Shown piece by piece: positions 1 through 64,000 of a stretch of DNA of 64,000 bases. The position numbers and the translations under genes were made by a program. Position 1 is the first letter of the stretch, and each line of letters begins with the position of its first letter. The DNA lies in the NCBI RefSeq assembly GCF_009662475.1, contig NZ_CP045571.1, positions 742,501-806,500 of the forward strand, given 5' to 3'. The stretch comes from Acidithiobacillus thiooxidans ATCC 19377. Lineage in GTDB: Bacteria > Pseudomonadota > Gammaproteobacteria > Acidithiobacillales > Acidithiobacillaceae. The notes under the pieces are model-generated. The model was not told the origin of the DNA, ran no database searches, and saw nothing but the letters and a program-made list of their open reading frames with translations.

Positions 1-2
1 CA

Positions 3-875
3 AATACTTCAGATAATTATGCGAAAGGCTGTATAGCACCGCTAAGCCCTCTGCGTGAGGCTATATGTCACTATAAGCCCAAAAGATGGGTGGATAATCT
101 GAGGCTTTTTGATAGTACATTGGGCAATTATTATGTCCGATATTTGCGATCAGCTGGTGTTGGTACATCTGTGTGTAAGCAATTGCTCAATGGTCATCAA
201 GCCTACGAAAGTCAGATAGAACAATGTGGTAATCATGGTGACTGTGTTTTAAAAGTTATGGATGCTTGGTCTCAAAAGCTGTCAACAATAGAAAAATCCC
301 TGCGCGTACCCATTAAAATGTCCAGTCTGCAGCAGTTTGCGGGTAAGGCATATATTCAGGATGGGTCTAAAACGGTTCCTCTGCTGGAACGGCTGAAGCA
401 AGGGATGGATTTATTTCCTCTGCCCCGACTCGCATTGAAAAATGGCAACGAGTTAATCTGGGGTTTCCAGCCGCATAATGCACAAGTGCAGTCCCTGATG
501 ATTCTTAATCATCAGGGCGATGTGCAGGTCATGGGTCTGGTCGATAACCTTTATCTTGGTATGTCTGGCGGGCAGGCCCCTGCTGGCTTGGACCCCGAAG
601 CTCGACTATCACTTTTAGTCAGGAATCCGGCAGCTCTCAGCGAAAATCTTCCTGCCATTCATGCCTGGGCAGCGGCGAGTCTACTGGGTTTTAATCAGAC
701 TTGTCCCGGCAAGGATCAACAGGCTTGTCAGGCTGCCATGGCGCAGACACTACCCATCAAGGCATACAATCTGAACTGTAAGGTCAAACCTCAGGGGAAC
801 ATCTTGGTGGATCATTGTACCTTGCCATTGCCCTCCGTAAAAAACGATGTTTCTCCAGGCTTATTCTGGCAATGA
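3..875 (+). CDS. Hypothetical cysteine-rich protein, 5' end outside window
   Basis: The reading frame is open back to the window edge, so the N-terminus is missing; a GTG at 90 is the first in-frame start candidate but there is no Shine-Dalgarno before it. About 290 residues are visible. There are two groups of cysteines, one in the N-terminal third (TSVCKQLL and EQCGNHGDC) and one near the C-terminus (QTCPGKDQQAC, LNCKV, DHCTL). Such pairs suggest an exported disulfide-bonded protein, and the first group faintly recalls the LprI type of periplasmic lysozyme inhibitor, but this is only resemblance. No membrane segment or catalytic motif is evident. The gene converges on the agmatine deiminase gene with about 55 bases between stops. 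I do not recognise the family. Confidence 0.6.
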   Translation, partial: NTSDNYAKGCIAPLSPLREAICHYKPKRWVDNLRLFDSTLGNYYVRYLRSAGVGTSVCKQLLNGHQAYESQIEQCGNHGDCVLKVMDAWSQKLSTIEKSLRVPIKMSSLQQFAGKAYIQDGSKTVPLLERLKQGMDLFPLPRLALKNGNELIWGFQPHNAQVQSLMILNHQGDVQVMGLVDNLYLGMSGGQAPAGLDPEARLSLLVRNPAALSENLPAIHAWAAASLLGFNQTCPGKDQQACQAAMAQTLPIKAYNLNCKVKPQGNILVDHCTLPLPSVKNDVSPGLFWQ

Positions 876-930
876 TGCATGTCTTCTGAGCCTATTTGAT
901 TGAGTAAACCCAGATGACTTTGCTCAAACC

Positions 931-1962
931 TTACTCCGGCAGCTGCATGGTTACGCAGTGCAGGCTGCCATGTTGGCGGGCAAGTTCCAGACAGGGGATA
1001 GACACAATCTGACGGTCCGGGAAAGTCGTTTGAAGACGCTGGACGGCAATATGATCCGCAGGATCATCATAGACGGGGAGTAAGACGGCTCCATTGAGGA
1101 TCAAAAAATTGGCATAAGTCAGAGGCAAGCGGTTGTCCTCCTCATCCCATTGCGCCTGTGCCCAGGGGAGGGGAATCAGATGGTAAGCCTGCCCATCATG
1201 ACTGCGCAGGGCGCTGAGTTCCGCAGCCATTTGCTGCAAAGCCGCAAAGTGACTGTCGTTGGGATCATCACAACTTTGATAAGCGATGGTATGCGGATTG
1301 CAAAAGCGCGCCAGAGTATCGATGTGTGCATCGGTATCATCGCCTTCCAGATGCCCACTGTGCAGCCAGAGTACGCGCTGCATGCCAAGCTGCTGGCATA
1401 AGGCGCTTTCAATTTCCGCAGCTGACCATTGTGGATTGCGATTGGCGGAAAGCAGGCAGGCGCTGGTCGTCAGCAAAGTACCATGACCATCACTTTCAAT
1501 ACTGCCGCCTTCCAGCACCATTCCCGAAATTTCCAGGGAACATTTGCCAAAAGCCTGATGGGCATGGAGATGACGCGTAATCTGATTGTCCAGGTCGGCG
1601 CGAAACTTGAGGCCCCAGGCATTAAAGCCAAAATCCAGCAATTTGCGTTCCCCTGCTGAATTCTTAAGGGTGAGTGGTCCGTGATCACGCGCCCAGGAGT
1701 CATTGCTAGGCACCAGATACAGATGGCAGTGGGACATGTTGGCGTGGACATTCTCCAGGCGCCGTTCACAATCCCGTAAACTTTCGCGGTCATGGCAGGC
1801 CACCAGCAGATGCTCGCGCAGACTGATTTCCCTGGCAATCTGCACAAAAACCGGAAGGACCTCATCCAGCCGGAGTGCCCAGTCACTTTCTGGATGGGGC
1901 CAGGTCAGTTGTACACCCCACTGCGGAGCCCATTCGGCGGGGAGTGTATAGTTGGTCTGCAT
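931..1962 (-). CDS. aguA: Agmatine deiminase (porphyromonas-type PAD family)
   Basis: The 343-residue protein should hydrolyse agmatine to N-carbamoylputrescine and ammonia, a cytosolic step from arginine to putrescine. It has the guanidine-modifying pentein motifs in order: WARDHGP at about 90-96, EGGS at 151-154, GHLEGDDTDAHID at 203-215, and the nucleophilic cysteine in SLHCVTMQ at about 336. Length and motif spacing match the family. The start ATG is preceded by a GGAA-type ribosome site. The gene stands alone, without an adjacent N-carbamoylputrescine amidase (aguB). The family also includes peptidylarginine deiminases, but a bacterial enzyme of this size without a signal peptide is most likely AguA. 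Confidence 0.9.
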   Translation of the reverse strand: MQTNYTLPAEWAPQWGVQLTWPHPESDWALRLDEVLPVFVQIAREISLREHLLVACHDRESLRDCERRLENVHANMSHCHLYLVPSNDSWARDHGPLTLKNSAGERKLLDFGFNAWGLKFRADLDNQITRHLHAHQAFGKCSLEISGMVLEGGSIESDGHGTLLTTSACLLSANRNPQWSAAEIESALCQQLGMQRVLWLHSGHLEGDDTDAHIDTLARFCNPHTIAYQSCDDPNDSHFAALQQMAAELSALRSHDGQAYHLIPLPWAQAQWDEEDNRLPLTYANFLILNGAVLLPVYDDPADHIAVQRLQTTFPDRQIVSIPCLELARQHGSLHCVTMQLPE

Positions 1963-2046
1963 AGTGAATTCCTTCCAGAGGCGATGCCTACATCATAGGC
2001 AATTCGGGGGTTTCCGTCAGCCATGCAGGCAGGCTAAACTGTCCGC

Positions 2047-2754
2047 ATGGCGCATTCCAGCGAACGTTTAGATCATCTGCTTTCCCGACTGGGTTATTGT
2101 AGCCGTTCGGAAGTGCGTGATTTACTGCGCGAAGGGCGCGTGTCAGTGGATGGAATGCCGCTGCGCAAGGCCGCTACCAAGGTAGATCCAGCTACTGTGC
2201 AAATCGATGAAGAGCCTCTGGATCATCCCTATCCCCTTTATGTGCTGTATCACAAACCCCTCGGCAAGGTCTGCGCGCATGATGATCCTCGTGCCATTTA
2301 TCAGGATTTTCCACCGCGATGGCGTTATCGGCGACCCAGCTTCAGCAGTGTCGGACGACTGGATCGGGAAACCAGCGGTGTGTTGTTGCTGACCGATGAT
2401 GGAGACTGGCTGCATCGTTGGACCAGTCCCCGCTATGCAATTCCGCGCCGGTATCGAGTGACTTTGCAAAATCCTTTGCAGGGGCATGAAGCCGGCATAC
2501 TGGCTTCGGGCACCTTGCTGCTGGAGGGAGAGCACAGCCCGTGCAAAGTGGCAGAAATGATCCCGCTCGACACGACTGAACTACAATTGACCCTCCATGA
2601 AGGACGTTATCACGAAGTGCGGCGTATGTTTGCAGCTCTGGATAATTTGGTGTTGAGCCTGCATCGGGAGGCATTCGGACCTTTCACTTTGGATGATCTG
2701 GCTCCAGGACAGTGGCGGGAACTCAGCGAAATCGAACGGCAAATGGAGTCATAA
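2047..2754 (+). CDS. rsuA: 16S rRNA pseudouridine synthase, RsuA family
   Basis: The 235-residue protein belongs to the RsuA/RluB/RluE group, which isomerises uridine to pseudouridine in rRNA. An S4 RNA-binding domain occupies about residues 5-55 (RLDHLLSRLGYCSRSE). The catalytic domain has the GRLDRETSG motif with the nucleophilic aspartate at about 106, and a C-terminal EGRYHEVRRM motif typical of the group. The small size and C-terminal sequence favour RsuA (U516 of 16S rRNA) over the longer RluB. Its stop lies 2 bases before the ATG of the Nudix gene, so the two are probably cotranscribed. Confidence 0.88.
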   Translation: MAHSSERLDHLLSRLGYCSRSEVRDLLREGRVSVDGMPLRKAATKVDPATVQIDEEPLDHPYPLYVLYHKPLGKVCAHDDPRAIYQDFPPRWRYRRPSFSSVGRLDRETSGVLLLTDDGDWLHRWTSPRYAIPRRYRVTLQNPLQGHEAGILASGTLLLEGEHSPCKVAEMIPLDTTELQLTLHEGRYHEVRRMFAALDNLVLSLHREAFGPFTLDDLAPGQWRELSEIERQMES

Positions 2755-2756
2755 TC

Positions 2757-3206
2757 ATGGTCTGGAAGCCGCATGTGACGGTTGCTGCAATTGTGGAGCA
2801 AGACGGGCGTTTTTTGCTGGTCGAAGAAATGGTAGAAGGACGCCGATGTTTCAATCAGCCTGCGGGTCACTGGGACCCTGGTGAAACCCTGCTTGACGCA
2901 GTCGTACGAGAAACCCTGGAAGAAACGGCCTATGCCTTTGAGCCCGAATATCTCACGGGCATTTATCATTGGGAACACCCCGCCAAAGATTTGACCTACC
3001 TGCGTTTTGCTTTTGGCGGGAAGTTGGGTGACCAGCGTCCAGACTACACGCTGGATACCGGAATTATTGGTCCGGTGTGGATGACTCCGGCAGAAATACA
3101 GGCGCAGAGCGGACACCTGCGAAATGTCATGGTGCAGCGTTGTATGGCGGATTATCTGGCCGGGAATCGCTATCCTCTAGAAATTTTACACAGTCTGACA
3201 GACTGA
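2757..3206 (+). CDS. nudJ: Nudix hydrolase, NudJ-like
   Basis: This 149-residue protein begins with WKPHVTVAAIV, very like NudJ, a nucleoside di- and triphosphate phosphatase that also acts on hydroxymethylpyrimidine pyrophosphate. The Nudix box is at about residues 36-58 (GHWDPGE, then RETLEETAY). The usual glycine near the end of the box is alanine here; the metal-binding RE and EE residues are intact. I chose the ATG at 2757 because it matches the family N-terminus and lies 2 bases after the rsuA stop. A longer frame begins inside rsuA but adds unrelated residues. The pairing with rsuA fits a short housekeeping operon. Confidence 0.85.
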   Translation: MVWKPHVTVAAIVEQDGRFLLVEEMVEGRRCFNQPAGHWDPGETLLDAVVRETLEETAYAFEPEYLTGIYHWEHPAKDLTYLRFAFGGKLGDQRPDYTLDTGIIGPVWMTPAEIQAQSGHLRNVMVQRCMADYLAGNRYPLEILHSLTD

Positions 3207-3255
3207 CGTTGGCTCTGCCTCGTGCTATATTGGGCAAAAGGCATCGGTAGAGACG

Positions 3256-3783
3256 ATGAATATGATAGACGCAGACGGCTATCGCCCCAATGTGGGCATG
3301 ATTATTTGCAACGAACACAATCAGGTGTTGTGGGCCAAACGCCGGGGTGAGAATGCCTGGCAGTTTCCGCAAGGTGGAATTGATCATGCAGAAACACCAG
3401 AACAAGCCATGTTCCGTGAGCTCGAAGAGGAAGTGGGTACGGCCAAGGTCTGTATTCTTGGGCGGACTCAGGGGTGGCTGCGTTACGAGGTTCCCTGTTC
3501 CCGGCATCGTGCCCAGCGGCGTCGTTATCGCGGGCAGAAACAAATCTGGTTTTTGCTGCGTTTCGAAGGCGATGAGGCGGAAATAAACACCTTGACGACT
3601 CAGCACCCCGAGTTTGAAACCTGGCGCTGGGTGGATTACTGGATGCCTGCCCGGGAAATCATCGCCTTTAAACGGCGGGTTTACTGGCAGGCATTGCAGG
3701 AATTGGCCCCGCTGATTAATGTGGGACCGCCTCCTGCCGATGCTGCTGAGTCTAAGAGAAAAGTTTCCCCTTCAGCAGGTTAA
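3256..3783 (+). CDS. rppH: RNA pyrophosphohydrolase RppH
   Basis: RppH removes pyrophosphate from the 5' triphosphate end of transcripts and so starts mRNA decay. The N-terminus (MIDADGYRPNVGMIICN) closely matches the E. coli enzyme, which suggests that the true start may be the second ATG at 3262. The Nudix box is canonical, GGIDHAETPEQ followed by RELEEEVGT, at about residues 40-62. The WAKRRGENAWQFPQGG stretch just before it is an RppH hallmark. At 175 residues it is of normal length. The stop lies 25 bases from the convergent ychF stop. Confidence 0.93.
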   Translation: MNMIDADGYRPNVGMIICNEHNQVLWAKRRGENAWQFPQGGIDHAETPEQAMFRELEEEVGTAKVCILGRTQGWLRYEVPCSRHRAQRRRYRGQKQIWFLLRFEGDEAEINTLTTQHPEFETWRWVDYWMPAREIIAFKRRVYWQALQELAPLINVGPPPADAAESKRKVSPSAG

Positions 3784-3808
3784 GCCCCTGGCTCAACAGG
3801 TCTCCATC

Positions 3809-4900
3809 TCACACGTTAAACAAAAAATTCAGTACGTCGCCATCATGGACGACATAATCCTTACCTTCCGCACGCATTCTGCCCGCTTCCTTGGCACCAT
3901 GCTCGCCTCGGTACTGAACGAAATCCGCGTAGGCGATAGTCTGGGCGCGAATGAAACCCCGCTCGAAATCACTATGAATGACGCCAGCTGCCTGGGGGGC
4001 AGTGGCCCCGATGGGAATGGTCCAGGCCCGTACTTCCTTGACGCCAGCCGTAAAATAGGTCTGCAGGCCCAGCAGGCCATAGGCGGCGCGGATGATACGA
4101 TTCAGCCCCGGTTCTTCCAGTCCGAGGTCCTGCAGAAAGGCGCTTTGCTCTTCAGCTTCCAGTTCAGCCAGTTCGGATTCAATGGCTGCACACACCGGAA
4201 CTACGCTGGCATGGCGTTCGCCCGCCCAGGCTTCCAGAAGCGGGCGCCAGGGTCCATCCTGAATTTCATCTTCAGCCACGTTGGCAATGACCATCATGGG
4301 TTTCATGGTGAGCAAAAACAGGCCGCGCAAATGGGCTTTTTCTTCAGCACTCATGCTGAGACTCGCGGCAGGTTTGCCACTATTGAGATGCGGTAGCAGG
4401 CGGGTCATGGCAGCGGCTTCGGCGACGGCATCCTTGTTGCCACCCTTGGCCTGGCGGGCAACCCGCGCCTGAGCTTTTTCGACCGTACTGATATCCGCCA
4501 GAATCAGCTCCGTCAATACAGTATCCAGATCGGCCACCGGGTCCACCTGACCGCTGACATGAACGACGTTGGGATCTTCAAAGCAGCGCGTAACCAGGGC
4601 AATAGCGTCCGTTTCCCGAATGTGGGCCAGAAACTGGTTGCCCAAACCCTCGCCCTGGGCAGCGCCCGCCACCAGCCCGGCAATATCCACAAACTCCATG
4701 GTGGCCGGAACCACATTTTGGGGCTTGACGATTTCAATCAGCGCCTGCAGCCGGGGGTCCGGCACGGATACCAGACCAACATTGGGTTCTATGGTGCAGA
4801 AAGGATAATTTTCAGCAGCGATACCGGCTTTGGTGATCGCATTGAACAGGGTGGATTTGCCCACATTGGGGAGACCGACGATGCCACAGGCCAAAGCCAT
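3809..4900 (-). CDS. ychF: Redox-responsive ATPase YchF (Obg family)
   Basis: YchF is a ribosome-associated Obg-family P-loop NTPase that prefers ATP. The 363-residue protein has the P-loop [11 protein letters not shown] at residues 8-18, the switch-region motif [18 protein letters not shown] at about 71-88, a coiled-coil arm in the middle, and a C-terminal TGS-like domain ending in [13 protein letters not shown], which is diagnostic for YchF. It follows pth with a 9-base gap, a pairing found in many proteobacteria, and is the last gene of the mrdA-rplY-pth-ychF run. Confidence 0.96.
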
Positions 4901-4909
4901 AAAAAACTC

Positions 4910-5479
4910 CTAATCGCTGTGCAGGGTTTTCTGGGCCGCATCACTGCGACCATCAAGAAATTCCGGAAGAACCGCCAGGCTGCGATCAATTGCCAGATCA
5001 ATCGCGGATTTATCCATTGTCGAAGGCGCGCCCAGTACATAATGAATCACGGCATCCTTGTGTCCAGGATGGCCGATGCCAAGGCGCAGGCGCCAGTAAT
5101 CCCGCGTACCCAGCGCCCGATCCAGATCGCGCAGGCCGTTATGCCCGCCATGTCCGCCACTCCATTTCAAACGCGCCGTGCCGGGCGGTAGATCGAGCTC
5201 GTCGTGTATCACTAAAATACGCGCCGCCGGCACCTTGTAAAAAGCGGCCATGGCCTGGACCGGCGCACCGCTGCGATTCATGAAATCCTGGGGCAGGCAC
5301 AAGCCCAGTTGTTGTCCGGAATTTTGCGTAGTTGCTGCCAGACAATGCCAGCGTGATTCCAAACGTAAAGACGCTCCAGCCTTTTCTGCAAAGGTCTGGA
5401 GCGCCCAGAAACCGGCGTTGTGACGGGTGCGGGCGTATTCTGCCCCGGGATTTCCCAGCCCCGCCAGCAACCAGTCCAT
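4910..5479 (-). CDS. pth: Peptidyl-tRNA hydrolase
   Basis: Pth hydrolyses the ester bond of peptidyl-tRNAs that drop off ribosomes, recycling tRNA. The 189-residue protein carries the family signatures GLGNPGAEYARTRHNAGF with the catalytic histidine at 20, LPQDFMNRSG with the substrate-binding asparagine, and VIHDELDLPPG with the aspartate at about 92. It lies 6 bases downstream of rplY and 9 bases upstream of ychF on the same strand, the conserved rplY-pth-ychF order, so cotranscription is likely. Confidence 0.96.
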   Translation of the reverse strand: MDWLLAGLGNPGAEYARTRHNAGFWALQTFAEKAGASLRLESRWHCLAATTQNSGQQLGLCLPQDFMNRSGAPVQAMAAFYKVPAARILVIHDELDLPPGTARLKWSGGHGGHNGLRDLDRALGTRDYWRLRLGIGHPGHKDAVIHYVLGAPSTMDKSAIDLAIDRSLAVLPEFLDGRSDAAQKTLHSD

Positions 5480-5485
5480 TTTATC

Positions 5486-6103
5486 TCACTCGGCAGCTTC
5501 CGGGGCTTCTTCTTCTGCTTCAGCGCCGGTACGGGGGCTATGAATGGAGACAATTTCCTTATCATCTTCATGCTGGAGCGGAATCAGGATAACACCGGCC
5601 GGCACGCTGATCTGCGACAGATGCAAGCTCTCGCCTTTTTCCAGCTTGGCAATGTCCACTTCGATGGCTTCGGGCAGGCGATCAACCGGTGCTTCCACTT
5701 CCACGTCTGTCAGGGCGCGGTGCAATACGCCACCGGCCTTAATACCCACGCAGGTGTTTTCGTGGAGGAAGTGGATAGGCACGTGCAGACGCACGGTTTC
5801 ACCGGCATGAACCCGCATAAAGTCCATATGCAGGACTTCTTCCTTATAGGGATGCATCTGGATATCGCGGATCAGAGCGGTTTCCTTGCCTTTGGGGAAT
5901 TCGAGAGCGATTACATGGGTATAAGCCCGCTCGTCGGCGAGGAGCTTGCGCAACAGGCGCGCTTCAATACTCAGACCCATCGCTGCCTTGTTATCCCCAT
6001 AAAGTACGGCCGGGACCATGCCTGTACGGCGCAGGCGGCGGCTGGCACGCCGACCATTTTCTTCGCGCGGCATGGCCGCAATTGCAAAATCTGTCATTTT
6101 CAT
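5486..6103 (-). CDS. rplY: 50S ribosomal protein L25 (general stress protein Ctc form)
   Basis: This is the long, two-domain form of bL25 (205 residues). The N-terminal 5S rRNA-binding domain covers about residues 1-93 and the C-terminal TL5/Ctc beta domain about 100-185, followed by an acidic alanine-rich tail. It binds 5S rRNA in the large subunit. The gene follows mrdA by only 6 bases and precedes pth. In most relatives the upstream neighbours are ispE and prs, so a cell-wall gene here is a local rearrangement. Confidence 0.94.
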   Translation of the reverse strand: MKMTDFAIAAMPREENGRRASRRLRRTGMVPAVLYGDNKAAMGLSIEARLLRKLLADERAYTHVIALEFPKGKETALIRDIQMHPYKEEVLHMDFMRVHAGETVRLHVPIHFLHENTCVGIKAGGVLHRALTDVEVEAPVDRLPEAIEVDIAKLEKGESLHLSQISVPAGVILIPLQHEDDKEIVSIHSPRTGAEAEEEAPEAAE

Positions 6104-6109
6104 TACTCC

Positions 6110-8110
6110 TTATTGTACTGTGGATTGAGCGGGGCGAGGGTTGACAGAACCTTTCTCCCCATAACTAAGGGGCGCATCATAATGCGCGCTTGCCGATTGA
6201 GCAACCTTTGCTGGCATTTTTGTGGATAATTTTTGTGGAGCTGGAGCTGGAGCTGGAGCTGGAGCTGGAGCTGGAGCTGGAGCTGGAGCTGGAGCTGGAG
6301 CTGGAGCTGTTTGGTCCGGCTGCAAATACGCCTTAATGACGGCACGAGCTACCGGTAGGGCTTGCCAGGCATTGTACCCGCCATTTTCGACCACCACCGC
6401 TACGGCAATTTTGGGATGATCCACCGGTGCCCAGCCAATAAACAGCGAGTCATTATTGTAAATGGTGCGTCCATTTTTATAGCCCATAGGGACCTGGGCC
6501 GTACCGGTTTTGCCGGCAATGCTGATACCGGGAATGCTCACCGTATGGCAGGTGCCGGTATTGACGCAGGCTTCCATCCCCAGATGCACCGCATGCATGG
6601 CTTCGGTAGAAATATGCAGATTTACGGGCGCGGCATTGGGAATAGGAATAGTCTTGCCGCTTTGCGGGTCAATGAAGGCCTTGGCGACCTGGGGTTGCAC
6701 CAAATAGCCGCCATTGGCGAGGGCAGAAACGGCGCGGACCAATTGTAGCGGCGTTTCCAGTAAATAGCCCTGACCAATACCCAAAATCACCGAGTCACCG
6801 GTGTACCAGGGGGCATGAAGATGTGCGCGTTTCCAGGCCGGAGTCGGGACCAGACCGTTTGCGCCACCGGGCAGATCAATGGGTGTTTTCTGCCCGAAGC
6901 CGAAACGCCAGAGGGTCTTGTCCTGCAAATCAATTCCCATTTTCACGGCCAGCTTGTAGTAGAAAACATCCACTGACCAGGCCAGTGCCTTGGTGATGCC
7001 GGTCTCCCCGAAACCACCCCGATTCCAGTCCCAGTAGGTGTGTCCTCCCAACTGATAATTGCCGGGGCAGTAAGTATGGAAAGCCGGACTGATTACGCCC
7101 TCCTGCACGGCCTGGATGGTATAAAAAGGCTTTGCGCAGGAACCTGGCGGGTACAAGCCATTATCGGCCCGGTTCATGAGCGGACGGCCCGGATTGTTGA
7201 GCAGTGATTGCCAATGCGCATTACTAATGCCGTCCACAAACCAGTTGGCGTTAAAGCTGGGGCTGGTGACCATGGCGAGAATGCCGCCATTATTGGGATC
7301 CATGGCGATGACCGCACCGCGATAGCCTTTCCCCTGTAACGCTTCTGCCCCTGCCTCCTGAACCCGCAGCCGGAGATGGGTCATCAGATTACTACCAGGA
7401 TGAGCAGCGATCTGGCGGAGGGTGCCTACTGGTAAACCCCGGGCGTTAATATCCTTGATTTCATAACCCATGTCGCCACGCAGCTGGCGTTCGTAATAGC
7501 GTTCCAGGCCATTTTTACCAATATAATTGCGACCCACATATTTATTGGCATGAAAATCCTTAAGGTCGGCGGCAGTAATCGGTCCGACATAACCGACGAC
7601 ATGGGAAAACAAGGCGTCATAGGGATAATGGCGGTGCATCATGGCGACAATACGCACGCCCGGCAGTTCCATGGCGCGGACGGATACGGCTGCAATTTGC
7701 GTCGGATTCAGATCAGCCTTCAAAACAATCGGATCAAAGTCCGGCTTGCCAGCGCGCCGTGCGGTAAATTGCTGCAACTCTTCCGGACTCAAGTTCAGAA
7801 GATGCTGCAAAAATTGCAGGCTTTGTTGCAGATGGGGGACCTGATCCGGGGTGATTTCGAGGGCATAGGTGGGCTGATTTTCTGCCAGAACCTCTCCATG
7901 ATCCGCCAGAATCAGGCCCCGAGGCGGAGCCAGGGGCACCAGAGCCACATGATTGTCATAGGCCAGCTCGCGAAATTTGGAGTAATGCAATACCTGCAGG
8001 TCCACTATCCGCAAAACAACCCCCAGTATGGCCAGGAGCATCAACAGTGCCGCAACACCCAGACGAAGGCGAAAACTGCGCGTACGTTTCAATGATTCGG
8101 ATAAGGGCAT
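6110..8110 (-). CDS. mrdA: Penicillin-binding protein 2, elongation transpeptidase
   Basis: PBP2 is the inner-membrane transpeptidase of the elongasome that cross-links peptidoglycan during lateral growth. The 666-residue protein has a cytoplasmic N-terminus, one membrane segment at about 17-38, a dimerisation domain, and a transpeptidase domain with SxxK at S324-C-A-K327, SxD at S379-V-D381 and KTG at 534-536. After the catalytic domain ends near 600 comes a tail of twelve Ala-Pro pairs (602-625) and 41 further residues rich in Ala, Pro and Ser. The tail is coded by a perfect hexanucleotide repeat. The usual partner rodA is not adjacent; rplY follows instead. Confidence 0.93.
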   Translation of the reverse strand: MPLSESLKRTRSFRLRLGVAALLMLLAILGVVLRIVDLQVLHYSKFRELAYDNHVALVPLAPPRGLILADHGEVLAENQPTYALEITPDQVPHLQQSLQFLQHLLNLSPEELQQFTARRAGKPDFDPIVLKADLNPTQIAAVSVRAMELPGVRIVAMMHRHYPYDALFSHVVGYVGPITAADLKDFHANKYVGRNYIGKNGLERYYERQLRGDMGYEIKDINARGLPVGTLRQIAAHPGSNLMTHLRLRVQEAGAEALQGKGYRGAVIAMDPNNGGILAMVTSPSFNANWFVDGISNAHWQSLLNNPGRPLMNRADNGLYPPGSCAKPFYTIQAVQEGVISPAFHTYCPGNYQLGGHTYWDWNRGGFGETGITKALAWSVDVFYYKLAVKMGIDLQDKTLWRFGFGQKTPIDLPGGANGLVPTPAWKRAHLHAPWYTGDSVILGIGQGYLLETPLQLVRAVSALANGGYLVQPQVAKAFIDPQSGKTIPIPNAAPVNLHISTEAMHAVHLGMEACVNTGTCHTVSIPGISIAGKTGTAQVPMGYKNGRTIYNNDSLFIGWAPVDHPKIAVAVVVENGGYNAWQALPVARAVIKAYLQPDQTAPAPAPAPAPAPAPAPAPAPAPAPQKLSTKMPAKVAQSASAHYDAPLSYGEKGSVNPRPAQSTVQ
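6237..6308. repeat. Hexanucleotide tandem repeat, 12 copies, inside mrdA
   Basis: The unit GGAGCT is repeated twelve times without a mismatch on the plus strand. On the coding strand it gives twelve Ala-Pro pairs in PBP2. The unit length keeps the frame, so slipped-strand changes would alter tail length rather than switch the gene off. One other frame on the same strand reads as repeated Gln-Leu and is not a gene. Confidence 0.97.
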
Positions 8111-8186
8111 GGGTGCAACAGACCTGCTTCAATTTGCAAATGACGGAGGTGCTTCGTAAACTCGGTGTCGGAATGTCCGGCTAAAA

Positions 8187-8438
8187 GTGGGTGGCGCAGT
8201 GTTAGAATCCCGATATGAATCCCTGTTTGCAGAGTTGGAGAATGCTATCACGGATTATCGCGGATTGCGTCGACAACTGGAAGGTGACGGACGCAACAAG
8301 CATTCCGTGCAAGCCCTGCAGGCCCAGATTCAAAAGCTGAAAGCAGAAAACCGGATGCTGCAAGAGCGTCAGGAAGAAATCTGCTTACGCCTGAATGATC
8401 TGCTGGCGCAGGTTAATTGCTGGGAAAACGAACTTTGA
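8187..8438 (+). CDS. ZapB-like small coiled-coil protein (TIGR02449 type)
   Basis: The 83-residue protein is almost wholly a predicted coiled coil (LFAELENAITDYRGLRR, then LQAQIQKLKAENRMLQERQ). Small proteins of this type occur just upstream of zapA in many gammaproteobacteria and resemble the divisome factor ZapB, which links ZapA-bound FtsZ to the chromosome terminus system. The start is a GTG at 8187, with a second GTG at 8199 equally possible; no strong ribosome site separates them. The gene is now parted from zapA by the tnpB element, whose end touches its stop codon. Function is inferred from context. Confidence 0.75.
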   Translation: MGGAVLESRYESLFAELENAITDYRGLRRQLEGDGRNKHSVQALQAQIQKLKAENRMLQERQEEICLRLNDLLAQVNCWENEL

Positions 8439-8439
8439 C

Positions 8440-8640
8440 ATCCTCCCCGACATGAATGTCGGGGATTCCTGACTTCACAATCAGGTCTTTCTGCTTCATC
8501 GAAATCAACCCGTTCTACCTTACAGTAGGACAGGACTTACGTTTTCTCCACAGACGAGCTCCGCAAGTCCTGCGGTTAGTACATTACGAGCAGCGTTAAC
8601 ATCCCGATCATGGATGGAACCACATTCGGGACAAGTCCAC
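8440..8640 (-). ncRNA. Probable TnpB guide RNA (omega/reRNA) region
   Basis: In studied TnpB systems the guide scaffold is transcribed from the 3' part of tnpB and the right end, and the guide is read from the flanking DNA past the element border. Here that region spans the last codons of tnpB, about 80 non-coding bases and the terminal hairpin at 8447-8466. The guide would then come from the 3' end of the ZapB-like gene, read on the minus strand. The hairpin is seen; the RNA itself is inferred from the family, and its 5' limit is a guess. Confidence 0.4.
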
Positions 8641-9653
8641 TCGCGGATGTTCAATGGCATCTTTGAAACGATATGGCCGCAGTCCGAACAGCGTTTGCTG
8701 CTGGGGTACCAACGGTCGATTTGGACCAAAGTCCTGCCGTACCACTGCGCCTTGTACGCTAACATCCGTACAAATTCGCCCCATCCTGCATCGCTAATGG
8801 ATCGGGCCAGGCAGTGGTTTTTCTGCATATTGGATACCGCAAGACTTTCCATGGCGATGACTTGGTTCTCGTCAATCAACCGGCTGGAGAGTTTGTGTAA
8901 AAAGTCCTTGCGGGTATCCGCAATTTTTGCGTGTAAACGTGCAATTTTCCACTTCGCTTTGGCTCGATTACAAGAGCCTTTTTGTTTCCTGCTCAAACGA
9001 CGTTGCAGCCTTACCAATTTCGTCTCGTTTTGGCGCAAAACGTTGGGGGATGCGATCTTTTCACCGTTAGATAGAATCGCAAAATGCGTTAGGCCAAGAT
9101 CAATTCCTATCTGGTTGTTTACAGGAACCTTCACGCTCACAGCATCATCACACAAAAAGTTGACGAAGTATCGTCCGGCCGTATCTTTACTGACGGTTAC
9201 CGTCGTTACTTTGGCGGCCTTTGGAAGGGTCCGGGAAAAGATGATATTCAATGTCTCTTTCATCTTGGCGAGTTTTAAAGTCTTCCCGTTCCATTGAAAG
9301 GCGCTGTCCGTATACGTAGCCGATTGGTTACCATCTTTGCATTTGAAAGTTGGATAACTGGAGCGCTTTGCAAAGAAGTTCCCAAACGCGGTTTGCAGAT
9401 GCCGAAGCGATTGTTGCAATGGGACGCTGGAGACCTCATTCAACCATGTATAATCCGGCATCTTCTTCATGATAGTCAGTGCAGCGGAGGTTTCGTGGTA
9501 GCTTATGTGCTCGTGCCGCTTCATCCACGCGTCAGAACGTAAACGTAGCATGTGATTGTAGATGAACCGCGCACAACCGAAGGTCTGAGCCAAAACCGTT
9601 ATCTGCTCAGAAGTCGGATAGAATCGGAATCTGTAAGCGCGCTTAATATCCAT
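8520..9653 (-). CDS. tnpB: TnpB, RNA-guided RuvC-type nuclease of IS605 superfamily
   Basis: The 377-residue protein is a full-length TnpB, ancestral to Cas12. An N-terminal helix-turn-helix/wedge part begins KRAYRFRFYPT. The RuvC active site is complete: D185 (IGIDLGLTH), E269 (AMESL) and D351 (HDRDVNAARN). The zinc ribbon has C322-x2-C325 and C341-x2-C344. I chose the ATG at 9653 because TnpB proteins begin just before this basic YRFYPT motif; an upstream ATG at 9671 adds six residues. All catalytic residues are present, so the nuclease may be active, cutting DNA next to a short target motif as directed by its guide RNA. Confidence 0.93.
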   Translation of the reverse strand: MDIKRAYRFRFYPTSEQITVLAQTFGCARFIYNHMLRLRSDAWMKRHEHISYHETSAALTIMKKMPDYTWLNEVSSVPLQQSLRHLQTAFGNFFAKRSSYPTFKCKDGNQSATYTDSAFQWNGKTLKLAKMKETLNIIFSRTLPKAAKVTTVTVSKDTAGRYFVNFLCDDAVSVKVPVNNQIGIDLGLTHFAILSNGEKIASPNVLRQNETKLVRLQRRLSRKQKGSCNRAKAKWKIARLHAKIADTRKDFLHKLSSRLIDENQVIAMESLAVSNMQKNHCLARSISDAGWGEFVRMLAYKAQWYGRTLVQIDRWYPSSKRCSDCGHIVSKMPLNIREWTCPECGSIHDRDVNAARNVLTAGLAELVCGENVSPVLL

Positions 9654-9770
9654 TTTCAGAATTTTACACAATTCAATTTTAAGTGTAAAGTGTTTTTATC
9701 GTGCTATCCATCTCAGCCCTAAAGGACGAAGTTTTCGCGTATTTTTGATAAAATCATCAGGGAGAAGTCT

Positions 9771-10085
9771 GTGTCCGAAGTTAAACCCACAAATGTCGTG
9801 CAACAAATTTCCGTCACCCTGCTGGATCAGCATTATCAGATACCCTGTCCGGATGAAGAACGGGAGCTGTTGCTGGAAGCCGTGCGACTACTCAATGAAC
9901 AATTAGAGGTGGCCAGAAGCCGTGGCAAATTGCTCAGCCGGGAGCGCGCTACCCTGATGGTGGCCGTGAATCTGGCAGCGGATTTGCAGCGTACCCGGCA
10001 GACATTGCTGGCGCGTGAGCATGATCTGCAACTCGTCGAACAGCGTCTGCAGCAACTGGTTGACAGAGCTAAGGGCTCAGAGTAA
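9771..10085 (+). CDS. zapA: Cell division protein ZapA
   Basis: ZapA bundles FtsZ filaments at the division site. The 104-residue protein shows the usual layout: a beta-rich head (VQQISVTLLDQHYQIPCPDEE) followed by a long helix from about residue 30 that forms the antiparallel coiled coil, with AVNLAADL in the middle. The start is GTG at 9771, with a GGGAGA ribosome site about 7 bases upstream. 6S RNA and fthC follow, the conserved zapA-ssrS-fthC order. The tnpB element sits just upstream and may have replaced its native promoter region. Confidence 0.93.
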   Translation: MSEVKPTNVVQQISVTLLDQHYQIPCPDEERELLLEAVRLLNEQLEVARSRGKLLSRERATLMVAVNLAADLQRTRQTLLAREHDLQLVEQRLQQLVDRAKGSE

Positions 10086-10091
10086 CTTGAA

Positions 10092-10273
10092 ATTGCCTCC
10101 TGCGAGGCACGAGTGGCCGAGACGATTCCTGAACCAATACTGTCTATCCAGGGAGTCCCCAGTCATCATCGTGGTGTGCAGCTCCCTAGCGGAGTAGCCT
10201 GAAGCGATGTGTGGATTCCCACCTGTTCATCAGGTTCTGGGGGTAGCGGGCCGCACGACCATCGCGGGAGGTT
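10092..10273 (+). ncRNA. ssrS: 6S RNA
   Basis: The stretch between zapA and fthC folds like 6S RNA, which binds RNA polymerase-sigma70 and dampens transcription in stationary phase. The 5' arm starting CCTCCTGCGA (10096-10105) pairs with the 3' arm ending CGCGGGAGG (to 10271), and the closing stem continues through GTGGCC (10113-10118) against GGCCGCAC with small bulges. The middle contains a large open region flanked by GGGAGTCCCC and GCTCCCT. A run of six T follows directly at 10272. Position, length of about 180 bases and the long closing stem agree with the family. Exact ends are estimates. Confidence 0.85.
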
Positions 10274-10329
10274 TTTTGTTTTCTGAAACTGAAACATCAG
10301 ATTCATCTGATCCGGTTTCCAAGGGTAGC

Positions 10330-10905
10330 TTGCGCAGAACAATGCGGCAGCAACGCCGGACTCTTTCTCCGCAGCATCTCCAGCAGGCGGCGCTGGCACT
10401 CTCCCGGCAAATTCTCCAGCTTAGCCATTACAAAAAGGCTCAGCGCATTGCCCTCTATTGGCCCATGCAGGGCGAAATCAATCCTCTGCCGCTGATGTAC
10501 CATCGTCTGAGTCGTCACAAACAATTCTATTTGCCGGTATTATCGGGAAGTTTTGCGCAAAAGCTGCGTTTCGCGCCATTTCATGGGGAGAGCCGCATGC
10601 GCCCCAATGGCTTCCGTATTCCCGAACCGCAGGTGGCAGCTGATTTGCTGATGACTCCGCAGGATCTCGATTTGTTGATTCTGCCCCTGGTGGCGTTTGA
10701 TACAGAAGGTTATCGCCTGGGTATGGGCGGGGGATTTTATGATCGCAGCCTCGCCAGCATCTCCCACCGTCAGCATTGGCAGCACCCGCGCCTGCTGGGG
10801 GTCGGCCATGCTTTTCAGCAGTTAGACAGAGTCCCCCGCGAACCCTGGGACGTGCCGCTCAGCATCATCTGCACCGACCTTGCCTGTCACCGCATTATGG
10901 TTTGA
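10330..10905 (+). CDS. fthC: 5-formyltetrahydrofolate cyclo-ligase
   Basis: FthC (YgfA) converts 5-formyl-THF to 5,10-methenyl-THF using ATP. The family motifs are present: LRRTMRQQRRTLSP at the N-terminus, IALYWPMQGEINP, and the phosphate-binding LGMGGGFYDRSL near the middle of the C-terminal half, followed by EPWDVPL. The start is uncertain. TTG at 10330 has an AAGGG site before it and gives the usual LRR N-terminus; ATG at 10342 matches the E. coli start. A longer frame opens inside 6S RNA and is unlikely to be translated in full. A TTG at 10276 lies just after the GGGAGG of the 6S closing stem. Confidence 0.9.
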   Translation: MRRTMRQQRRTLSPQHLQQAALALSRQILQLSHYKKAQRIALYWPMQGEINPLPLMYHRLSRHKQFYLPVLSGSFAQKLRFAPFHGESRMRPNGFRIPEPQVAADLLMTPQDLDLLILPLVAFDTEGYRLGMGGGFYDRSLASISHRQHWQHPRLLGVGHAFQQLDRVPREPWDVPLSIICTDLACHRIMV

Positions 10906-10932
10906 TTGTAATGAAATAATTTGGATATATTT

Positions 10933-11580
10933 TCAAGATTCGTTGAGCGCAGCCATTACGAACAGTGTTAAACCAATGGCCATAAAAAGCCCTCCGGTTC
11001 CCCTCTGTAAAATCTGATGTGCCCGGGGGCTTCGCAACAACGCACTGATTCTGGTTCCCAATTGTGCATAAACCATATACCAGCTCATTTCAATGAGCCA
11101 GAAGGTAAATATCAACTCTGCAAACTGTATCCAGGGGTTAGCCTGAGGACGCATGAATTGTGGCAGCAACGCGACGGTAAAAAGCAGCGCTTTGGGATTG
11201 GTGATGGTGACGAGAATACCGGTGCGATACAAAGCTGCAGGGCGCTGTATCGGGGTTCGGTTTACTGCCAAATCCTGGATATTTTCTGGACGCCGTCCGC
11301 CTGACTGCCATGCCCGGATTCCCAGATAAATCAAATAAGCAGCACCTAAAATGCGGACCAGATCAAAAATACGGGGCCAGGTTTGAAAGAAAATACCGAG
11401 TCCGGCTGCGGATAAAGTAATCATCAACAGAAGGGCCGTCATGCATCCCAGCATGGTTGCCATGGATCGACGCCAACCATACAGGGCACCATGACTCATC
11501 ACCAGCATCATGTTGGGACCTGGAATTGCAGAAATTACCAGCACGGTAAGCGCGTAAAATATCCAGATATGCAGTGTCAT
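10933..11580 (-). CDS. LysE/RhtB-family amino acid exporter
   Basis: The 215-residue protein is a six-helix inner-membrane transporter of the LysE/RhtB family, which exports amino acids such as threonine or homoserine lactone. The N-terminal PGPNMMLVMSHGALYGWRRS stretch is the family signature, followed by hydrophobic helices at about 40-65, 70-88, 115-138, 145-170 and 185-205. The ATG at 11580 overlaps the stop of the M61 peptidase gene by four bases (ATGA), which indicates translational coupling. The substrate cannot be told from sequence. Confidence 0.88.
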   Translation of the reverse strand: MTLHIWIFYALTVLVISAIPGPNMMLVMSHGALYGWRRSMATMLGCMTALLLMITLSAAGLGIFFQTWPRIFDLVRILGAAYLIYLGIRAWQSGGRRPENIQDLAVNRTPIQRPAALYRTGILVTITNPKALLFTVALLPQFMRPQANPWIQFAELIFTFWLIEMSWYMVYAQLGTRISALLRSPRAHQILQRGTGGLFMAIGLTLFVMAALNES

Positions 11581-13352
11581 GCTGGAGTGAGCCACGCGCT
11601 GCGGCGGGCGCTTACCACTGCGTCAACGTCCTCCAGCCACTCCAGCCAGAAGGTATCCTGCGGCGGGGTAACAGGGGTCAGGCGGGTCTCGTAAAGTACG
11701 TCATCGCGAAAGTAGTGGAGGCGCAGCGGGCAACCGGGGATGCCGGAGCTGATTTGCCCGGCGAAACTGTCCGCCGTGCAGCGCATTCCTTCCAAAGCAA
11801 CGAGGAGGTCATCGGGTGACAAACCGGCCGCTTCTGCCGGGCTACCGCTGAGGACCTGACGGATTTGTGCGCCTTGCGGCTGGCTTTGCCAGTGGGCACC
11901 AATCCAGGCCGTCGGCACGGTCGCAGCCGCCTCGCCGCCTGAATCACTCAGACCGGTGGCGGGACGGCTGTGCAGGGCAATGCCCATGCGTGCCAGGAGA
12001 GATTCCAGAGGCAGTTCGGCGCGGGCTTCTATCCAGGTTTTCAACTGTTCTGCCATTTGCGTACCAGCAAGGTCGGCTATTTGTTGCAGGGCTTCTCCCT
12101 CGGGGAGTGCCTTGCCCGTCTGACCGTGCTCTTTCCAGGAGCGCATCAGCAAGTTATCCAGACTCAAACGGCCTGCACTTTCCAGACGCAGGCTCAAGTC
12201 CAGACAGAGAGCTAGCAGCGCTCCCTTGTTGTAATAACTGATTTCAAAATTGGCGCTGTTGACATGCGGATGATAAAGCTTGAGCCAGGCATCTTCGCTG
12301 GATTCTGCCAGGCTTTGCAGATATTGGCCGGGGCGTCTTTGCAGGCGCGTCCATTCCTGAGCGATCCCTTGCAGGTATTGTTCCGGACTGATTAAACCGG
12401 CACGACAGAGGCAGAGATCATCGTAGTAAGAGGTAATTCCTTCAAATATCCAGAGATCCCGGGAAAGTTCTGCGCGCTCCAGGGAGCTGGCGCTGAATAC
12501 CGCCGGTTTGATGGCTTGTACCAGCCAGCTATGAAAATATTCATGGCTGACCAGGCCCAGAAAGCGCCGATAGTTTTTGGTGTCGCGGCCGGTCAGGTCA
12601 TCCCGGGCGCAAACCAGAGCACTGGAGGCCCGATGCTCCAGACCGCCATAGTCGTTGCTGCGCGCCTTGCACAGAAAATGATATTCCCGAAAGGGGGATT
12701 CACCCCAGAACTTCTGCTGCCAGTCACAAATGCGGGCCATGTCTCGTCTCAGTGCCTGCAGATCGGCCTGATGTTCTCCCTGAATCAGCAAGTGGTGAGG
12801 CAACCCACCCGCCTCAAAATTCAGCAGGGTCAGCGTCCCCATCAACAGCGGATGATCAATGAATGCCCGATAATTTTCTGCCTGAAACTGACCCCAGCCC
12901 CAAGTTTCACCCGCCGCGCGGGGCATGGAAGTCCCCAACTGCCAATGATCCGGGCCGGTAATGCGCAAGGCATGCATTTGTTGCTCCTGACCGACTACCC
13001 GTAAAAACAGGGCGGGGCCATTAAAAAACCCGCCCAGTTGATCCAGAAAAGCCGTACGCACCGATTGATCCAGCGCATAAACACTATAAAAGATCTGGAG
13101 AGGCCCTTTTACAGCGGCACAAACCCAGCGATCAGTGGCCATTTTGTGCAGTTGGACTGCTGCGCCCCGGGATTCTGCGGATATTTGGGTAATGTGGCGG
13201 GCCAGATCGCGGATGGTGTAACTGCCCGGAACCCAGGCCGGCAAAGCCAGCACCTGACCATCAGGATCGGGCTCAGGAATTTCCAGGGTGACCCGGAACA
13301 AATGCGCCTCGGGTTCCAGATGGATGCTGTAAGAGAGAGCAGGGGATTGCAT
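11577..13352 (-). CDS. M61 (glycyl aminopeptidase-like) zinc peptidase with PDZ domain
   Basis: The 591-residue protein belongs to peptidase family M61. An N-terminal beta domain (LPAWVPGSYTIRDLARH) precedes the thermolysin-like core with the zinc motif HEYFHSW (HExxH) at about residue 270. A PDZ domain near 490-570 (SGSPAEAAGLSPDDLLVALEG) probably binds substrate termini. No signal peptide is visible with the chosen ATG at 13352. A longer frame opens inside the upstream hydrolase gene but is rejected because it overlaps that gene's coding sequence and adds unrelated residues. It starts 16 bases after that gene and overlaps the exporter downstream, so these form one operon. Confidence 0.88.
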   Translation of the reverse strand: MQSPALSYSIHLEPEAHLFRVTLEIPEPDPDGQVLALPAWVPGSYTIRDLARHITQISAESRGAAVQLHKMATDRWVCAAVKGPLQIFYSVYALDQSVRTAFLDQLGGFFNGPALFLRVVGQEQQMHALRITGPDHWQLGTSMPRAAGETWGWGQFQAENYRAFIDHPLLMGTLTLLNFEAGGLPHHLLIQGEHQADLQALRRDMARICDWQQKFWGESPFREYHFLCKARSNDYGGLEHRASSALVCARDDLTGRDTKNYRRFLGLVSHEYFHSWLVQAIKPAVFSASSLERAELSRDLWIFEGITSYYDDLCLCRAGLISPEQYLQGIAQEWTRLQRRPGQYLQSLAESSEDAWLKLYHPHVNSANFEISYYNKGALLALCLDLSLRLESAGRLSLDNLLMRSWKEHGQTGKALPEGEALQQIADLAGTQMAEQLKTWIEARAELPLESLLARMGIALHSRPATGLSDSGGEAAATVPTAWIGAHWQSQPQGAQIRQVLSGSPAEAAGLSPDDLLVALEGMRCTADSFAGQISSGIPGCPLRLHYFRDDVLYETRLTPVTPPQDTFWLEWLEDVDAVVSARRSAWLTPA

Positions 13353-13368
13353 GGGAAAATACTCCGTT

Positions 13369-13914
13369 TCAGCGCCAGGCCGGGGCGAGACTCCGAAATT
13401 GGGGATGGGCCGCGTCACCAAGCCATTCATAAAATACCGACTCTGCCACCGCGACGGTGATACCCGCCTGACGCAGTCGCAACAGGGCCGATTGGGCATT
13501 TGCGTCGTCGCGGCTGGCGCAGGCATCGGCGACGACAACAGGCTTCCAACCAGCGCTATGCAGATCCAGAGCGGTTTGCAGAACACAAATATGGGTTTCG
13601 ACGCCGGTCAGGATAATCTGACGACGACTCTGCTCAGTTTCCAGTAAGTTTCGGAGCGGAGCATGCCGCCAGCAGGAAAACACCGTTTTATCCAATGGGG
13701 GGGCACAGAATGACTGCAGGTCGGCACGAATCGGTCCCAATCCTTTGGCATATTGGAAAGTAGCCAGACGCGGGATTTCCAGAGCCGCCGCAGCGGCCAG
13801 CAAACGCGTAACGTTTTGAATGGCTTGGTTGCGTTCTGTCTCTGGGATGGCACCCAGGAGACGATCCTGCATATCGATGGTCAGGATCAGGCTCTGCTGG
13901 GCTTCAATACGCAT
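13369..13914 (-). CDS. Isochorismatase-family cysteine hydrolase
   Basis: The 181-residue protein has the family triad: aspartate in ILTIDMQDRLL (about residue 15), a lysine near DKTVFSCW (about 75) and the nucleophilic cysteine in GVETHICVLQTALDL (about 109), preceded by the cis-peptide region. Related enzymes such as YcaC hydrolyse amide or vinyl-ether bonds in small molecules; the substrate here is unknown. It lies between the Pcm-like methyltransferase and the M61 peptidase on the same strand with gaps of 6 and 16 bases. Confidence 0.85.
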   Translation of the reverse strand: MRIEAQQSLILTIDMQDRLLGAIPETERNQAIQNVTRLLAAAAALEIPRLATFQYAKGLGPIRADLQSFCAPPLDKTVFSCWRHAPLRNLLETEQSRRQIILTGVETHICVLQTALDLHSAGWKPVVVADACASRDDANAQSALLRLRQAGITVAVAESVFYEWLGDAAHPQFRSLAPAWR

Positions 13915-13920
13915 GGCCGC

Positions 13921-14574
13921 TCAAAAAACAAAACGACCAGGAACTGGGGCATGCCGCAGGGGAGTGACTTCGGTTTCAAAAAGTACGGTTGTTTCATAAA
14001 CGTTCTGCTGAGTGCGCGTGATGCGCTGGGCGCGCATGGCAGGACCCTTACCGATAATGGCGATCAGACACCCACCCACCGCCAGTTGTTCCTTGAAAGC
14101 CTCGGGCAATGCGGGCAAGGAACCGGTGACACAAATGGCATCATAAGGCGCATGATCAACCCAGCCGCATGAGCCATCGCCAACATGGAGCTGCACATTG
14201 TGAATGTCTTGCACGCGCAAATGGCCTTCCGCCATTTGCGATAAATCTGCGCGATCCTCGACGCTATGCACCATACCACTCAGTCTGGCCATAAGTGCGG
14301 CCATGTGGCCGGTTCCTGTGCCAATTTCCAGCACCCGGTGATGTTCGCGCAAATCCAGCTCCTGAAGAATACGGGCCTCCATTTTAGGCGTCCACATATG
14401 TTCGCCGTGGGCAATGGGCATGGCGTAATCGGCAAACGCCAGATGACGATAGGCGGTCGGCACAAATAACTCCCGCTTGACCTCGGTGACGATGGCCAGC
14501 ACGCGCGGATCAAGCACATCCCAGGTGCGAATCTGGGTATCAATCATGGTACGGCGCAATATGTCAAAGTCCAT
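13921..14574 (-). CDS. Pcm-like protein-L-isoaspartate O-methyltransferase family
   Basis: The 217-residue protein has the SAM-binding motif I VLEIGTGTGHMAALMARL at about 81-98, preceded by the Pcm-type region PIAHGEHMWTPKMEARILQ. In true Pcm this segment reads SQP with a catalytic serine; here it is EHMWTP, so repair of isoaspartate is doubtful. Proteins of this divergent subgroup are common in proteobacteria, often near tolC, with unproven substrate. It is the first gene of a minus-strand run of four and is divergent from the MCE-protein gene. Confidence 0.8.
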   Translation of the reverse strand: MDFDILRRTMIDTQIRTWDVLDPRVLAIVTEVKRELFVPTAYRHLAFADYAMPIAHGEHMWTPKMEARILQELDLREHHRVLEIGTGTGHMAALMARLSGMVHSVEDRADLSQMAEGHLRVQDIHNVQLHVGDGSCGWVDHAPYDAICVTGSLPALPEAFKEQLAVGGCLIAIIGKGPAMRAQRITRTQQNVYETTVLFETEVTPLRHAPVPGRFVF

Positions 14575-14750
14575 AGCTTCAAGGGCTCCAGAGATTTTGG
14601 CTCATTTAGTCATGGGTTTCCGGGCAAGTCAATGACTTCCATTGGGCCAGCAGGCAAGAGGTCTTGCCATTGAGCAGATCATTCAGAAAGATTGGCTTGC
14701 AACGGTTCCTGTGCTCCAATAGGGACACATCTCATTCAGGAGCTACCTTC

Positions 14751-15689
14751 TTGGAAAGCCGTGCGCACGCGCTGGTCGCGGTAGTTTTTTTGCTGGTACT
14801 TGGCGTCGCGGTCGCGATTGTCGGATTGTGGATGCATCACGGCGAAAAACCCGGGGTCAACTTTGATGTGATTTCGCCCTACAGTGTTACTGGTCTTAGC
14901 ATTCAGGCGCCCGTGCGATTCAAAGGGGTGAGGGTGGGTGAGGTGACAGCCATCGGTCTGGACCCGACGAATCCGCGCATGATTCGGGTGAAAATCAAAG
15001 TCGATAAATCGACACCCATCACCCGGGCGACTTTCGCAGAACTGGCTCCTCAAGGGGTCACCGGTCTCAGCTACTTATCCTTAACCGACAAGGGAACCGA
15101 TTTTGCCCCCATTACGCACAATCCGGGTCAGGTTGCTGAAATTCCCATGCATCCCAGCTTTTTTGAGGTGCTGTCCCGCAATGGTGAGTCTCTGGTAAAC
15201 CGCAGCAATGAGTTGGCGGATCGTCTGAATGACCTGCTCAATGACCAGAACCGTGCCCGTTTCGGGCAAACCTTGACGCATCTCGATCAGGCTACTCAGG
15301 ATCTGGTGCAAATGGAAGATGCCATGATGCCGGCGCTCAAGGCGCTTCCCGCCATGGTGGCTGCCACCCAATCCACCATGGTCGCCAGTCATCAACTCAT
15401 CCAGCATTTAGATACCCTGGCAGTACAGGCGCAAGCCCCCCTGGCGAGTGCTACCCAGGCGGCCAAGTCCCTACAAAAATTGGGTACTGCCAGTGAGCAG
15501 GCAATGAATACGTTAAATTACCAGACACTTCCCCAGGTCCGGCAATTGACCAGCAGTCTGCTGCATAGCAGTGAAGCGCTGTCCAGCCTCAGCCAGTCCC
15601 TCAAACAATCCCCCCAATCCCTGCTTTACGGAACTCAGGGGCCACCCCCAGGCCCGGGTGAGTCGGGTTTTTCTGCAGGAGGTCACTAA
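14751..15689 (+). CDS. MlaD-family (MCE) lipid-transport protein
   Basis: The 312-residue protein has one N-terminal membrane helix (about 6-28) and a single MCE domain at about 40-115 (VTGLSIQAPVRFKGVRVGEVTAI is the core), followed by a long helical C-terminal region rich in Gln, Ala and Ser. Such proteins form hexameric rings or tubes that carry lipids across the periplasm with an ABC transporter. I chose the TTG at 14751 because AGGAG lies 8 bases before it and ESRAHALVAVVFLL is the usual N-terminus; a longer frame adds 29 unconvincing residues. No permease or ATPase gene is adjacent, only the lipoprotein gene that follows by 4 bases. Confidence 0.88.
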   Translation: MESRAHALVAVVFLLVLGVAVAIVGLWMHHGEKPGVNFDVISPYSVTGLSIQAPVRFKGVRVGEVTAIGLDPTNPRMIRVKIKVDKSTPITRATFAELAPQGVTGLSYLSLTDKGTDFAPITHNPGQVAEIPMHPSFFEVLSRNGESLVNRSNELADRLNDLLNDQNRARFGQTLTHLDQATQDLVQMEDAMMPALKALPAMVAATQSTMVASHQLIQHLDTLAVQAQAPLASATQAAKSLQKLGTASEQAMNTLNYQTLPQVRQLTSSLLHSSEALSSLSQSLKQSPQSLLYGTQGPPPGPGESGFSAGGH

Positions 15690-15693
15690 GCTC

Positions 15694-16335
15694 ATGAGAG
15701 TTGTTCGCATGCCACGTTTATGGGGCGCAGCCCGTCTGGGATTTTTTGGGACCGCTTTTTTGCTTGGCGGTTGTGCCACCGCGACGCCCTGGCAGACGCC
15801 CTACAATATTACTGCGTTGCATTCGTCGGTGCCTGTTGAAGCCAAAAATGCACCGCACACTGCTCAAGTCGTTTTGCAACTGGCCTCGGTCAGCGCCCCC
15901 TCCTGGCTGGATACCAATGCCTACCAATACCATCTGCTTTATCAGAATCCCCAAATGCTCCTGTCTTATCGGGACGCGCGTTGGGTAGGGACCCCGGCGG
16001 AAATGCTGGATATGCGTCTGCTACAGCATCTGCAGCAAAGCCAGCACTGGAAAGCCGTACTTTCCGGGCAGTCCAGTGGTGCGGCACAATATGTGCTCCG
16101 CCTGTACCTGAGTAATTTCGTGGTAAATTTCACTGCACCCCGGGCTGGTCAGGCGCTGATAGCAGGTACAGCCACTTTATTGAATGACCGCAATTTTCAG
16201 GTCATCGCCCAGCATGCATTCCAGGAAAGCGTGCCACTAAAAACCCCTTCGGCGGCGGGTGGAGCGGCCGCCATGACCCAGGCCGGCAGTGATTTTGTGG
16301 GGGCGGTCAGTGCCTGGGTTAACCAGTATCAGTGA
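15694..16335 (+). CDS. ABC-type transport auxiliary lipoprotein (PqiC/YmbA-like)
   Basis: The 213-residue protein has a lipoprotein signal with lipobox LLGGC at about residue 27 and the ABC_trans_aux fold that follows (VVLQLASVSAPSWLDTNAYQYHL, then WVGTPAEMLDMRLLQHL). PqiC-like lipoproteins sit in the outer membrane and receive MCE-protein tubes. The ATG at 15694 has AGGAGG 11 bases upstream, overlapping the end of the MCE-protein gene. The two form a pair with no visible ABC transporter in the window. The gene converges on the Usp gene with one base between stops. Confidence 0.85.
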   Translation: MRVVRMPRLWGAARLGFFGTAFLLGGCATATPWQTPYNITALHSSVPVEAKNAPHTAQVVLQLASVSAPSWLDTNAYQYHLLYQNPQMLLSYRDARWVGTPAEMLDMRLLQHLQQSQHWKAVLSGQSSGAAQYVLRLYLSNFVVNFTAPRAGQALIAGTATLLNDRNFQVIAQHAFQESVPLKTPSAAGGAAAMTQAGSDFVGAVSAWVNQYQ

Positions 16336-16336
16336 A

Positions 16337-16795
16337 TCAGGTGTGTTTGATCACCAGCACCGGACAGTGGGCGTGGTTGAGCACGTCATTGGCTACAGAA
16401 CCCAATAGTAAGCGTCCCAGACCACTATGACCATGGCTGCCGACCACCAGCAGGTCGGCCTGATGGGCCTTGCCATAAGCGGCAATGGCGCGGCCAATAT
16501 TGTCCGCACTTTCCTCCAGCACCATTTCTGCTTGCATCCCTTCGCTGTCCATCGCCTTGTGGAGCTTGTCCATTTCGGCGTGGGCCAGATGCAGCAGCTT
16601 TTCCCGAAGATCCAGAGTCGGGGGCAGGATTTCCTCGGGCATCTGCAAATTGAGCATTTGCGGGTTGAATACATGGATGATGGTGAGTTTGGCCTGATGC
16701 AGCCGCGCTTCCTGAGCCGCCGCCAGCGCGGTAGGCAGCGCCATTTCTGAAAAATCTACGGCCACCATTACATGCTGCACTGGAAAATTATCCAT
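16337..16795 (-). CDS. Universal stress protein, UspA family
   Basis: The 152-residue cytosolic protein is a single Usp domain. The ATP-binding signature near the C-terminus is complete: [20 protein letters not shown], then CPVLVIK. The N-terminus [18 protein letters not shown] holds the first nucleotide-contact aspartate. Proteins with this motif bind ATP and act in stress survival by unclear means. The start is 18 bases from the proS stop on the same strand, so proS and this gene may be cotranscribed. Confidence 0.93.
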
Positions 16796-16812
16796 GATCC
16801 TGATCCTTATGG

Positions 16813-18525
16813 TTAATGAACGGGCGAACTCGCGTTCAGGCGGTCCATCAGTTCGGCTTCATTCACCAGCGTATTTTCGCTGGCGCGGCGCGCCCGATAT
16901 TCCCAAACATTCTGCGCCAGTACCTTGTCACTGACCACCACCCGATGCGGCAAGCCGATCAAATCCATGGTCGCAAACTGCACACCGGGGCGTTCATCCC
17001 GATCATCCAGCAGCACATTGAAACCCGCCTGCTCCAGACGATCATGCAGAGCCTGAGCGGCGGCGGCAACTTCTGGGAATTTGCGGGCATTGATGGCGAC
17101 GATGCCCACATCGAAGGGGGTCAGCGACGCGGGCCAGATAATGCCGCGTTCGTCAAAATGCTGCTCCACCGCCGCTGCTACTACCCTGGATACCCCAATT
17201 CCGTAGCAACCCATGGTCACTGTGGCGTCGCGTCCGCTTTCGTCCAGCACAGTGATTTTCATGCGTTCACTGTAAACCTGCCCGAGCTGGAACACATGGC
17301 CTACCTCAATGCCCCGGCGGATGCCCAGCGTACCGGTACTACAGTGGGGGCAAGGGTCGCCAGCCCGGACATTGCGCAAGTCGGCGCTGTCCGGGCAGGA
17401 AAGATCCCGATCCCAGTTGAGATTCACCCAATGCGTATCCATTTCATTGGCCCCGGTGCTGAAATTGCCGACATTCAGGGCTCGATGATCAGCTAGCACC
17501 CGAATAGAAGTTTTTAAATCTTTGGGACCGATGAAACCAAGAGGAGCACCGGTAGCGGATTCGGCCTCTTCGGGCGTGGCCATTCTGACTTCGTCCACTT
17601 CCAGGGCATGAGCAGCCTTGATCAGGTTCAGTTCGTCATCGCCGCGTAACAGCAGCATGACCGGTTGCTCACCCGCCACGACCAGCACGGTTTTGACGAT
17701 CTGGCTGCTGGAAATGCCCAGCATGGCAGCCTGTTCGGCTACCGTCCGGATACCTGGCGTCTGCACCCGTGCCGCCTCCAGAGGGGCTTCTGCGGGCGCA
17801 GCTTTGGCGGGACTGCTGGCTTTTTCCATATTGGCCGCATAATCACAATGGTCGCAGGACACAATGGCATCTTCCCCGGAATCGGCCAGAACATGAAATT
17901 CGTGGGAACGCTTGCCGCCAATTGCCCCGTTGTCTGCCTCCACGGCCCGAAAATCCAGACCCAGGCGGGTGAAGGTCCGTTGGTAAGCGTCATACATGGT
18001 CTGATAAGTGATTTCCAGAGAAGCATGATCCACATGAAAGGAATAGGCGTCTTTCATGATGAATTCGCGACCACGCATCAGCCCGAAACGGGGTCGGATC
18101 TCGTCGCGGAACTTGGTTTGAATCTGATAAAAATTGACGGGAAGCTGCTTGTAGGAATGAATTTCGCGCCGCGCTAAATCGCTGATGACTTCTTCATGGG
18201 TAGGACCCAGACAAAAATCGCGCTGGTGGCGATCCTTGAGGCGCAGCAGTTCCGGCCCGTATTTTTCCCAGCGTCCTGATTCCTGCCACAGCTCGGCGGG
18301 CTGAACCACCGGCATCAGCACTTCCTGGGCACCGCTGCGGTCCATTTCCTCGCGGACAATGCGCTCCACCTTGCGCAATACCCGTAAGCCCAGAGGCATC
18401 CAGGTATATAATCCCGAGGCAAGGCGGCGAATAAAGCCCCCGCGCAGCAGCAACTGGTGGCTGACGAGTTCCGCCTCGGCGGGAGTTTCTTTCAGGGTCG
18501 GAATGAAAATCTGACTGGCGCGCAT
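16813..18525 (-). CDS. proS: Prolyl-tRNA synthetase
   Basis: ProS charges tRNA-Pro. The 570-residue protein is the long bacterial type: class II motifs at the N-terminal half ([51 protein letters not shown]), an inserted YbaK-like editing domain at about 225-390 that clears Ala-tRNA-Pro, and a C-terminal anticodon-binding domain. [10 protein letters not shown] is motif 3. The ATG at 18525 matches the family start [15 protein letters not shown]; a frame starting at 18570 adds 15 residues and is not supported. Confidence 0.97.
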
Positions 18526-18649
18526 AAAAGTCTCAAATGAAAAGGTAGCGCACAGTGTAAGAAAGGCCACAACACAAAGAAAGAGGTAAAGCTTTTTACT
18601 AACGAATCAGGATGACGTGAACTTCAGTACTTCAGAGAAGCCTATGAGT

Positions 18650-18697
18650 TTATGGATAAGTAAGCAACGCGGAAGCATCCAGTACTGACTTACTCAT
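18650..18697 (-). pseudogene. vapC (PIN toxin) remnant, first 15 codons
   Basis: An ATG overlaps the stop of the antitoxin gene, as in vapBC operons, and opens a frame reading MSKSVLDASALLTYP before a stop. The VLDASALL part matches the first strand of PIN-domain toxins, including the first acidic metal ligand. Nothing PIN-like can be read in any frame of the 120 bases that follow, so the toxin has been lost by deletion or decay. The stretch between here and proS contains no other gene. Confidence 0.6.
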
Positions 18698-19037
18698 ATT
18701 TTGCTGCAAGGCGTCGTTCGGCGATGAGCTCTTCTGTGAGTGATCTGCCATGTTTGTTATTATCTGTCAATTTTTGAAATAAACCACGGCTTCCTCGTAC
18801 TGCTTCTTCCGGGTGAAACCGGTGCTGATAATCAGGTTGCTCGCGACTTTCCATAAAGTCAGCACTGACCCCTTCACCATTAAACCAGCTTTCCCAGGAT
18901 TCCCCTGCAGGTACCAGGATGCGCACACGACCCAAGGCGACGACATCCACGCGCTTCACATCACTGGGGAAAGCGATGGATTTGGGCAGTCGTACGGCCT
19001 GACTACGATTAATTTGAAAGACGGTCGCTTGTTCCAT
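18690..19037 (-). CDS. Hybrid antitoxin: VagC/VapB-type head, extra C-terminal tail
   Basis: The first 70 residues (FQINRSQAVRLPKS through DFMESREQPDYQ) match the AbrB-fold VagC/VapB antitoxins, which normally end there at about 75 residues. This protein continues to 115 residues. The tail (FHPEEAV, then GRSLTEELIAERRLAAKYE) looks like the toxin-wrapping end of a different antitoxin type that pairs with PIN toxins, and it is followed directly by a vapC start codon. The simplest reading is recombination of two antitoxin genes. The cognate toxin is now a 15-codon stub, so this is an orphan antitoxin that may still bind DNA. Confidence 0.7.
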   Translation of the reverse strand: MEQATVFQINRSQAVRLPKSIAFPSDVKRVDVVALGRVRILVPAGESWESWFNGEGVSADFMESREQPDYQHRFHPEEAVRGSRGLFQKLTDNNKHGRSLTEELIAERRLAAKYE

Positions 19038-19052
19038 GATGGCTGCCTCTAC

Positions 19053-19080
19053 TGTATATGGCGTTGGGATATCCTACCAA
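19053..19080 (-). promoter_or_regulatory. Candidate promoter of hybrid antitoxin gene
   Basis: On the minus strand TTGGTA (19075-19080) and TATACA (19053-19058) are separated by 16 bases and lie 15 bases before the antitoxin ATG. The match to sigma70 boxes is fair, and the short leader is usual for autoregulated antitoxins. Confidence 0.4.
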
Positions 19081-19184
19081 CTGCCGGACTCGGTAGCAAT
19101 TATCAGTGACCCAATTTCCTACAAATATTTTCAGTTTTCTGAACCGTCTGGCGGGAGATCGTCACATTGCAGCTTGGCGGTTTA

Positions 19185-19218
19185 TACGGCAAAATACCGT
19201 ATACGGTATTTTGCCGTA
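19185..19218. promoter_or_regulatory. 34-bp perfect palindrome, likely tacAT operator
   Basis: The sequence is a perfect inverted repeat without spacer, each half reading TACGGCAAAATACCGTA. It ends 10 bases before the tacA start, and the GGAGA ribosome site follows it. DUF1778 antitoxins bind palindromic sites before their own operons, so this is the expected autorepression operator. The transcript would also fold into a strong hairpin just before the ribosome site. Confidence 0.75.
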
Positions 19219-19228
19219 ATCTCTGGAG

Positions 19229-19501
19229 ATGGATATGACGGCAGCTCGGTTTGAGTTGAAAATGGATGTAGAAGAAAAGGAAGTTGTAGCGCGTGCTGCG
19301 GCCCTGGCGGGTACGACCATGGCCGCATTCGTACGCAACGCAGCCAAAGAAAAGGCACGCGACCTGTTGGAACGGGAGTCACGCATTACGATGTCGAACG
19401 ACGATTTTCAGGCCTTAACAAGGGCTCTGAATGGGGCATTTATGCCCAACGCTCCCTTACAAAATGCCATGGATCTTGCGCGTAAAGTTCGGCGTGCTTG
19501 A
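19229..19501 (+). CDS. tacA: DUF1778 antitoxin (TacA type)
   Basis: The 90-residue protein has the ribbon-helix-helix N-terminus of DUF1778 (RFELKMDVEEKEVVARAAAL, then GTTMAAFVRNAAKEKA) and a C-terminal tail (FQALTRALNGAF) that wraps and inhibits a GNAT toxin. It binds the operator palindrome just upstream. The start may be the ATG at 19229 or the one at 19235; GGAGA precedes both. It overlaps the toxin gene by 8 bases, the usual coupling in tacAT operons. Confidence 0.92.
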   Translation: MDMTAARFELKMDVEEKEVVARAAALAGTTMAAFVRNAAKEKARDLLERESRITMSNDDFQALTRALNGAFMPNAPLQNAMDLARKVRRA

Positions 19502-19991
19502 AATCCAACTGTTGGACCCGCAGCGTCATGACCGTCAGGCTTTTACATCTGCTGTGGACGCGCTGGATGAGTATCTGCATCGCTTTGCCGTTCAGCATGT
19601 GAAAAAGGGTATTACCGTGGTTTATGTACTGGTTGATACAGACAAACCGAAAACTATTCTGGGTTACTACAGTTTGAGTGCTGCCCAGATTGACGCCATG
19701 CAAATGGACGCGCCCACCCGAAAAAAGCTGCCGCGCTACCCCGTGCCCTGTTTCCGACTGGGGCGTCTGGCAGTGGATTCAGCGCATCAGGGGAAAGGAT
19801 TGGGGCGCCTCCTCATGGGTTGTGCTGTTGAACATTGTCTGGAGGCCCGTAAAACAGTAGCTGCCTATGCGCTGGTGGTCGATGCCAAAGGGGAAGAGGC
19901 CAAGGCGTTTTATGTGCACTACGGTTTTCTGTCTTGCAAAGATGATCCGATGACCCTGTACCTGTCGTTGGGCTTTTTCTGGCAGAGCTGA
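19494..19991 (+). CDS. tacT: GNAT-family toxin (TacT type)
   Basis: TacT toxins acetylate the amino group of charged aminoacyl-tRNAs and stop translation. The 165-residue protein has the acetyl-CoA loop RLAVDSAHQGKGLGRLLM at about 88-105 and the catalytic tyrosine region FYVHYGF near 142. I chose the GTG at 19494, which overlaps the end of tacA and gives the normal N-terminus LEIQLLDPQRHDRQAF; the longer frame from 19431 reads inside tacA and is rejected. All expected active-site parts are present, so the toxin looks functional. Confidence 0.92.
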   Translation: MLEIQLLDPQRHDRQAFTSAVDALDEYLHRFAVQHVKKGITVVYVLVDTDKPKTILGYYSLSAAQIDAMQMDAPTRKKLPRYPVPCFRLGRLAVDSAHQGKGLGRLLMGCAVEHCLEARKTVAAYALVVDAKGEEAKAFYVHYGFLSCKDDPMTLYLSLGFFWQS

Positions 19992-20064
19992 CCGTACGGT
20001 GGCATAATCCCTCGCCAGCAGAAGCACCAGGCAGCACACCCCTATTTGGCGGATACCTACAAAT

Positions 20065-22131
20065 TTGACCAGTCCCAGCTTTAGCGCGCAAAACGCCCAC
20101 ATTATTCTCATCAATTGGAATAGCCTTGCCGATACGCGGCGTTGTTTGCGGGCACTGAGGGAACTCAGCGAAACCCCGGGGCATATCTGGATTGTGGATA
20201 ATGGTTCGACAGATGGCAGTGCCGATGCCATGGCAGCCTGGTTAGCTTCCTGCACCTTACCCATTACCCTGATTCGTACCGGCGAGAATCTGGGTTTTGG
20301 CGGGGGTTGTAATGTCGGCATCCGTCACGCACTGGATGCAGGTGCTACCGCCCTCTGGATCCTCAATAATGATGCCATTGTCCACAAGGACGCCCTCAAT
20401 GCGCTGCTGGCAGAGATGCAAAGCAATGCGCAGGTAGGTGCGGTCGGTTCAGCCATTTACGATCTGGAACACCCGCAAAAGGTGCTGGTCTGGGGCGGTG
20501 GTCATGTCCTCTCGTGGTTGGGTTTGGCGCATCATGCCAAGCGTACGCTTCCCGCCGCGCGGCTGGATTATCTGACAGGGGCCAGTCTGTTGCTGCGCCG
20601 TGAGGCGCTGGAGCAAATCGGCCTCTTTGATGACGATCAATTTTTCATGTACTGGGAAGACACCGACTTGTGCTACCGCCTGCGGGCACAGGGCTGGCAA
20701 CTGGCAGTGGCCGCCGACTCCCATATCTGGCATCAGCACTCGTCCAGTCTGGGGCACGATCATCCCCTGAAGGATTATTATGTGACCAACTCGGCGGGGC
20801 ACTTTTTGTCCCGCTACGCGCGTTTTCCCCGACTAAGCTGGACGCTGGGTTCTCTGGTGCGCATCAGCAAGCGTTTGCGTGCCGGCCAAAGGAACAATAT
20901 TCGTGCCATTTGGGAAGCGCGCAAGGGCTTGGCCTACAGCGAACAGGTGCCCACGCCGGTACCCTTGCCGCAAACCGAAAGGCGCCGCACCGTCCGTGTA
21001 GCCATAGAAGCCACCACGATGCAAGGACGTCCAGCAGGTATTGGTCATTTTTCCGAAGAACTGATTAAAGTCCTGACCCAAACCCCCGCCGTAAAGCTGA
21101 CCTATTTCACCACCACCAGCTACTCCGATCAGCCCCCGCATCCCGCCGGATTAAGCATTCCGCAGCGGGGCGAGTGGAAAAAGAAGATTCCACTGGGCCG
21201 TGAAGTGCAATTTTATCTGCAGGGACGGCAACTGGAACGCCTCAAAAAGCGCTGGCGACCGGAAATTATTTTGGGCATGAATTACGTGCTGCCTAAGGGC
21301 CGTTCCCCCCAGGTGCTGGTAGTGCATGACCTTTCCCACATGGACATGCCCGAAGCACATCCTCCGGGACGGGTGCATTTTTTGAATCGGCACCTGCGTC
21401 CGGCCCTGGAAAGAGCCAATGCGGTGGTAACCATCTCGCATTTTACCAAGGGCGAACTCCTGAAGCACTTCCCGGAATTGGCAGGGCGCATTCATGTTGT
21501 GTACCAGGGTATTTCCGAGCGATTTTCAGCGCCCGTGAGCGAGGCAACCCGGCGGGCATTACGCGTCGCCCTGGATGGAGATCCGCGCTCCTATTTTCTG
21601 TTTTTATCGACGCTGGAACCCCGCAAAAACATGGAACGACTGCTCCTTGCCTATGAGGGGTTGGCAGACCGCATCAAACGCCAGTATCCCCTGGTGCTGG
21701 TGGGGCAGATGGGCTGGCAGGAAAGCCGTTTTGCCCCCATTCTAGAACGCATGCAGACACGGGGTGAAATTGTCCTGCTGGGCTATCTGCGCGATGAACT
21801 CTTACCGGCCTTATTGGAGCGGGCTGTGGCCCTGATTTATCCCTCTCTCTATGAAGGTTTTGGTTTGCCGCCCGTAGAAGCTATGGCCAGTGGTTGCCCA
21901 GTGCTGGCCAGTAATAGCACGGCTATCCCTGAGGTTTGTGGAGATGCTGTCCTTTACTGTGATCCGCTCAGTATAGAATCCATTCGCGATGGCATGACCC
22001 GTCTGGCGGAAGATAAAGCCCTGCGGCATGATCTGGCCAAAAAAGGGAAAACGCAGGCGGCACAATACCACTGGCAGCGGGCAGGGAAGCAGATGCTGGG
22101 GATTTTGCGGGAAGTCGCGGGGCGGGGGTAG
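20065..22131 (+). CDS. Two-domain glycosyltransferase, GT2 fused to GT4
   Basis: The 688-residue protein joins a GT-A family 2 domain (about 10-270; HIILINWNSLADT, IVDNGSTDGS, ILNNDA and YWEDTDLCYRLRAQG) to a GT-B family 4 domain (about 310-688; LEPRKNMERLLLAY, then YEGFGLPPVEAMASG). The first part resembles WcaA/rhamnosyl-type transferases. It probably adds two successive sugars in surface polysaccharide assembly. The start is the weakest part: TTG at 20065 lacks a clear ribosome site, yet the GT2 fold begins soon after it. It lies 74 bases after tacT and opens the polysaccharide cluster on the plus strand. Confidence 0.85.
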   Translation: MTSPSFSAQNAHIILINWNSLADTRRCLRALRELSETPGHIWIVDNGSTDGSADAMAAWLASCTLPITLIRTGENLGFGGGCNVGIRHALDAGATALWILNNDAIVHKDALNALLAEMQSNAQVGAVGSAIYDLEHPQKVLVWGGGHVLSWLGLAHHAKRTLPAARLDYLTGASLLLRREALEQIGLFDDDQFFMYWEDTDLCYRLRAQGWQLAVAADSHIWHQHSSSLGHDHPLKDYYVTNSAGHFLSRYARFPRLSWTLGSLVRISKRLRAGQRNNIRAIWEARKGLAYSEQVPTPVPLPQTERRRTVRVAIEATTMQGRPAGIGHFSEELIKVLTQTPAVKLTYFTTTSYSDQPPHPAGLSIPQRGEWKKKIPLGREVQFYLQGRQLERLKKRWRPEIILGMNYVLPKGRSPQVLVVHDLSHMDMPEAHPPGRVHFLNRHLRPALERANAVVTISHFTKGELLKHFPELAGRIHVVYQGISERFSAPVSEATRRALRVALDGDPRSYFLFLSTLEPRKNMERLLLAYEGLADRIKRQYPLVLVGQMGWQESRFAPILERMQTRGEIVLLGYLRDELLPALLERAVALIYPSLYEGFGLPPVEAMASGCPVLASNSTAIPEVCGDAVLYCDPLSIESIRDGMTRLAEDKALRHDLAKKGKTQAAQYHWQRAGKQMLGILREVAGRG

Positions 22132-22296
22132 GTTTTGCGGAAGAACTTGTTTTTTTTGGTACCGCTATGATGCAGATAGTGAAATAACGTATGAGCTATG
22201 TGATGTCCTAGAGACGTGTTGCATAGGTTACAGTCGCGAAAAATCTTCGGATGGTAGCTGAGAAAGGTTAAGAGGCATAAAATTCATAGAATAACC

Positions 22297-23556
22297 ATGA
22301 CATTACCGAAAATTGAGTATTTTGGTTACTTGAGTGCTGCCAGTGGCCTAGGCGTCGCAGCTAGAGGATATCTGAGCGTCTTAAAGTCGATCGGCTATCC
22401 ATTACGCTGCCACGATTTGACGCCTTCCAGCCATCGTAGCCTGCAGCTACCTGTTGAGTGTGCAGGAACATGCTGGAACCAACAGGGCCCAATTATTCGC
22501 ATCTTGCATGTCAACGCTGAAGAGTTACCCCGCATCCTCCGCGTTATTCCTTCGGAATCCTCAGACAATGTTTATCAAATTGGTATTTGGGCTTGGGAAA
22601 CTGATAGATTTCCCAAACAGTGGCTGGATAGATTTTCATATTTAGATGAAGTGTGGGTGGGTAGCCAATTTATGGCTTCAGCGATCACTGCGTATAGCCC
22701 TGTTCCGGTAACCGTTGTACCTTATGTTGTGGATGTCCCAAAATCTATGACCATCAATCCTGGTTCAGATAATAGTCCCTTCACCTTTTTTTTCAGCTTT
22801 GATTACAAGAGTATAGTTGAACGCAAGAATCCTCTTGGTTTGATTGAAGCGTTTCGCGCTGCATTTATCGCTGGTGAGCGGGTTCGTCTGCGCATTAAAT
22901 CAAGCCATGCATCTTCGCGACCAGAGTATGCCAGGCAACTGCAAAATGCGGCTACTGGTTTGCCTGTAGAGTTTATGGATGAAATAGTAGACACACAAAC
23001 TAATTGGGAACTGCTGGCATCTGCAGATGCCTATGTTTCATTGCATCGATCCGAAGGTTTCGGGTTGGGTATGGCTGAGGCAATGGCTTTGGGAAGGCCT
23101 GTAATGGCAACAGCTTATGGTGGAAACTGTGATTATATGAATGGTGATAATTCGGCCTTGGTGAAATATACCTTGTTCAAGACTCTAAAAGCCTATCCTC
23201 CTTATCCTATGGGTACAATATGGGCTGAAACAGATCACAATGATGCAATAATACAGATGCGGCGTTTGTACGAAGACGTTGCATGGCGCCAGACCATAGG
23301 CCTTAATGCGCAGGCTTACATGCTTAACTATTATAGCCCTGAAGCTATCGCAGGTTTAATTAGTCAGCGTCTTTCTGAAATTGAGAAACTGGGATATCCT
23401 CGTTCAAAAGGTCCATCTAAGAAGAATGCTCGAATTATTAGTCGAAGCATATGGAGGCCACTGCGAAGTGGATGGCATTTTACATTGGCTATTCTTCCTG
23501 ATCGGTATCATAAATATTTGTTTGGATTACGCAGGGTTTTGGGATCAAAAAAATAG
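22297..23556 (+). CDS. Glycosyltransferase family 4
   Basis: The 419-residue protein is a GT-B enzyme. The C-terminal half has the GT4 donor-binding motif SEGFGLGMAEAMALGRPV with the two glutamates, preceded by FDYKSIVERKNPLGLIEAFRAAF. The N-terminal part (GYLSAASGLGVAARGYL) is the acceptor domain. No membrane segment is seen. The gene is visibly richer in A and T than its neighbours and sits alone on the plus strand, separated from the GT2-GT4 gene by 165 bases in which I see no gene or clear terminator. It converges on the next gene. Donor and acceptor cannot be assigned. Confidence 0.85.
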   Translation: MTLPKIEYFGYLSAASGLGVAARGYLSVLKSIGYPLRCHDLTPSSHRSLQLPVECAGTCWNQQGPIIRILHVNAEELPRILRVIPSESSDNVYQIGIWAWETDRFPKQWLDRFSYLDEVWVGSQFMASAITAYSPVPVTVVPYVVDVPKSMTINPGSDNSPFTFFFSFDYKSIVERKNPLGLIEAFRAAFIAGERVRLRIKSSHASSRPEYARQLQNAATGLPVEFMDEIVDTQTNWELLASADAYVSLHRSEGFGLGMAEAMALGRPVMATAYGGNCDYMNGDNSALVKYTLFKTLKAYPPYPMGTIWAETDHNDAIIQMRRLYEDVAWRQTIGLNAQAYMLNYYSPEAIAGLISQRLSEIEKLGYPRSKGPSKKNARIISRSIWRPLRSGWHFTLAILPDRYHKYLFGLRRVLGSKK

Positions 23557-23567
23557 GTTAACTGAAG

Positions 23568-24749
23568 TCAGGATAGCCTGCGATACACGGCAAGTGTCTG
23601 TTCTGCGCATTTCTGCCAACTGAAATCCATGGATCGCTTTAGACCAGATTGTGCATACTTTTGTGCGAGAGATGGGTTGTTTAGTAGATTATTCAATCCG
23701 TCTCTAATCGCGTCAGTGAATGTCGGATCGATCTCCAGTGCAGCGCCACCAGACACTTCGTGCAAAGAGGTATTGTTGGAAGTGAGCACTGGCGTCCCGC
23801 TGGCAAATGCCTCTAGCACTGGCAAGCCGAAACCTTCATATAAAGAAGGGTAGGCAAAGACTGCAGCCGAAGCATACAAGTCCTGCAATTGCGTGCGAGG
23901 CAAATAGCCAGTGCGTATGATATTTGCCTTTACCTCCAAGCTTTTTAAGCAAGCCAGCAATTTTGAATCACGCCAACCGCTTCCACCCACTAATACCAAT
24001 GGATATTCCTTAAGGACACTCTCGGGAAGAGTGGAATAAGCGGTAACTAAACGTTCAATGTTCTTGCGTGGCTCCAGTGTGGCTACGGACAACACAAAGC
24101 CACGATAGTGCAGTCTAAACTGTTTAAGCGTATCCGCAACATCATTTGCAGTTCGTTCGTGAAAACCGACATCGGTACCTAGATACGTGACGGTAATTTT
24201 GTTCAGGGGGACACTATATAGTTCAGTAATTTCCTCAGCTACAAAATGAGAGTCGGTCACTATATGATCCGCCCGCATGATGACTTTGCTAAGTTTGATG
24301 TTCAATAATTTTACGCGTTCAGGTGGATGAAACTGAGGATGTCGAATATGGGAAAGATCATGCACATTAATTACTAATGGCCCTGAATAAGGAACGGGAA
24401 TAAAATTTGGTTCGTGATACACATAACCCGTACTTGCAAGCTTTCTAATGGATCGACTTTCAATCCACCTGTTCCAGGCGTTCACAGCTACATAGGCATC
24501 AGGAACGCCCTGTCTGATAAGTTTTTTGACAGCATCTAATGGGGGCTTTTTTGTTCTAATGGTGGTAGGTATTTGTTTTGTTTTAACAAAATTACTTAGT
24601 GTTGTTCCACTATAAATTTCTCTGCTCAGAAATCCGCTTAATTCTTCAATCTCATCACTATTACCCATTTCTTCAATTAAATGCTGTGTATAGTGACCGA
24701 TACCTGTACGCGGATATAAAAGGGTTTGTAAATTGAATAATACTTTCAA
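23568..24749 (-). CDS. Glycosyltransferase family 4
   Basis: The 393-residue GT-B enzyme has VLSVATLEPRKNIERLV in the middle and the GT4 motif YEGFGLPVLEAFASGTPVL near 290. It is similar in layout to the C-terminal domain of the three-domain enzyme upstream and to mannosyl- or rhamnosyltransferases of ABC-exported O-antigens such as WbpY/WbpZ. It is the last gene of the minus-strand run that begins with wzm, 15 bases after rmd. Its base composition is more AT-rich than rmd and gmd, suggesting separate acquisition. Confidence 0.87.
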   Translation of the reverse strand: MKVLFNLQTLLYPRTGIGHYTQHLIEEMGNSDEIEELSGFLSREIYSGTTLSNFVKTKQIPTTIRTKKPPLDAVKKLIRQGVPDAYVAVNAWNRWIESRSIRKLASTGYVYHEPNFIPVPYSGPLVINVHDLSHIRHPQFHPPERVKLLNIKLSKVIMRADHIVTDSHFVAEEITELYSVPLNKITVTYLGTDVGFHERTANDVADTLKQFRLHYRGFVLSVATLEPRKNIERLVTAYSTLPESVLKEYPLVLVGGSGWRDSKLLACLKSLEVKANIIRTGYLPRTQLQDLYASAAVFAYPSLYEGFGLPVLEAFASGTPVLTSNNTSLHEVSGGAALEIDPTFTDAIRDGLNNLLNNPSLAQKYAQSGLKRSMDFSWQKCAEQTLAVYRRLS

Positions 24750-24764
24750 TTTGTCACCATAATA

Positions 24765-25691
24765 TTAACTCTCCAACATCCAGCGCAAAGTCTGTTTTAT
24801 GGGAATAGGGGAGAATGGGCCGAGGTGTTGTTGCAGTCTGGCCGCAGAGCCCAGCAGGCGGGGGACTTCATTGGCGCGGACAAAGGCCGGGTTCACCCGG
24901 ATGTCTAGAGAGTGGCCACTGAGTTGTTCGGTCAGGGCCATGATCTCGCGTAGGGAGTGGGCTTGCCCGGAGCAGACATTGAAGGTTTGTCCGGCTACGC
25001 CTTCGGCCTCCAGGAGCAGATGCACATAACGGTCCACCACGTCGCGCACATCCGAAAAATCCCGGCTGACATCGAGATTACCCAGCTCAATGAAAGGCGC
25101 GCGGCGTTTGAAGTGACTGACGATTTTAGGAATGAGAAACTTGTCATCCTGCCCGACGCCGGTGTAGTTGAAGGGCCGAGCGATGACAATGGGCAGTTTA
25201 TCCAACCAGGTATGGGCCATGTGCTCCATGGCCAGTTTACTGCAGGCATAGTGATTGACTGGCGCCGGACAGATGCTTTCGTCGATGACTTCCACAGCGG
25301 GGGTGCCATACACATTGGCGGAACTGGCGAGCAGGATTCGTTGCGGCGGTGTTTTGAGGGTGCTCAAGGCTTCCAGCAGATGGAGAGTCCCGAAAAGGTT
25401 GACGGCATAAAAAGCCTGGGCGTCGCCATGACCAACGAAGGCCAGCCCGGCGAGATGGACGACATGGGTAGGTTGGACTTGGGTAACAGCGGCTTTTACG
25501 GAAGCGGCATCGGTCAGATCGGCACGGATTTCCTCGGCATTTTTTGCTTCGCCCTGCACCAGTCCGATGACCTGGGCGCCACGGGCACGCAGACGACTGG
25601 CCAGATACTGCCCCGTAAAACCGCGCAGGCCAGTGACCAGAATGGTCTGGCCTGCAGCACTGGGTGTTGGCTTGGATTCAGGATGCGTCAA
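24765..25691 (-). CDS. rmd: GDP-6-deoxy-D-mannose reductase
   Basis: Rmd reduces the 4-keto group of GDP-4-keto-6-deoxy-mannose to give GDP-D-rhamnose. The 308-residue SDR-type protein has the Rossmann motif GLRGFTGQYLASRL at about 20-33 and the catalytic YACSK at about 147-151. The companion gmd supplies its substrate 19 bases upstream. An alternative is GDP-fucose synthase, but that enzyme is longer and has different flanking motifs; the pairing and sequence favour Rmd. This makes D-rhamnose the expected sugar of the polysaccharide. Confidence 0.85.
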   Translation of the reverse strand: MTHPESKPTPSAAGQTILVTGLRGFTGQYLASRLRARGAQVIGLVQGEAKNAEEIRADLTDAASVKAAVTQVQPTHVVHLAGLAFVGHGDAQAFYAVNLFGTLHLLEALSTLKTPPQRILLASSANVYGTPAVEVIDESICPAPVNHYACSKLAMEHMAHTWLDKLPIVIARPFNYTGVGQDDKFLIPKIVSHFKRRAPFIELGNLDVSRDFSDVRDVVDRYVHLLLEAEGVAGQTFNVCSGQAHSLREIMALTEQLSGHSLDIRVNPAFVRANEVPRLLGSAARLQQHLGPFSPIPIKQTLRWMLES

Positions 25692-25710
25692 TTTGGCCTC
25701 CGCAGGTTGT

Positions 25711-30472
<4,762 letters not shown>

Positions 30473-30473
<1 letters not shown>

Positions 30474-32050
30474 CACATACCCTCCCTGTTTCTCTTTTCA
30501 ATCGCGGTTTTAAGGTCCAGGTAGATTTGTCGGGCGCGGGGCGTCAAATTAGCTTCGTGCGGACGCATTGCAATAGGCGGCGATACTGCAGCGTGCTGGA
30601 GACGCATGTCCCGTAAACGCTGCTTTAGACGTGGATGCCGATTCAATATCTTTAACGCAAATATTTTTATTCGAGGGCGCGATTGCACTGCGGTCATGGC
30701 CGCGACCAGAGTGGAGCGCATCATCCGTCGCGGACGGCTACCCGGTTTCAAAGTCAACCAAGCAATGCTTCCCTGCACAAACCATCGCGCAGATTTGCCT
30801 GCAAGCCGCAATGGCTTGGTCAGTTTCCAAGAACGACTATGAATAACAGCTTGATACTGCGCCTCGGCATGGTTGGCGCGCTCGTTGGCCTGAGCGGCTT
30901 GGGCCTCGGCATGGTTGGCACGCTCAACAGCCTGTGCAGCCTGCTCGATCGCAATATTAACCTGCGCAAGTACAGAACGGCTTAGTGATTCAATTTCAGA
31001 GAATCGTGTTGCTAGCGACACATCGGCCTGAGCGGCTTGGGCCTCGGCATGGTTGGCACGCTCAACAGCCTGTGCAGCCTGCTCGATCGCAATATTAACC
31101 TGCGCAAGTACAGAACGGCTTAGTGATTCAATTTCAGAGAATCGTGTTGCTAGCGACACATCGGCCTGAGCGGCTTGGGCCTCGGCATGGTTGGCACGCT
31201 CAACAGCCTGTGCAGCCTGCTCGATCGCAATATTAACCTGCGCAAGTACAGAACGGCTTAGTGATTCAATTTCAGAGAATCGTGTTGCTAGCGACACATC
31301 ATAGCGGCTGGCCAAATTGTCAAGATTCAGGCCATATTCAAATTCAAATTCAGGGTTAAACAAATCTAGTTCAGATTGCCTTCCCGGTTTTTGGGCCACA
31401 ACCGAATAATCCGGGCTGACCCCAGCCAAGACATCCATCAAAACAACATCCGTTTTCTCTCTCAGCGATTCGGGTTCCTGCAGCCGTACAACTTTGGTGC
31501 GATAAAAACCCGTGTATTCCGGCAAAAAAGAAAGCAATGGTGCAGGTATGGGGCGCTGATGGGTAGGGTCAACATAGAAATTCGCGGTGCCTACCGAGAT
31601 GTTTTCCGGATTAGGCGTTTCAAGAATCAGCAGGCCAGCTGGTTTAAGCACCCGAAATGCCTCACGCACCAAATCCATCAGGCTTTCAAAGGGAATGTGT
31701 TCCACCACATGAAAAGCAGAAACCACCGTTTGGCTTGCATCCGGCAGCTCCCGCAATGCGGTGATCAGATCTTTATTTTCGGCGTGCAAACCTAATTCAT
31801 GACACGAGGCCAGCATGCCATCATCCACATCAACACCATAGGCTGTAAATCCACACTCTGTGACTAATTCTAGCCACTCACCACGACCGCAGCCCAAATC
31901 AATCACCGGGGAATTTGGGTATATTTCGAGCAAAGAAGTTAAGAATGGCATATATGCCTGTAAACGTTTTCTAATTATGGCGCGCGAACCGCGATGTCTA
32001 TCTTCAAATGCGCGGTAAAAAGATTTTTGGCTTACTTCATCGGAAAACAT
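30473..32050 (-). CDS. Methyltransferase with repeat-built coiled coil (WbdD-like terminator)
   Basis: The 525-residue protein starts with a SAM methyltransferase domain: VIDLGCGRGEWLEL (motif I) at about 49-62, FHVVEHIPFESL near 114 and VLKPAGLLILETPNP near 135. Residues 251-388 are three identical 46-residue helical repeats, each starting DVSLATRF. After them comes HSRSWKLTKPLR, a motif often seen near the membrane-associated end of polysaccharide proteins, then a basic C-terminal region. In WbdD, methylation caps the O-antigen and a coiled coil sets chain length. The kinase domain of WbdD is absent here. Its place between wzt and the polymerase supports a capping role; the exact group modified is unknown. 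Confidence 0.82.
30887..31300. repeat. Three identical 138-bp tandem repeats in the methyltransferase gene
   Basis: Copies lie at 30887-31024, 31025-31162 and 31163-31300 and I find no difference between them. The unit is a multiple of three, so each codes 46 residues in frame. A degenerate fragment of the unit (CCTCGGCATGGTTGGC) lies just before the first copy. Identity at synonymous sites shows very recent duplication or ongoing homogenisation. Confidence 0.95.
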
Positions 32051-32114
32051 ACTGGATCACACTTTTACAAGGTATGAATAATAATGGACGGTTTGAAGCG
32101 CTAAGTGCATCAAC

Positions 32115-32861
32115 TTATTCATCACGAACGAAAATCATTTTTTCTGTTTCTTTCTCCATAATCTGGCCCTGATCTACAGTTATTCCCCGGTCAAGCCGTA
32201 CGTAGTAATTACAAAACTTCTCAACTTGATCCTGGCTATGAGAAACAAGAATCAAAGACATCCCATTTTTCCGCATCTCGGCAATTTTATCCAGACACTT
32301 ATCCTGAAATGCCTGATCTCCCACAGCCAATATCTCATCAGCCAACAGTATGTCTGGTTGCAAGTTTACTGCAACCGCAAACCCCAAACGCATTTGCATG
32401 CCAGACGAGTAATTTTTTAGTGGTGTGTCAATAAAATGCTCTAATTCCGAAAATTCAATGATGTCTTTGACGCGTTTCCTAGTATCTTTATTCAGAAACC
32501 CATACAAACTGGCGTTCAGAAAAATATTTTCATAACCCGTCAATTCTGGATTAAAGCCTACCCCCAATTGAATCAATGGTGCCACCCGCCCATTGGCGAT
32601 GACGCGCCCTTTGTTTGGCTGCAATATCCCCGCGATAATTTGCAGTAGGGTGCTCTTGCCGGAACCATTATGGCCCAGCAAGCCCAATGCCTCCCCTTGT
32701 TCTACCGTGAAGCTGACATCATCCAGTGCCAGAAAATGCTCGCGTTTCTCACGCTTGTTTTTGTGAAATAGTCCGAGAAAACGGGTTTTCAGCCCCATTG
32801 CCCGATTATGACGCAGGATAAACTCCTTGCTGACGTGCTCAACAATAATGGCGGGTGGCAT
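32115..32861 (-). CDS. wzt: Polysaccharide ABC exporter ATPase (Wzt, short form)
   Basis: The 248-residue protein is the ATP-binding subunit of an O-antigen exporter. Walker A is GLLGHNGSGKSTLL at about 59-72, the signature YSSGMQMRLGFA at about 150, Walker B ILLADEILAVGD at about 170. The C-terminus ends just after the ATPase fold, so the carbohydrate-binding domain seen in long Wzt proteins (about 400 residues) is missing. Its start shares one base with the wzm stop, so the two are translationally coupled. Confidence 0.93.
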   Translation of the reverse strand: MPPAIIVEHVSKEFILRHNRAMGLKTRFLGLFHKNKREKREHFLALDDVSFTVEQGEALGLLGHNGSGKSTLLQIIAGILQPNKGRVIANGRVAPLIQLGVGFNPELTGYENIFLNASLYGFLNKDTRKRVKDIIEFSELEHFIDTPLKNYSSGMQMRLGFAVAVNLQPDILLADEILAVGDQAFQDKCLDKIAEMRKNGMSLILVSHSQDQVEKFCNYYVRLDRGITVDQGQIMEKETEKMIFVRDE

Positions 32862-33649
32862 CAGAGGTCTTCCACCAGATGGCGGGCTTTACGGCGGAAG
32901 AGCACCATACCCATACTCACCGTGCCGATGGCCCAAGCGCACGCGATGAGGACGTGATTCAGGGCGGGGAGGGTGCCTGAATAGAGCAGGGCGTGAAACA
33001 GGTCCATGAACTGGGTCAGTGGATTCAGGGAAATAATTTCGCGGGCTGTGGGTTTCATTACGTTGATGTCATAGCCAACGGGTGTTAACCAGAATAAAAA
33101 CATTACTGCAATATCCACCATGTGCTTCAGATCACGGAGTTCTACCTGTAACACCGAAAAAGTCAGCACAATTCCCCAGATGAAGGCTATATACAGACCC
33201 AGTGCCAGGGGATACAACAGCAAACCCCAGTGATAAACCCCGCCCAGAAAGGGGTAAAGCACCACCAGAATGAATATGGCGATGACCCACAAGGCCAGGG
33301 TAAACAGCAGGCTGGAGGTGGGCACCAAAATGCGCGGGAAGTAGATTTTCTGGATGAGGCCAGAGGCACTGGTCAGACTTTCACAGCTCTGGCTGACTGC
33401 CTGGGCAAACAGGTTGTAGTGCAGGACGCCGATGACCAGATACAAAATGTAGTTGGGCAGATTACTGCGAAAAATGTGGGTAAACACGAAGTCGTAAAGC
33501 AGAATCAATGCCAGCGGGTTGCCCAAAGACCAGAAGAAACCGAGTACGGCGCCCTGGTAGCGGACTTTCAGATCCTTGATGACCAGATTGCGTACCAGGT
33601 CGCGGTATTGCCAGTAGGGACGCAGGGTGGCGGTAATCGGGTTGGGCAC
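32861..33649 (-). CDS. wzm: Polysaccharide ABC exporter permease (Wzm)
   Basis: The 262-residue inner-membrane protein has the ABC-2 type layout of Wzm/KpsM: a short amphipathic N-terminus (YRDLVRNLVIKDLKVRYQGAVLG), six hydrophobic helices from about residue 35 to the end, and the conserved LNPLTQFMDLFHALLY segment before the last helices. It forms the channel through which the lipid-linked polymer leaves the cytoplasm. The start is GTG at 33649. It is the first gene of the minus-strand polysaccharide operon. Confidence 0.93.
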   Translation of the reverse strand: MPNPITATLRPYWQYRDLVRNLVIKDLKVRYQGAVLGFFWSLGNPLALILLYDFVFTHIFRSNLPNYILYLVIGVLHYNLFAQAVSQSCESLTSASGLIQKIYFPRILVPTSSLLFTLALWVIAIFILVVLYPFLGGVYHWGLLLYPLALGLYIAFIWGIVLTFSVLQVELRDLKHMVDIAVMFLFWLTPVGYDINVMKPTAREIISLNPLTQFMDLFHALLYSGTLPALNHVLIACAWAIGTVSMGMVLFRRKARHLVEDL

Positions 33650-33686
33650 GTTTTGCTTGTCTCAGGCTGCACTGGGTTGGAGCGAA

Positions 33687-33715
33687 ACCTTAGCGTTTAT
33701 GGTCGGGTAGGTCAA
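33687..33715 (-). promoter_or_regulatory. Weak candidate promoter of wzm operon
   Basis: On the minus strand TTGACC (33710-33715) and TAAGGT (33687-33692) are 17 bases apart and 38 bases before the wzm start. The first box overlaps the stop of the small antitoxin gene. The second box is a poor match, so transcription could instead come from the antitoxin promoter. Confidence 0.3.
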
Positions 33716-33873
33716 TCCACCCAGTTCTCGATAATCAGTCCCGCTCCGATGAGCCTGTTTCCCTCTCGAATCACAACCAATTTGGTCTGTTTCGGGAAGG
33801 CCATACTCACCGGGATACGGACGGCAGGTGAATTGCCAGCCATGAATTGGCGGGTATGAAAAACTTTGCGCAT
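33712..33873 (-). CDS. Small orphan AbrB-fold antitoxin-like protein
   Basis: A 53-residue frame starts at an ATG with a strong GGAGGT site 5-7 bases upstream. Its sequence (FMAGNSPAVRIPVSMAF, then TKLVVIREGNRLIG) matches the swapped-hairpin head of VagC/VapB/MazE antitoxins, like the NRSQAVRLPKSIAF head of the antitoxin gene near 18.9 kb. The usual toxin-binding tail is nearly absent and no PIN or MazF gene follows; wzm begins 62 bases downstream. It is either a decayed TA module or a stand-alone DNA-binding protein controlling the polysaccharide operon. Confidence 0.6.
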   Translation of the reverse strand: MRKVFHTRQFMAGNSPAVRIPVSMAFPKQTKLVVIREGNRLIGAGLIIENWVD

Positions 33874-34123
33874 GAGTACCTCCAGAGGTGCTAACGTGAC
33901 GTTATCACGCCCATGGAGCCGAGGTGCCAGCGCTCGCGTAAAAATTCATAACCTACAAATTCCGTCATATTTTCTTCACACATCTAGGATTTTTTTCAGA
34001 ATAGCATATCCTGCACAGATTTTATTCAATACCAGTGTGTGCCTTATGAGTTTAAAGACGCACAACAACTGATCAGCGACTTTTTTTACAGACGTTGATC
34101 GCTGTTTAACATAGGACGCACCG

Positions 34124-34396
34124 TTATACTCTCTGGTGTGTTTCCAGCCATTCCTTCAGCGCTGTGTCAATGCGGGTCTGCCAACCTGGACCGGAGGCCC
34201 GGAAACGAGCAACCACCTCTGGTGAGAGCCGCATGGTAACGCGCTCTTTAACGGGTGCCTTCTGCGGCCCTCGCGTGGACAACTTGGCCTGCAAAGAACT
34301 GGGCAGGGAGGTAAACGATTGGGCACGGGCAAAATCCTCCGTCGTCCATTCGGGATTGTCGTTCTCAGACTTCTGATGAAGGTCTGCTGCTTTCAT
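34124..34396 (-). CDS. brnA: BrnA-family antitoxin
   Basis: The 90-residue protein has the BrnA layout: a flexible N-terminal part that binds the toxin (NPEWTTEDFARAQSF at about 14-28), then a ribbon-helix-helix DNA-binding domain with VTMRLSPEVVARFRASGPGWQTRI at its core (about 53-76). BrnA neutralises BrnT and represses its own operon. It overlaps the end of the toxin gene by 32 bases, an arrangement usual for brnTA, where the toxin gene comes first. Confidence 0.92.
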   Translation of the reverse strand: MKAADLHQKSENDNPEWTTEDFARAQSFTSLPSSLQAKLSTRGPQKAPVKERVTMRLSPEVVARFRASGPGWQTRIDTALKEWLETHQRV

Positions 34397-34649
34397 AACG
34401 CTTGATCTCCCTGCGATTTGCTTTCCGAAAACTGATCACCCGAATACCAGTAGCCTGCTCCACAAAAACCAGCGCATGTAATCGTCCGTTCAAGGTTCCC
34501 ATAGCCCGGATCCTGGTCTCGCCATACTCACGACGGTCATCCACGCGATAGAGCGCGGTGTGGAAGTCAAAATCTATTGCCCGATCAAAACTGAGGCCGC
34601 GCTCTTGAACGTTGCGGGCATTTTTAGCCGGATCATAGGTGATTTCCAT
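34365..34649 (-). CDS. brnT: BrnT ribonuclease toxin
   Basis: BrnT is a RelE-like mRNA endonuclease. The 94-residue protein has the family opening MEITYDPAKNARNVQERGLSF, the central RxxYGETRIRAMG core, and the C-terminal VISFRKANRREIKRYE with its catalytic-site basic residues. I chose the ATG at 34649 because it fits the family; a longer frame from 34685 adds 12 residues and would place the start upstream of the candidate promoter. The gene appears intact. Confidence 0.93.
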   Translation of the reverse strand: MEITYDPAKNARNVQERGLSFDRAIDFDFHTALYRVDDRREYGETRIRAMGTLNGRLHALVFVEQATGIRVISFRKANRREIKRYESSRPSSEV

Positions 34650-34656
34650 TGCCTTT

Positions 34657-34670
34657 ATTGTACGCACAAT
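34657..34670 (-). promoter_or_regulatory. Candidate brnTA promoter/operator
   Basis: The inverted repeat ATTGT-GCGT-ACAAT overlaps a possible -10 box TACAAT (34657-34662 on the minus strand), 7 bases before the brnT start. A GTGACC sequence 18 bases further upstream could serve as -35. An operator lying over the -10 box fits repression by the BrnA-BrnT complex. Confidence 0.45.
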
Positions 34671-35283
34671 CTGCGCATGGGTCACGCCCCTGTCACAACT
34701 GGACTATACTACGTGTAGCGGATGAATTTTTTAGCGACATCACAACAACGAAACCTGCGACCATCTGAGCATTTCGCTCCCTGGATAATTTCCAGCGTAC
34801 GAATGTGAACTGCTGATAAACGTCGTGATGTGTAACAAGCCAAATGGACTGACAGGCTTGAACCAAAAAGGTATGGGGGTCGGAGATGAGGTTTTGTCTA
34901 TACCCATCCGACGACAATGTGCCCCCCGGCGAAAAGGCAGGACCTAACCCGTCCAGATGTCACTTACGCGGAACAGGGTAAGCCCGTATCCCCGCCCTGA
35001 ATATTAGGCGAGCCGACCATAAGGAAGGTCCATGAGGATGCGGGTATAGGAACGGGGAAAAAGCAAACGCCGTTTTGTAATGTCCCAGAAGGTACGTGCC
35101 TCTGATCGACGGACGCACGCGTACCGCACTCCAGAAATGCTGTTGGGGTGAAAGGCTCCTCGATCGGCATCGCCTCAATGCGCTGGCTTGCAGCAATGTG
35201 GAAGCCAAAGAATACTTTGCCAAACCGAAGGGCGTCAGGACACTTTAACAAAGATGGTGCTATTCCTAACTTATGGAATTTTT
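34671..35283. other. Gene-free interval with structured, repeat-like segment
   Basis: About 600 bases between brnT and tRNA-Glu hold no frame that looks coding. The part from about 34925 to 35255 differs from ordinary spacer DNA: it has several potential RNA helices, such as GGTAC-x-GTGC (35091-35099) against GCACGCGTACC (35115-35125), and CCCGTATCCCCGC (34983-34995) against GCGGGTATAGG further on. Its texture, with purine-rich internal loops such as GGAACGGGGAAAAAGC, resembles domain I of bacterial group II introns, but no domain V and no reverse transcriptase is seen. A decayed intron or other RNA-based element is possible; it is unassigned. Confidence 0.35.
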
Positions 35284-35359
35284 TGGCGTCCCCAGGGGGG
35301 TTCGAACCCCCGTTACCGCCGTGAAAGGGCGGTGTCCTAGGCCGCTAGACGATGGGGAC
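35284..35359 (-). tRNA. tRNA-Glu (anticodon TTC)
   Basis: The minus strand reads GTCCCCATCGTCTAGCGGCC at the 5' end and GGGGACG-CCA at the 3' end, with the anticodon arm CCGCCCTTTCACGGCGG (anticodon TTC) and T arm GGGGGTTCGAACCCCC. The acceptor stem is fully paired and CCA is encoded. All features of a bacterial glutamate tRNA are present. Confidence 0.98.
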
Positions 35360-35374
35360 CTGGACAGCGGGGCA

Positions 35375-35403
35375 ATCGTACACAGAAGCGCGCTTCAGGG
35401 CAA
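35375..35403 (-). promoter_or_regulatory. Promoter of tRNA-Glu
   Basis: On the minus strand TTGCCC (35398-35403) and TACGAT (35375-35380) are separated by 17 bases, and the tRNA begins 15 bases downstream of the -10 box. The GC-rich stretch just after the -10 (GCCCCGC) resembles the discriminator of stringently controlled tRNA promoters. Confidence 0.65.
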
Positions 35404-35500
35404 GTGTCTTTTCAGGCTTTCACTCCATAGCCCCGCAGGGGGGTCTTCGGTTAGACTGGGCGGAGTGTACTTTTTAGCCACCTGTAGGAAGAAGGATCTT

Positions 35501-35950
35501 ATGGAAGAAGCAGAAGCAGTATTCATGATTGAACGGGTATATGTGAAGGACAGTTCTTTCGAGTCGCCCAACGCCCCTTTGAGTTTTGTGCAGACCGAGG
35601 CGCCCACCGTGGATGTGGGTCTGAATACGGCCAGCAATCAGGTAGAAGGCATGGATGGCTTGACGGAAGTGATTCTGACGGTGACGGTCAAGGCCAAGGC
35701 GGGTGAGAGCACCTACTTTGCGGTGGAAGTGCAGCAGGCGGGGCTGTTCCGGATTCAGAATATTCCCGAAGAACATATGCCGGCGCTGATCGCTGTGCAT
35801 TGTCCGACCATTCTGTTCCCTTATGCCCGCGAAGTGGTGGCGGATATGGTGGGACGCGGCGGCTTCCAGCCCTTGCATCTGCATCCCGTCAATTTTGAGG
35901 CGCTATATCAGCAGGCGCAGCAAGAACAAGTGGGTCACACGACGCAATAA
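35501..35950 (+). CDS. secB: Protein-export chaperone SecB
   Basis: SecB keeps pre-proteins unfolded and hands them to SecA. The 149-residue protein matches the family in length and sequence: VYVKDSSFESPNAPLSF at about 13-29, VILTVTVKAKAG, the IPEEHMPALIAVHCPTILFPYARE stretch, and GGFQPLHLHPVNFEALY near the C-terminus. I chose the ATG at 35501, preceded by GGAAGAAGG; a longer frame starting upstream runs through the tRNA and is rejected. It is followed 3 bases later by gpsA, the classic secB-gpsA pair. Confidence 0.97.
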   Translation: MEEAEAVFMIERVYVKDSSFESPNAPLSFVQTEAPTVDVGLNTASNQVEGMDGLTEVILTVTVKAKAGESTYFAVEVQQAGLFRIQNIPEEHMPALIAVHCPTILFPYAREVVADMVGRGGFQPLHLHPVNFEALYQQAQQEQVGHTTQ

Positions 35951-35953
35951 GCC

Positions 35954-36994
35954 ATGCGCTGGGCTGTTCTTGGAGCCGGGCACTGGGGAACCGCGTTGGC
36001 GGTGCATTTGTGCCGCCAGGGCCATATGGTGCGGCTCTGGGGGCGCCACCCGGAAACTCTGCCGGGTTTTATGGATTCCACCTGTTTATCTCCGATTTTT
36101 CCAGAAATCCGCTTTCCGTCCGGTCTTGGCGTAGGCTCTGATCTGGCGGCGACGCTGGAAGGGGCTGAGGGTGTGCTGCTGGCAGTGCCCAGCCATGCCT
36201 TGCGGACGGTTCTGGCGACTATTCCCCAGGCTTTATTACCCCCGAATCTGCTGCTGGTGCTGGCTTCCAAAGGACTGGAGCTGCCGGGCGCCTTGCGTTT
36301 GGATCAGGTGCTGGATGAAAGCTGTCCGACATTGCCTAAAGTGGTACTTTCCGGGCCGAGTTTTGCCCATGATCTGATTCTGGGTAAGCCTCTGGCCATG
36401 ACCGCCGCTGCTGCAAATATGGATGATGCGCGGCGGGTTGTGGAAGTGTTTGCCAGTGACCAGATGCGCGTGTATCGCAGTGATGATGTGGCGGGTGTGT
36501 GTCTGGGGGGGGCAATCAAAAATGTGCTGGCCATTGCGGCAGGCATTTCCGATGGGCTGGGCAATGGTGATAGTGCCCGCGCTGCGCTCATTACCCGTGG
36601 CATTGCCGAATTGCACCGTTTGGGGACGGCATTGGGGGGGCGCACGGAAACCTTTATGGGATTGACCGGCGCGGGGGATCTGATTTTGACGGCCAGCAGT
36701 GATTTGTCCCGCAATCGCCGGGTGGGTATGGGCCTGGGGCGGGGTTTGTCGTTGGAGGCAGTATTGCGTGATCTGGGCCAGGAGGCGGAAGGCGTGCGCA
36801 GTGCCCAGGCTTTGTTTTTGCTGGCCCAGCGACTGGGGGTGGATATGCCCATTACCGAGCAGGTCTATCGGGTGCTCTATGCCGGTGCGGACCCGCGCGA
36901 GGCCAGTGAACAACTGATGCGCCGCGCTGCACGTGCCGAGCATCCTGCTGATCTGGAGTCCATAACCGCTTCCCCGGTTAAGGGGAGTCGCTAG
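35954..36994 (+). CDS. gpsA: Glycerol-3-phosphate dehydrogenase [NAD(P)+]
   Basis: GpsA reduces dihydroxyacetone phosphate to sn-glycerol 3-phosphate, the backbone of phospholipids. The 346-residue cytosolic protein has the NAD motif GAGHWGTALAVHL at about 6-18, LAVPSHALR, and the catalytic region GGAIKNVLAIAAG with the lysine at about 193, then TFMGLTGAGDLILTA. Length is normal for the family. It is coupled to secB upstream and lies 4 bases before the sensor kinase gene, so the regulatory pair may share its transcript. Confidence 0.97.
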   Translation: MRWAVLGAGHWGTALAVHLCRQGHMVRLWGRHPETLPGFMDSTCLSPIFPEIRFPSGLGVGSDLAATLEGAEGVLLAVPSHALRTVLATIPQALLPPNLLLVLASKGLELPGALRLDQVLDESCPTLPKVVLSGPSFAHDLILGKPLAMTAAAANMDDARRVVEVFASDQMRVYRSDDVAGVCLGGAIKNVLAIAAGISDGLGNGDSARAALITRGIAELHRLGTALGGRTETFMGLTGAGDLILTASSDLSRNRRVGMGLGRGLSLEAVLRDLGQEAEGVRSAQALFLLAQRLGVDMPITEQVYRVLYAGADPREASEQLMRRAARAEHPADLESITASPVKGSR

Positions 36995-36998
36995 GTCC

Positions 36999-38450
36999 AT
37001 GGCGATTTTGCGTTTGCCCGGTGGCGGGTCAGACAGCCGCAAGCGCATCCCTTTTGCGCCTTTCCGGACCATTGGTTTTTTGCTGGTGCAGTTTGTGGTG
37101 CTGGCTTTGCTGCTGCTCGGCGTGCTGCTGGTTCACACTAACCAGGATTTGCATACGCTGGATGCTTATACGGCCTACATGGCGAGTTTGGCGCAGACTT
37201 CCCAGGAAACTCTGCGTACCTGGCAAAGTGAGGGTCCTGCGGCGGCGCTGCCCGTGCTGCAGCGCAATCTGGCCCAGATTGCAGCGGCGCATCCGGAGCA
37301 GGTCAAAACCAATGCGCACTGGGGGCGTTTGCAGGCGTTGATGGCCAAACAGGACCCGGCCCTCTTGCCTCAGGCTTTATTGCAGCTTTCGGATGTCAGC
37401 ATGGAAGAGCATCTGCGTGGTCGCAGGCTGGTATTGGCGGCGGGGCATGATGCCCGCTATACCCTGATTGGAACCGCCGTAGCATTGTTTGCGTTCATGA
37501 TTTTTGTGCTGGTGACGTTGGCGTTTTTCCGTCTGCGGATTTTAGGCCCATTGCGGCGTTTGCAGGGGGCCATGCGCTCCCTGGAAATCGGGGCTTTTCG
37601 GCGGGTGACGGAAGCCCATGCGGATCCTGGCATTAGTCCTTTGCTGCAGTATTACAATCACATGATTGGGCGTTTGGAAGATCTGGAAAAAACCCGGCGC
37701 CAGTATTTGCAGGATTTGCAGCGGGAAGTCAATGAAGCGGCCCATACGCTGGTGGCGCAACAGGCGGCGGTGGCCCGCTCGGAGCGCCTGGCGGCGGTGG
37801 GAGAGGCCGCTGCCGCCTTTGCCCATGAATTGCGTAATCCGCTGGCGGGCTTGCAGGTGGGCTGTGCAAATATCCGTCGGGAAATCCGTGATCCGGAGCT
37901 GGCTGAAAGACTCGGGTTGATGGAAGAGGAGCTGCGTCGGGTCAGTCGTTTGCTCGATCAGCAATTGCGCGGTGCGCGTCAGGTTCATGAAAAAGGCCGC
38001 CGGGTGGCGCCCCGCGAAACGGTGGAAACTTTGCTGAATTTGTTGCGTTATCAGATGCCTGCCCAAGTGGTGCTGGAGCTTTTGCCGGGAGATTGCCGCG
38101 ATTGTCTGTTACCGTTGGATCAGTTTCGTCAGGCATTGCTCAATCTCATTTTAAACAGCATGCAGGCGCTGGCCAGCGAGGGTGGAACCATCAGCGTCGC
38201 CATTGCCCAGGTGGATAAACAGTTGCAAGTGACCGTGTCTGATAATGGTCCGGGTTTTCCCGATACCTTGTTGCGCGAGGGCATTCGTCCCTTTGCCAGC
38301 AGCAAGGAACAGGGTACAGGGCTGGGTTTATCCATGGTGCGACGTTTTGTGCGCAGTCTGGGGGGAGAGGTGCAATTGCGTAATCGGGATCCGCATGGGG
38401 CAGAAGTAGGCTTGTTGTTACCTTGTCCTGACATTGCTGGTAAGGAGTAA
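36999..38450 (+). CDS. Membrane sensor histidine kinase, NtrB-like kinase core
   Basis: The 483-residue protein has two membrane helices (about 24-45 and 154-178) enclosing a periplasmic domain of about 105 residues with no recognisable fold, a HAMP-like linker (ILGPLRRLQGAM), and a kinase core. The H-box AFAHELRNPLAG has the phospho-accepting histidine at 276; the N box (LILNSMQAL), G1 (VSDNGPGFP) and G2 (GTGLGLSMV) boxes follow. The HELRNPLAG form is typical of kinases that partner sigma54-dependent regulators. The response regulator gene follows 6 bases downstream. The signal is unknown. Confidence 0.92.
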   Translation: MAILRLPGGGSDSRKRIPFAPFRTIGFLLVQFVVLALLLLGVLLVHTNQDLHTLDAYTAYMASLAQTSQETLRTWQSEGPAAALPVLQRNLAQIAAAHPEQVKTNAHWGRLQALMAKQDPALLPQALLQLSDVSMEEHLRGRRLVLAAGHDARYTLIGTAVALFAFMIFVLVTLAFFRLRILGPLRRLQGAMRSLEIGAFRRVTEAHADPGISPLLQYYNHMIGRLEDLEKTRRQYLQDLQREVNEAAHTLVAQQAAVARSERLAAVGEAAAAFAHELRNPLAGLQVGCANIRREIRDPELAERLGLMEEELRRVSRLLDQQLRGARQVHEKGRRVAPRETVETLLNLLRYQMPAQVVLELLPGDCRDCLLPLDQFRQALLNLILNSMQALASEGGTISVAIAQVDKQLQVTVSDNGPGFPDTLLREGIRPFASSKEQGTGLGLSMVRRFVRSLGGEVQLRNRDPHGAEVGLLLPCPDIAGKE

Positions 38451-38456
38451 CCCAAC

Positions 38457-39863
38457 ATGGCTGATGCTTTGCTGATTATTGAGGACGAGATTTTTCTGGG
38501 CCGGGAAATGTGCCGCTTTTTTGAAAAGGAAGGCTGGGAAGTGCATTGGGCGGAACGCTTTGCCGATGCCGAAGAGCTCTTGTTGAGGCAGGATCTCAGC
38601 CCTCTGGTGACCCTGGCGGATCTCAACCTTCCGGATGGTAACAGTCTCGATTTGTTGGAAAAGGTGCGGGCTAAAGGCGGTACCGGAGAATGGATTTTTC
38701 TGACAGCCTTCGGGAGCGTGCCCGATTCGGTGCGGGCTTTGCGGCTGGGCGCCTACGATTTTCTGGAAAAGCCCTGTGAAATGGAGCGTCTGGAGATGGT
38801 GGTGCGTTCGGCTGGTCGGGGTGCCCGCGCCCAGCGTCGGGTGGCGGAAGATACCTCCAACCAGCATCGCCGCTATCGTCCCGAAACCTATCTGGGAGAA
38901 AGTCCGGCTGCCGCTAACGTGCGCAGCATGCTCGATCGCCTCAGTCAGGTTCCTTATAGTGCCCTGGTGATTTCAGGAGAAACGGGCACGGGTAAAGGAC
39001 TGGCTGCGCGCATTTTGCATTATAGTGGCGCTCAGGCTGGCGGCCCCATGGTGGAAATCAACTGTGCGGCTTTGCCCCGGGAATTGCTGGAATCCGAGTT
39101 GTTTGGATATGAGCCCGGAGCATTTACCGGGGCCGCCGTGCGCCATCGGGGGCTGGTGGAGCAGGCCAGCGGCGGCACCCTGTTTCTGGATGAAATTTCG
39201 GAAATGGAGCTCGAACTCCAGGCCAAGTTGTTGAAAGTCATTGAAGATCACAGCCTGCGCCGACTGGGAGGGGATCGCCCCATTGCCGTGGATGTGCGTT
39301 TTATTGCCGCCAGTAATCGGGATCTGGATGCGCAGGTAGCTCAGGGTGCTTTTCGTGCCGATTTGTTCCATCGTCTGAGCGTATTTCGTCTGGCTTTGCC
39401 TTCCCTGCGCGAGCGTAAGACGGATCTCCATGAACTGGTACCGCATTTTGTGGCGGAATTCAATGCTCAGGCTGGCAAGCGCGTGCATTATATCAGCCCG
39501 GCCGTGTGGGCTGCGCTGGAGTCTTATGACTGGCCTGGAAATGTCCGGGAACTGCGTAATGTGATTGAGCGGGCAGTGCTGTTTTCCGAAACCGAAGAAC
39601 TGCCCAGGGAATGGCTGCAGTTGCCCGGAAATCTGAATAACGCCTGTCCGGCCCCATCTGGCTGTCCGGTGGATGACCAGCATATTATTCTGCCCATGGA
39701 TGGCAGCATGGATCTGGAGGCTATGGAACGGCAGATTCTCCAGCAGGTGCTGAGTCTGACCGAGGGTAATGTCACCAAGGCCGCGCGGGTATTGGGGATT
39801 ACCCGCGAGACGCTGCGCTATCGGGTCCGCAAACATGGCCTGGGAGATGACGGGGAGTCTTGA
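38457..39863 (+). CDS. Sigma54-dependent response regulator, NtrC type
   Basis: The 468-residue protein has three domains in order: a receiver (1-120) with acceptor aspartate 55 and the D-D pair in IIEDE; an AAA+ activator domain (about 145-380) with Walker A GETGTGKG, the sigma54-contacting GAFTGA loop, Walker B GGTLFLDEI and the arginine region DLFHRLSVF; and a Fis-type helix-turn-helix (about 425-460, NVTKAARVLGITRETLRYRV). All parts needed to open sigma54 promoters are present. Its targets are not evident; I found no convincing GG-N10-GC element before nearby genes. A phd-vapC module follows. Confidence 0.94.
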   Translation: MADALLIIEDEIFLGREMCRFFEKEGWEVHWAERFADAEELLLRQDLSPLVTLADLNLPDGNSLDLLEKVRAKGGTGEWIFLTAFGSVPDSVRALRLGAYDFLEKPCEMERLEMVVRSAGRGARAQRRVAEDTSNQHRRYRPETYLGESPAAANVRSMLDRLSQVPYSALVISGETGTGKGLAARILHYSGAQAGGPMVEINCAALPRELLESELFGYEPGAFTGAAVRHRGLVEQASGGTLFLDEISEMELELQAKLLKVIEDHSLRRLGGDRPIAVDVRFIAASNRDLDAQVAQGAFRADLFHRLSVFRLALPSLRERKTDLHELVPHFVAEFNAQAGKRVHYISPAVWAALESYDWPGNVRELRNVIERAVLFSETEELPREWLQLPGNLNNACPAPSGCPVDDQHIILPMDGSMDLEAMERQILQQVLSLTEGNVTKAARVLGITRETLRYRVRKHGLGDDGES

Positions 39864-39920
39864 CAGGGCCGCCTAGGTACAATTAATCTGGTCTTAGACT
39901 GGTTTAAGGAGAGGTCAGCG

Positions 39921-40163
39921 ATGCCTGAAATTGGTGCCTACGAGGCAAAGACGCATTTGTCCGAGATCCTGGATCGGGTGCGTCAAGGGGAACGATTTAT
40001 CATCACGAAACACGGGCAGGCAGTGGCCGAGTTACAGCCACCCAAAGGCCAAGGAACTGAGGAACGGCGGGCGGCTGTGGCGCGCCTGAAAGCGTTCCAG
40101 GCCAGCCATGACCTGCAGGGCGTATCCTTGCGCGAGTTGATTGACGCGGGACGCAAATACTGA
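39921..40163 (+). CDS. Phd/YefM-family antitoxin
   Basis: The 80-residue protein has the Phd N-terminal dimer domain (IGAYEAKTHLSEILDRVRQG, then FIITKHGQAVAELQP) and a short toxin-binding tail (GVSLRELIDAGRKY). An AAGGAGAG ribosome site precedes the ATG. Its stop TGA shares one base with the toxin start. The region before it contains GTCTTAGAC and TTGACA sequences that could form its operator and promoter, but spacing of the boxes is not clear. Confidence 0.92.
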   Translation: MPEIGAYEAKTHLSEILDRVRQGERFIITKHGQAVAELQPPKGQGTEERRAAVARLKAFQASHDLQGVSLRELIDAGRKY

Positions 40164-40576
40164 TGACTTTTATCGCCGATGCTTCCATGACCCTGGCTTG
40201 GTGTTTTCGGGATGAAACCGCCGAATTCCCAAACCGGGTGCGTGAGCGGCTGCTGGTAGAGGGACTTTGTGTGCCCGCACATTGGGCGTTGGAGGTCTGC
40301 AATGCACTCCTGGCCGGTGCGCGACGCGGACGTATCACCATGCCAGAATTGCGTGAACTGCTGCCCGACCTGCGTTTGCTGCCAGAAGCCATAGATCATC
40401 AGACGGATGCCGCAGCGTGGTCCGCGACCTTGGACCTGGCGGATGAACATGGTTTGACGATCTATGATGCGGCCTATCTGGAATTGGCTTTGCGGAAAAA
40501 ACTGCCACTGGCGACGCTGGATAAGCAGCTCCTTGCGGCGGCTCTAGCAGTGGGTGTTGCACTTGTACCAGAGTGA
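40163..40576 (+). CDS. vapC: PIN-domain ribonuclease toxin (VapC)
   Basis: The 137-residue protein is a PIN toxin with the acidic metal site intact: aspartate in FIADASMTLAW (about 5), glutamate in HWALEVCNAL (about 43), and the aspartates in HGLTIYDAAYLELA and LATLDKQL near 100-118. VapC toxins cleave tRNA or rRNA in growing cells until neutralised. It is coupled to the Phd-type antitoxin by a TGATG overlap. It sits between the sigma54 regulator and the hopanoid operon. Confidence 0.93.
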   Translation: MTFIADASMTLAWCFRDETAEFPNRVRERLLVEGLCVPAHWALEVCNALLAGARRGRITMPELRELLPDLRLLPEAIDHQTDAAAWSATLDLADEHGLTIYDAAYLELALRKKLPLATLDKQLLAAALAVGVALVPE

Positions 40577-40590
40577 TTTGGTGATTTTCA

Positions 40591-40619
40591 TTACACTCCA
40601 TTGAGGATCCTACTATACT
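40591..40619 (+). promoter_or_regulatory. Promoter of the hopanoid operon
   Basis: TTACAC (40591-40596) and TATACT (40614-40619) are separated by 17 bases and lie about 110 bases before the squalene synthase start. Both boxes are close to the sigma70 consensus. The long leader that follows shows no riboswitch that I recognise. Confidence 0.6.
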
Positions 40620-40727
40620 TGCGGAATTGTTGCGGGATCGTTACATTGCCGCGATGCAACGGGTCAGCACTGGCGCCCGGACCAAAATAGAACAAGGAGT
40701 TTGGATGTCACCAGTCAGGACCGCCGC

Positions 40728-41768
40728 ATGACTGCGGCGCTAGATCAGGCTTTAGCCTGGCAGCAACATAGCCTGCAACTTGTTTCCCGCACTTTTGCGC
40801 TGACCATCCCGCAATTGCCTGAGTCTTTGCGCGTCGCGGTGGGAAATGGTTATTTGCTGTGCCGCATTGCCGATACCATTGAAGATGATCCGACCATGCC
40901 CTGGGAAGAAAAAGCCCACTGGCAGCAGGTATTTTTGCAGGTAGTCGAGGGACACGAAGATCCGGCAGTATTTGCCGGAGGTTTTGGCGCTCAACTGTCT
41001 GCGGATATGCCTGCTGCCGAACATGACCTGGTGCGTCATACGGCCGATGTCGTGCAGATTACCCACAGTTTCAGTGCCAGCCAGCAAGCGGCTCTGGCGC
41101 GCTGTGTGCGCATCATGGGGGCGGGCATGGCCGAGTTTCAGCAGCACGCCTCCCTGAAAGGGCTGGTGGACATGCCCGCTATGGATCATTACTGCTATGT
41201 GGTGGCGGGCGTGGTCGGCGAAATGCTGACCAGCCTTTTTGTGGAGTACGAACCGCGTTTGCGTGCTCAGGAAACAGAAATGCAAGGTCTGGCGGTGTCT
41301 TTTGGTCAGGGCCTGCAAATGACCAATATTCTCAAGGATATCTGGGATGACTGGGCACGCGGGGTCAGTTGGATGCCGTCCAGCGTGTTTGCTCAGTATG
41401 GTTGTGATATTGCCGCCGTCCAGCCCGGCAGTCACGACCCGGGCTTTCAGGCCGCCTTGCAAAACCTGCTGGATATTGCCGCCGAACATCTGGAAAACGC
41501 GCTGCAATATACCCTGATGATTCCTGCGGATCAGACCGGCATGCGTGATTTTTGCCTCTGGGCCCTGGCGATGGCCGTGCTGACTTTACGGCGTATTGCC
41601 GAGAATCCGGCTTTTGCATCGGGTGCTGAGGTGAAAATCAGTCGTAATAGTGTGCAGTGGGTAGTCATGTTATCCAAGCTCATGCATCGTTCGGATGGGT
41701 TGTTGCTGGCCAGTTTCCGGGCTGGCATTAAACCCCTGCGCAAAACGGCACGGGTAGCGACCGCATGA
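40728..41768 (+). CDS. Squalene synthase, single-enzyme (Erg9/SQS) type
   Basis: The 346-residue protein should join two farnesyl diphosphates and reduce the product to squalene. It has both aspartate-rich motifs, DTIEDDP at about 50-56 and DIWDDWARG at about 206-214, plus SRTFALTIPQLPESLR and YCYVVAGVVGEMLTSLF, which resemble eukaryotic-type squalene synthases more than the shorter HpnC and HpnD. No hpnC/hpnD/hpnE set is in the window. I chose the ATG at 40728 with AGGA 7 bases before it; a TTG at 40701 adds nine residues but is too close to its ribosome site. Its stop overlaps the shc start by four bases. Confidence 0.85.
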   Translation: MTAALDQALAWQQHSLQLVSRTFALTIPQLPESLRVAVGNGYLLCRIADTIEDDPTMPWEEKAHWQQVFLQVVEGHEDPAVFAGGFGAQLSADMPAAEHDLVRHTADVVQITHSFSASQQAALARCVRIMGAGMAEFQQHASLKGLVDMPAMDHYCYVVAGVVGEMLTSLFVEYEPRLRAQETEMQGLAVSFGQGLQMTNILKDIWDDWARGVSWMPSSVFAQYGCDIAAVQPGSHDPGFQAALQNLLDIAAEHLENALQYTLMIPADQTGMRDFCLWALAMAVLTLRRIAENPAFASGAEVKISRNSVQWVVMLSKLMHRSDGLLLASFRAGIKPLRKTARVATA

Positions 41769-43732
41769 ACCGTGTCCTGCAGCCGTTACCGCTGGTGGGC
41801 GGATATTTGCGTCGCACGCTGGAGCAGACCCTCGACGGGGCGCTGGAGCACGCCCAGTCGGTACTCCTGGAGAAACAGGCCCCTGATGGGCACTGGTGTT
41901 TTGAATTTGAGGCGGACTGCACCATTCCGGCCGAATTTATTCTGATGCAACATTATATGGATGAGCGTGATGCGGCGCTGGAGTCCAAAATGGTGGTGTA
42001 TTTGCGCAGCAAGCAGGCGGATCACGGCGGTTGGCCGCTGTATTATGGGGGGCATTTTGATTTGAGTGCTTCCGTGAAGGCCTATTACGCGCTGAAGCTG
42101 GCGGGAGATGCGCCGGATCTGCCCCACATGCGTCGCGCCAGAGAAGCCATCCTCGCCCATGGCGGTGCCGAACATGCCAATGTGTTCACCCGAATCACTT
42201 TGGCCCTGTTTGCCCAGGTGCCTTGGCGTGCCGTGCCTTCCATCCCGGTGGAAGTGATACTTTTGCCGCGCTGGTTTCCTTTTCAGATTTACAAGGTGGC
42301 GTCCTGGTCACGGACCGTCATGGTGCCTCTTTTTATTTTATGCAGCCTCAAGGCCCAGGCCAAAAATCCCTTGCAGGTGCATATTCGCGAATTATTTCGT
42401 CACCCTCCGGAACAAATTCAGGACTACTTTGCGGCATCGCGACAGGGCTTGGTGGCGCGCAGTTTTCTGGCTCTGGATCGTTTTTGGGGATTTATTGAAA
42501 ACTGGATTCCTGCAGCCATTCGCCGCATTGCGGTACGTCGCGCCGAACAGTGGTTTACGGCCCGGATTAATGGCGAAGATGGTCTGAATGGCATTTTTCC
42601 GGCCATGGTCAATGCCCATGAAGCCCTGGCTTTGTTGGGCTATGCGCCGGAGCATCCCTACCGTCAGGCCACGGGTGCGGCGCTGCGCAAGCTGGTGGTG
42701 GAGCGCGCTGAGGATGCCTACTGTCAGCCCTGTATGTCACCGGTCTGGGACACCTGTCTGGCCCTTCATGCGTTGCTGGAAGCTGACGCTGTTGAGGAAT
42801 CCGGTGGATCAGACAGAATTACCGGCGAACAGGAAAAAGCCATTGCCTGGCTCAAGGAGCGGCAGATTTGCAGTGATCCTGGAGACTGGCAGGTGCAGCG
42901 CCCGCAGCTGGCGGGCGGTGGCTGGGCTTTTCAGTATGCGAATCCCTACTATCCCGATCTGGATGATACGGCGGCAGTGGCCTGGGCCCTGGCGCGTGCC
43001 GGGCGTCCTGAAGATCGGGAAAGTATCGAAAAAGCGGCAAACTGGCTGACGGGAATGCAATCCCGCAATGGTGGGTTTGGTGCCTATGATGTGGATAATA
43101 CCCACTATTATCTCAATGAAATCCCGTTTGCTGATCATAAGGCCTTGCTGGATCCGCCGACAGCGGATGTGACGGGCAGGGTGGTGGCCTTTCTTGGCTA
43201 CCTGGGCAGGCCCCGTGATCGCGATGTGCTGCGCCGGGCCGTCGCTTATTTGTTGCGTGAGCAGGAGTCTTCCGGGGCCTGGTTTGGACGTTGGGGGACC
43301 AACTATATTTATGGAACCTGGTCGGTACTGATGGCTCTGGGAGAGTTGCAGGATCCTTCCTTGCAACCGGCCATGGACCGGGCCGCTGACTGGTTGCGGG
43401 CCATGCAGCAGGAAGATGGTGGTTGGGGGGAAAATAACGATTCCTACGCAGAGCCCGGCCTGGCGGGAGCTGGTCAGGTTTCTACGGCGGCCCAGACTGC
43501 CTGGGCCTGCCTGGGTTTGATGGCGGCGGGAGATCGCGGCTCCATCGCCCTGCGCCGGGGTATTCAGTGGTTACAGACCCATCAGAATGGTGAAGGTGAT
43601 TGGCAGGATCCTTTTTTTAATGCGCCTGGCTTCCCCAAAGTATTTTACCTTATTTATCATGGCTATAATTTTTATTTCCCGCTTTGGGCGCTGGCCCGTT
43701 TCCGGAATTTGGGATGCAGCCGCAGCGGATAG
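41765..43732 (+). CDS. shc: Squalene-hopene cyclase
   Basis: Shc (HpnF) cyclises squalene to hopene and diplopterol at the inner membrane. The 655-residue protein has the catalytic DxDD motif in YYPDLDDTAAV at about 400, and QW repeats that brace the double alpha-barrel, including QSRNGGFGAYD, QESSGAWFGRWG, QQEDGGWGENN and QNGEGDWQDP. The C-terminal YLIYHGYNFYFPLWALARF is typical. Length is normal. It is coupled to squalene synthase by an ATGA overlap and overlaps hpnG by 19 bases. Confidence 0.97.
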   Translation: MNRVLQPLPLVGGYLRRTLEQTLDGALEHAQSVLLEKQAPDGHWCFEFEADCTIPAEFILMQHYMDERDAALESKMVVYLRSKQADHGGWPLYYGGHFDLSASVKAYYALKLAGDAPDLPHMRRAREAILAHGGAEHANVFTRITLALFAQVPWRAVPSIPVEVILLPRWFPFQIYKVASWSRTVMVPLFILCSLKAQAKNPLQVHIRELFRHPPEQIQDYFAASRQGLVARSFLALDRFWGFIENWIPAAIRRIAVRRAEQWFTARINGEDGLNGIFPAMVNAHEALALLGYAPEHPYRQATGAALRKLVVERAEDAYCQPCMSPVWDTCLALHALLEADAVEESGGSDRITGEQEKAIAWLKERQICSDPGDWQVQRPQLAGGGWAFQYANPYYPDLDDTAAVAWALARAGRPEDRESIEKAANWLTGMQSRNGGFGAYDVDNTHYYLNEIPFADHKALLDPPTADVTGRVVAFLGYLGRPRDRDVLRRAVAYLLREQESSGAWFGRWGTNYIYGTWSVLMALGELQDPSLQPAMDRAADWLRAMQQEDGGWGENNDSYAEPGLAGAGQVSTAAQTAWACLGLMAAGDRGSIALRRGIQWLQTHQNGEGDWQDPFFNAPGFPKVFYLIYHGYNFYFPLWALARFRNLGCSRSG

Positions 43733-44436
43733 GTATCGTTGTGGCGCTGGCTGCCGAGGCGCGCATCCTTTTGTCCGGGAAGTTGCGCTACCAGACAGTG
43801 ATGGAAATTGCGCCGCAGCTTTGCATGGTGGTTTCGGGAATGGGTCCAATACGGGCTGATCAGGCGGCTGAACAGTTGTTGCAAGCCGGAGTAGGCAGAC
43901 TCTTGTCCTGGGGCACTGCCGGCGGCTTGAATCCTGCCTGTCGGGCCGGGGATTTGCTGGTTCCCGAGCACATATTCTGGGCAGGACGTAGTTGGTCTGC
44001 CGACGCGGGCTGGCGGAGTGCGCTGTTGCAAAAATTTTCCGAAAAAGTGCTGGCTGGGGAGCTTTGTTCGGTCAGTGAAGCCTGTGCTTCGGTGGCGGCC
44101 AAGGCCCAACTCCGGGCAGATTATCCGGAAGCCCAAGCGGTGGATATGGAAAGCGGAGTCGTGGCGCAACGGGCAGCACAAGCCGGGATTCCTTTTCTGG
44201 CGATTCGCAGCGTGGTGGACCCTGCCCATCAGTCCATTCCCGCTATAGCCATGCACAGTGTTGATGGTTATGGTCGTCCCCAAATTTTGCCCCTGTTGCG
44301 GGGATTGTTACTTCATCCGGGCGATTTGCCGCCACTCATGGGTTTGGGCCGGCAGATGCAGGCCGCCGTAAACACCCTGCGTCTGGTTCAGCCGCACCTG
44401 GTTCAGCCGCATTTGCGGGAAGCCAACAGCGTATGA
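43714..44436 (+). CDS. hpnG: Adenosylhopane nucleosidase HpnG
   Basis: HpnG removes adenine from adenosylhopane to leave ribosylhopane. The 240-residue protein is of the nucleoside phosphorylase superfamily (IGIVVALAAEARILL at the N-terminus, VVSGMGPIRADQAAEQLL, LLSWGTAGGLNPACRAGDL and AVDMESGVVAQRA). The VDMES motif holds the ribose-binding residues. I chose the ATG at 43714, inside the end of shc, because it gives the family N-terminus; the frame from 43684 adds ten residues. Its stop overlaps the hpnA start by four bases. Confidence 0.9.
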   Translation: MQPQRIGIVVALAAEARILLSGKLRYQTVMEIAPQLCMVVSGMGPIRADQAAEQLLQAGVGRLLSWGTAGGLNPACRAGDLLVPEHIFWAGRSWSADAGWRSALLQKFSEKVLAGELCSVSEACASVAAKAQLRADYPEAQAVDMESGVVAQRAAQAGIPFLAIRSVVDPAHQSIPAIAMHSVDGYGRPQILPLLRGLLLHPGDLPPLMGLGRQMQAAVNTLRLVQPHLVQPHLREANSV

Positions 44437-45422
44437 AAGCCTTATTGACGGGTGCCTCGGGTTTTGTCGGCGGAGCGGTGCTACGCCGCCTGCTCGCTGA
44501 AGGACTGGAAGTACGAGTGTTACATCGCAGCGGTGCGGATTCCAGCAATTGGGAAGGTCTGGATGTGGAGCCGGTGCTGGGAGACCTGGCTGATGCTCAG
44601 GCTTTGGATAAAGTCGTAGCGGGTTGCCAGCTGGTTTTTCATGTGGCGGCGGATTATCGTCTCTGGGTGCCTGATCCACAGTCTATGTACGCGGCCAACG
44701 TCAGCGCCTCGGAGCGTTTGGCCCGGGCGGCTTTGGACGCCGGGGTGGAGCGCATGGTTTATACCAGCAGCGTTGCCGTGCTGGGTCATTATGCCGATGG
44801 CCGGGTGGCGGATGAGGCGGCTCCTTCCCGTCTTGCCGATATGATCGGGCATTATAAACGCTCCAAATTTATGGCTGAGGAAGCTCTGCAACAGCTTTGT
44901 CAGAATGAGTCTGCACCCATTGTGATTGTGAACCCCTCCACACCTGTCGGGCCTGCAGACCGCAAGCCGACGCCGACCGGGCGGCTGGTGCGGGATGCTG
45001 CTGCCGGGAAAATGCCCGCCTATGTGGATACCGGACTGAATGTGGTGCATGTGGATGATGTCGCCATGGGCCACTGGCAGGCCTATTTGCACGGAGAGCC
45101 GGGACAACGCTACATTCTTGGCGGTGATAATTTGTCCTTGCAGGCTATTTTGACCCGCATTGCCGGACTTACCGGAAAGCGTTCACCCCTATTCCGTATT
45201 CCTCGCAAAATGTTATTCCCCCTGGCTTGGGCCGCAGAAAATGTGGTCCGTGCGCGTGGCCGGGGTACTCCTTTGGTGACCATGGATGAGTTGCGGATGG
45301 CCGCTCACAAAATGTATTTTTCCTCACAGAAAGCTGAAGAAATGCTGCATTATGTCCATCGTCCCGCCGAAGAGGCCCTGCGCGATGCGGTAAGGTGGTT
45401 TGCGGAAAATCATTATCTTTAG
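44433..45422 (+). CDS. hpnA: Hopanoid-associated sugar epimerase HpnA
   Basis: HpnA is an extended SDR protein found in hopanoid clusters, probably acting on the sugar-derived side chain; its reaction is not established. The 329-residue protein has the Rossmann motif GASGFVGGAVLRRL at 7-20, a YTSSVAVLG stretch, and the catalytic YKRSKFMAE at about 145. NPSTPVGPADRKPTPTGRLV is a conserved block of this subgroup. It overlaps hpnG and is followed by hpnI after 38 bases. Confidence 0.93.
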   Translation: MKALLTGASGFVGGAVLRRLLAEGLEVRVLHRSGADSSNWEGLDVEPVLGDLADAQALDKVVAGCQLVFHVAADYRLWVPDPQSMYAANVSASERLARAALDAGVERMVYTSSVAVLGHYADGRVADEAAPSRLADMIGHYKRSKFMAEEALQQLCQNESAPIVIVNPSTPVGPADRKPTPTGRLVRDAAAGKMPAYVDTGLNVVHVDDVAMGHWQAYLHGEPGQRYILGGDNLSLQAILTRIAGLTGKRSPLFRIPRKMLFPLAWAAENVVRARGRGTPLVTMDELRMAAHKMYFSSQKAEEMLHYVHRPAEEALRDAVRWFAENHYL

Positions 45423-45460
45423 GCTGATTCAATAACTCACCGTTCAGGATATAACTGCTT

Positions 45461-46636
45461 ATGGGTTTTGAGGAAGGGCTGTTGGGCTTGGCGTTTCTGC
45501 TGGCTTTGGCGGCTTTGGGTTATCAATTGCTGGCCATGTGGGTGCTGCGTGTCTGGCAACCGGTCCTGACGAATACGGATGCCACTTTTTTACCCCATAC
45601 CATTCAAGATTTGCCCGCTCTCAGTCTGCTTAAGCCCCTGCATGGAGATGATGGCAACCTCTATGCCTGCCTGCGTAGTTTTTGTCTGCAGGATTATCCC
45701 CGTTACGAAATGGTCTGCGGCGTGCAGGACGCCGCTGATCCGGCAGTTGCCGTGGTCCAGCGCTTGCAACAGGAATTTCCTGCTCTGCCCCTGCGCTGGA
45801 TACTGAGCGACAAGCTATTGGGTTGTAACCCCAAAGTGAATAATCTTGCGGGTATTTTGGCGGCCTGCAATCACGATTTACTGCTGATCAGCGATGCCGA
45901 CATCGTGGTGGGACCGCAGTATTTGCATCATCTGCTAACGCCGCTGATGGATTCTCAGACCGGTGTGCTGACCTGTTTATATCGCGGGCTTCCTGATCAT
46001 CATTTCAGCTCCAGATTGCTTGCCAGCCAAATCAACAGCCTTTTTCTGCCTTCTGTACGGGTCTCTGCGCACTTGGGTCCCAATATATTTTGTGGAGGGG
46101 CAACCATGGCCTTGCAGTGTTCGACCCTGGAGGCGATAGGCGGGCTGGAAAGCCTGGCTGATCAACTGGCGGACGATTACTGGCTGGGAGCCCGTGCCCG
46201 CCAGCTCGGAAAAGCCACCATACTGTCGGATTATGTGGTGGATACGCAGGTCCATGAGGCCAGTTTTCGGACATTTTACCAACATGCCCTGCGCTGGTCG
46301 CGGACCACACGCAGTGTTCAGCCTCTAGGCCACTTTTTTTCTTTTTTCAGTTATCCACTACCGCTGGTTGCGGTTTTGACGCCCTGGATGTTTTGGGGGG
46401 CCGGTTATTGGGGGATCATACCGCTGGGTATGGTTCTCTTGTTGCGCCTCGTGTACCATAGGCAAATTATGCACAAACTCGGTGCAACAGATTCTTTGGG
46501 TGCGGCCCTGCTGGCAGATTTTTTGGGGCTGTGGATTTGGTTTCATGCCCTCTTTGCGCGGCGCGTTGCCTGGAGAGGGTCACAATATGCAGTCACCGCC
46601 GACGGGCGACTGAACGGCCACGATGGAGTAACATAA
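45461..46636 (+). CDS. hpnI: Hopanoid glycosyltransferase HpnI
   Basis: HpnI transfers N-acetylglucosamine to bacteriohopanetetrol. The 391-residue membrane protein is a GT2/GT21 enzyme like ceramide glucosyltransferase: an N-terminal helix (about 8-28), a cytosolic GT-A domain with SDADIVVG and DDYWLGARARQLG as the D2 and D3 motifs and the LRWSRTTR form of QxxRW, then hydrophobic helices from about 290. It works with HpnK and HpnJ to make the cyclitol ether headgroup. Its stop shares one base with the hpnJ start. Confidence 0.93.
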   Translation: MGFEEGLLGLAFLLALAALGYQLLAMWVLRVWQPVLTNTDATFLPHTIQDLPALSLLKPLHGDDGNLYACLRSFCLQDYPRYEMVCGVQDAADPAVAVVQRLQQEFPALPLRWILSDKLLGCNPKVNNLAGILAACNHDLLLISDADIVVGPQYLHHLLTPLMDSQTGVLTCLYRGLPDHHFSSRLLASQINSLFLPSVRVSAHLGPNIFCGGATMALQCSTLEAIGGLESLADQLADDYWLGARARQLGKATILSDYVVDTQVHEASFRTFYQHALRWSRTTRSVQPLGHFFSFFSYPLPLVAVLTPWMFWGAGYWGIIPLGMVLLLRLVYHRQIMHKLGATDSLGAALLADFLGLWIWFHALFARRVAWRGSQYAVTADGRLNGHDGVT

Positions 46637-48066
46637 TGACGATGAAAACCCTTTTCCTGCAGGCTCCTTCCTTTGAAGGTTTTGACGGCGGTGCTGGTTC
46701 CCGTTATCAGGCCAAGCGGGAAATTCGTTCTTTCTGGTTTCCCACCTGGCTGGCCCAGCCCGCTGCGATGATCCCCGGCAGTCGTCTGCTGGATGCACCC
46801 CCCGCCGATGTGAGCGTGGAAGAAACCCTGGAAGTGGCTGCCGGATACGAGTTGTGCATCATCCATACCAGCACCCCTTCTTTTGCATCGGATGTGCGCA
46901 TGGCAGAGTTGCTCAAAGAGCACTATCCGAAAATGATGATTGGTCTGGTCGGAGCCAAAGTGGCGGTAGAACCCGACGAGTCTTTGCGGGAGGCAGGTCT
47001 TGCCGTCGATTTTGTGGCTCGGGAAGAATTTGATTTCACCCTCAAGGAAATTGCCGAAGGCCGGCCCCTGAGTGAAGTGGATGGCATCAATTATCGTGCG
47101 GAAGATGGCCAGCTGATTCACAACCCCGACCGGGCCATGATTGAAGATATGGACTCCCTGCCTTTTGTTTCTGAGGTCTACAAGCGGGATCTGCACATTG
47201 AGGATTATTTTATTGGCTACCTCAAGCATCCCTACATTTCCTTTTACACGGGACGGGGATGCCGGTCTCAGTGTACATTCTGCCTCTGGCCGCAGACAGT
47301 CGGCGGACATCGTTATCGGACCCGCAGTGCAGCCAATGTGATTGAGGAAGTGCGTTACATCCAGAAAAATTTCCCGCAGGTGAAAGAAATTTTCTTTGAT
47401 GACGATACGTTTACCGATGATCGCCCGCGTGCTGAGGAAATCGCCCGGGGTCTGGGCAAGCTGGGGGTGACCTGGTCCTGCAATGCCAAAGCCAATGTGC
47501 CTTACGAGACCCTCAAGGTCCTGCGTGAAAACGGCCTGCGTCTGTTGCTGGTGGGTTATGAGTCGGGCGATCAGCAGATTCTCAATAATATCAAGAAAGG
47601 CATCAAAGTGGAGTCGGCCCGTAAGTTTACTGCGGACTGTCATAAGCTGGGTATTGTCATTCATGGTACTTTCATTCTTGGTCTGCCTGGCGAAACCAAG
47701 GAAACCATCCAGAAAACCATTGAATTTGCCAAGGAAATCAATCCTCACACTATCCAGGTTTCACTGGCGGCACCTTATCCCGGCACGTTTTTGTACAATC
47801 AGGCCAAGGAACAGGGTTGGTTGACCGAGGAAGACGAGGCCCACATGGTCAATGATCGCGGTGTGCAGATCAGCCCCATGAGTTATCCGCACCTGAATCA
47901 CACGGAAATTTTTGACTCGGTGGAAACCATGTACAAGCGTTTCTATTTCCGCGCCGGGAAAATTGCTGAAATTACTGGTGAGATGCTGAAAAGCACCCAG
48001 ATGATGAAGCGTCGTTTGCGGGAAGGCGTTGAGTTCGTGCGCTTCCTGCGGCAACGCCACGGCTGA
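46636..48066 (+). CDS. hpnJ: Hopanoid radical SAM enzyme HpnJ
   Basis: HpnJ is a B12-binding-domain radical SAM enzyme that converts the glucosamine headgroup to the cyclitol ether. The 476-residue protein has an N-terminal cobalamin-type domain (about 1-150), the radical SAM cluster motif GCRSQCTFCLWP at about 205-216, and a C-terminal domain. I chose the ATG at 46636 because GGAG lies 7 bases before it and the family begins KTLFLQAPSF; the longer frame from 46531 overlaps hpnI and is rejected. A second ATG at 46642 is possible. Confidence 0.94.
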   Translation: MTMKTLFLQAPSFEGFDGGAGSRYQAKREIRSFWFPTWLAQPAAMIPGSRLLDAPPADVSVEETLEVAAGYELCIIHTSTPSFASDVRMAELLKEHYPKMMIGLVGAKVAVEPDESLREAGLAVDFVAREEFDFTLKEIAEGRPLSEVDGINYRAEDGQLIHNPDRAMIEDMDSLPFVSEVYKRDLHIEDYFIGYLKHPYISFYTGRGCRSQCTFCLWPQTVGGHRYRTRSAANVIEEVRYIQKNFPQVKEIFFDDDTFTDDRPRAEEIARGLGKLGVTWSCNAKANVPYETLKVLRENGLRLLLVGYESGDQQILNNIKKGIKVESARKFTADCHKLGIVIHGTFILGLPGETKETIQKTIEFAKEINPHTIQVSLAAPYPGTFLYNQAKEQGWLTEEDEAHMVNDRGVQISPMSYPHLNHTEIFDSVETMYKRFYFRAGKIAEITGEMLKSTQMMKRRLREGVEFVRFLRQRHG

Positions 48067-48067
48067 A

Positions 48068-48943
48068 GTGGGGCAGGGGCATACCCGGCGGCTGGTCGTT
48101 AACGCCGACGATTTCGGACTGGATCTCGCGGTTAATGAGGCGGTGGAATCAGCATATCAGAAGGGTGTGCTGACCACCGCCAGTCTTATGGTGGGGGCCC
48201 CTGCGGCGGCTGATGCCATACGCCGGGCGAAAAGCCTGCCTGGACTGGGTGTCGGTTTGCACCTGACTCTGGTGGATGGAGCGCCGCTGTTGCCAGCGGA
48301 ACAGGTGCCGGATCTGGTGGACGTTCAGGGCCGTTTTGCAGCGGATTTATGGTTGCGCGGCGTGCGTTATTTTTTTCTGCCCAAGGTGCGCAGGCAGTTG
48401 GCGGCAGAAATTCGCGCGCAGTTTGCCGCCTTTGCAGATGCCGGTCTGGTGCTCGATCATGCCAACGCCCACAAACATCTGCATTTGCATCCTACGGTGT
48501 TAAGTCTGATGCTGGATATTGGGGAGGCATTTGGATTGCGGGCAGTACGTCTCCCCCGGGAGTCACTGGCGGTGGCGCGATGTGGTGGTGCGCGGGGCTT
48601 CGCACCTGCCTTCTGGGCTTTTTTTTTGCGCCCCTGGTTGGCAAGAATGCGCCGACAACTAGATAAGCGTGGACTGCTTTATAATGATTTGCTTTGCGGT
48701 CTGGATGCCACCGGACATATGACCGAATCGCGCCTGCTGGGTCTGCTGAACTGTCTGCCAGAAAAGTCTCTGGTGGAAATTTATTTTCATCCGGCCACCA
48801 CCCAGAGTCCTTTACTGCGAAAGCTCATGCCTGATTATGAGCCCCAGGCAGAATATGCCGCCCTGTTGAGTCCCAGGGTTGGGGAGTATTTGCGTGATCA
48901 TCAAATTGTGAGAGGTAGATTCAGTGATTTCACCAGCGGCTGA
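48068..48943 (+). CDS. hpnK: Hopanoid deacetylase HpnK (YdjC/ChbG family)
   Basis: HpnK removes the acetyl group from the GlcNAc headgroup that HpnI adds. The 291-residue protein is of the YdjC family of carbohydrate deacetylases, with LVVNADDFGLDLAVN at the N-terminus holding the metal-binding aspartates and HANAHKHLHLHP at about 135-146 supplying histidine ligands. I chose GTG at 48068, one base after the hpnJ stop; a TTG at 48029 would overlap hpnJ and adds Cys-rich residues foreign to the family. It overlaps hpnN by 20 bases. Confidence 0.92.
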   Translation: MGQGHTRRLVVNADDFGLDLAVNEAVESAYQKGVLTTASLMVGAPAAADAIRRAKSLPGLGVGLHLTLVDGAPLLPAEQVPDLVDVQGRFAADLWLRGVRYFFLPKVRRQLAAEIRAQFAAFADAGLVLDHANAHKHLHLHPTVLSLMLDIGEAFGLRAVRLPRESLAVARCGGARGFAPAFWAFFLRPWLARMRRQLDKRGLLYNDLLCGLDATGHMTESRLLGLLNCLPEKSLVEIYFHPATTQSPLLRKLMPDYEPQAEYAALLSPRVGEYLRDHQIVRGRFSDFTSG

Positions 48944-51629
48944 ACGATTCCTGGAAAGTATCGGCAAATCCATTGCGCATTTTTTGGTGCAGGTGGTCGA
49001 TTTTTCAGTGCGACGGGCTGTTTGGGTGATGGGGTTGGTGTTGATTGGTACCTTGCTGGCCCTGTTTTATGCGTTTACACATTTTGCAGTAGATACCAAT
49101 ACCAGCCATGCCCTGTCTCGCGATCTGCCCTTTCAGAAGCGTGAGCTGGCTTATCACAATGTTTTTTCCCAGGACCAAAACACCATTGTAGTCGTACTGC
49201 AGGGAAAAAATCCTCAGAGTAGCGACGCAGCAGTTACCCGTCTGGAGACCTGGCTGCGCGCTCGCCCGAAGATGTTTCACAGTGTTTACGTGCCGGGTGG
49301 TGGCAGTTTTTTTGAGCGGAATGGTCTGCTCTATTTGTCTCCGGAAAAAGTAAAGGATTTTGCCGATCGCATTACCAATGCCCAGCCCCTGATTGCCCGT
49401 TTGTCCGCCGATCCCAGTCTTGGTGGTTTAAGTGATTTGTTGAGTATGGCCATCAGCCAAAGACTGAGTAATGGTGTGCAGTTGCCGGGCATGACGGCCA
49501 TATTCTCGGCGTTGAATGAGGCCGTGAAAGCCCGCCTGGAGGGTAAGCCGTACCAGATTTCCTGGAGTGAAATGATGGGCGGAGACCTGGCCAAGCTGGG
49601 CCCTGCCCAGCGCTTCGTCATCATTCAGCCAGCCATGAATTATCATTCCTTACAGCCTGCCGAGGCTGCCATCCGGACCTTGCAGGCAGGTTTGCAGAGT
49701 TTGCAGTTAAATGCCGCCCACGGCGTCAGCGTCGGTGTGACCGGAGGGGCTGTGCTGGATGCGGAGCAACTCCAGACCGTCAGTCATGGTGCTGGTGAAT
49801 CCCTGGCGCTGACTCTGGGGCTGGAAATCATTTTACTCAGCATTGCCCTACGTTCGGTGAAATTGGTGAGTGGTGTGCTGATTGGACTGGTATCGGGCAT
49901 TATTCTGACGACGGCCTGGGCCTTGTTTTTCGTCGGCCCCTTTAATCTCATCTCTGTGGCTTTTGCTATTTTGTTCATTGGTCTGGGTGTGGATTTCGGC
50001 ATTCAATTCTGTCTGCGCTATCGCGAGGAATTGTTCAACGGTGCGGTGCATCGGGTAGCCATGCATCGGGTGACCCAGGGTATGGGAACAGCGCTAGGTT
50101 TGGCTGCAGTGGCGGCGGCACTGAGTTTTTACGCCTTTGTGCCTACCAGCTATGCCGGAATTGTGGATCTTGGGCTGATTTCCGGGACCAGCATGCTTAT
50201 TGCGCTGCTGTTGACCCTGACTTTTTTGCCTGCTTATTTGACCTTGTGGCCCATTGCCTTAAACGGGCAACATCGGGTCATTAATTATCCGCATTTTACG
50301 ATGGTGCCTACTCTGGCAAAACATCCAATCCATCGCTATGCCTACTGGGTATTGGGTTTGGTGGCCATACTCGCCGTTGCCGCCATTCCCCTGGCGATGC
50401 GGGCAAGTTTTGACTTTAATCCACTCCACATGATTGATAGTCACGCCGAAGGGGTAAAAGTCTTTGAAAAGCTGTTGGCTAACCCTGATACCGCTCCCTA
50501 CCGGATGGAAGTACTCACGCCTAATATTGCCGATGCACAGACCGTGGCCCGGCGTGTCGAGCAGTTACCAACAGTGGCACGGGCATTGACTGTGGACAGT
50601 TATATTCCCAAGGACCAGTCCAAAAAATTGGCCATTTTGCAGAATCTGCAGATTCTGGTGCCCCCTTTTTCACTCATGATGCCGACAGCCTTGACCCCAC
50701 CGGCTGCAGATACGCGTAAGAAGCTGGATAAACTGGTCAAGGATCTGCGTGCTCTGGCTGTCAAGGATGGTCAGACGTCTGCAGATGGTAAAATAACCGG
50801 GCAGTTGGCTGATCATCTTCAGACATTTTTACAGAAGCAGGGAAAACAGCCCGCCGCCATGAATGCTTTACAGAATAGTGTGATGGGTACTCTGCCCGGG
50901 GAGCTGAAACAGCTGGGCATGGCTTTGTCCGCCGGACCGGTCAATTTGCAAACCCTGCCGGCAGCGCTCAAGGATCGCTATGTAGGTGCGGCGGGTCAGG
51001 CGCGTGTAGAGATTTTCCCCAAGGCCAATCTGAGTAGTAACCAGGCCATGTATCAATTTGTTCAGAGCGTGCTCAAGGTCGAGCCCAGGGCGGTTGGAAC
51101 CCCGGTCATGCTGGTGCAGGGTGGAGAGGCTGTTCTTGGTGCCTTTCAGGAAGCTACCTACATTGCGCTGGCCAGTATCAGTCTGTTGTTGCTTTTAGCC
51201 TTGCGCCGTTATCGGGATGTGCTGCTGATCATGATTCCGTTGCTGCTGGCGGCACTGTTTACGGTCGCGGCCATGAGTCTGCTGGGCTTGAGTTTCAATT
51301 TGGGTAATATTATTGTCCTACCCCTTTTGATTGGTCTGGGTGTGGCATTTGCCATCTATATTGTGGTGCGCTGGCGCAATGGTGTGGATGTTGCCCATTT
51401 GTTGGGAACTTCAACCCCGATGGCCGTGTTTTTCAGCGGTCTGACCACCTTGAGTGCTTTTGGCAGTATGGCCGTATCCCGTGATCCGGGCATGGCGAGT
51501 CTTGGCGAGGCGCTGAGTCTGGCATTGGCCATTGTACTTTTGTGTATATTGATTATTTTGCCGACCCTGATGCTGCTGTTTACGTCTTCTCCCCGCGAAG
51601 AGGGAATCGCACAGGATGAAGGCAGCTAA
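48924..51629 (+). CDS. hpnN: Hopanoid transporter HpnN (RND/MMPL family)
   Basis: HpnN moves hopanoids from the inner to the outer membrane. The 901-residue protein has the RND layout: a first helix at about 35-55, a large periplasmic loop, a block of helices at about 290-460 including VAFAILFIGLGVDFGIQFCLRY, a second periplasmic loop, and a last block from about 750. The GxxxD pattern in the fourth helix carries the proton-relay aspartate. The start is GTG at 48924 inside hpnK. It is followed 3 bases later by hpnL. Confidence 0.94.
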   Translation: MISPAAERFLESIGKSIAHFLVQVVDFSVRRAVWVMGLVLIGTLLALFYAFTHFAVDTNTSHALSRDLPFQKRELAYHNVFSQDQNTIVVVLQGKNPQSSDAAVTRLETWLRARPKMFHSVYVPGGGSFFERNGLLYLSPEKVKDFADRITNAQPLIARLSADPSLGGLSDLLSMAISQRLSNGVQLPGMTAIFSALNEAVKARLEGKPYQISWSEMMGGDLAKLGPAQRFVIIQPAMNYHSLQPAEAAIRTLQAGLQSLQLNAAHGVSVGVTGGAVLDAEQLQTVSHGAGESLALTLGLEIILLSIALRSVKLVSGVLIGLVSGIILTTAWALFFVGPFNLISVAFAILFIGLGVDFGIQFCLRYREELFNGAVHRVAMHRVTQGMGTALGLAAVAAALSFYAFVPTSYAGIVDLGLISGTSMLIALLLTLTFLPAYLTLWPIALNGQHRVINYPHFTMVPTLAKHPIHRYAYWVLGLVAILAVAAIPLAMRASFDFNPLHMIDSHAEGVKVFEKLLANPDTAPYRMEVLTPNIADAQTVARRVEQLPTVARALTVDSYIPKDQSKKLAILQNLQILVPPFSLMMPTALTPPAADTRKKLDKLVKDLRALAVKDGQTSADGKITGQLADHLQTFLQKQGKQPAAMNALQNSVMGTLPGELKQLGMALSAGPVNLQTLPAALKDRYVGAAGQARVEIFPKANLSSNQAMYQFVQSVLKVEPRAVGTPVMLVQGGEAVLGAFQEATYIALASISLLLLLALRRYRDVLLIMIPLLLAALFTVAAMSLLGLSFNLGNIIVLPLLIGLGVAFAIYIVVRWRNGVDVAHLLGTSTPMAVFFSGLTTLSAFGSMAVSRDPGMASLGEALSLALAIVLLCILIILPTLMLLFTSSPREEGIAQDEGS

Positions 51630-51632
51630 GCC

Positions 51633-52646
51633 TTGAAACAGAAAATGCTCATTCTGCTCGCTGGATTACTGGGTCTGGCCTTAGGTGTTTATCTGGTGCT
51701 GCATGCCGGTTTTGCCGGAATTGTGGCACTGCTCGCCGTGGCGGGCTGGGGGTTGCTCTGGTTGCTGCCGTTTCATTTGCTGCCGCTGGCTCTGGATACC
51801 TTGAGCTGGAAGTGGCTGTTACGTGCCAAGGCGCGCGCCCCCTTTGGTTTTTTGTTGTGGCTGGCCCTGATTCGCGAATCGGTGAACGGTTTATTGCCGG
51901 TGGCACGGATAGGTGGTGAACTGCTGGGAATCCGAATGCTCAGTCAATATGGTGTCTCGCCCTACGTGGCCGGTGCCAGTGTCATGGTCGAGATCACTTT
52001 GACTCTGGTGAGTCAGTTCTTGTTTGCTTTGCTGGGAGTTGTGGTGTTGCTGTTTGCGGTCAGCAATCACCTCCTGGTTTTCGAAGTTCTGGGTTTCCTT
52101 TTCCTGTCGATTCCGGTGATGGTCATTTTTTTCTGGCTGCAAAAACATAAAGGCTTGTTCTCGCTGGTGCAGAACATCAGTAAGCGAATGCTTGACGGTT
52201 ATGATGTTTTGGGGATTATCGGCGATCCGCGTCTTCTGGATGCGGAAATCCGGAGTTTTTACGACAAGGGGCGCGCTTTGTTAGTGGCCAATTTTTGGCA
52301 ATTAGCCGGGCTTTTTGCGGGCACTCTTGAGGTCGTTTTTACTTTTTGGCTGTTGCACCATCCGGTACCTTTCTGGGCGGCCTTGCTCCTCGAAAGTCTG
52401 GGGCAAGCTTTGCGTAGTGTGGCATTTGTGGTGCCAGCAGGTATTGGAATTCAGGAGGGCGGTTTTATGCTGTTCGGAACAGTTGTCGGTATCGGTCCAG
52501 ATCTGGCTCTGGCTTATGCTTTGGCCCGTCGTCTGCGTGAACTGTTTCTGGGTATCCCGGTCCTCTTGTCATGGGTTGCATCAGAAAGTCATTATATGCG
52601 TCGAAGGTGGTTACAGGCTTCAACCGGGAAAGAGGGGGTTTTATGA
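51633..52646 (+). CDS. hpnL: Hopanoid-associated membrane protein HpnL
   Basis: HpnL belongs to the family of lysylphosphatidylglycerol synthase/flippase membrane domains (TIGR03476 type). The 337-residue protein has about eight hydrophobic helices; [21 protein letters not shown] and the later [29 protein letters not shown] are characteristic stretches. A role in moving or modifying hopanoids is inferred from its presence in such operons. The start is TTG at 51633; an ATG at 51645 is an alternative. The stop overlaps the next gene's ATG by four bases. Confidence 0.9.
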
Positions 52647-53485
52647 CGGCAATGGCCATAGAGCTGGGTTCTGAGCAGCATCGGGATTTGTTTTGCCAGT
52701 TCATGCACGATACCCATGTGCATTTTGATCCTGCAAATATGCCTTGGCCGGAACTGGATGCTGCCACGGAACAACGGGTCAAATCCCTGCCTTTCTGGGG
52801 CGAGGCGGTAGCGACGGAGAGTGTCACCGCGCGGATGGTTCAGAGCATGGCGGCACGGGAAACCGATCCCGTAGTGCGTGCTGCTGTGGCCCTGGATGGT
52901 CAGGAAGAACAAAGGCATTCGGAATTACTGCAGGCTTTGATAAAACATTATCATATTCAGATACCTCCCTCTCCGCCGCCGCCGCCCTTGCGGGATCCCT
53001 ACTGGGAGTTTCTATTTACGGGGTATGGCGAATGTCTGGATTCCTATTTTGCTTTCGGGCTGTTTGCTGCGGCCAAAAACTCGGGATTTTTCCCGCCTGA
53101 GCTGGTCAAGATATTTGAGCCGGTCATGCAGGAAGAAGCGCGCCACATCATTTTTTTCATCAACTGGTTAAAATGGCACCGTCGGCGCCTGCCGTTCTGG
53201 AAAAAAATCGTCCTTGAGTTTCAACGTATCCAGGTCATCAGCATGCAGGCCTGGGCGCGGATTCAAACGGCAAGGGGCCTGAATGATCATCAGGAGGAAA
53301 ATTTTACCATGACCGGCCATGAACAGGTGAGTAGCGACATTAGCCTGACACAGTTGCTCGCATTATGTCGGACGGAAAACGAGAGACGCTTTGCTGCTTA
53401 TGATGCCCGTTTGCTGCGTCCGAAATTGGCACCGCGTATTGCCAATATACTGTTTTTCTTTCTGTCCCGGGGTAAAGGCGCCTGA
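52643..53485 (+). CDS. Ferritin-like di-iron protein within the hopanoid operon
   Basis: The 280-residue protein shows a full four-helix di-iron ligand set: E59, E89-x-x-H92 (GQEEQRH), E130 ([10 protein letters not shown]) and E165-x-x-H168 ([11 protein letters not shown]). This E/ExxH/E/ExxH pattern is that of ferritin-like oxidases and oxygenases. A proline run (about 108-115) separates the two helix pairs, and the C-terminus is hydrophobic ([11 protein letters not shown]), suggesting membrane contact. The ATG at 52643 overlaps the hpnL stop and has GAGGGGG before it; a longer frame from 52571 reads inside hpnL. It is not one of the named hpn genes. Oxidation of a hopanoid or intermediate is a reasonable guess, unproven. 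Confidence 0.85.
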
Positions 53486-53498
53486 TTATTTGCTGCGC

Positions 53499-53529
53499 TT
53501 GTCCTGCATACGCTTTGGTATGTTATACT
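53499..53529 (+). promoter_or_regulatory. Internal promoter before hpnH
   Basis: The 107-base gap before hpnH has an extended -10 element, TG-T-TATACT, with TATACT at 53524-53529. A TTGTCC at 53499 is a possible -35, though at 19 bases the spacing is long. This is the largest gap inside the hopanoid string and could give hpnH and the genes after it their own expression level. Confidence 0.5.
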
Positions 53530-53592
53530 TGAGCGATTAAGGTTGTTATTTGTTCACAGGCTGTTTAGCCACCAGGTGGGGGTGTTGATACT

Positions 53593-54696
53593 ATGGGTGT
53601 TCCTTTAATTCAGAGCTACAAGGTGGGTCGCTACATTGTTTCGCAAAAACTGCGGGGGCGTAAGCGTTATCCTTTGGTCCTGATGCTGGAGCCGTTGTTT
53701 CGTTGTAATCTGGCCTGTGCGGGTTGCGGGAAAATCGATTACCCCGATGATGTGCTGGATAAACGCCTGTCGGTGGAAGAGTGTATTGGCGCAGCGGAAG
53801 AATGTGGTGCGCCCATCATTTCCATTGCCGGCGGTGAGCCACTGATTCACAAGGATATGCCGGAAGTGGTGAAGGGTTTGGTGGAACGCAAGCGCTTCGT
53901 TTACCTATGCACCAATGCGCTCCTGCTGAAAAAGCGTATGGATGATTATACGCCTTCTCCTTATCTGACATTTTCTGTCCATCTGGATGGCAATGAACAC
54001 CGCCATGATGATTCTGTCTGTCAACCGGGGACCTACAAGCGGGCAGCTTTGGCTATTCAGGAGGCGGTTGAAAAAGGCTTCCGGGTGACCGTGAATTGTA
54101 CCCTCTTTCAGGGTGAAGGGGCGGAAGAAGTAGCCAATTTCCTGGATGACTGCAAGGCCCTGGGTGTTGAGGGTGTGACTATTTCTCCCGGCTTCAACTA
54201 TGAGAGAGCCCCCCAGCAGGAAGTATTCATTCAAAGGCGCGCATCCCGACAGTTGTTCAGGGATATTTTCCGTATTGGTAAGGAACGCAAGGCGAAATGG
54301 ACGTTTAATCAGTCCAGTCTGTTTCTGGACTTTCTGGCGGGTAACCAGAATTATCAATGTACGCCTTGGGGTAATCCTACCCGCAATATTTTTGGCTGGC
54401 AGAAGCCCTGCTACCTGTTAGTGAGTGAAGGCTACGCCCAGACTTACAAGGAAATGATGGAAACGACTCCTTGGGATCAGTACGGCGTCGGGGTTAACCG
54501 CAAGTGCGATCAGTGTCAGGTCCATTCCGGTTTTGAGCCGACAGCGGTCAATGACACGTTTGCGCACCCCCTGCGGGCGCTTAAAGTAGCCTTGCGTGGG
54601 CCGCGTACGGAAGGCCCTATGGCTCCGGATATGCCAACCATTCCCCCTTCACAGGGATCCGACCATCCGGTTTTTCCATTACGGGTTGAACGTTAG
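53593..54696 (+). CDS. hpnH: Adenosylhopane synthase HpnH (radical SAM)
   Basis: HpnH couples hopene to a 5'-deoxyadenosyl radical to make adenosylhopane, the first side-chain step. The 367-residue protein has the radical SAM motif FRCNLACAGCGKID at about 35-48, the GGEPLIHKDM motif that follows, and a C-terminal cysteine region (NRKCDQCQVHSGFEP). The N-terminus GVPLIQSYKVGRYIVSQKLRG is characteristic of HpnH. Length is normal. It follows its own likely promoter and precedes hpnM by 41 bases. Confidence 0.96.
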   Translation: MGVPLIQSYKVGRYIVSQKLRGRKRYPLVLMLEPLFRCNLACAGCGKIDYPDDVLDKRLSVEECIGAAEECGAPIISIAGGEPLIHKDMPEVVKGLVERKRFVYLCTNALLLKKRMDDYTPSPYLTFSVHLDGNEHRHDDSVCQPGTYKRAALAIQEAVEKGFRVTVNCTLFQGEGAEEVANFLDDCKALGVEGVTISPGFNYERAPQQEVFIQRRASRQLFRDIFRIGKERKAKWTFNQSSLFLDFLAGNQNYQCTPWGNPTRNIFGWQKPCYLLVSEGYAQTYKEMMETTPWDQYGVGVNRKCDQCQVHSGFEPTAVNDTFAHPLRALKVALRGPRTEGPMAPDMPTIPPSQGSDHPVFPLRVER

Positions 54697-54737
54697 TAAG
54701 CGATTGGCCGTCCAAAAAGGGCTAACAGGGAGATTTT

Positions 54738-55391
54738 ATGCTTATGAGAAATGCCATGTTGCTTGCTGTCGCAGCGGCTTTGTCCATGTTGCCAATGATT
54801 TCAGCCGGAGCAGCTGTCGCAGCACCTGCTCCGGCTGCCGCGCAAGCCAAGGTCCTGACACCAAAAGCCACTATTGACACCCTCGATGCAGCCTTATTGA
54901 AAGCCATGCAGGGTGGCAGCAAAATGGGTTATCAGGGCCGATATGCCGTGGTGTCTCCTGTAGTCCGGAAAGTCTATGATTTTGACCGGATTGCCAGTCT
55001 GACTCTGGGCAGCCACTGGTCCAAACTGACCACTGCGCAACAGAAAGAATTTGTAAGCGTGTTGGCGGACTATACTGCAGCCACATATGCGGCTCGTTTT
55101 GATAATTATAAAGGCGAACATTTTGCGGTCGTCAACAGCGAAACCATGCAGCCCGGAACTGAGGGCGTATTCAGCACCTTGACCATGCGCAATGGCAAGG
55201 TCCATCGTTTTGATTACCTGCTCCAGCAACAGGATGGACAGTGGCGTATTGTGAATGTGGTTGCCGACGGGGTCAGTGATTTATCCCTGAAACGTTCTGA
55301 ATATGATGAAACCATTAAAACCAAGGGGTTCCCGGCCTTGATTGCGCATTTGAAAGCGCAAACTGCTCATTATGCGAGTGGTAAAAATTGA
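54738..55391 (+). CDS. hpnM: HpnM, MlaC-like periplasmic lipid-binding protein
   Basis: The 217-residue protein has a signal peptide (about 1-36, ending near APAAAQA) and an MlaC/Ttg2D domain (VVRKVYDFDRIASLTLGSHWSKL, then LTMRNGKVHRFDYLLQQQDGQWRIVNVVADGVS). HpnM proteins are MlaC relatives in hopanoid clusters and are thought to carry lipid across the periplasm. A GGGAGA ribosome site precedes the ATG. The stop shares one base with the start of the MlaA gene. Confidence 0.92.
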   Translation: MLMRNAMLLAVAAALSMLPMISAGAAVAAPAPAAAQAKVLTPKATIDTLDAALLKAMQGGSKMGYQGRYAVVSPVVRKVYDFDRIASLTLGSHWSKLTTAQQKEFVSVLADYTAATYAARFDNYKGEHFAVVNSETMQPGTEGVFSTLTMRNGKVHRFDYLLQQQDGQWRIVNVVADGVSDLSLKRSEYDETIKTKGFPALIAHLKAQTAHYASGKN

Positions 55392-56194
55392 TGCTTCGCT
55401 GGCGTTGGTTGCTTGGTGGCATCTTCGCCAGTTCCGTGCTGGCGCTATCAGGCTGCGCTACAGTGAATGGTCCCGGCTCCGGCACATCGGGATCCGGTCG
55501 ACCGCCTTTGCAAACCTTCAACCATACTATGTTCCATGTGAATATGGGACTTTACGATTATGTGCTTGAGCCGGTATCTACGGGTTACAAAGCGGTGACA
55601 CCGGGTTTTGTCCGCGAGGGCGTCAGTAACGTGTTTTCCAACGTGGGCATGCCTTACATTTTTATCAACGATTTTTTGCAAGGTCGGGTACAACAGGGTA
55701 TGGAAGATTTGAGCCGTTTTCTGGTCAACTCCCTATTCGGTGTGGGTGGTTTGGTTGATGTGGCTGACAAACTGGATTTACCCATGCACGACAATAGTCT
55801 GGGGGTGACGCTTGGAGTCTGGGGCGTACCACAGGGACCCTATCTGGTATTACCCTTTTATGGACCCAGTTCGTTGCGGAGTTTGCCGGGTCTCGCCATG
55901 GTCATGTTTACCGGCCCCGCATATTATCTCACCAGTACCCCTGCCCAATATGCCTTGAGTGGCATGGGGGTGATTAATACGGGCTATGTGGATGGTCCGA
56001 AAATCCGCATGGTTCAGGAAGCGGTGGACCCTTATCAGTTTATGCGCAATGCCTGGGAACAGCATGAACAGTATTTGATCAGTGGCGGGGTAGTCAGTAA
56101 AAGCCAGTTGCTTGAAGGTCTGTCTTTACCTCCGCCTACTGGAACGACCCCAGCCGGCAATGAATCCAGCGTCAACACGAAAGGAAAGCATTAA
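55391..56194 (+). CDS. mlaA: MlaA/VacJ-family outer-membrane lipoprotein
   Basis: The 267-residue lipoprotein has a lipobox LALSGC with the modified cysteine at about 22, and the VacJ domain (NTMFHVNMGLYDYVLEPV-like start, SRFLVNSLFGVGGLVDVADKL, GVWGVPQGPYLVLPFYGPSS). In the Mla system MlaA takes phospholipid from the outer leaflet and hands it to MlaC. Here it is paired with HpnM, so the two may form a hopanoid or phospholipid shuttle. The ATG at 55391 overlaps the hpnM stop. gatC begins one base after its stop codon. Confidence 0.92.
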   Translation: MLRWRWLLGGIFASSVLALSGCATVNGPGSGTSGSGRPPLQTFNHTMFHVNMGLYDYVLEPVSTGYKAVTPGFVREGVSNVFSNVGMPYIFINDFLQGRVQQGMEDLSRFLVNSLFGVGGLVDVADKLDLPMHDNSLGVTLGVWGVPQGPYLVLPFYGPSSLRSLPGLAMVMFTGPAYYLTSTPAQYALSGMGVINTGYVDGPKIRMVQEAVDPYQFMRNAWEQHEQYLISGGVVSKSQLLEGLSLPPPTGTTPAGNESSVNTKGKH

Positions 56195-56195
56195 T

Positions 56196-56483
56196 ATGGC
56201 TTTTGATCAGGATGCAGTGCGCCGTACGGCTCATCTGGCCCGTCTGGCCCTACCCCAGGAAGAAGTGCCGGCAGTGGCCAGTCAACTGGAAAAAATCATG
56301 TCGCTCGTTGAGGAGTTGAGTGCCATACCCACAGAGGGGATTTTACCCATGGCCCATCCTCTGGATCTGGAACAGCCACTGCGCCCGGATCAGGTTTCCA
56401 ATCATGATGAACGCCAACGCCTGATGGCCAGTGCTCCGGCCACCGAGCACGGGCTTTTTCTTGTCCCCAAAGTCATCGAATAA
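56196..56483 (+). CDS. gatC: Asp/Glu-tRNA amidotransferase subunit C
   Basis: GatC is the small subunit that stabilises the GatAB complex, which amidates Glu-tRNA-Gln or Asp-tRNA-Asn. The 95-residue protein matches the family (VRRTAHLARLALPQEEVPAVASQLEKIM at the N-terminus and LRPDQV near the end). I chose the ATG at 56196 because an AAAGGAAAG site precedes it and it fits the family; a longer frame from 56112 reads inside mlaA. The near-zero gap to mlaA means it is probably on the hopanoid transcript. Confidence 0.95.
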   Translation: MAFDQDAVRRTAHLARLALPQEEVPAVASQLEKIMSLVEELSAIPTEGILPMAHPLDLEQPLRPDQVSNHDERQRLMASAPATEHGLFLVPKVIE

Positions 56484-56495
56484 CAGGAGCAGCAT

Positions 56496-57968
56496 TTGGA
56501 CCTCCACGAATTTTCTCTGCGGCAACTCCGCGAGGGTATGCAAAAACGGGATTTCTCTGCACAAGAGCTGACGCAAACCCTGCTCAAGCGTATCCATACC
56601 TTAAACCCGGAACTGAACGCTTTTGTAACAGTGACCGAGGCTGCTGCCCTGGAATCTGCCGCTCGGGCTGATGACCGTTTGGCAAGAGGCGAAAGCGGAA
56701 CGCTGCTGGGTTTGCCCATCGCCCACAAGGATATTTTTTGTACGGCAGATGTGCCGACTACTTGTGGGTCGAAAATGCTGAAAAACTTTGTCGCCCCTTA
56801 TAGTGCCACTGTCGTGGAGCGTCTGGACGCAGAAGGCATGGTCATGCTGGGTAAGCTTAACATGGATGAATTTGCCATGGGCTCTTCCAACGAAACCAGT
56901 TATTTTGGACCTGTCCGTAATCCCTGGAATACGGAAATGGTACCCGGAGGTTCTTCCGGTGGTTCGGCAGCGGCGGTAGCAGCGGGTCTGGTGCCGGTGG
57001 CCACAGGCACAGATACCGGCGGCTCCATTCGTCAGCCGGCTGCCCTTTGCGGTATTACCGGGATTAAACCTACTTACGGACGGGTTTCCCGGTATGGCAT
57101 GATTGCGTTCGCATCAAGTCTCGATCAGGGGGGGGCGATGGCGCGTTCCGCCGAGGATTGTGCTTTGCTGCTGAATGCCATGGTGGCCCATGATCCTCGG
57201 GATTCTACCAGCCACCCGGCGGCTGCCAGTGATTTTCTGCGTGGACTGGATCGTCCTCTGCAGGGATTGCGCGTCGGCGTGCCCGAAGAGTTTTTTGGCG
57301 AGGGACTGGATCCGGAAGTGGCTGCCGCCGTGCAGGCGGGGATAGATCAGTTAGCCAAACAGGGCGCTTCCATTCAATCCATTCGCCTGCCAAATAACCC
57401 TCATGCGGTCAGTACCTATTACGTCCTGGCACCGGCTGAGGCTTCCAGCAATCTGTCGCGTTTTGACGGAGTACGCTATACCCATCGCAGTAGTGCCGTA
57501 GAAAACCTGGATGACTTGTATCGGCAGAGCCGTTATGAAGGTTTCGGTGCCGAAGTGCGGCGGCGTATTCTGGTCGGCACTTATGTCCTTTCTGCGGGCT
57601 ATTATGATGCCTACTATCTCAAGGCCCAGCAGGTGCGAAGTCTGATTCGCGAAGATTTCCGCCGCGCTTTTGCCGAGGTGGATGTCATTGTCGGCCCTAC
57701 GACCCCGGGACCCGCCTTTGCACTGGGTGCAAAAAACGCTGATCCAATTTCCATGTATCTGGCCGATATTTATACCATTGCTGTGAATCTGGCGGGGATT
57801 CCGGCTCTCAGTCTGCCCTGTGGCTTCACCCAATCCGGCCTGCCCATTGGCATGCAGTTGATGGGCGATTATTTTGCGGACGATTTATTGTTGAATGTGG
57901 CGCATCGCTATCAGCAGGAAACTGACTGGCATCTGGCACGACCAAACTTGAAGGCGGGGGAGGCATGA
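56496..57968 (+). CDS. gatA: Asp/Glu-tRNA amidotransferase subunit A
   Basis: GatA releases ammonia from glutamine for transfer to the misacylated tRNA. The 490-residue protein is an amidase-signature enzyme with the Ser-cisSer-Lys triad: lysine in [11 protein letters not shown] (about 77), and the serines in [15 protein letters not shown] and [16 protein letters not shown] at about 152-178. Length is normal. The start is TTG at 56496 with an AGGAG site before it. Its stop overlaps gatB by four bases. Confidence 0.97.
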
Positions 57969-59404
57969 GTATGGACTGGGAAGTGGTTATCGGTCTGGAG
58001 GTTCATGCGCAACTCAACACCGCCACCAAAATATTCTGCGGCTGCCCGACTGCTTTTGGTGCAGAACCCAATAGTCATACCTGTCCGGTTTGTCTGGCCA
58101 TGCCGGGAGCATTGCCGGTTTTGAACGGGGCAGCCGTCGATAAAGCCATTGCTTTGAGTCTGGCGATTGGTGCCGAGCTGAATCGGCATAGCGTGTTTGC
58201 GCGAAAAAATTACTTTTATCCGGATTTGCCCAAGGGCTATCAAATCAGTCAGTACGAGTTGCCGGTTGTCGGCAAGGGGCAGTTGACGGTACAGATGGCG
58301 GATGGTTCTGAAAAGGTCATCGGCGTCACCCGCGCACATCTGGAGGAAGACGCGGGTAAATCCCTGCATGAGGCTTTTGTCGGCCAGACCGGTATTGATT
58401 TGAATCGCGCCGGGACGCCACTGCTGGAAATTGTTTCCGAACCGGATATGCGTTCATCTGCGGAAGCGGTGGCTTACTTGAAGAAACTGCATGCGCTGGT
58501 GCGCTATCTGGAAATTTGTGATGGAAATATGCAGGAAGGTTCGTTTCGTTGTGATGCCAACGTTTCCCTACGTCGTCCTGGAGACCCTTTTGGTACCCGG
58601 GCGGAGATCAAGAATCTGAATTCTTTCCGGTTTCTGGAAAAAGCCATTGAATATGAAATCCTGCGCCAGAAAGATATTCTGGAGAGTGGTGGCAGCATTG
58701 TTCAGGAAACGCGCCTGTATGATGCCAACCGGGATGAGACACGCTCCATGCGCAGCAAGGAAGAGGCCAACGATTATCGCTATTTTCCGGATCCTGACTT
58801 GTTGCCTCTGGTTCTGGATGAGGCGCGTATTGAAAAAGTCCGGCAAAGTCTGCCTGAACTCCCGGATGCCAAGCGTGAACGCTTTATGCAGGCCTATCAG
58901 CTCTCGGCCTATGATGCCGGTGTGTTGACCGCCGGGCGTGATCTTGCCGACTACTACGAGAGTGTGGCTGATGGCGTGGAAGGTAAGCTGGCGGCCAACT
59001 GGGTCATGGGTGATTTGCTCGGAGCTTTGAATAAAGCGGGGGTCGAAATTCAGGATTGCCCGGTGTCTGCCGAAAAATTACGCCTGTTGGTGCAGCGTAT
59101 TGAAGATAAAACCATTTCCGGGAAAATTGCCAAGGAAATATTTGAGGAAATTTTTCACCAGGGTGGTGAAATTGATGCCATTATTGATAGTCGTGGCCTG
59201 CGTCAGATTACCGATGCGTCAGCCATTGCTGCTATGATAGATGAAATTATTGCTGCCAATCCCCAGCAGGTTGCGGGTTTTCGGGCGGGTAAGGATAAGC
59301 TCCTGGGCTTTTTTGTCGGCCAGGTGATGAAAGCCAGTCAGGGTAAAGCCAATCCTGATCAGGTGAATACCCTGTTGCTGGAACGACTCCAGAAGCCGGA
59401 ATGA
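57965..59404 (+). CDS. gatB: Asp/Glu-tRNA amidotransferase subunit B
   Basis: GatB binds the misacylated tRNA, phosphorylates the side chain and performs the amide transfer. The 479-residue protein has the N-terminal motif [15 protein letters not shown], the metal site in [31 protein letters not shown] and the C-terminal YqeY-like helical domain. Presence of gatCAB implies that at least one of GlnRS or AsnRS function is supplied indirectly. It is the last gene before the terminator. Confidence 0.97.
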
Positions 59405-59448
59405 AATTTTGAAGTGTTGTTTTGCGGGTGGGTAATGCCCGTTCATTC

Positions 59449-59478
59449 AAAAGGGTGCCAGCAGAAGGCACCCTTTTT
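59449..59478. terminator. Intrinsic terminator after gatB
   Basis: The stem AAGGGTGCC (59451-59459) pairs perfectly with GGCACCCTT (59467-59475) around a 7-base loop and is followed by a T run; preceding A residues make it work on both strands. It separates the hopanoid-gatCAB string from the convergent SCP2-like gene. Confidence 0.9.
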
Positions 59479-59500
59479 ATATGACAACTTTTGGGTGCGC

Positions 59501-60055
59501 TCAGGAAGCCGGAACAGTGGCGGGCACTTCCTTAACCAGTTTCAGAAATTCGGAGAACGGACCCATGTTTTCCATGGCTTCCATTTTCGGGCCCTTGAAG
59601 TTGAGACGTCCAAACATCATGGCCATTGCAGGTGAACCCATGTGATGCCAGTCATGGGTCGTTGCCCACATTTTGTAGTCGTAGTTGTAATTAAGGTCGG
59701 CAACCTTCACCGCACCACCGTAGGTGCATTCAGCCTTACCGTCTTTAGCGGCAATTTCGAGCTGAATGGGCGGCGTGGTTTTCATGCTGGAGTCAGAGAC
59801 CTCCATTATCTTGTAACCCTTACCGCCATTATTTTTGATCCAGGATCCCGCGAGTTTTTCGGTCAGCGTCGGATTATTGTTCCATGCGGTGCAAAGCTCC
59901 TTGGCCCAGGCAGGAGACATGAAAGCGGGGGTTGTGGATGCTGCTGTTATGGCACTACTCTCTGTTGCGGAACTGCTTGTATCTGCTGCAATTGCCATCG
60001 TAGAACCGGCAAGACCCAATCCCAAAACCGTCGCCATCATCATTTTTTTAAACAT
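59501..60055 (-). CDS. Exported SCP2-like lipid-binding protein
   Basis: The 184-residue protein has a signal peptide (KKMMMATVLGLGLAGSTMAIA) and a low-complexity Ser/Thr/Ala linker. The mature domain resembles an SCP-2 sterol carrier fold: KLAGSWIKNNGG, PIQLEIAAKDGKAECTYGG, and the end block MMFGRLNFKGPKMEAMENM followed by GPFSEFLKLV. SCP2 domains bind lipids in a hydrophobic tunnel; export to the periplasm is uncommon for them. The ATG at 60055 has GGAGGAG 6 bases upstream; an ATG one codon earlier and another at 60073 are less well placed. It converges on gatB across a terminator. Confidence 0.75.
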   Translation of the reverse strand: MFKKMMMATVLGLGLAGSTMAIAADTSSSATESSAITAASTTPAFMSPAWAKELCTAWNNNPTLTEKLAGSWIKNNGGKGYKIMEVSDSSMKTTPPIQLEIAAKDGKAECTYGGAVKVADLNYNYDYKMWATTHDWHHMGSPAMAMMFGRLNFKGPKMEAMENMGPFSEFLKLVKEVPATVPAS

Positions 60056-60239
60056 CATTTTCTCCTCCGCCATATGTATGGAATGCTCCCATTGAGCATC
60101 TCATGAGTATAGACCGGGTTTGGTCTTGCGGAAACCAAGGTATTTTTAATTTGGTGATAAACAATTAGAAAATAAGAACATAATGAGTTTCTGGTGTACT
60201 GAAGGAATATATTTTTGTATGAGTTAAAGTTGTCTGGCA

Positions 60240-60268
60240 TTCACATTTGCCCGGGCTTTGGTTAAACT
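60240..60268 (+). promoter_or_regulatory. Candidate promoter of tRNA-Ser
   Basis: TTCACA (60240-60245) and TAAACT (60263-60268) are 17 bases apart, and the tRNA starts 10 bases after the second box. The boxes match sigma70 sites in four of six positions or better. Confidence 0.5.
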
Positions 60269-60278
60269 CCACTGTCAC

Positions 60279-60368
60279 GGAGGTGTGGCAGAGCGGTTGA
60301 ATGCACCGGTCTTGAAAACCGGCAGGGGTTTGCGCCCCTCGTGAGTTCGAATCTCACCGCCTCCGCCA
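60279..60368 (+). tRNA. tRNA-Ser (anticodon TGA)
   Basis: The acceptor stem GGAGGTG pairs with CGCCTCC, followed by discriminator G and an encoded CCA. The anticodon arm CCGGTCTTGAAAACCGG gives anticodon TGA, and the long variable arm (GGGGTTTGCGCCCC) is typical of serine tRNAs. The T arm reads GTGAGTTCGAATCTCAC. Confidence 0.98.
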
Positions 60369-60388
60369 CTATCAATAGCAAAAATCGG

Positions 60389-60877
60389 TCAGCAGTTTTC
60401 TTGTAGAGCTTTTTCAATAGCTTTACATAATCTCTCAGGTTTCTTGTTGGGTGCATAGCGGGCAATAGGTTGTCCGCTTCGATTCAACAGGAATTTTGTA
60501 AAATTCCAGTGTACTTTACGACCCCAAAATCCCGGGAGACTTTTAGTTAACCATTGATAAAGAGGGGATGCATGTGCTCCGTTGACGTCAATTTTCTCGA
60601 ACAACGGAAAATGGATGTCAAAATGTTGAGAGCAGAATAGTTGAATACTTTGGTTGTCTCCTGGTTCCTGATGCCCGAACTGATTGCAGGGGAAACCTAA
60701 AACCGTGAATCCTTGAGAAGCATAGGTTGTGTATAATTCATTCAGTCCGGCACATTGCGGAGTGAATCCGCAAGCGCTGGCAGTGTTGACGATCAAGACA
60801 ACCTGCCCCCGAAAGTGGCCAAATCTTATTTCCTCTCCGGTAATGCTGCGGGCCTGCATATTATAAAATGGGCTCAT
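60389..60877 (-). CDS. Glutathione/thioredoxin peroxidase, GPx family
   Basis: The 162-residue protein reduces hydroperoxides. The peroxidatic cysteine is C36 in NTASACGFTPQC, the active-site glutamine Q66 and the resolving-type cysteine C64 are in GFPCNQFGHQEPG, and the tryptophan/asparagine pair is in HWNFTKFLLNRSG. It is the short bacterial BtuE-like form without the dimerisation loop, so thioredoxin is a likely electron donor. The ATG at 60877 has GAGGTGG upstream; a GTG at 60892 is an alternative. The stop lies 20 bases from tRNA-Ser. Confidence 0.92.
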   Translation of the reverse strand: MSPFYNMQARSITGEEIRFGHFRGQVVLIVNTASACGFTPQCAGLNELYTTYASQGFTVLGFPCNQFGHQEPGDNQSIQLFCSQHFDIHFPLFEKIDVNGAHASPLYQWLTKSLPGFWGRKVHWNFTKFLLNRSGQPIARYAPNKKPERLCKAIEKALQENC

Positions 60878-60928
60878 TTTAGCGTAATCCACCTCAAATT
60901 ATGCTTTTGCTCAATTTTTAACGTTTTA

Positions 60929-61672
60929 TTATAGCGGTTCAATGCTACCTTCAAGAAATTGTTTAAGCGTTTCTGACTGTTGCTTGTCCTCAAAAATAAA
61001 GGCAAAACCCAAAAGAGCAAAGCCGTTAGGTCCGATAGTCACGTCATCAGAATCGGATAGGTTTTGTGTCACCAGTGCAGAGCGCCGCAGCTCAGCCCGG
61101 CTTTTCCAACTGCTACGATCCGATTTGAGCAGAATAATTTCTCCTTGTTCATGCAGATGTATATTCAGTTTGCCATCATCATAGGTGGCCATATGCATTC
61201 CACCCATAAAGCCACCATAACTCACATCCATAACCTGTCCATATATGGGTTCATTCAGTTGTGGGTTACTCCAGTAGGCAGTCATATTGACCGTTAGGCT
61301 GAAGCGTTCATGTTTTCTGGTATTTCGAAGCCATAACTGTTTTGGATAATCGATATGCATTCCTGAGGCGTCGATCGCCCTGATGGTAGAGAGGAATCCT
61401 AGGGACTGGTCTGTACCATAGTACACACAGAGTACTTTTTCCCCGATTTGTCCGAGAAGACTCAAGGGGTTGTCCGTATTTATCTGAATAGATGTGGCTG
61501 TCATTTTGGTGATGGCAATTTGCTGGGTGAGGGCAGTCTGTTCGCGGAACAGGGTCAGATATCTATGTTGTAGGCGCAGTTCAATCAGCAATTCCGGAAT
61601 GTCTTCGGAATCTACGGTGTTCCAGGAAAGAAACAATTCTTGCGCGTGTTCGTATAGAGGTTTGTTGATCAT
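60929..61672 (-). CDS. PilZ-domain protein, probable c-di-GMP receptor
   Basis: The 247-residue protein has a YcgR-N-like first half (IGEKVLCVYYGTDQSLGFLSTI) and a C-terminal PilZ domain with the c-di-GMP motif RNTRKHERF (RxxxR) at about 117-125 followed by DVSYGGFMGG (D/NxSxxG) about 30 residues on. Such two-domain proteins act as c-di-GMP receptors, for example flagellar brakes, or in surface polysaccharide control. The ATG at 61672 fits best; a frame from 61702 adds ten residues. It is divergent from cyoA across 324 AT-rich bases. Confidence 0.85.
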   Translation of the reverse strand: MINKPLYEHAQELFLSWNTVDSEDIPELLIELRLQHRYLTLFREQTALTQQIAITKMTATSIQINTDNPLSLLGQIGEKVLCVYYGTDQSLGFLSTIRAIDASGMHIDYPKQLWLRNTRKHERFSLTVNMTAYWSNPQLNEPIYGQVMDVSYGGFMGGMHMATYDDGKLNIHLHEQGEIILLKSDRSSWKSRAELRRSALVTQNLSDSDDVTIGPNGFALLGFAFIFEDKQQSETLKQFLEGSIEPL

Positions 61673-61702
61673 GGCAGCCGCTCTGGTTGGGTATGTAAGC
61701 AT

Positions 61703-61996
61703 ATCATGGTTCGTGATATTCGCTAATCAAATCATCATTATTTCGTTATATTAAATATAAATAATATTACTTTTATCCACTTTTAATAAGAAGGGTGATC
61801 TCATAGATTTTTTATAGTTGTTCTACAGATGGTAGTAATGTATATATCGCATAACACTATCCAATATAAATCAGGGTTGAGAGTATAAAGAGTAGAGCTA
61901 ATTATTTAACCTGATGAATATAATAATAAATTTTTACATTTGAATAGTGGTTTAGTACCTTTTTCTAATAAATACCTCATTGAAGGAGAGGTGAAT
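61703..61996. other. AT-rich divergent promoter region between PilZ gene and cyoA
   Basis: This spacer is far richer in A and T than the rest of the window and holds no gene. It must contain the promoters of both divergent genes. A TTGAGA at about 61876 followed 16 bases later by TAATTA is one possible cyoA promoter; several other AT-rich boxes are equally plausible, so I do not choose. The cyoA ribosome site GAAGGAGAGG lies at about 61982-61991. Confidence 0.5.
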
Positions 61997-62965
61997 ATGT
62001 TGAAGAAAGCAAAGCTAAGTCACTTGCGTTATTTGGCGATTATTCCGTTACTGCTGTTATTGAATGGCTGTGCAAAACATTCCATCTGGTGGATATTTAA
62101 TCCCAAGGGAGTAGGTGCCCATGCCAGCTTCATATACATGATGATTGATGTGGCCGTCATGCTGGCGATTGTTGGTGTTACGGCCATTTTGATTGTCTGG
62201 TTCATGTGGAAGTACCAAAAAGGCAAGAATCGTGGCACCTATGATGGGAAATGGGAGCATTCCAGAAAACTGGAGGTGGCCTTTTGGGGTATCCCAATCG
62301 TTGCCGTTGCTTTTCTTTCCTGGGCCGTAGCCATACATGGCAGTTTCGCGGTCAATCCCTACAATCCTACCATCATTACCAAGCACATGAAGCCGAAAGG
62401 CGATCCCATACAGGTCGATGTCATCGCGACGGATTGGCAATGGCTGTTTATCTATCCCCAGTTTCACAACATGGCCGTCGCCAATGAACTGGTCGTGCCA
62501 GCCCATACGCCGGTGTTTTTCAAGTTGACCTCTACGGCGGTCACTACGGACTTTTTTGTACCCCAGTTGCTGGGCATGATTGATGTGATGCCAGGCATGC
62601 GCACTAAAGATGCCTTAGAAAGCAACAATCTCGGGACCTATCAAGGTATTGCTGCAGATTATTGCGGAGCAGGAACTTCGTGGATGCTCTTCAAAACCAA
62701 AGTGGTCAGTATGGCCGATTTCAAACAATGGGCGCACGGTGTTGAAAACAGCCCGAATACCATGGATTACGCGCAGTTCAACCGCTTTGCCGAACCCTAT
62801 ATCAATGTAAAGGATAAAACCCCGGTTTATGGGCATGTTGAGCATGGTCTTTTTAATCATCTGCTTCTGGAGGTTATGGATGGCAAAAAATGGCCTTTAC
62901 CCATGTTTATGACTGAAAACATGTTTCACTACTTAAAACTGCAAGCCGCAGAACATCGCGCCTGA
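61997..62965 (+). CDS. cyoA: Cytochrome bo3-type quinol oxidase subunit II
   Basis: The 322-residue protein is a lipoprotein with lipobox LLLNGC (modified cysteine at 25), two membrane helices (about 48-70 and 92-112) and a periplasmic cupredoxin domain. DWQWLFIYP, PQLLGMIDVMPGM and YCGAGTSWM are the subunit II landmarks. The CuA site ligands of cytochrome c oxidases (CxxxC) are absent, which marks a quinol oxidase. The ATG at 61997 has GGAGAGG before it; a TTG-started longer frame adds 19 residues. cyoB follows 29 bases later. Confidence 0.94.
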   Translation: MLKKAKLSHLRYLAIIPLLLLLNGCAKHSIWWIFNPKGVGAHASFIYMMIDVAVMLAIVGVTAILIVWFMWKYQKGKNRGTYDGKWEHSRKLEVAFWGIPIVAVAFLSWAVAIHGSFAVNPYNPTIITKHMKPKGDPIQVDVIATDWQWLFIYPQFHNMAVANELVVPAHTPVFFKLTSTAVTTDFFVPQLLGMIDVMPGMRTKDALESNNLGTYQGIAADYCGAGTSWMLFKTKVVSMADFKQWAHGVENSPNTMDYAQFNRFAEPYINVKDKTPVYGHVEHGLFNHLLLEVMDGKKWPLPMFMTENMFHYLKLQAAEHRA

Positions 62966-62994
62966 TAACAACAGACTCGCAATGGAGAACCGCT

Positions 62995-64000
62995 ATGCTG
63001 GTTAACGTACCTGGACCTTGGAGTCCTCTGCTGGGACGTCTCGCCTTGTCCGAGATCCCTTACACCAATCCCATTCTTGCGCCGCTCTTTGTGGTGATCG
63101 TTCTCGCCGGAATAGCGTTGGTGGCAGCTATCACTTATTATGGAAAATGGGGTTATCTCTGGAAAGAATGGTTTACCACGGTAGATCACAAGAAGTTGGG
63201 TGTCATGTATATCATCCTTGGTCTGGTTATGCTTTTTCGAGGATTTATTGATGGCCTGATGATGCGTACCCAACAAATGCTGGCGGTGGGGCCTGGTGAT
63301 AATGGTATGAAAGCCATGGGCGCAATTCACGGCTATTTGACCCCCTTTCATTTTGGTCAAATATATAGTGCGCATGGATTAATCATGATTCTTCTGGCGG
63401 CTACGCCACTATTGGTCGGCATCATGAATATTATTGTCCCTTTGCAAATTGGTGCTCGGGATATGGCTTATCCCTATCTGAATGCTTTGGGTTTATGGAT
63501 TACTGCCGCTGCTGTGTTTCTGATCATGATATCTCTATTTATAGGGGACTTTTCGCACAATGGCTGGTTTGGTTACGCGCCTATATTTGAACTGGCTTAT
63601 AGTCCTGGTGTAGGTGTGGACTACTGGATATGGACTCTGGAGTTGGTGGCTCTTGGAACGACATTGGGAAGTATCAATTTTCTCGCAACAGTGGTTAAAA
63701 TGCGGGCACCTGGAATGACCTGGAGTCGTCTGCCAATTTTTACCTGGTCTGCTGTTTCGGCCAATATTATTGCGTTAACTTCCTTTCCCTGTTTGCAGGT
63801 GGCCTTGGCACTGGTGGGTGCGGATCGCTATCTGGGTACTCACTTTTTTACCGCCGGATTTGGTGGAAATTTGATGCTGTACACCAACCTGTTCTGGCTC
63901 TGGGGCCATCCAGAAGTTTATTTCGTCATTCTTCCGGCTTTTGGCATGATTTCTGAAATTATTCCTGCTTTCTCCGAAAAGCCGATTTTCGGTTATACGG
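62995..64000 (+). CDS. cyoB: Cytochrome bo3-type quinol oxidase subunit I, 3' end outside window
   Basis: The frame starts at an ATG with GGAGA 6 bases upstream and is open to the window end, giving 335 residues of about 660. It matches CyoB closely: YYGKWGYLWKEWFTTVDHKKL, HGLIMILL with the first low-spin heme ligand histidine, IGARDMAYPYLNAL, GVGVDYWIWTLEL and the WGHPEVYFVILP motif with the CuB histidine and the cross-linked tyrosine. It pumps protons while reducing oxygen with ubiquinol. cyoC and cyoD should follow. Confidence 0.96.
   Translation, partial: MLVNVPGPWSPLLGRLALSEIPYTNPILAPLFVVIVLAGIALVAAITYYGKWGYLWKEWFTTVDHKKLGVMYIILGLVMLFRGFIDGLMMRTQQMLAVGPGDNGMKAMGAIHGYLTPFHFGQIYSAHGLIMILLAATPLLVGIMNIIVPLQIGARDMAYPYLNALGLWITAAAVFLIMISLFIGDFSHNGWFGYAPIFELAYSPGVGVDYWIWTLELVALGTTLGSINFLATVVKMRAPGMTWSRLPIFTWSAVSANIIALTSFPCLQVALALVGADRYLGTHFFTAGFGGNLMLYTNLFWLWGHPEVYFVILPAFGMISEIIPAFSEKPIFGYT

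Follow-up and report, generated by a model that had tools for sequence, protein, structure and literature searches.

Gene X, which encodes a 280-residue protein within the hopanoid operon of Acidithiobacillus thiooxidans ATCC 19377, is probably an O2-dependent di-iron oxidase that modifies bacteriohopanepolyols (BHPs). The choice of its reaction is a guess between two, Delta6/Delta11 ring desaturation and side-chain hydroxylation, and the distribution of the gene fits desaturation slightly better. An O2-activating di-iron oxidase of the desaturase form, acting on the BHP ring system, is accordingly our tentative first choice, held at somewhat less than even confidence. The genes around X are listed below; coordinates are those of the window, that is, the whole stretch of 64,000 nucleotides that was analysed.

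40701..41768, + strand, squalene-synthase-like ORF, name assigned by eye and by its place in the published cluster
41765..43732, + strand, squalene-hopene cyclase (shc), TIGR01507, 786 bits (cut-off 431)
43684..44436, + strand, hpnG, TIGR03468; start as listed, although the actual one may be internal
44433..45422, + strand, hpnA, TIGR03466
45461..46636, + strand, hpnI, TIGR03472
46642..48066, + strand, hpnJ, TIGR03471; start placed at the start of the family model
48029..48943, + strand, hpnK, TIGR03473
48924..51629, + strand, hpnN, TIGR03480
51633..52646, + strand, hpnL, TIGR03476, 340 bits (cut-off 196)
52643..52646, + strand, ATGA overlap of the X start and the hpnL stop, read from the sequence
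52643..53485, + strand, X, 280-aa di-iron protein of the hopanoid operon, ATG start, from the ORF list and translation
53593..54696, + strand, hpnH, TIGR03470, 531 bits (cut-off 225)
54738..55391, + strand, hpnM, TIGR03481, 241 bits (cut-off 160)

The order shown, from the squalene-synthase-like ORF to hpnM, is continued by an MlaA/VacJ-like ORF named by eye. Ten neighbours of X passed their NCBIfam cut-offs (squalene-hopene cyclase, HpnG, HpnA, HpnI, HpnJ, HpnK, HpnN, HpnL, HpnH and HpnM). The first-pass annotation had described X as translationally coupled to hpnL and followed by hpnH, and this was confirmed by the ATGA overlap and by a gap of 107 bp between the X stop and the hpnH start at 53593. 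A promoter scan of 51500-54800 gave two sites against 2.6 expected, with none between X and hpnH. X is present in one copy in this genome, and its closest relatives among the matches listed (96-98% identity) were in Acidithiobacillus sulfurivorans, Acidithiobacillus sp. HP-2 and A. ferrivorans. The end of the operon (54738-56194) consists of hpnM, which is MlaC-like, and the MlaA/VacJ-like ORF, possibly a hopanoid lipid-transfer pair adjoining the transporter gene hpnN.

X is not new as a map position. The legend to Figure 6C of a 2022 paper draws the Acidithiobacillaceae cluster as sqs-hpnFGAIJKNL-ferritin-hpnHM (PMC8886135), and X occupies the place of this 'ferritin', which is given no role in hopanoid synthesis in the parts of that paper cited here. 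The earlier claim that the named hopanoid genes include no protein of this kind thus holds for the names, but the gene itself had already been drawn. No function for it was found in print among the part of the matches covered in the open-licence literature. What is new is the extent and shc-dependence of the family, a paralogue (X2) and its fusion to X, candidacy for two orphan reactions, and the exclusion of cyclitol-ether formation and oxygen shielding as general roles of X.

The four ligand segments of X were located as follows.

52817..52819, + strand, codon of E59, in model helix 52-72
52907..52918, + strand, codons of E89-Q-R-H92 (start 52907; H92 at 52916), within EExRH, in helix 76-103
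53030..53044, + strand, codons of E130 to S134, ECxDS, in helix 119-147
53135..53146, + strand, codons of E165-A-R-H168 (start 53135; H168 at 53144), within a second EExRH, in helix 152-181

The ligand set proposed for the ORF in the first-pass annotation (E59, E89xxH92, E130 and E165xxH168) proved to be near-invariant. Among 157 distinct homologues (167 before identical sequences were merged), E59, E89, E130, E165 and H168 were present in all and H92 in 156, with Gln in L063, a degree of conservation far beyond chance. R91, R167 and C131 were likewise invariant in 157/157. Structure prediction, which had been suggested as a check, placed the ligands on four separate long helices (52-72, 76-103, 119-147 and 152-181) in an AlphaFold2 model built from 36 sequences (mean pLDDT 91.0, pTM 0.89). 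The nearest solved folds to this model were ribonucleotide reductase R2 and the R2-like ligand-binding oxidase (R2lox), with Z up to 14.9 over 209-230 residues, on a scale where unrelated helical bundles can reach approximately 13-14. A Foldseek search with the model returned no match at E <0.001 (best E 0.005); a match at E 0.035 was to 1afr, which we take to be a soluble acyl-ACP desaturase. The sequence of X, compared with those of solved structures, reached E 0.059 at best as a single sequence and 0.12 as a profile.

No family cut-off was reached by X in Pfam or NCBIfam. Its best Pfam match, AurF (PF11583; p-aminobenzoate N-oxygenase), scored 21.5 bits, below the gathering score of 29.6, and was matched at E <=1 by 17 of the 33 members of alignment A2. 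R2lox and ribonucleotide reductase R2 resemble X in having four ligand helices with two Glu/His pairs and two further Glu, but they show no significant sequence match to it, and the neighbours of X are hopanoid genes rather than nrd genes. The (D/E)ExRH motif is common to soluble acyl-ACP desaturases. These enzymes share it with X together with the ligand pattern, so that an O2-dependent desaturation by X is conceivable, but X has a genomic setting of hopanoid synthesis, and their family was absent from the Pfam matches of X up to E 10, a range in which the HMMER filters drop most matches above approximately 0.1. In a methanotroph (L007), an ORF named by eye as methane-monooxygenase-like carries DEIRH and DELRH where X has EEQRH and EEARH, and a Thr at the offset where X has Ser, four residues past the Glu of the third helix (E130). 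The bacterial multicomponent monooxygenases to which this hydroxylase ORF would belong differ from X in that X has no conserved beta, gamma, effector or reductase gene nearby; ORF clustering with a simple caller revealed no gene family recurring within 4.5 kb of X as a monooxygenase subunit, reductase or redox partner. This lack of a conserved redox partner gene counts against X as a BHP oxidase. The near-invariant ligands, the invariant R91 and R167, the separate ligand helices and the R2-like structural neighbours argue for the oxidase type of enzyme. In the model, the build of X is that of an O2-activating oxidase rather than a storage ferritin, with metal binding and O2 use as its presumed properties.

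If this is correct, two irons would be held between the four helices by E59, E89/H92, E130 and E165/H168, and, supplied with O2 and with electrons by a general reductase, would form an oxidant. This oxidant would take unactivated hydrogens from a substrate that is presumably a BHP made by the surrounding operon. In our first choice the reaction would be Delta6 desaturation of the ring system, and Delta11 desaturation would be due to the paralogue or be a side reaction. BHP unsaturation needs just such a di-iron oxidant.

A scan of named genomes returned at least 570 relatives of X, of which the best 80 were kept, so that the set leans towards close relatives. Within this set, 74 of the 80 loci had one or more hpn genes within approximately 10 kb of X (the HpnL matches include distant ones at 26-33% identity). 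At least one of hpnI, hpnJ and hpnK was near X in 69/80, and all three in 64/80; in many clusters X lies between hpnK/hpnL and hpnJ. The hosts include Acidithiobacillus, Azotobacter, Azomonas, Dyella, Rhodanobacter, Nevskia, Sphingomonas, Cupriavidus, Paraburkholderia, Acidiphilium and many metagenome bins. Six loci of the best 80 had no hpn genes in this range (L025, L032, L034, L071, L089 and L091), some of them on short contigs. No hpn gene was recognised within the 8 to 15 kb flanks of five Burkholderiaceae loci (L002, L008, L009, L010 and L012) or near X in 18 of 20 Acetobacteraceae regions, and these separate locations count against the proposed role.

The paralogue X2 immediately follows X in 12 of the 80 best loci. 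In three more cases X and X2 are fused in a single frame of 574-580 residues (L038 9953-11674, L060 9941-11668 and L090 9923-11662), which suggests that they work together. In a tree X2 formed its own clade with support 1.0, and its ligands are kept. An X2-type homologue away from hpn genes was observed in a methanotroph (L007 9313-10188, genome G136) and also in L183-L187. In L007 a gene set resembling, by eye, soluble methane monooxygenase lies approximately 3.5 kb downstream of this homologue, which is directly preceded by a further ferritin-like ORF (8550-9311; by eye, with ExxH motifs).

Squalene-hopene cyclase was sought in the genomes of 50 of the 80 best loci and was found in 47, in 45 over the cut-off and in two in pieces; the exceptions (G217, G218 and G232) were all MAGs. 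In a sample of 240 Alphaproteobacteria, X was present in 16 genomes, shc in 66 and both in 15 (Fisher p 1.4e-8), the exception being G361. The count for X had been reduced from 18 by dropping two weak profile matches (G276, E 9.8e-4; G403, E 5.7e-4), and that for shc from 67 by dropping G419 (280 bits, under the cut-off) and keeping G279, in which shc is in two pieces. Of 185 Gammaproteobacteria, 26 had shc over the cut-off and three had X, all three with shc; X was sought there with one sequence and no profile, so that distant copies may have been missed. In 149 Sphingomonadaceae genomes, shc was present in 15 and X in two, both with shc. The wide spread without shc that would have spoken against a restriction to hopanoid producers was therefore not seen. 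X is nearly confined to hopanoid producers, and within them it is an accessory gene. This co-occurrence and the 74/80 hpn-linked loci argue for a link to hopanoid synthesis. One group stands apart: six deep, divergent, solitary homologues from Alphaproteobacteria without HpnJ over the cut-off (L099, L100 and L103-L106; genomes G310, G241, G361, G271, G399 and G349) may have another substrate. A mobile or viral origin of X was rejected, as IMG/VR yielded eight pattern matches but no relative.

The accessory distribution of X bears on several of its possible functions. In the alphaproteobacterial sample X was absent from 51 of 66 shc genomes and from 11 of 19 HpnJ genomes, while HpnJ over the cut-off was absent from 8 of 16 X genomes. 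As HpnJ genomes without X and X genomes without HpnJ over the cut-off both exist, formation of the cyclitol ether does not require X, and the idea that it does was rejected. The first-pass annotation had also proposed protection of radical SAM enzymes from oxygen. A general shield for HpnH and HpnJ is unlikely in view of the many shc and HpnJ genomes without X, and was rejected. A wider reading makes X a protein of the ferritin or rubrerythrin kind, protecting these enzymes through iron storage or the removal of O2 or peroxide. It could draw on the name 'ferritin' in PMC8886135 and on weak Pfam matches to Rubrerythrin (17.4 bits; gathering score 22.8) and Ferritin_2 (15.5; 24.7). X is, however, approximately twice the length of a ferritin, its modelled topology is R2-like, and a conserved Arg lies in both EExRH motifs. 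Together with the absence of X from so many shc and HpnJ genomes, this makes the reading quite improbable.

The undescribed hopanoid modification that had been suggested for X is supported to the extent that X is a conserved di-iron protein belonging to the hopanoid pathway (shc in 47/50, 15/16, 3/3 and 2/2 X genomes). It has to be narrowed in that the likely products, Delta6/Delta11 BHPs and bacteriohopanepentols, are already described (PMC12583986). This survey, published in 2025 and covering 54 Alphaproteobacteria, states in the sections cited that no gene is known for BHP unsaturation or for the pentols and hexols, and that the surroundings of the hpn clusters yielded no candidates for the pentols.

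Desaturation was preferred on the grounds of distribution: X and unsaturated BHPs are similarly rare and similarly scattered. Unsaturation is recorded in one of eight BHP-producing Sphingomonadales, S. formosensis CC-Nfb-2 (PMC12583986), and X in 2 of the 15 shc-bearing Sphingomonadaceae, a comparison at the level of groups. In S. formosensis CC-Nfb-2, X lies between hpnK and hpnL (L042). X was found in 43 of 80 Acetobacteraceae, and Table 3 of the survey lists 49-82% unsaturated BHPs, with 6-50% pentol and hexol, in seven acetic-acid species (PMC12583986); this favours desaturation, the comparison again being between groups and not species one-to-one. Burkholderia cenocepacia, which carries X (L002), provides a further point in favour, as a Delta6 BHT cyclitol ether is annotated there, along with a BHpentol cyclitol ether (PMC8560942). 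Against desaturation, S. formosensis, the only species named both among the X loci and in Table 3 of the survey, has 1% unsaturated BHPs and 23% pentol plus hexol (PMC12583986). The survey also has its own candidate for BHP unsaturation, a gene of the sterol-desaturase family with an imperfect match to the trait, which would carry out the same reaction as that proposed for X and is described as lying outside the hpn cluster; it counts against X as the desaturase. The Pfam matches of X include no such family. Afipia broomeae has 43% unsaturated BHPs in the same survey. The BHPs that PMC8886135 cites, at second hand, for A. thiooxidans include by name neither unsaturated BHPs nor pentols, which is a point against desaturation and hydroxylation alike.

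Hydroxylation in the side chain of the BHP, adjacent to the tetrol, which would yield bacteriohopanepentol (with X2, the hexol) and their cyclitol ethers, was the first idea, and we now consider it rather unlikely. It would fit the position of X beside hpnI-hpnJ-hpnK in 64/80 loci, since BHpentol is often seen as the cyclitol ether (PMC12583986, section 3.5.3), and the 2025 study found no candidate gene for it in the sections cited. X-bearing pentol makers include B. cenocepacia, Acetobacteraceae and S. formosensis (23%) (PMC8560942, PMC12583986). Pentols are also reported for Azotobacter vinelandii (PMC8560942), and X was found in A. beijerinckii and in two of four genomes of that genus. The two paralogues, in tandem in 12/80 and fused in 3/80 loci, could match two hydroxylations, and the Ser at E130+4 is similar to the Thr found in a hydroxylase, the methane-monooxygenase-like ORF. 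Aminopentol, however, is made by most type I methanotrophs, and an X2-type homologue was present in only 6 of 81 methanotroph-order genomes (all five sampled of genus g138 and one of g200). Pentols are listed for six of eight BHP-producing Sphingomonadales (PMC12583986, Table 3) as against X in 2 of 15 shc-bearing Sphingomonadaceae (Fisher p 0.006, a group-level comparison). Rhodopila strain LVNP, grown anoxically, makes a BHpentol cyclitol ether (PMC8590665), which is ill suited to an O2-dependent step, with the proviso that the cells taken for LC-MS may have been grown differently. The sphingomonad and methanotroph samples and the Rhodopila report led us to demote side-chain hydroxylation below desaturation.

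A third form of oxidation, of a BHP or an intermediate to a side-chain ketone or aldehyde, or in the processing of a glucosamine or cyclitol head group, would give an undescribed product and appears improbable. The frequent position of X between hpnK/hpnL and hpnJ would be compatible with it, as would the 32-oxo intermediate that the 2025 study proposes for pentols (PMC12583986). Aminotriol occurs in S. formosensis, one of only three species outside the Hyphomicrobiales in which the survey lists it (PMC12583986), and is cited at second hand for A. thiooxidans (PMC8886135). The mismatch between X and HpnJ in Alphaproteobacteria (HpnJ absent from 8/16 X genomes, X from 11/19 HpnJ genomes) indicates, on the other hand, that X has no fixed link with the cyclitol head, and there is no direct evidence of a new product.

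Decades have passed since unsaturated BHPs and bacteriohopanepentols became known. X is conserved, is located inside or next to hpn clusters, is almost restricted to genomes with shc, and is built like an oxidase that activates O2. Whether X and X2 are the missing BHP-tailoring oxygenases, that is, the desaturases or hydroxylases making Delta6/Delta11 double bonds, extra side-chain hydroxyls or both, seems to us evenly balanced. If they are, they would be the genetic source of compounds that serve as geological and taxonomic biomarkers. Were X to depend on O2, its products would serve as oxygen markers in the rock record, and the capacity to make them could be read from genomes.

Several solitary or altered loci had features of their own. 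In Burkholderia multivorans (L008 13533-14384) and B. stagnalis (L012 13507-14403), a solitary X is preceded by an ORF that, by eye, resembles NAD(P)H:FMN reductase. Its product is a possible electron donor of X; it was not seen as a conserved neighbour elsewhere. On plasmid p3 of Caballeronia zhejiangensis (L011 14906-15762), an unannotated X homologue, flanked by an hpnL-like gene and hpnJ, was matched in two frames and looks disrupted, and a 26-residue hpnJ-like remnant is present at 11137-11214. Long ORFs of short VEVDSDVIELLADDRPV-like repeats occur near X in Burkholderia (L002 13162-16380, L008 19936-22803 and L012 19829-22021) and may represent a repetitive gene read on the wrong strand.
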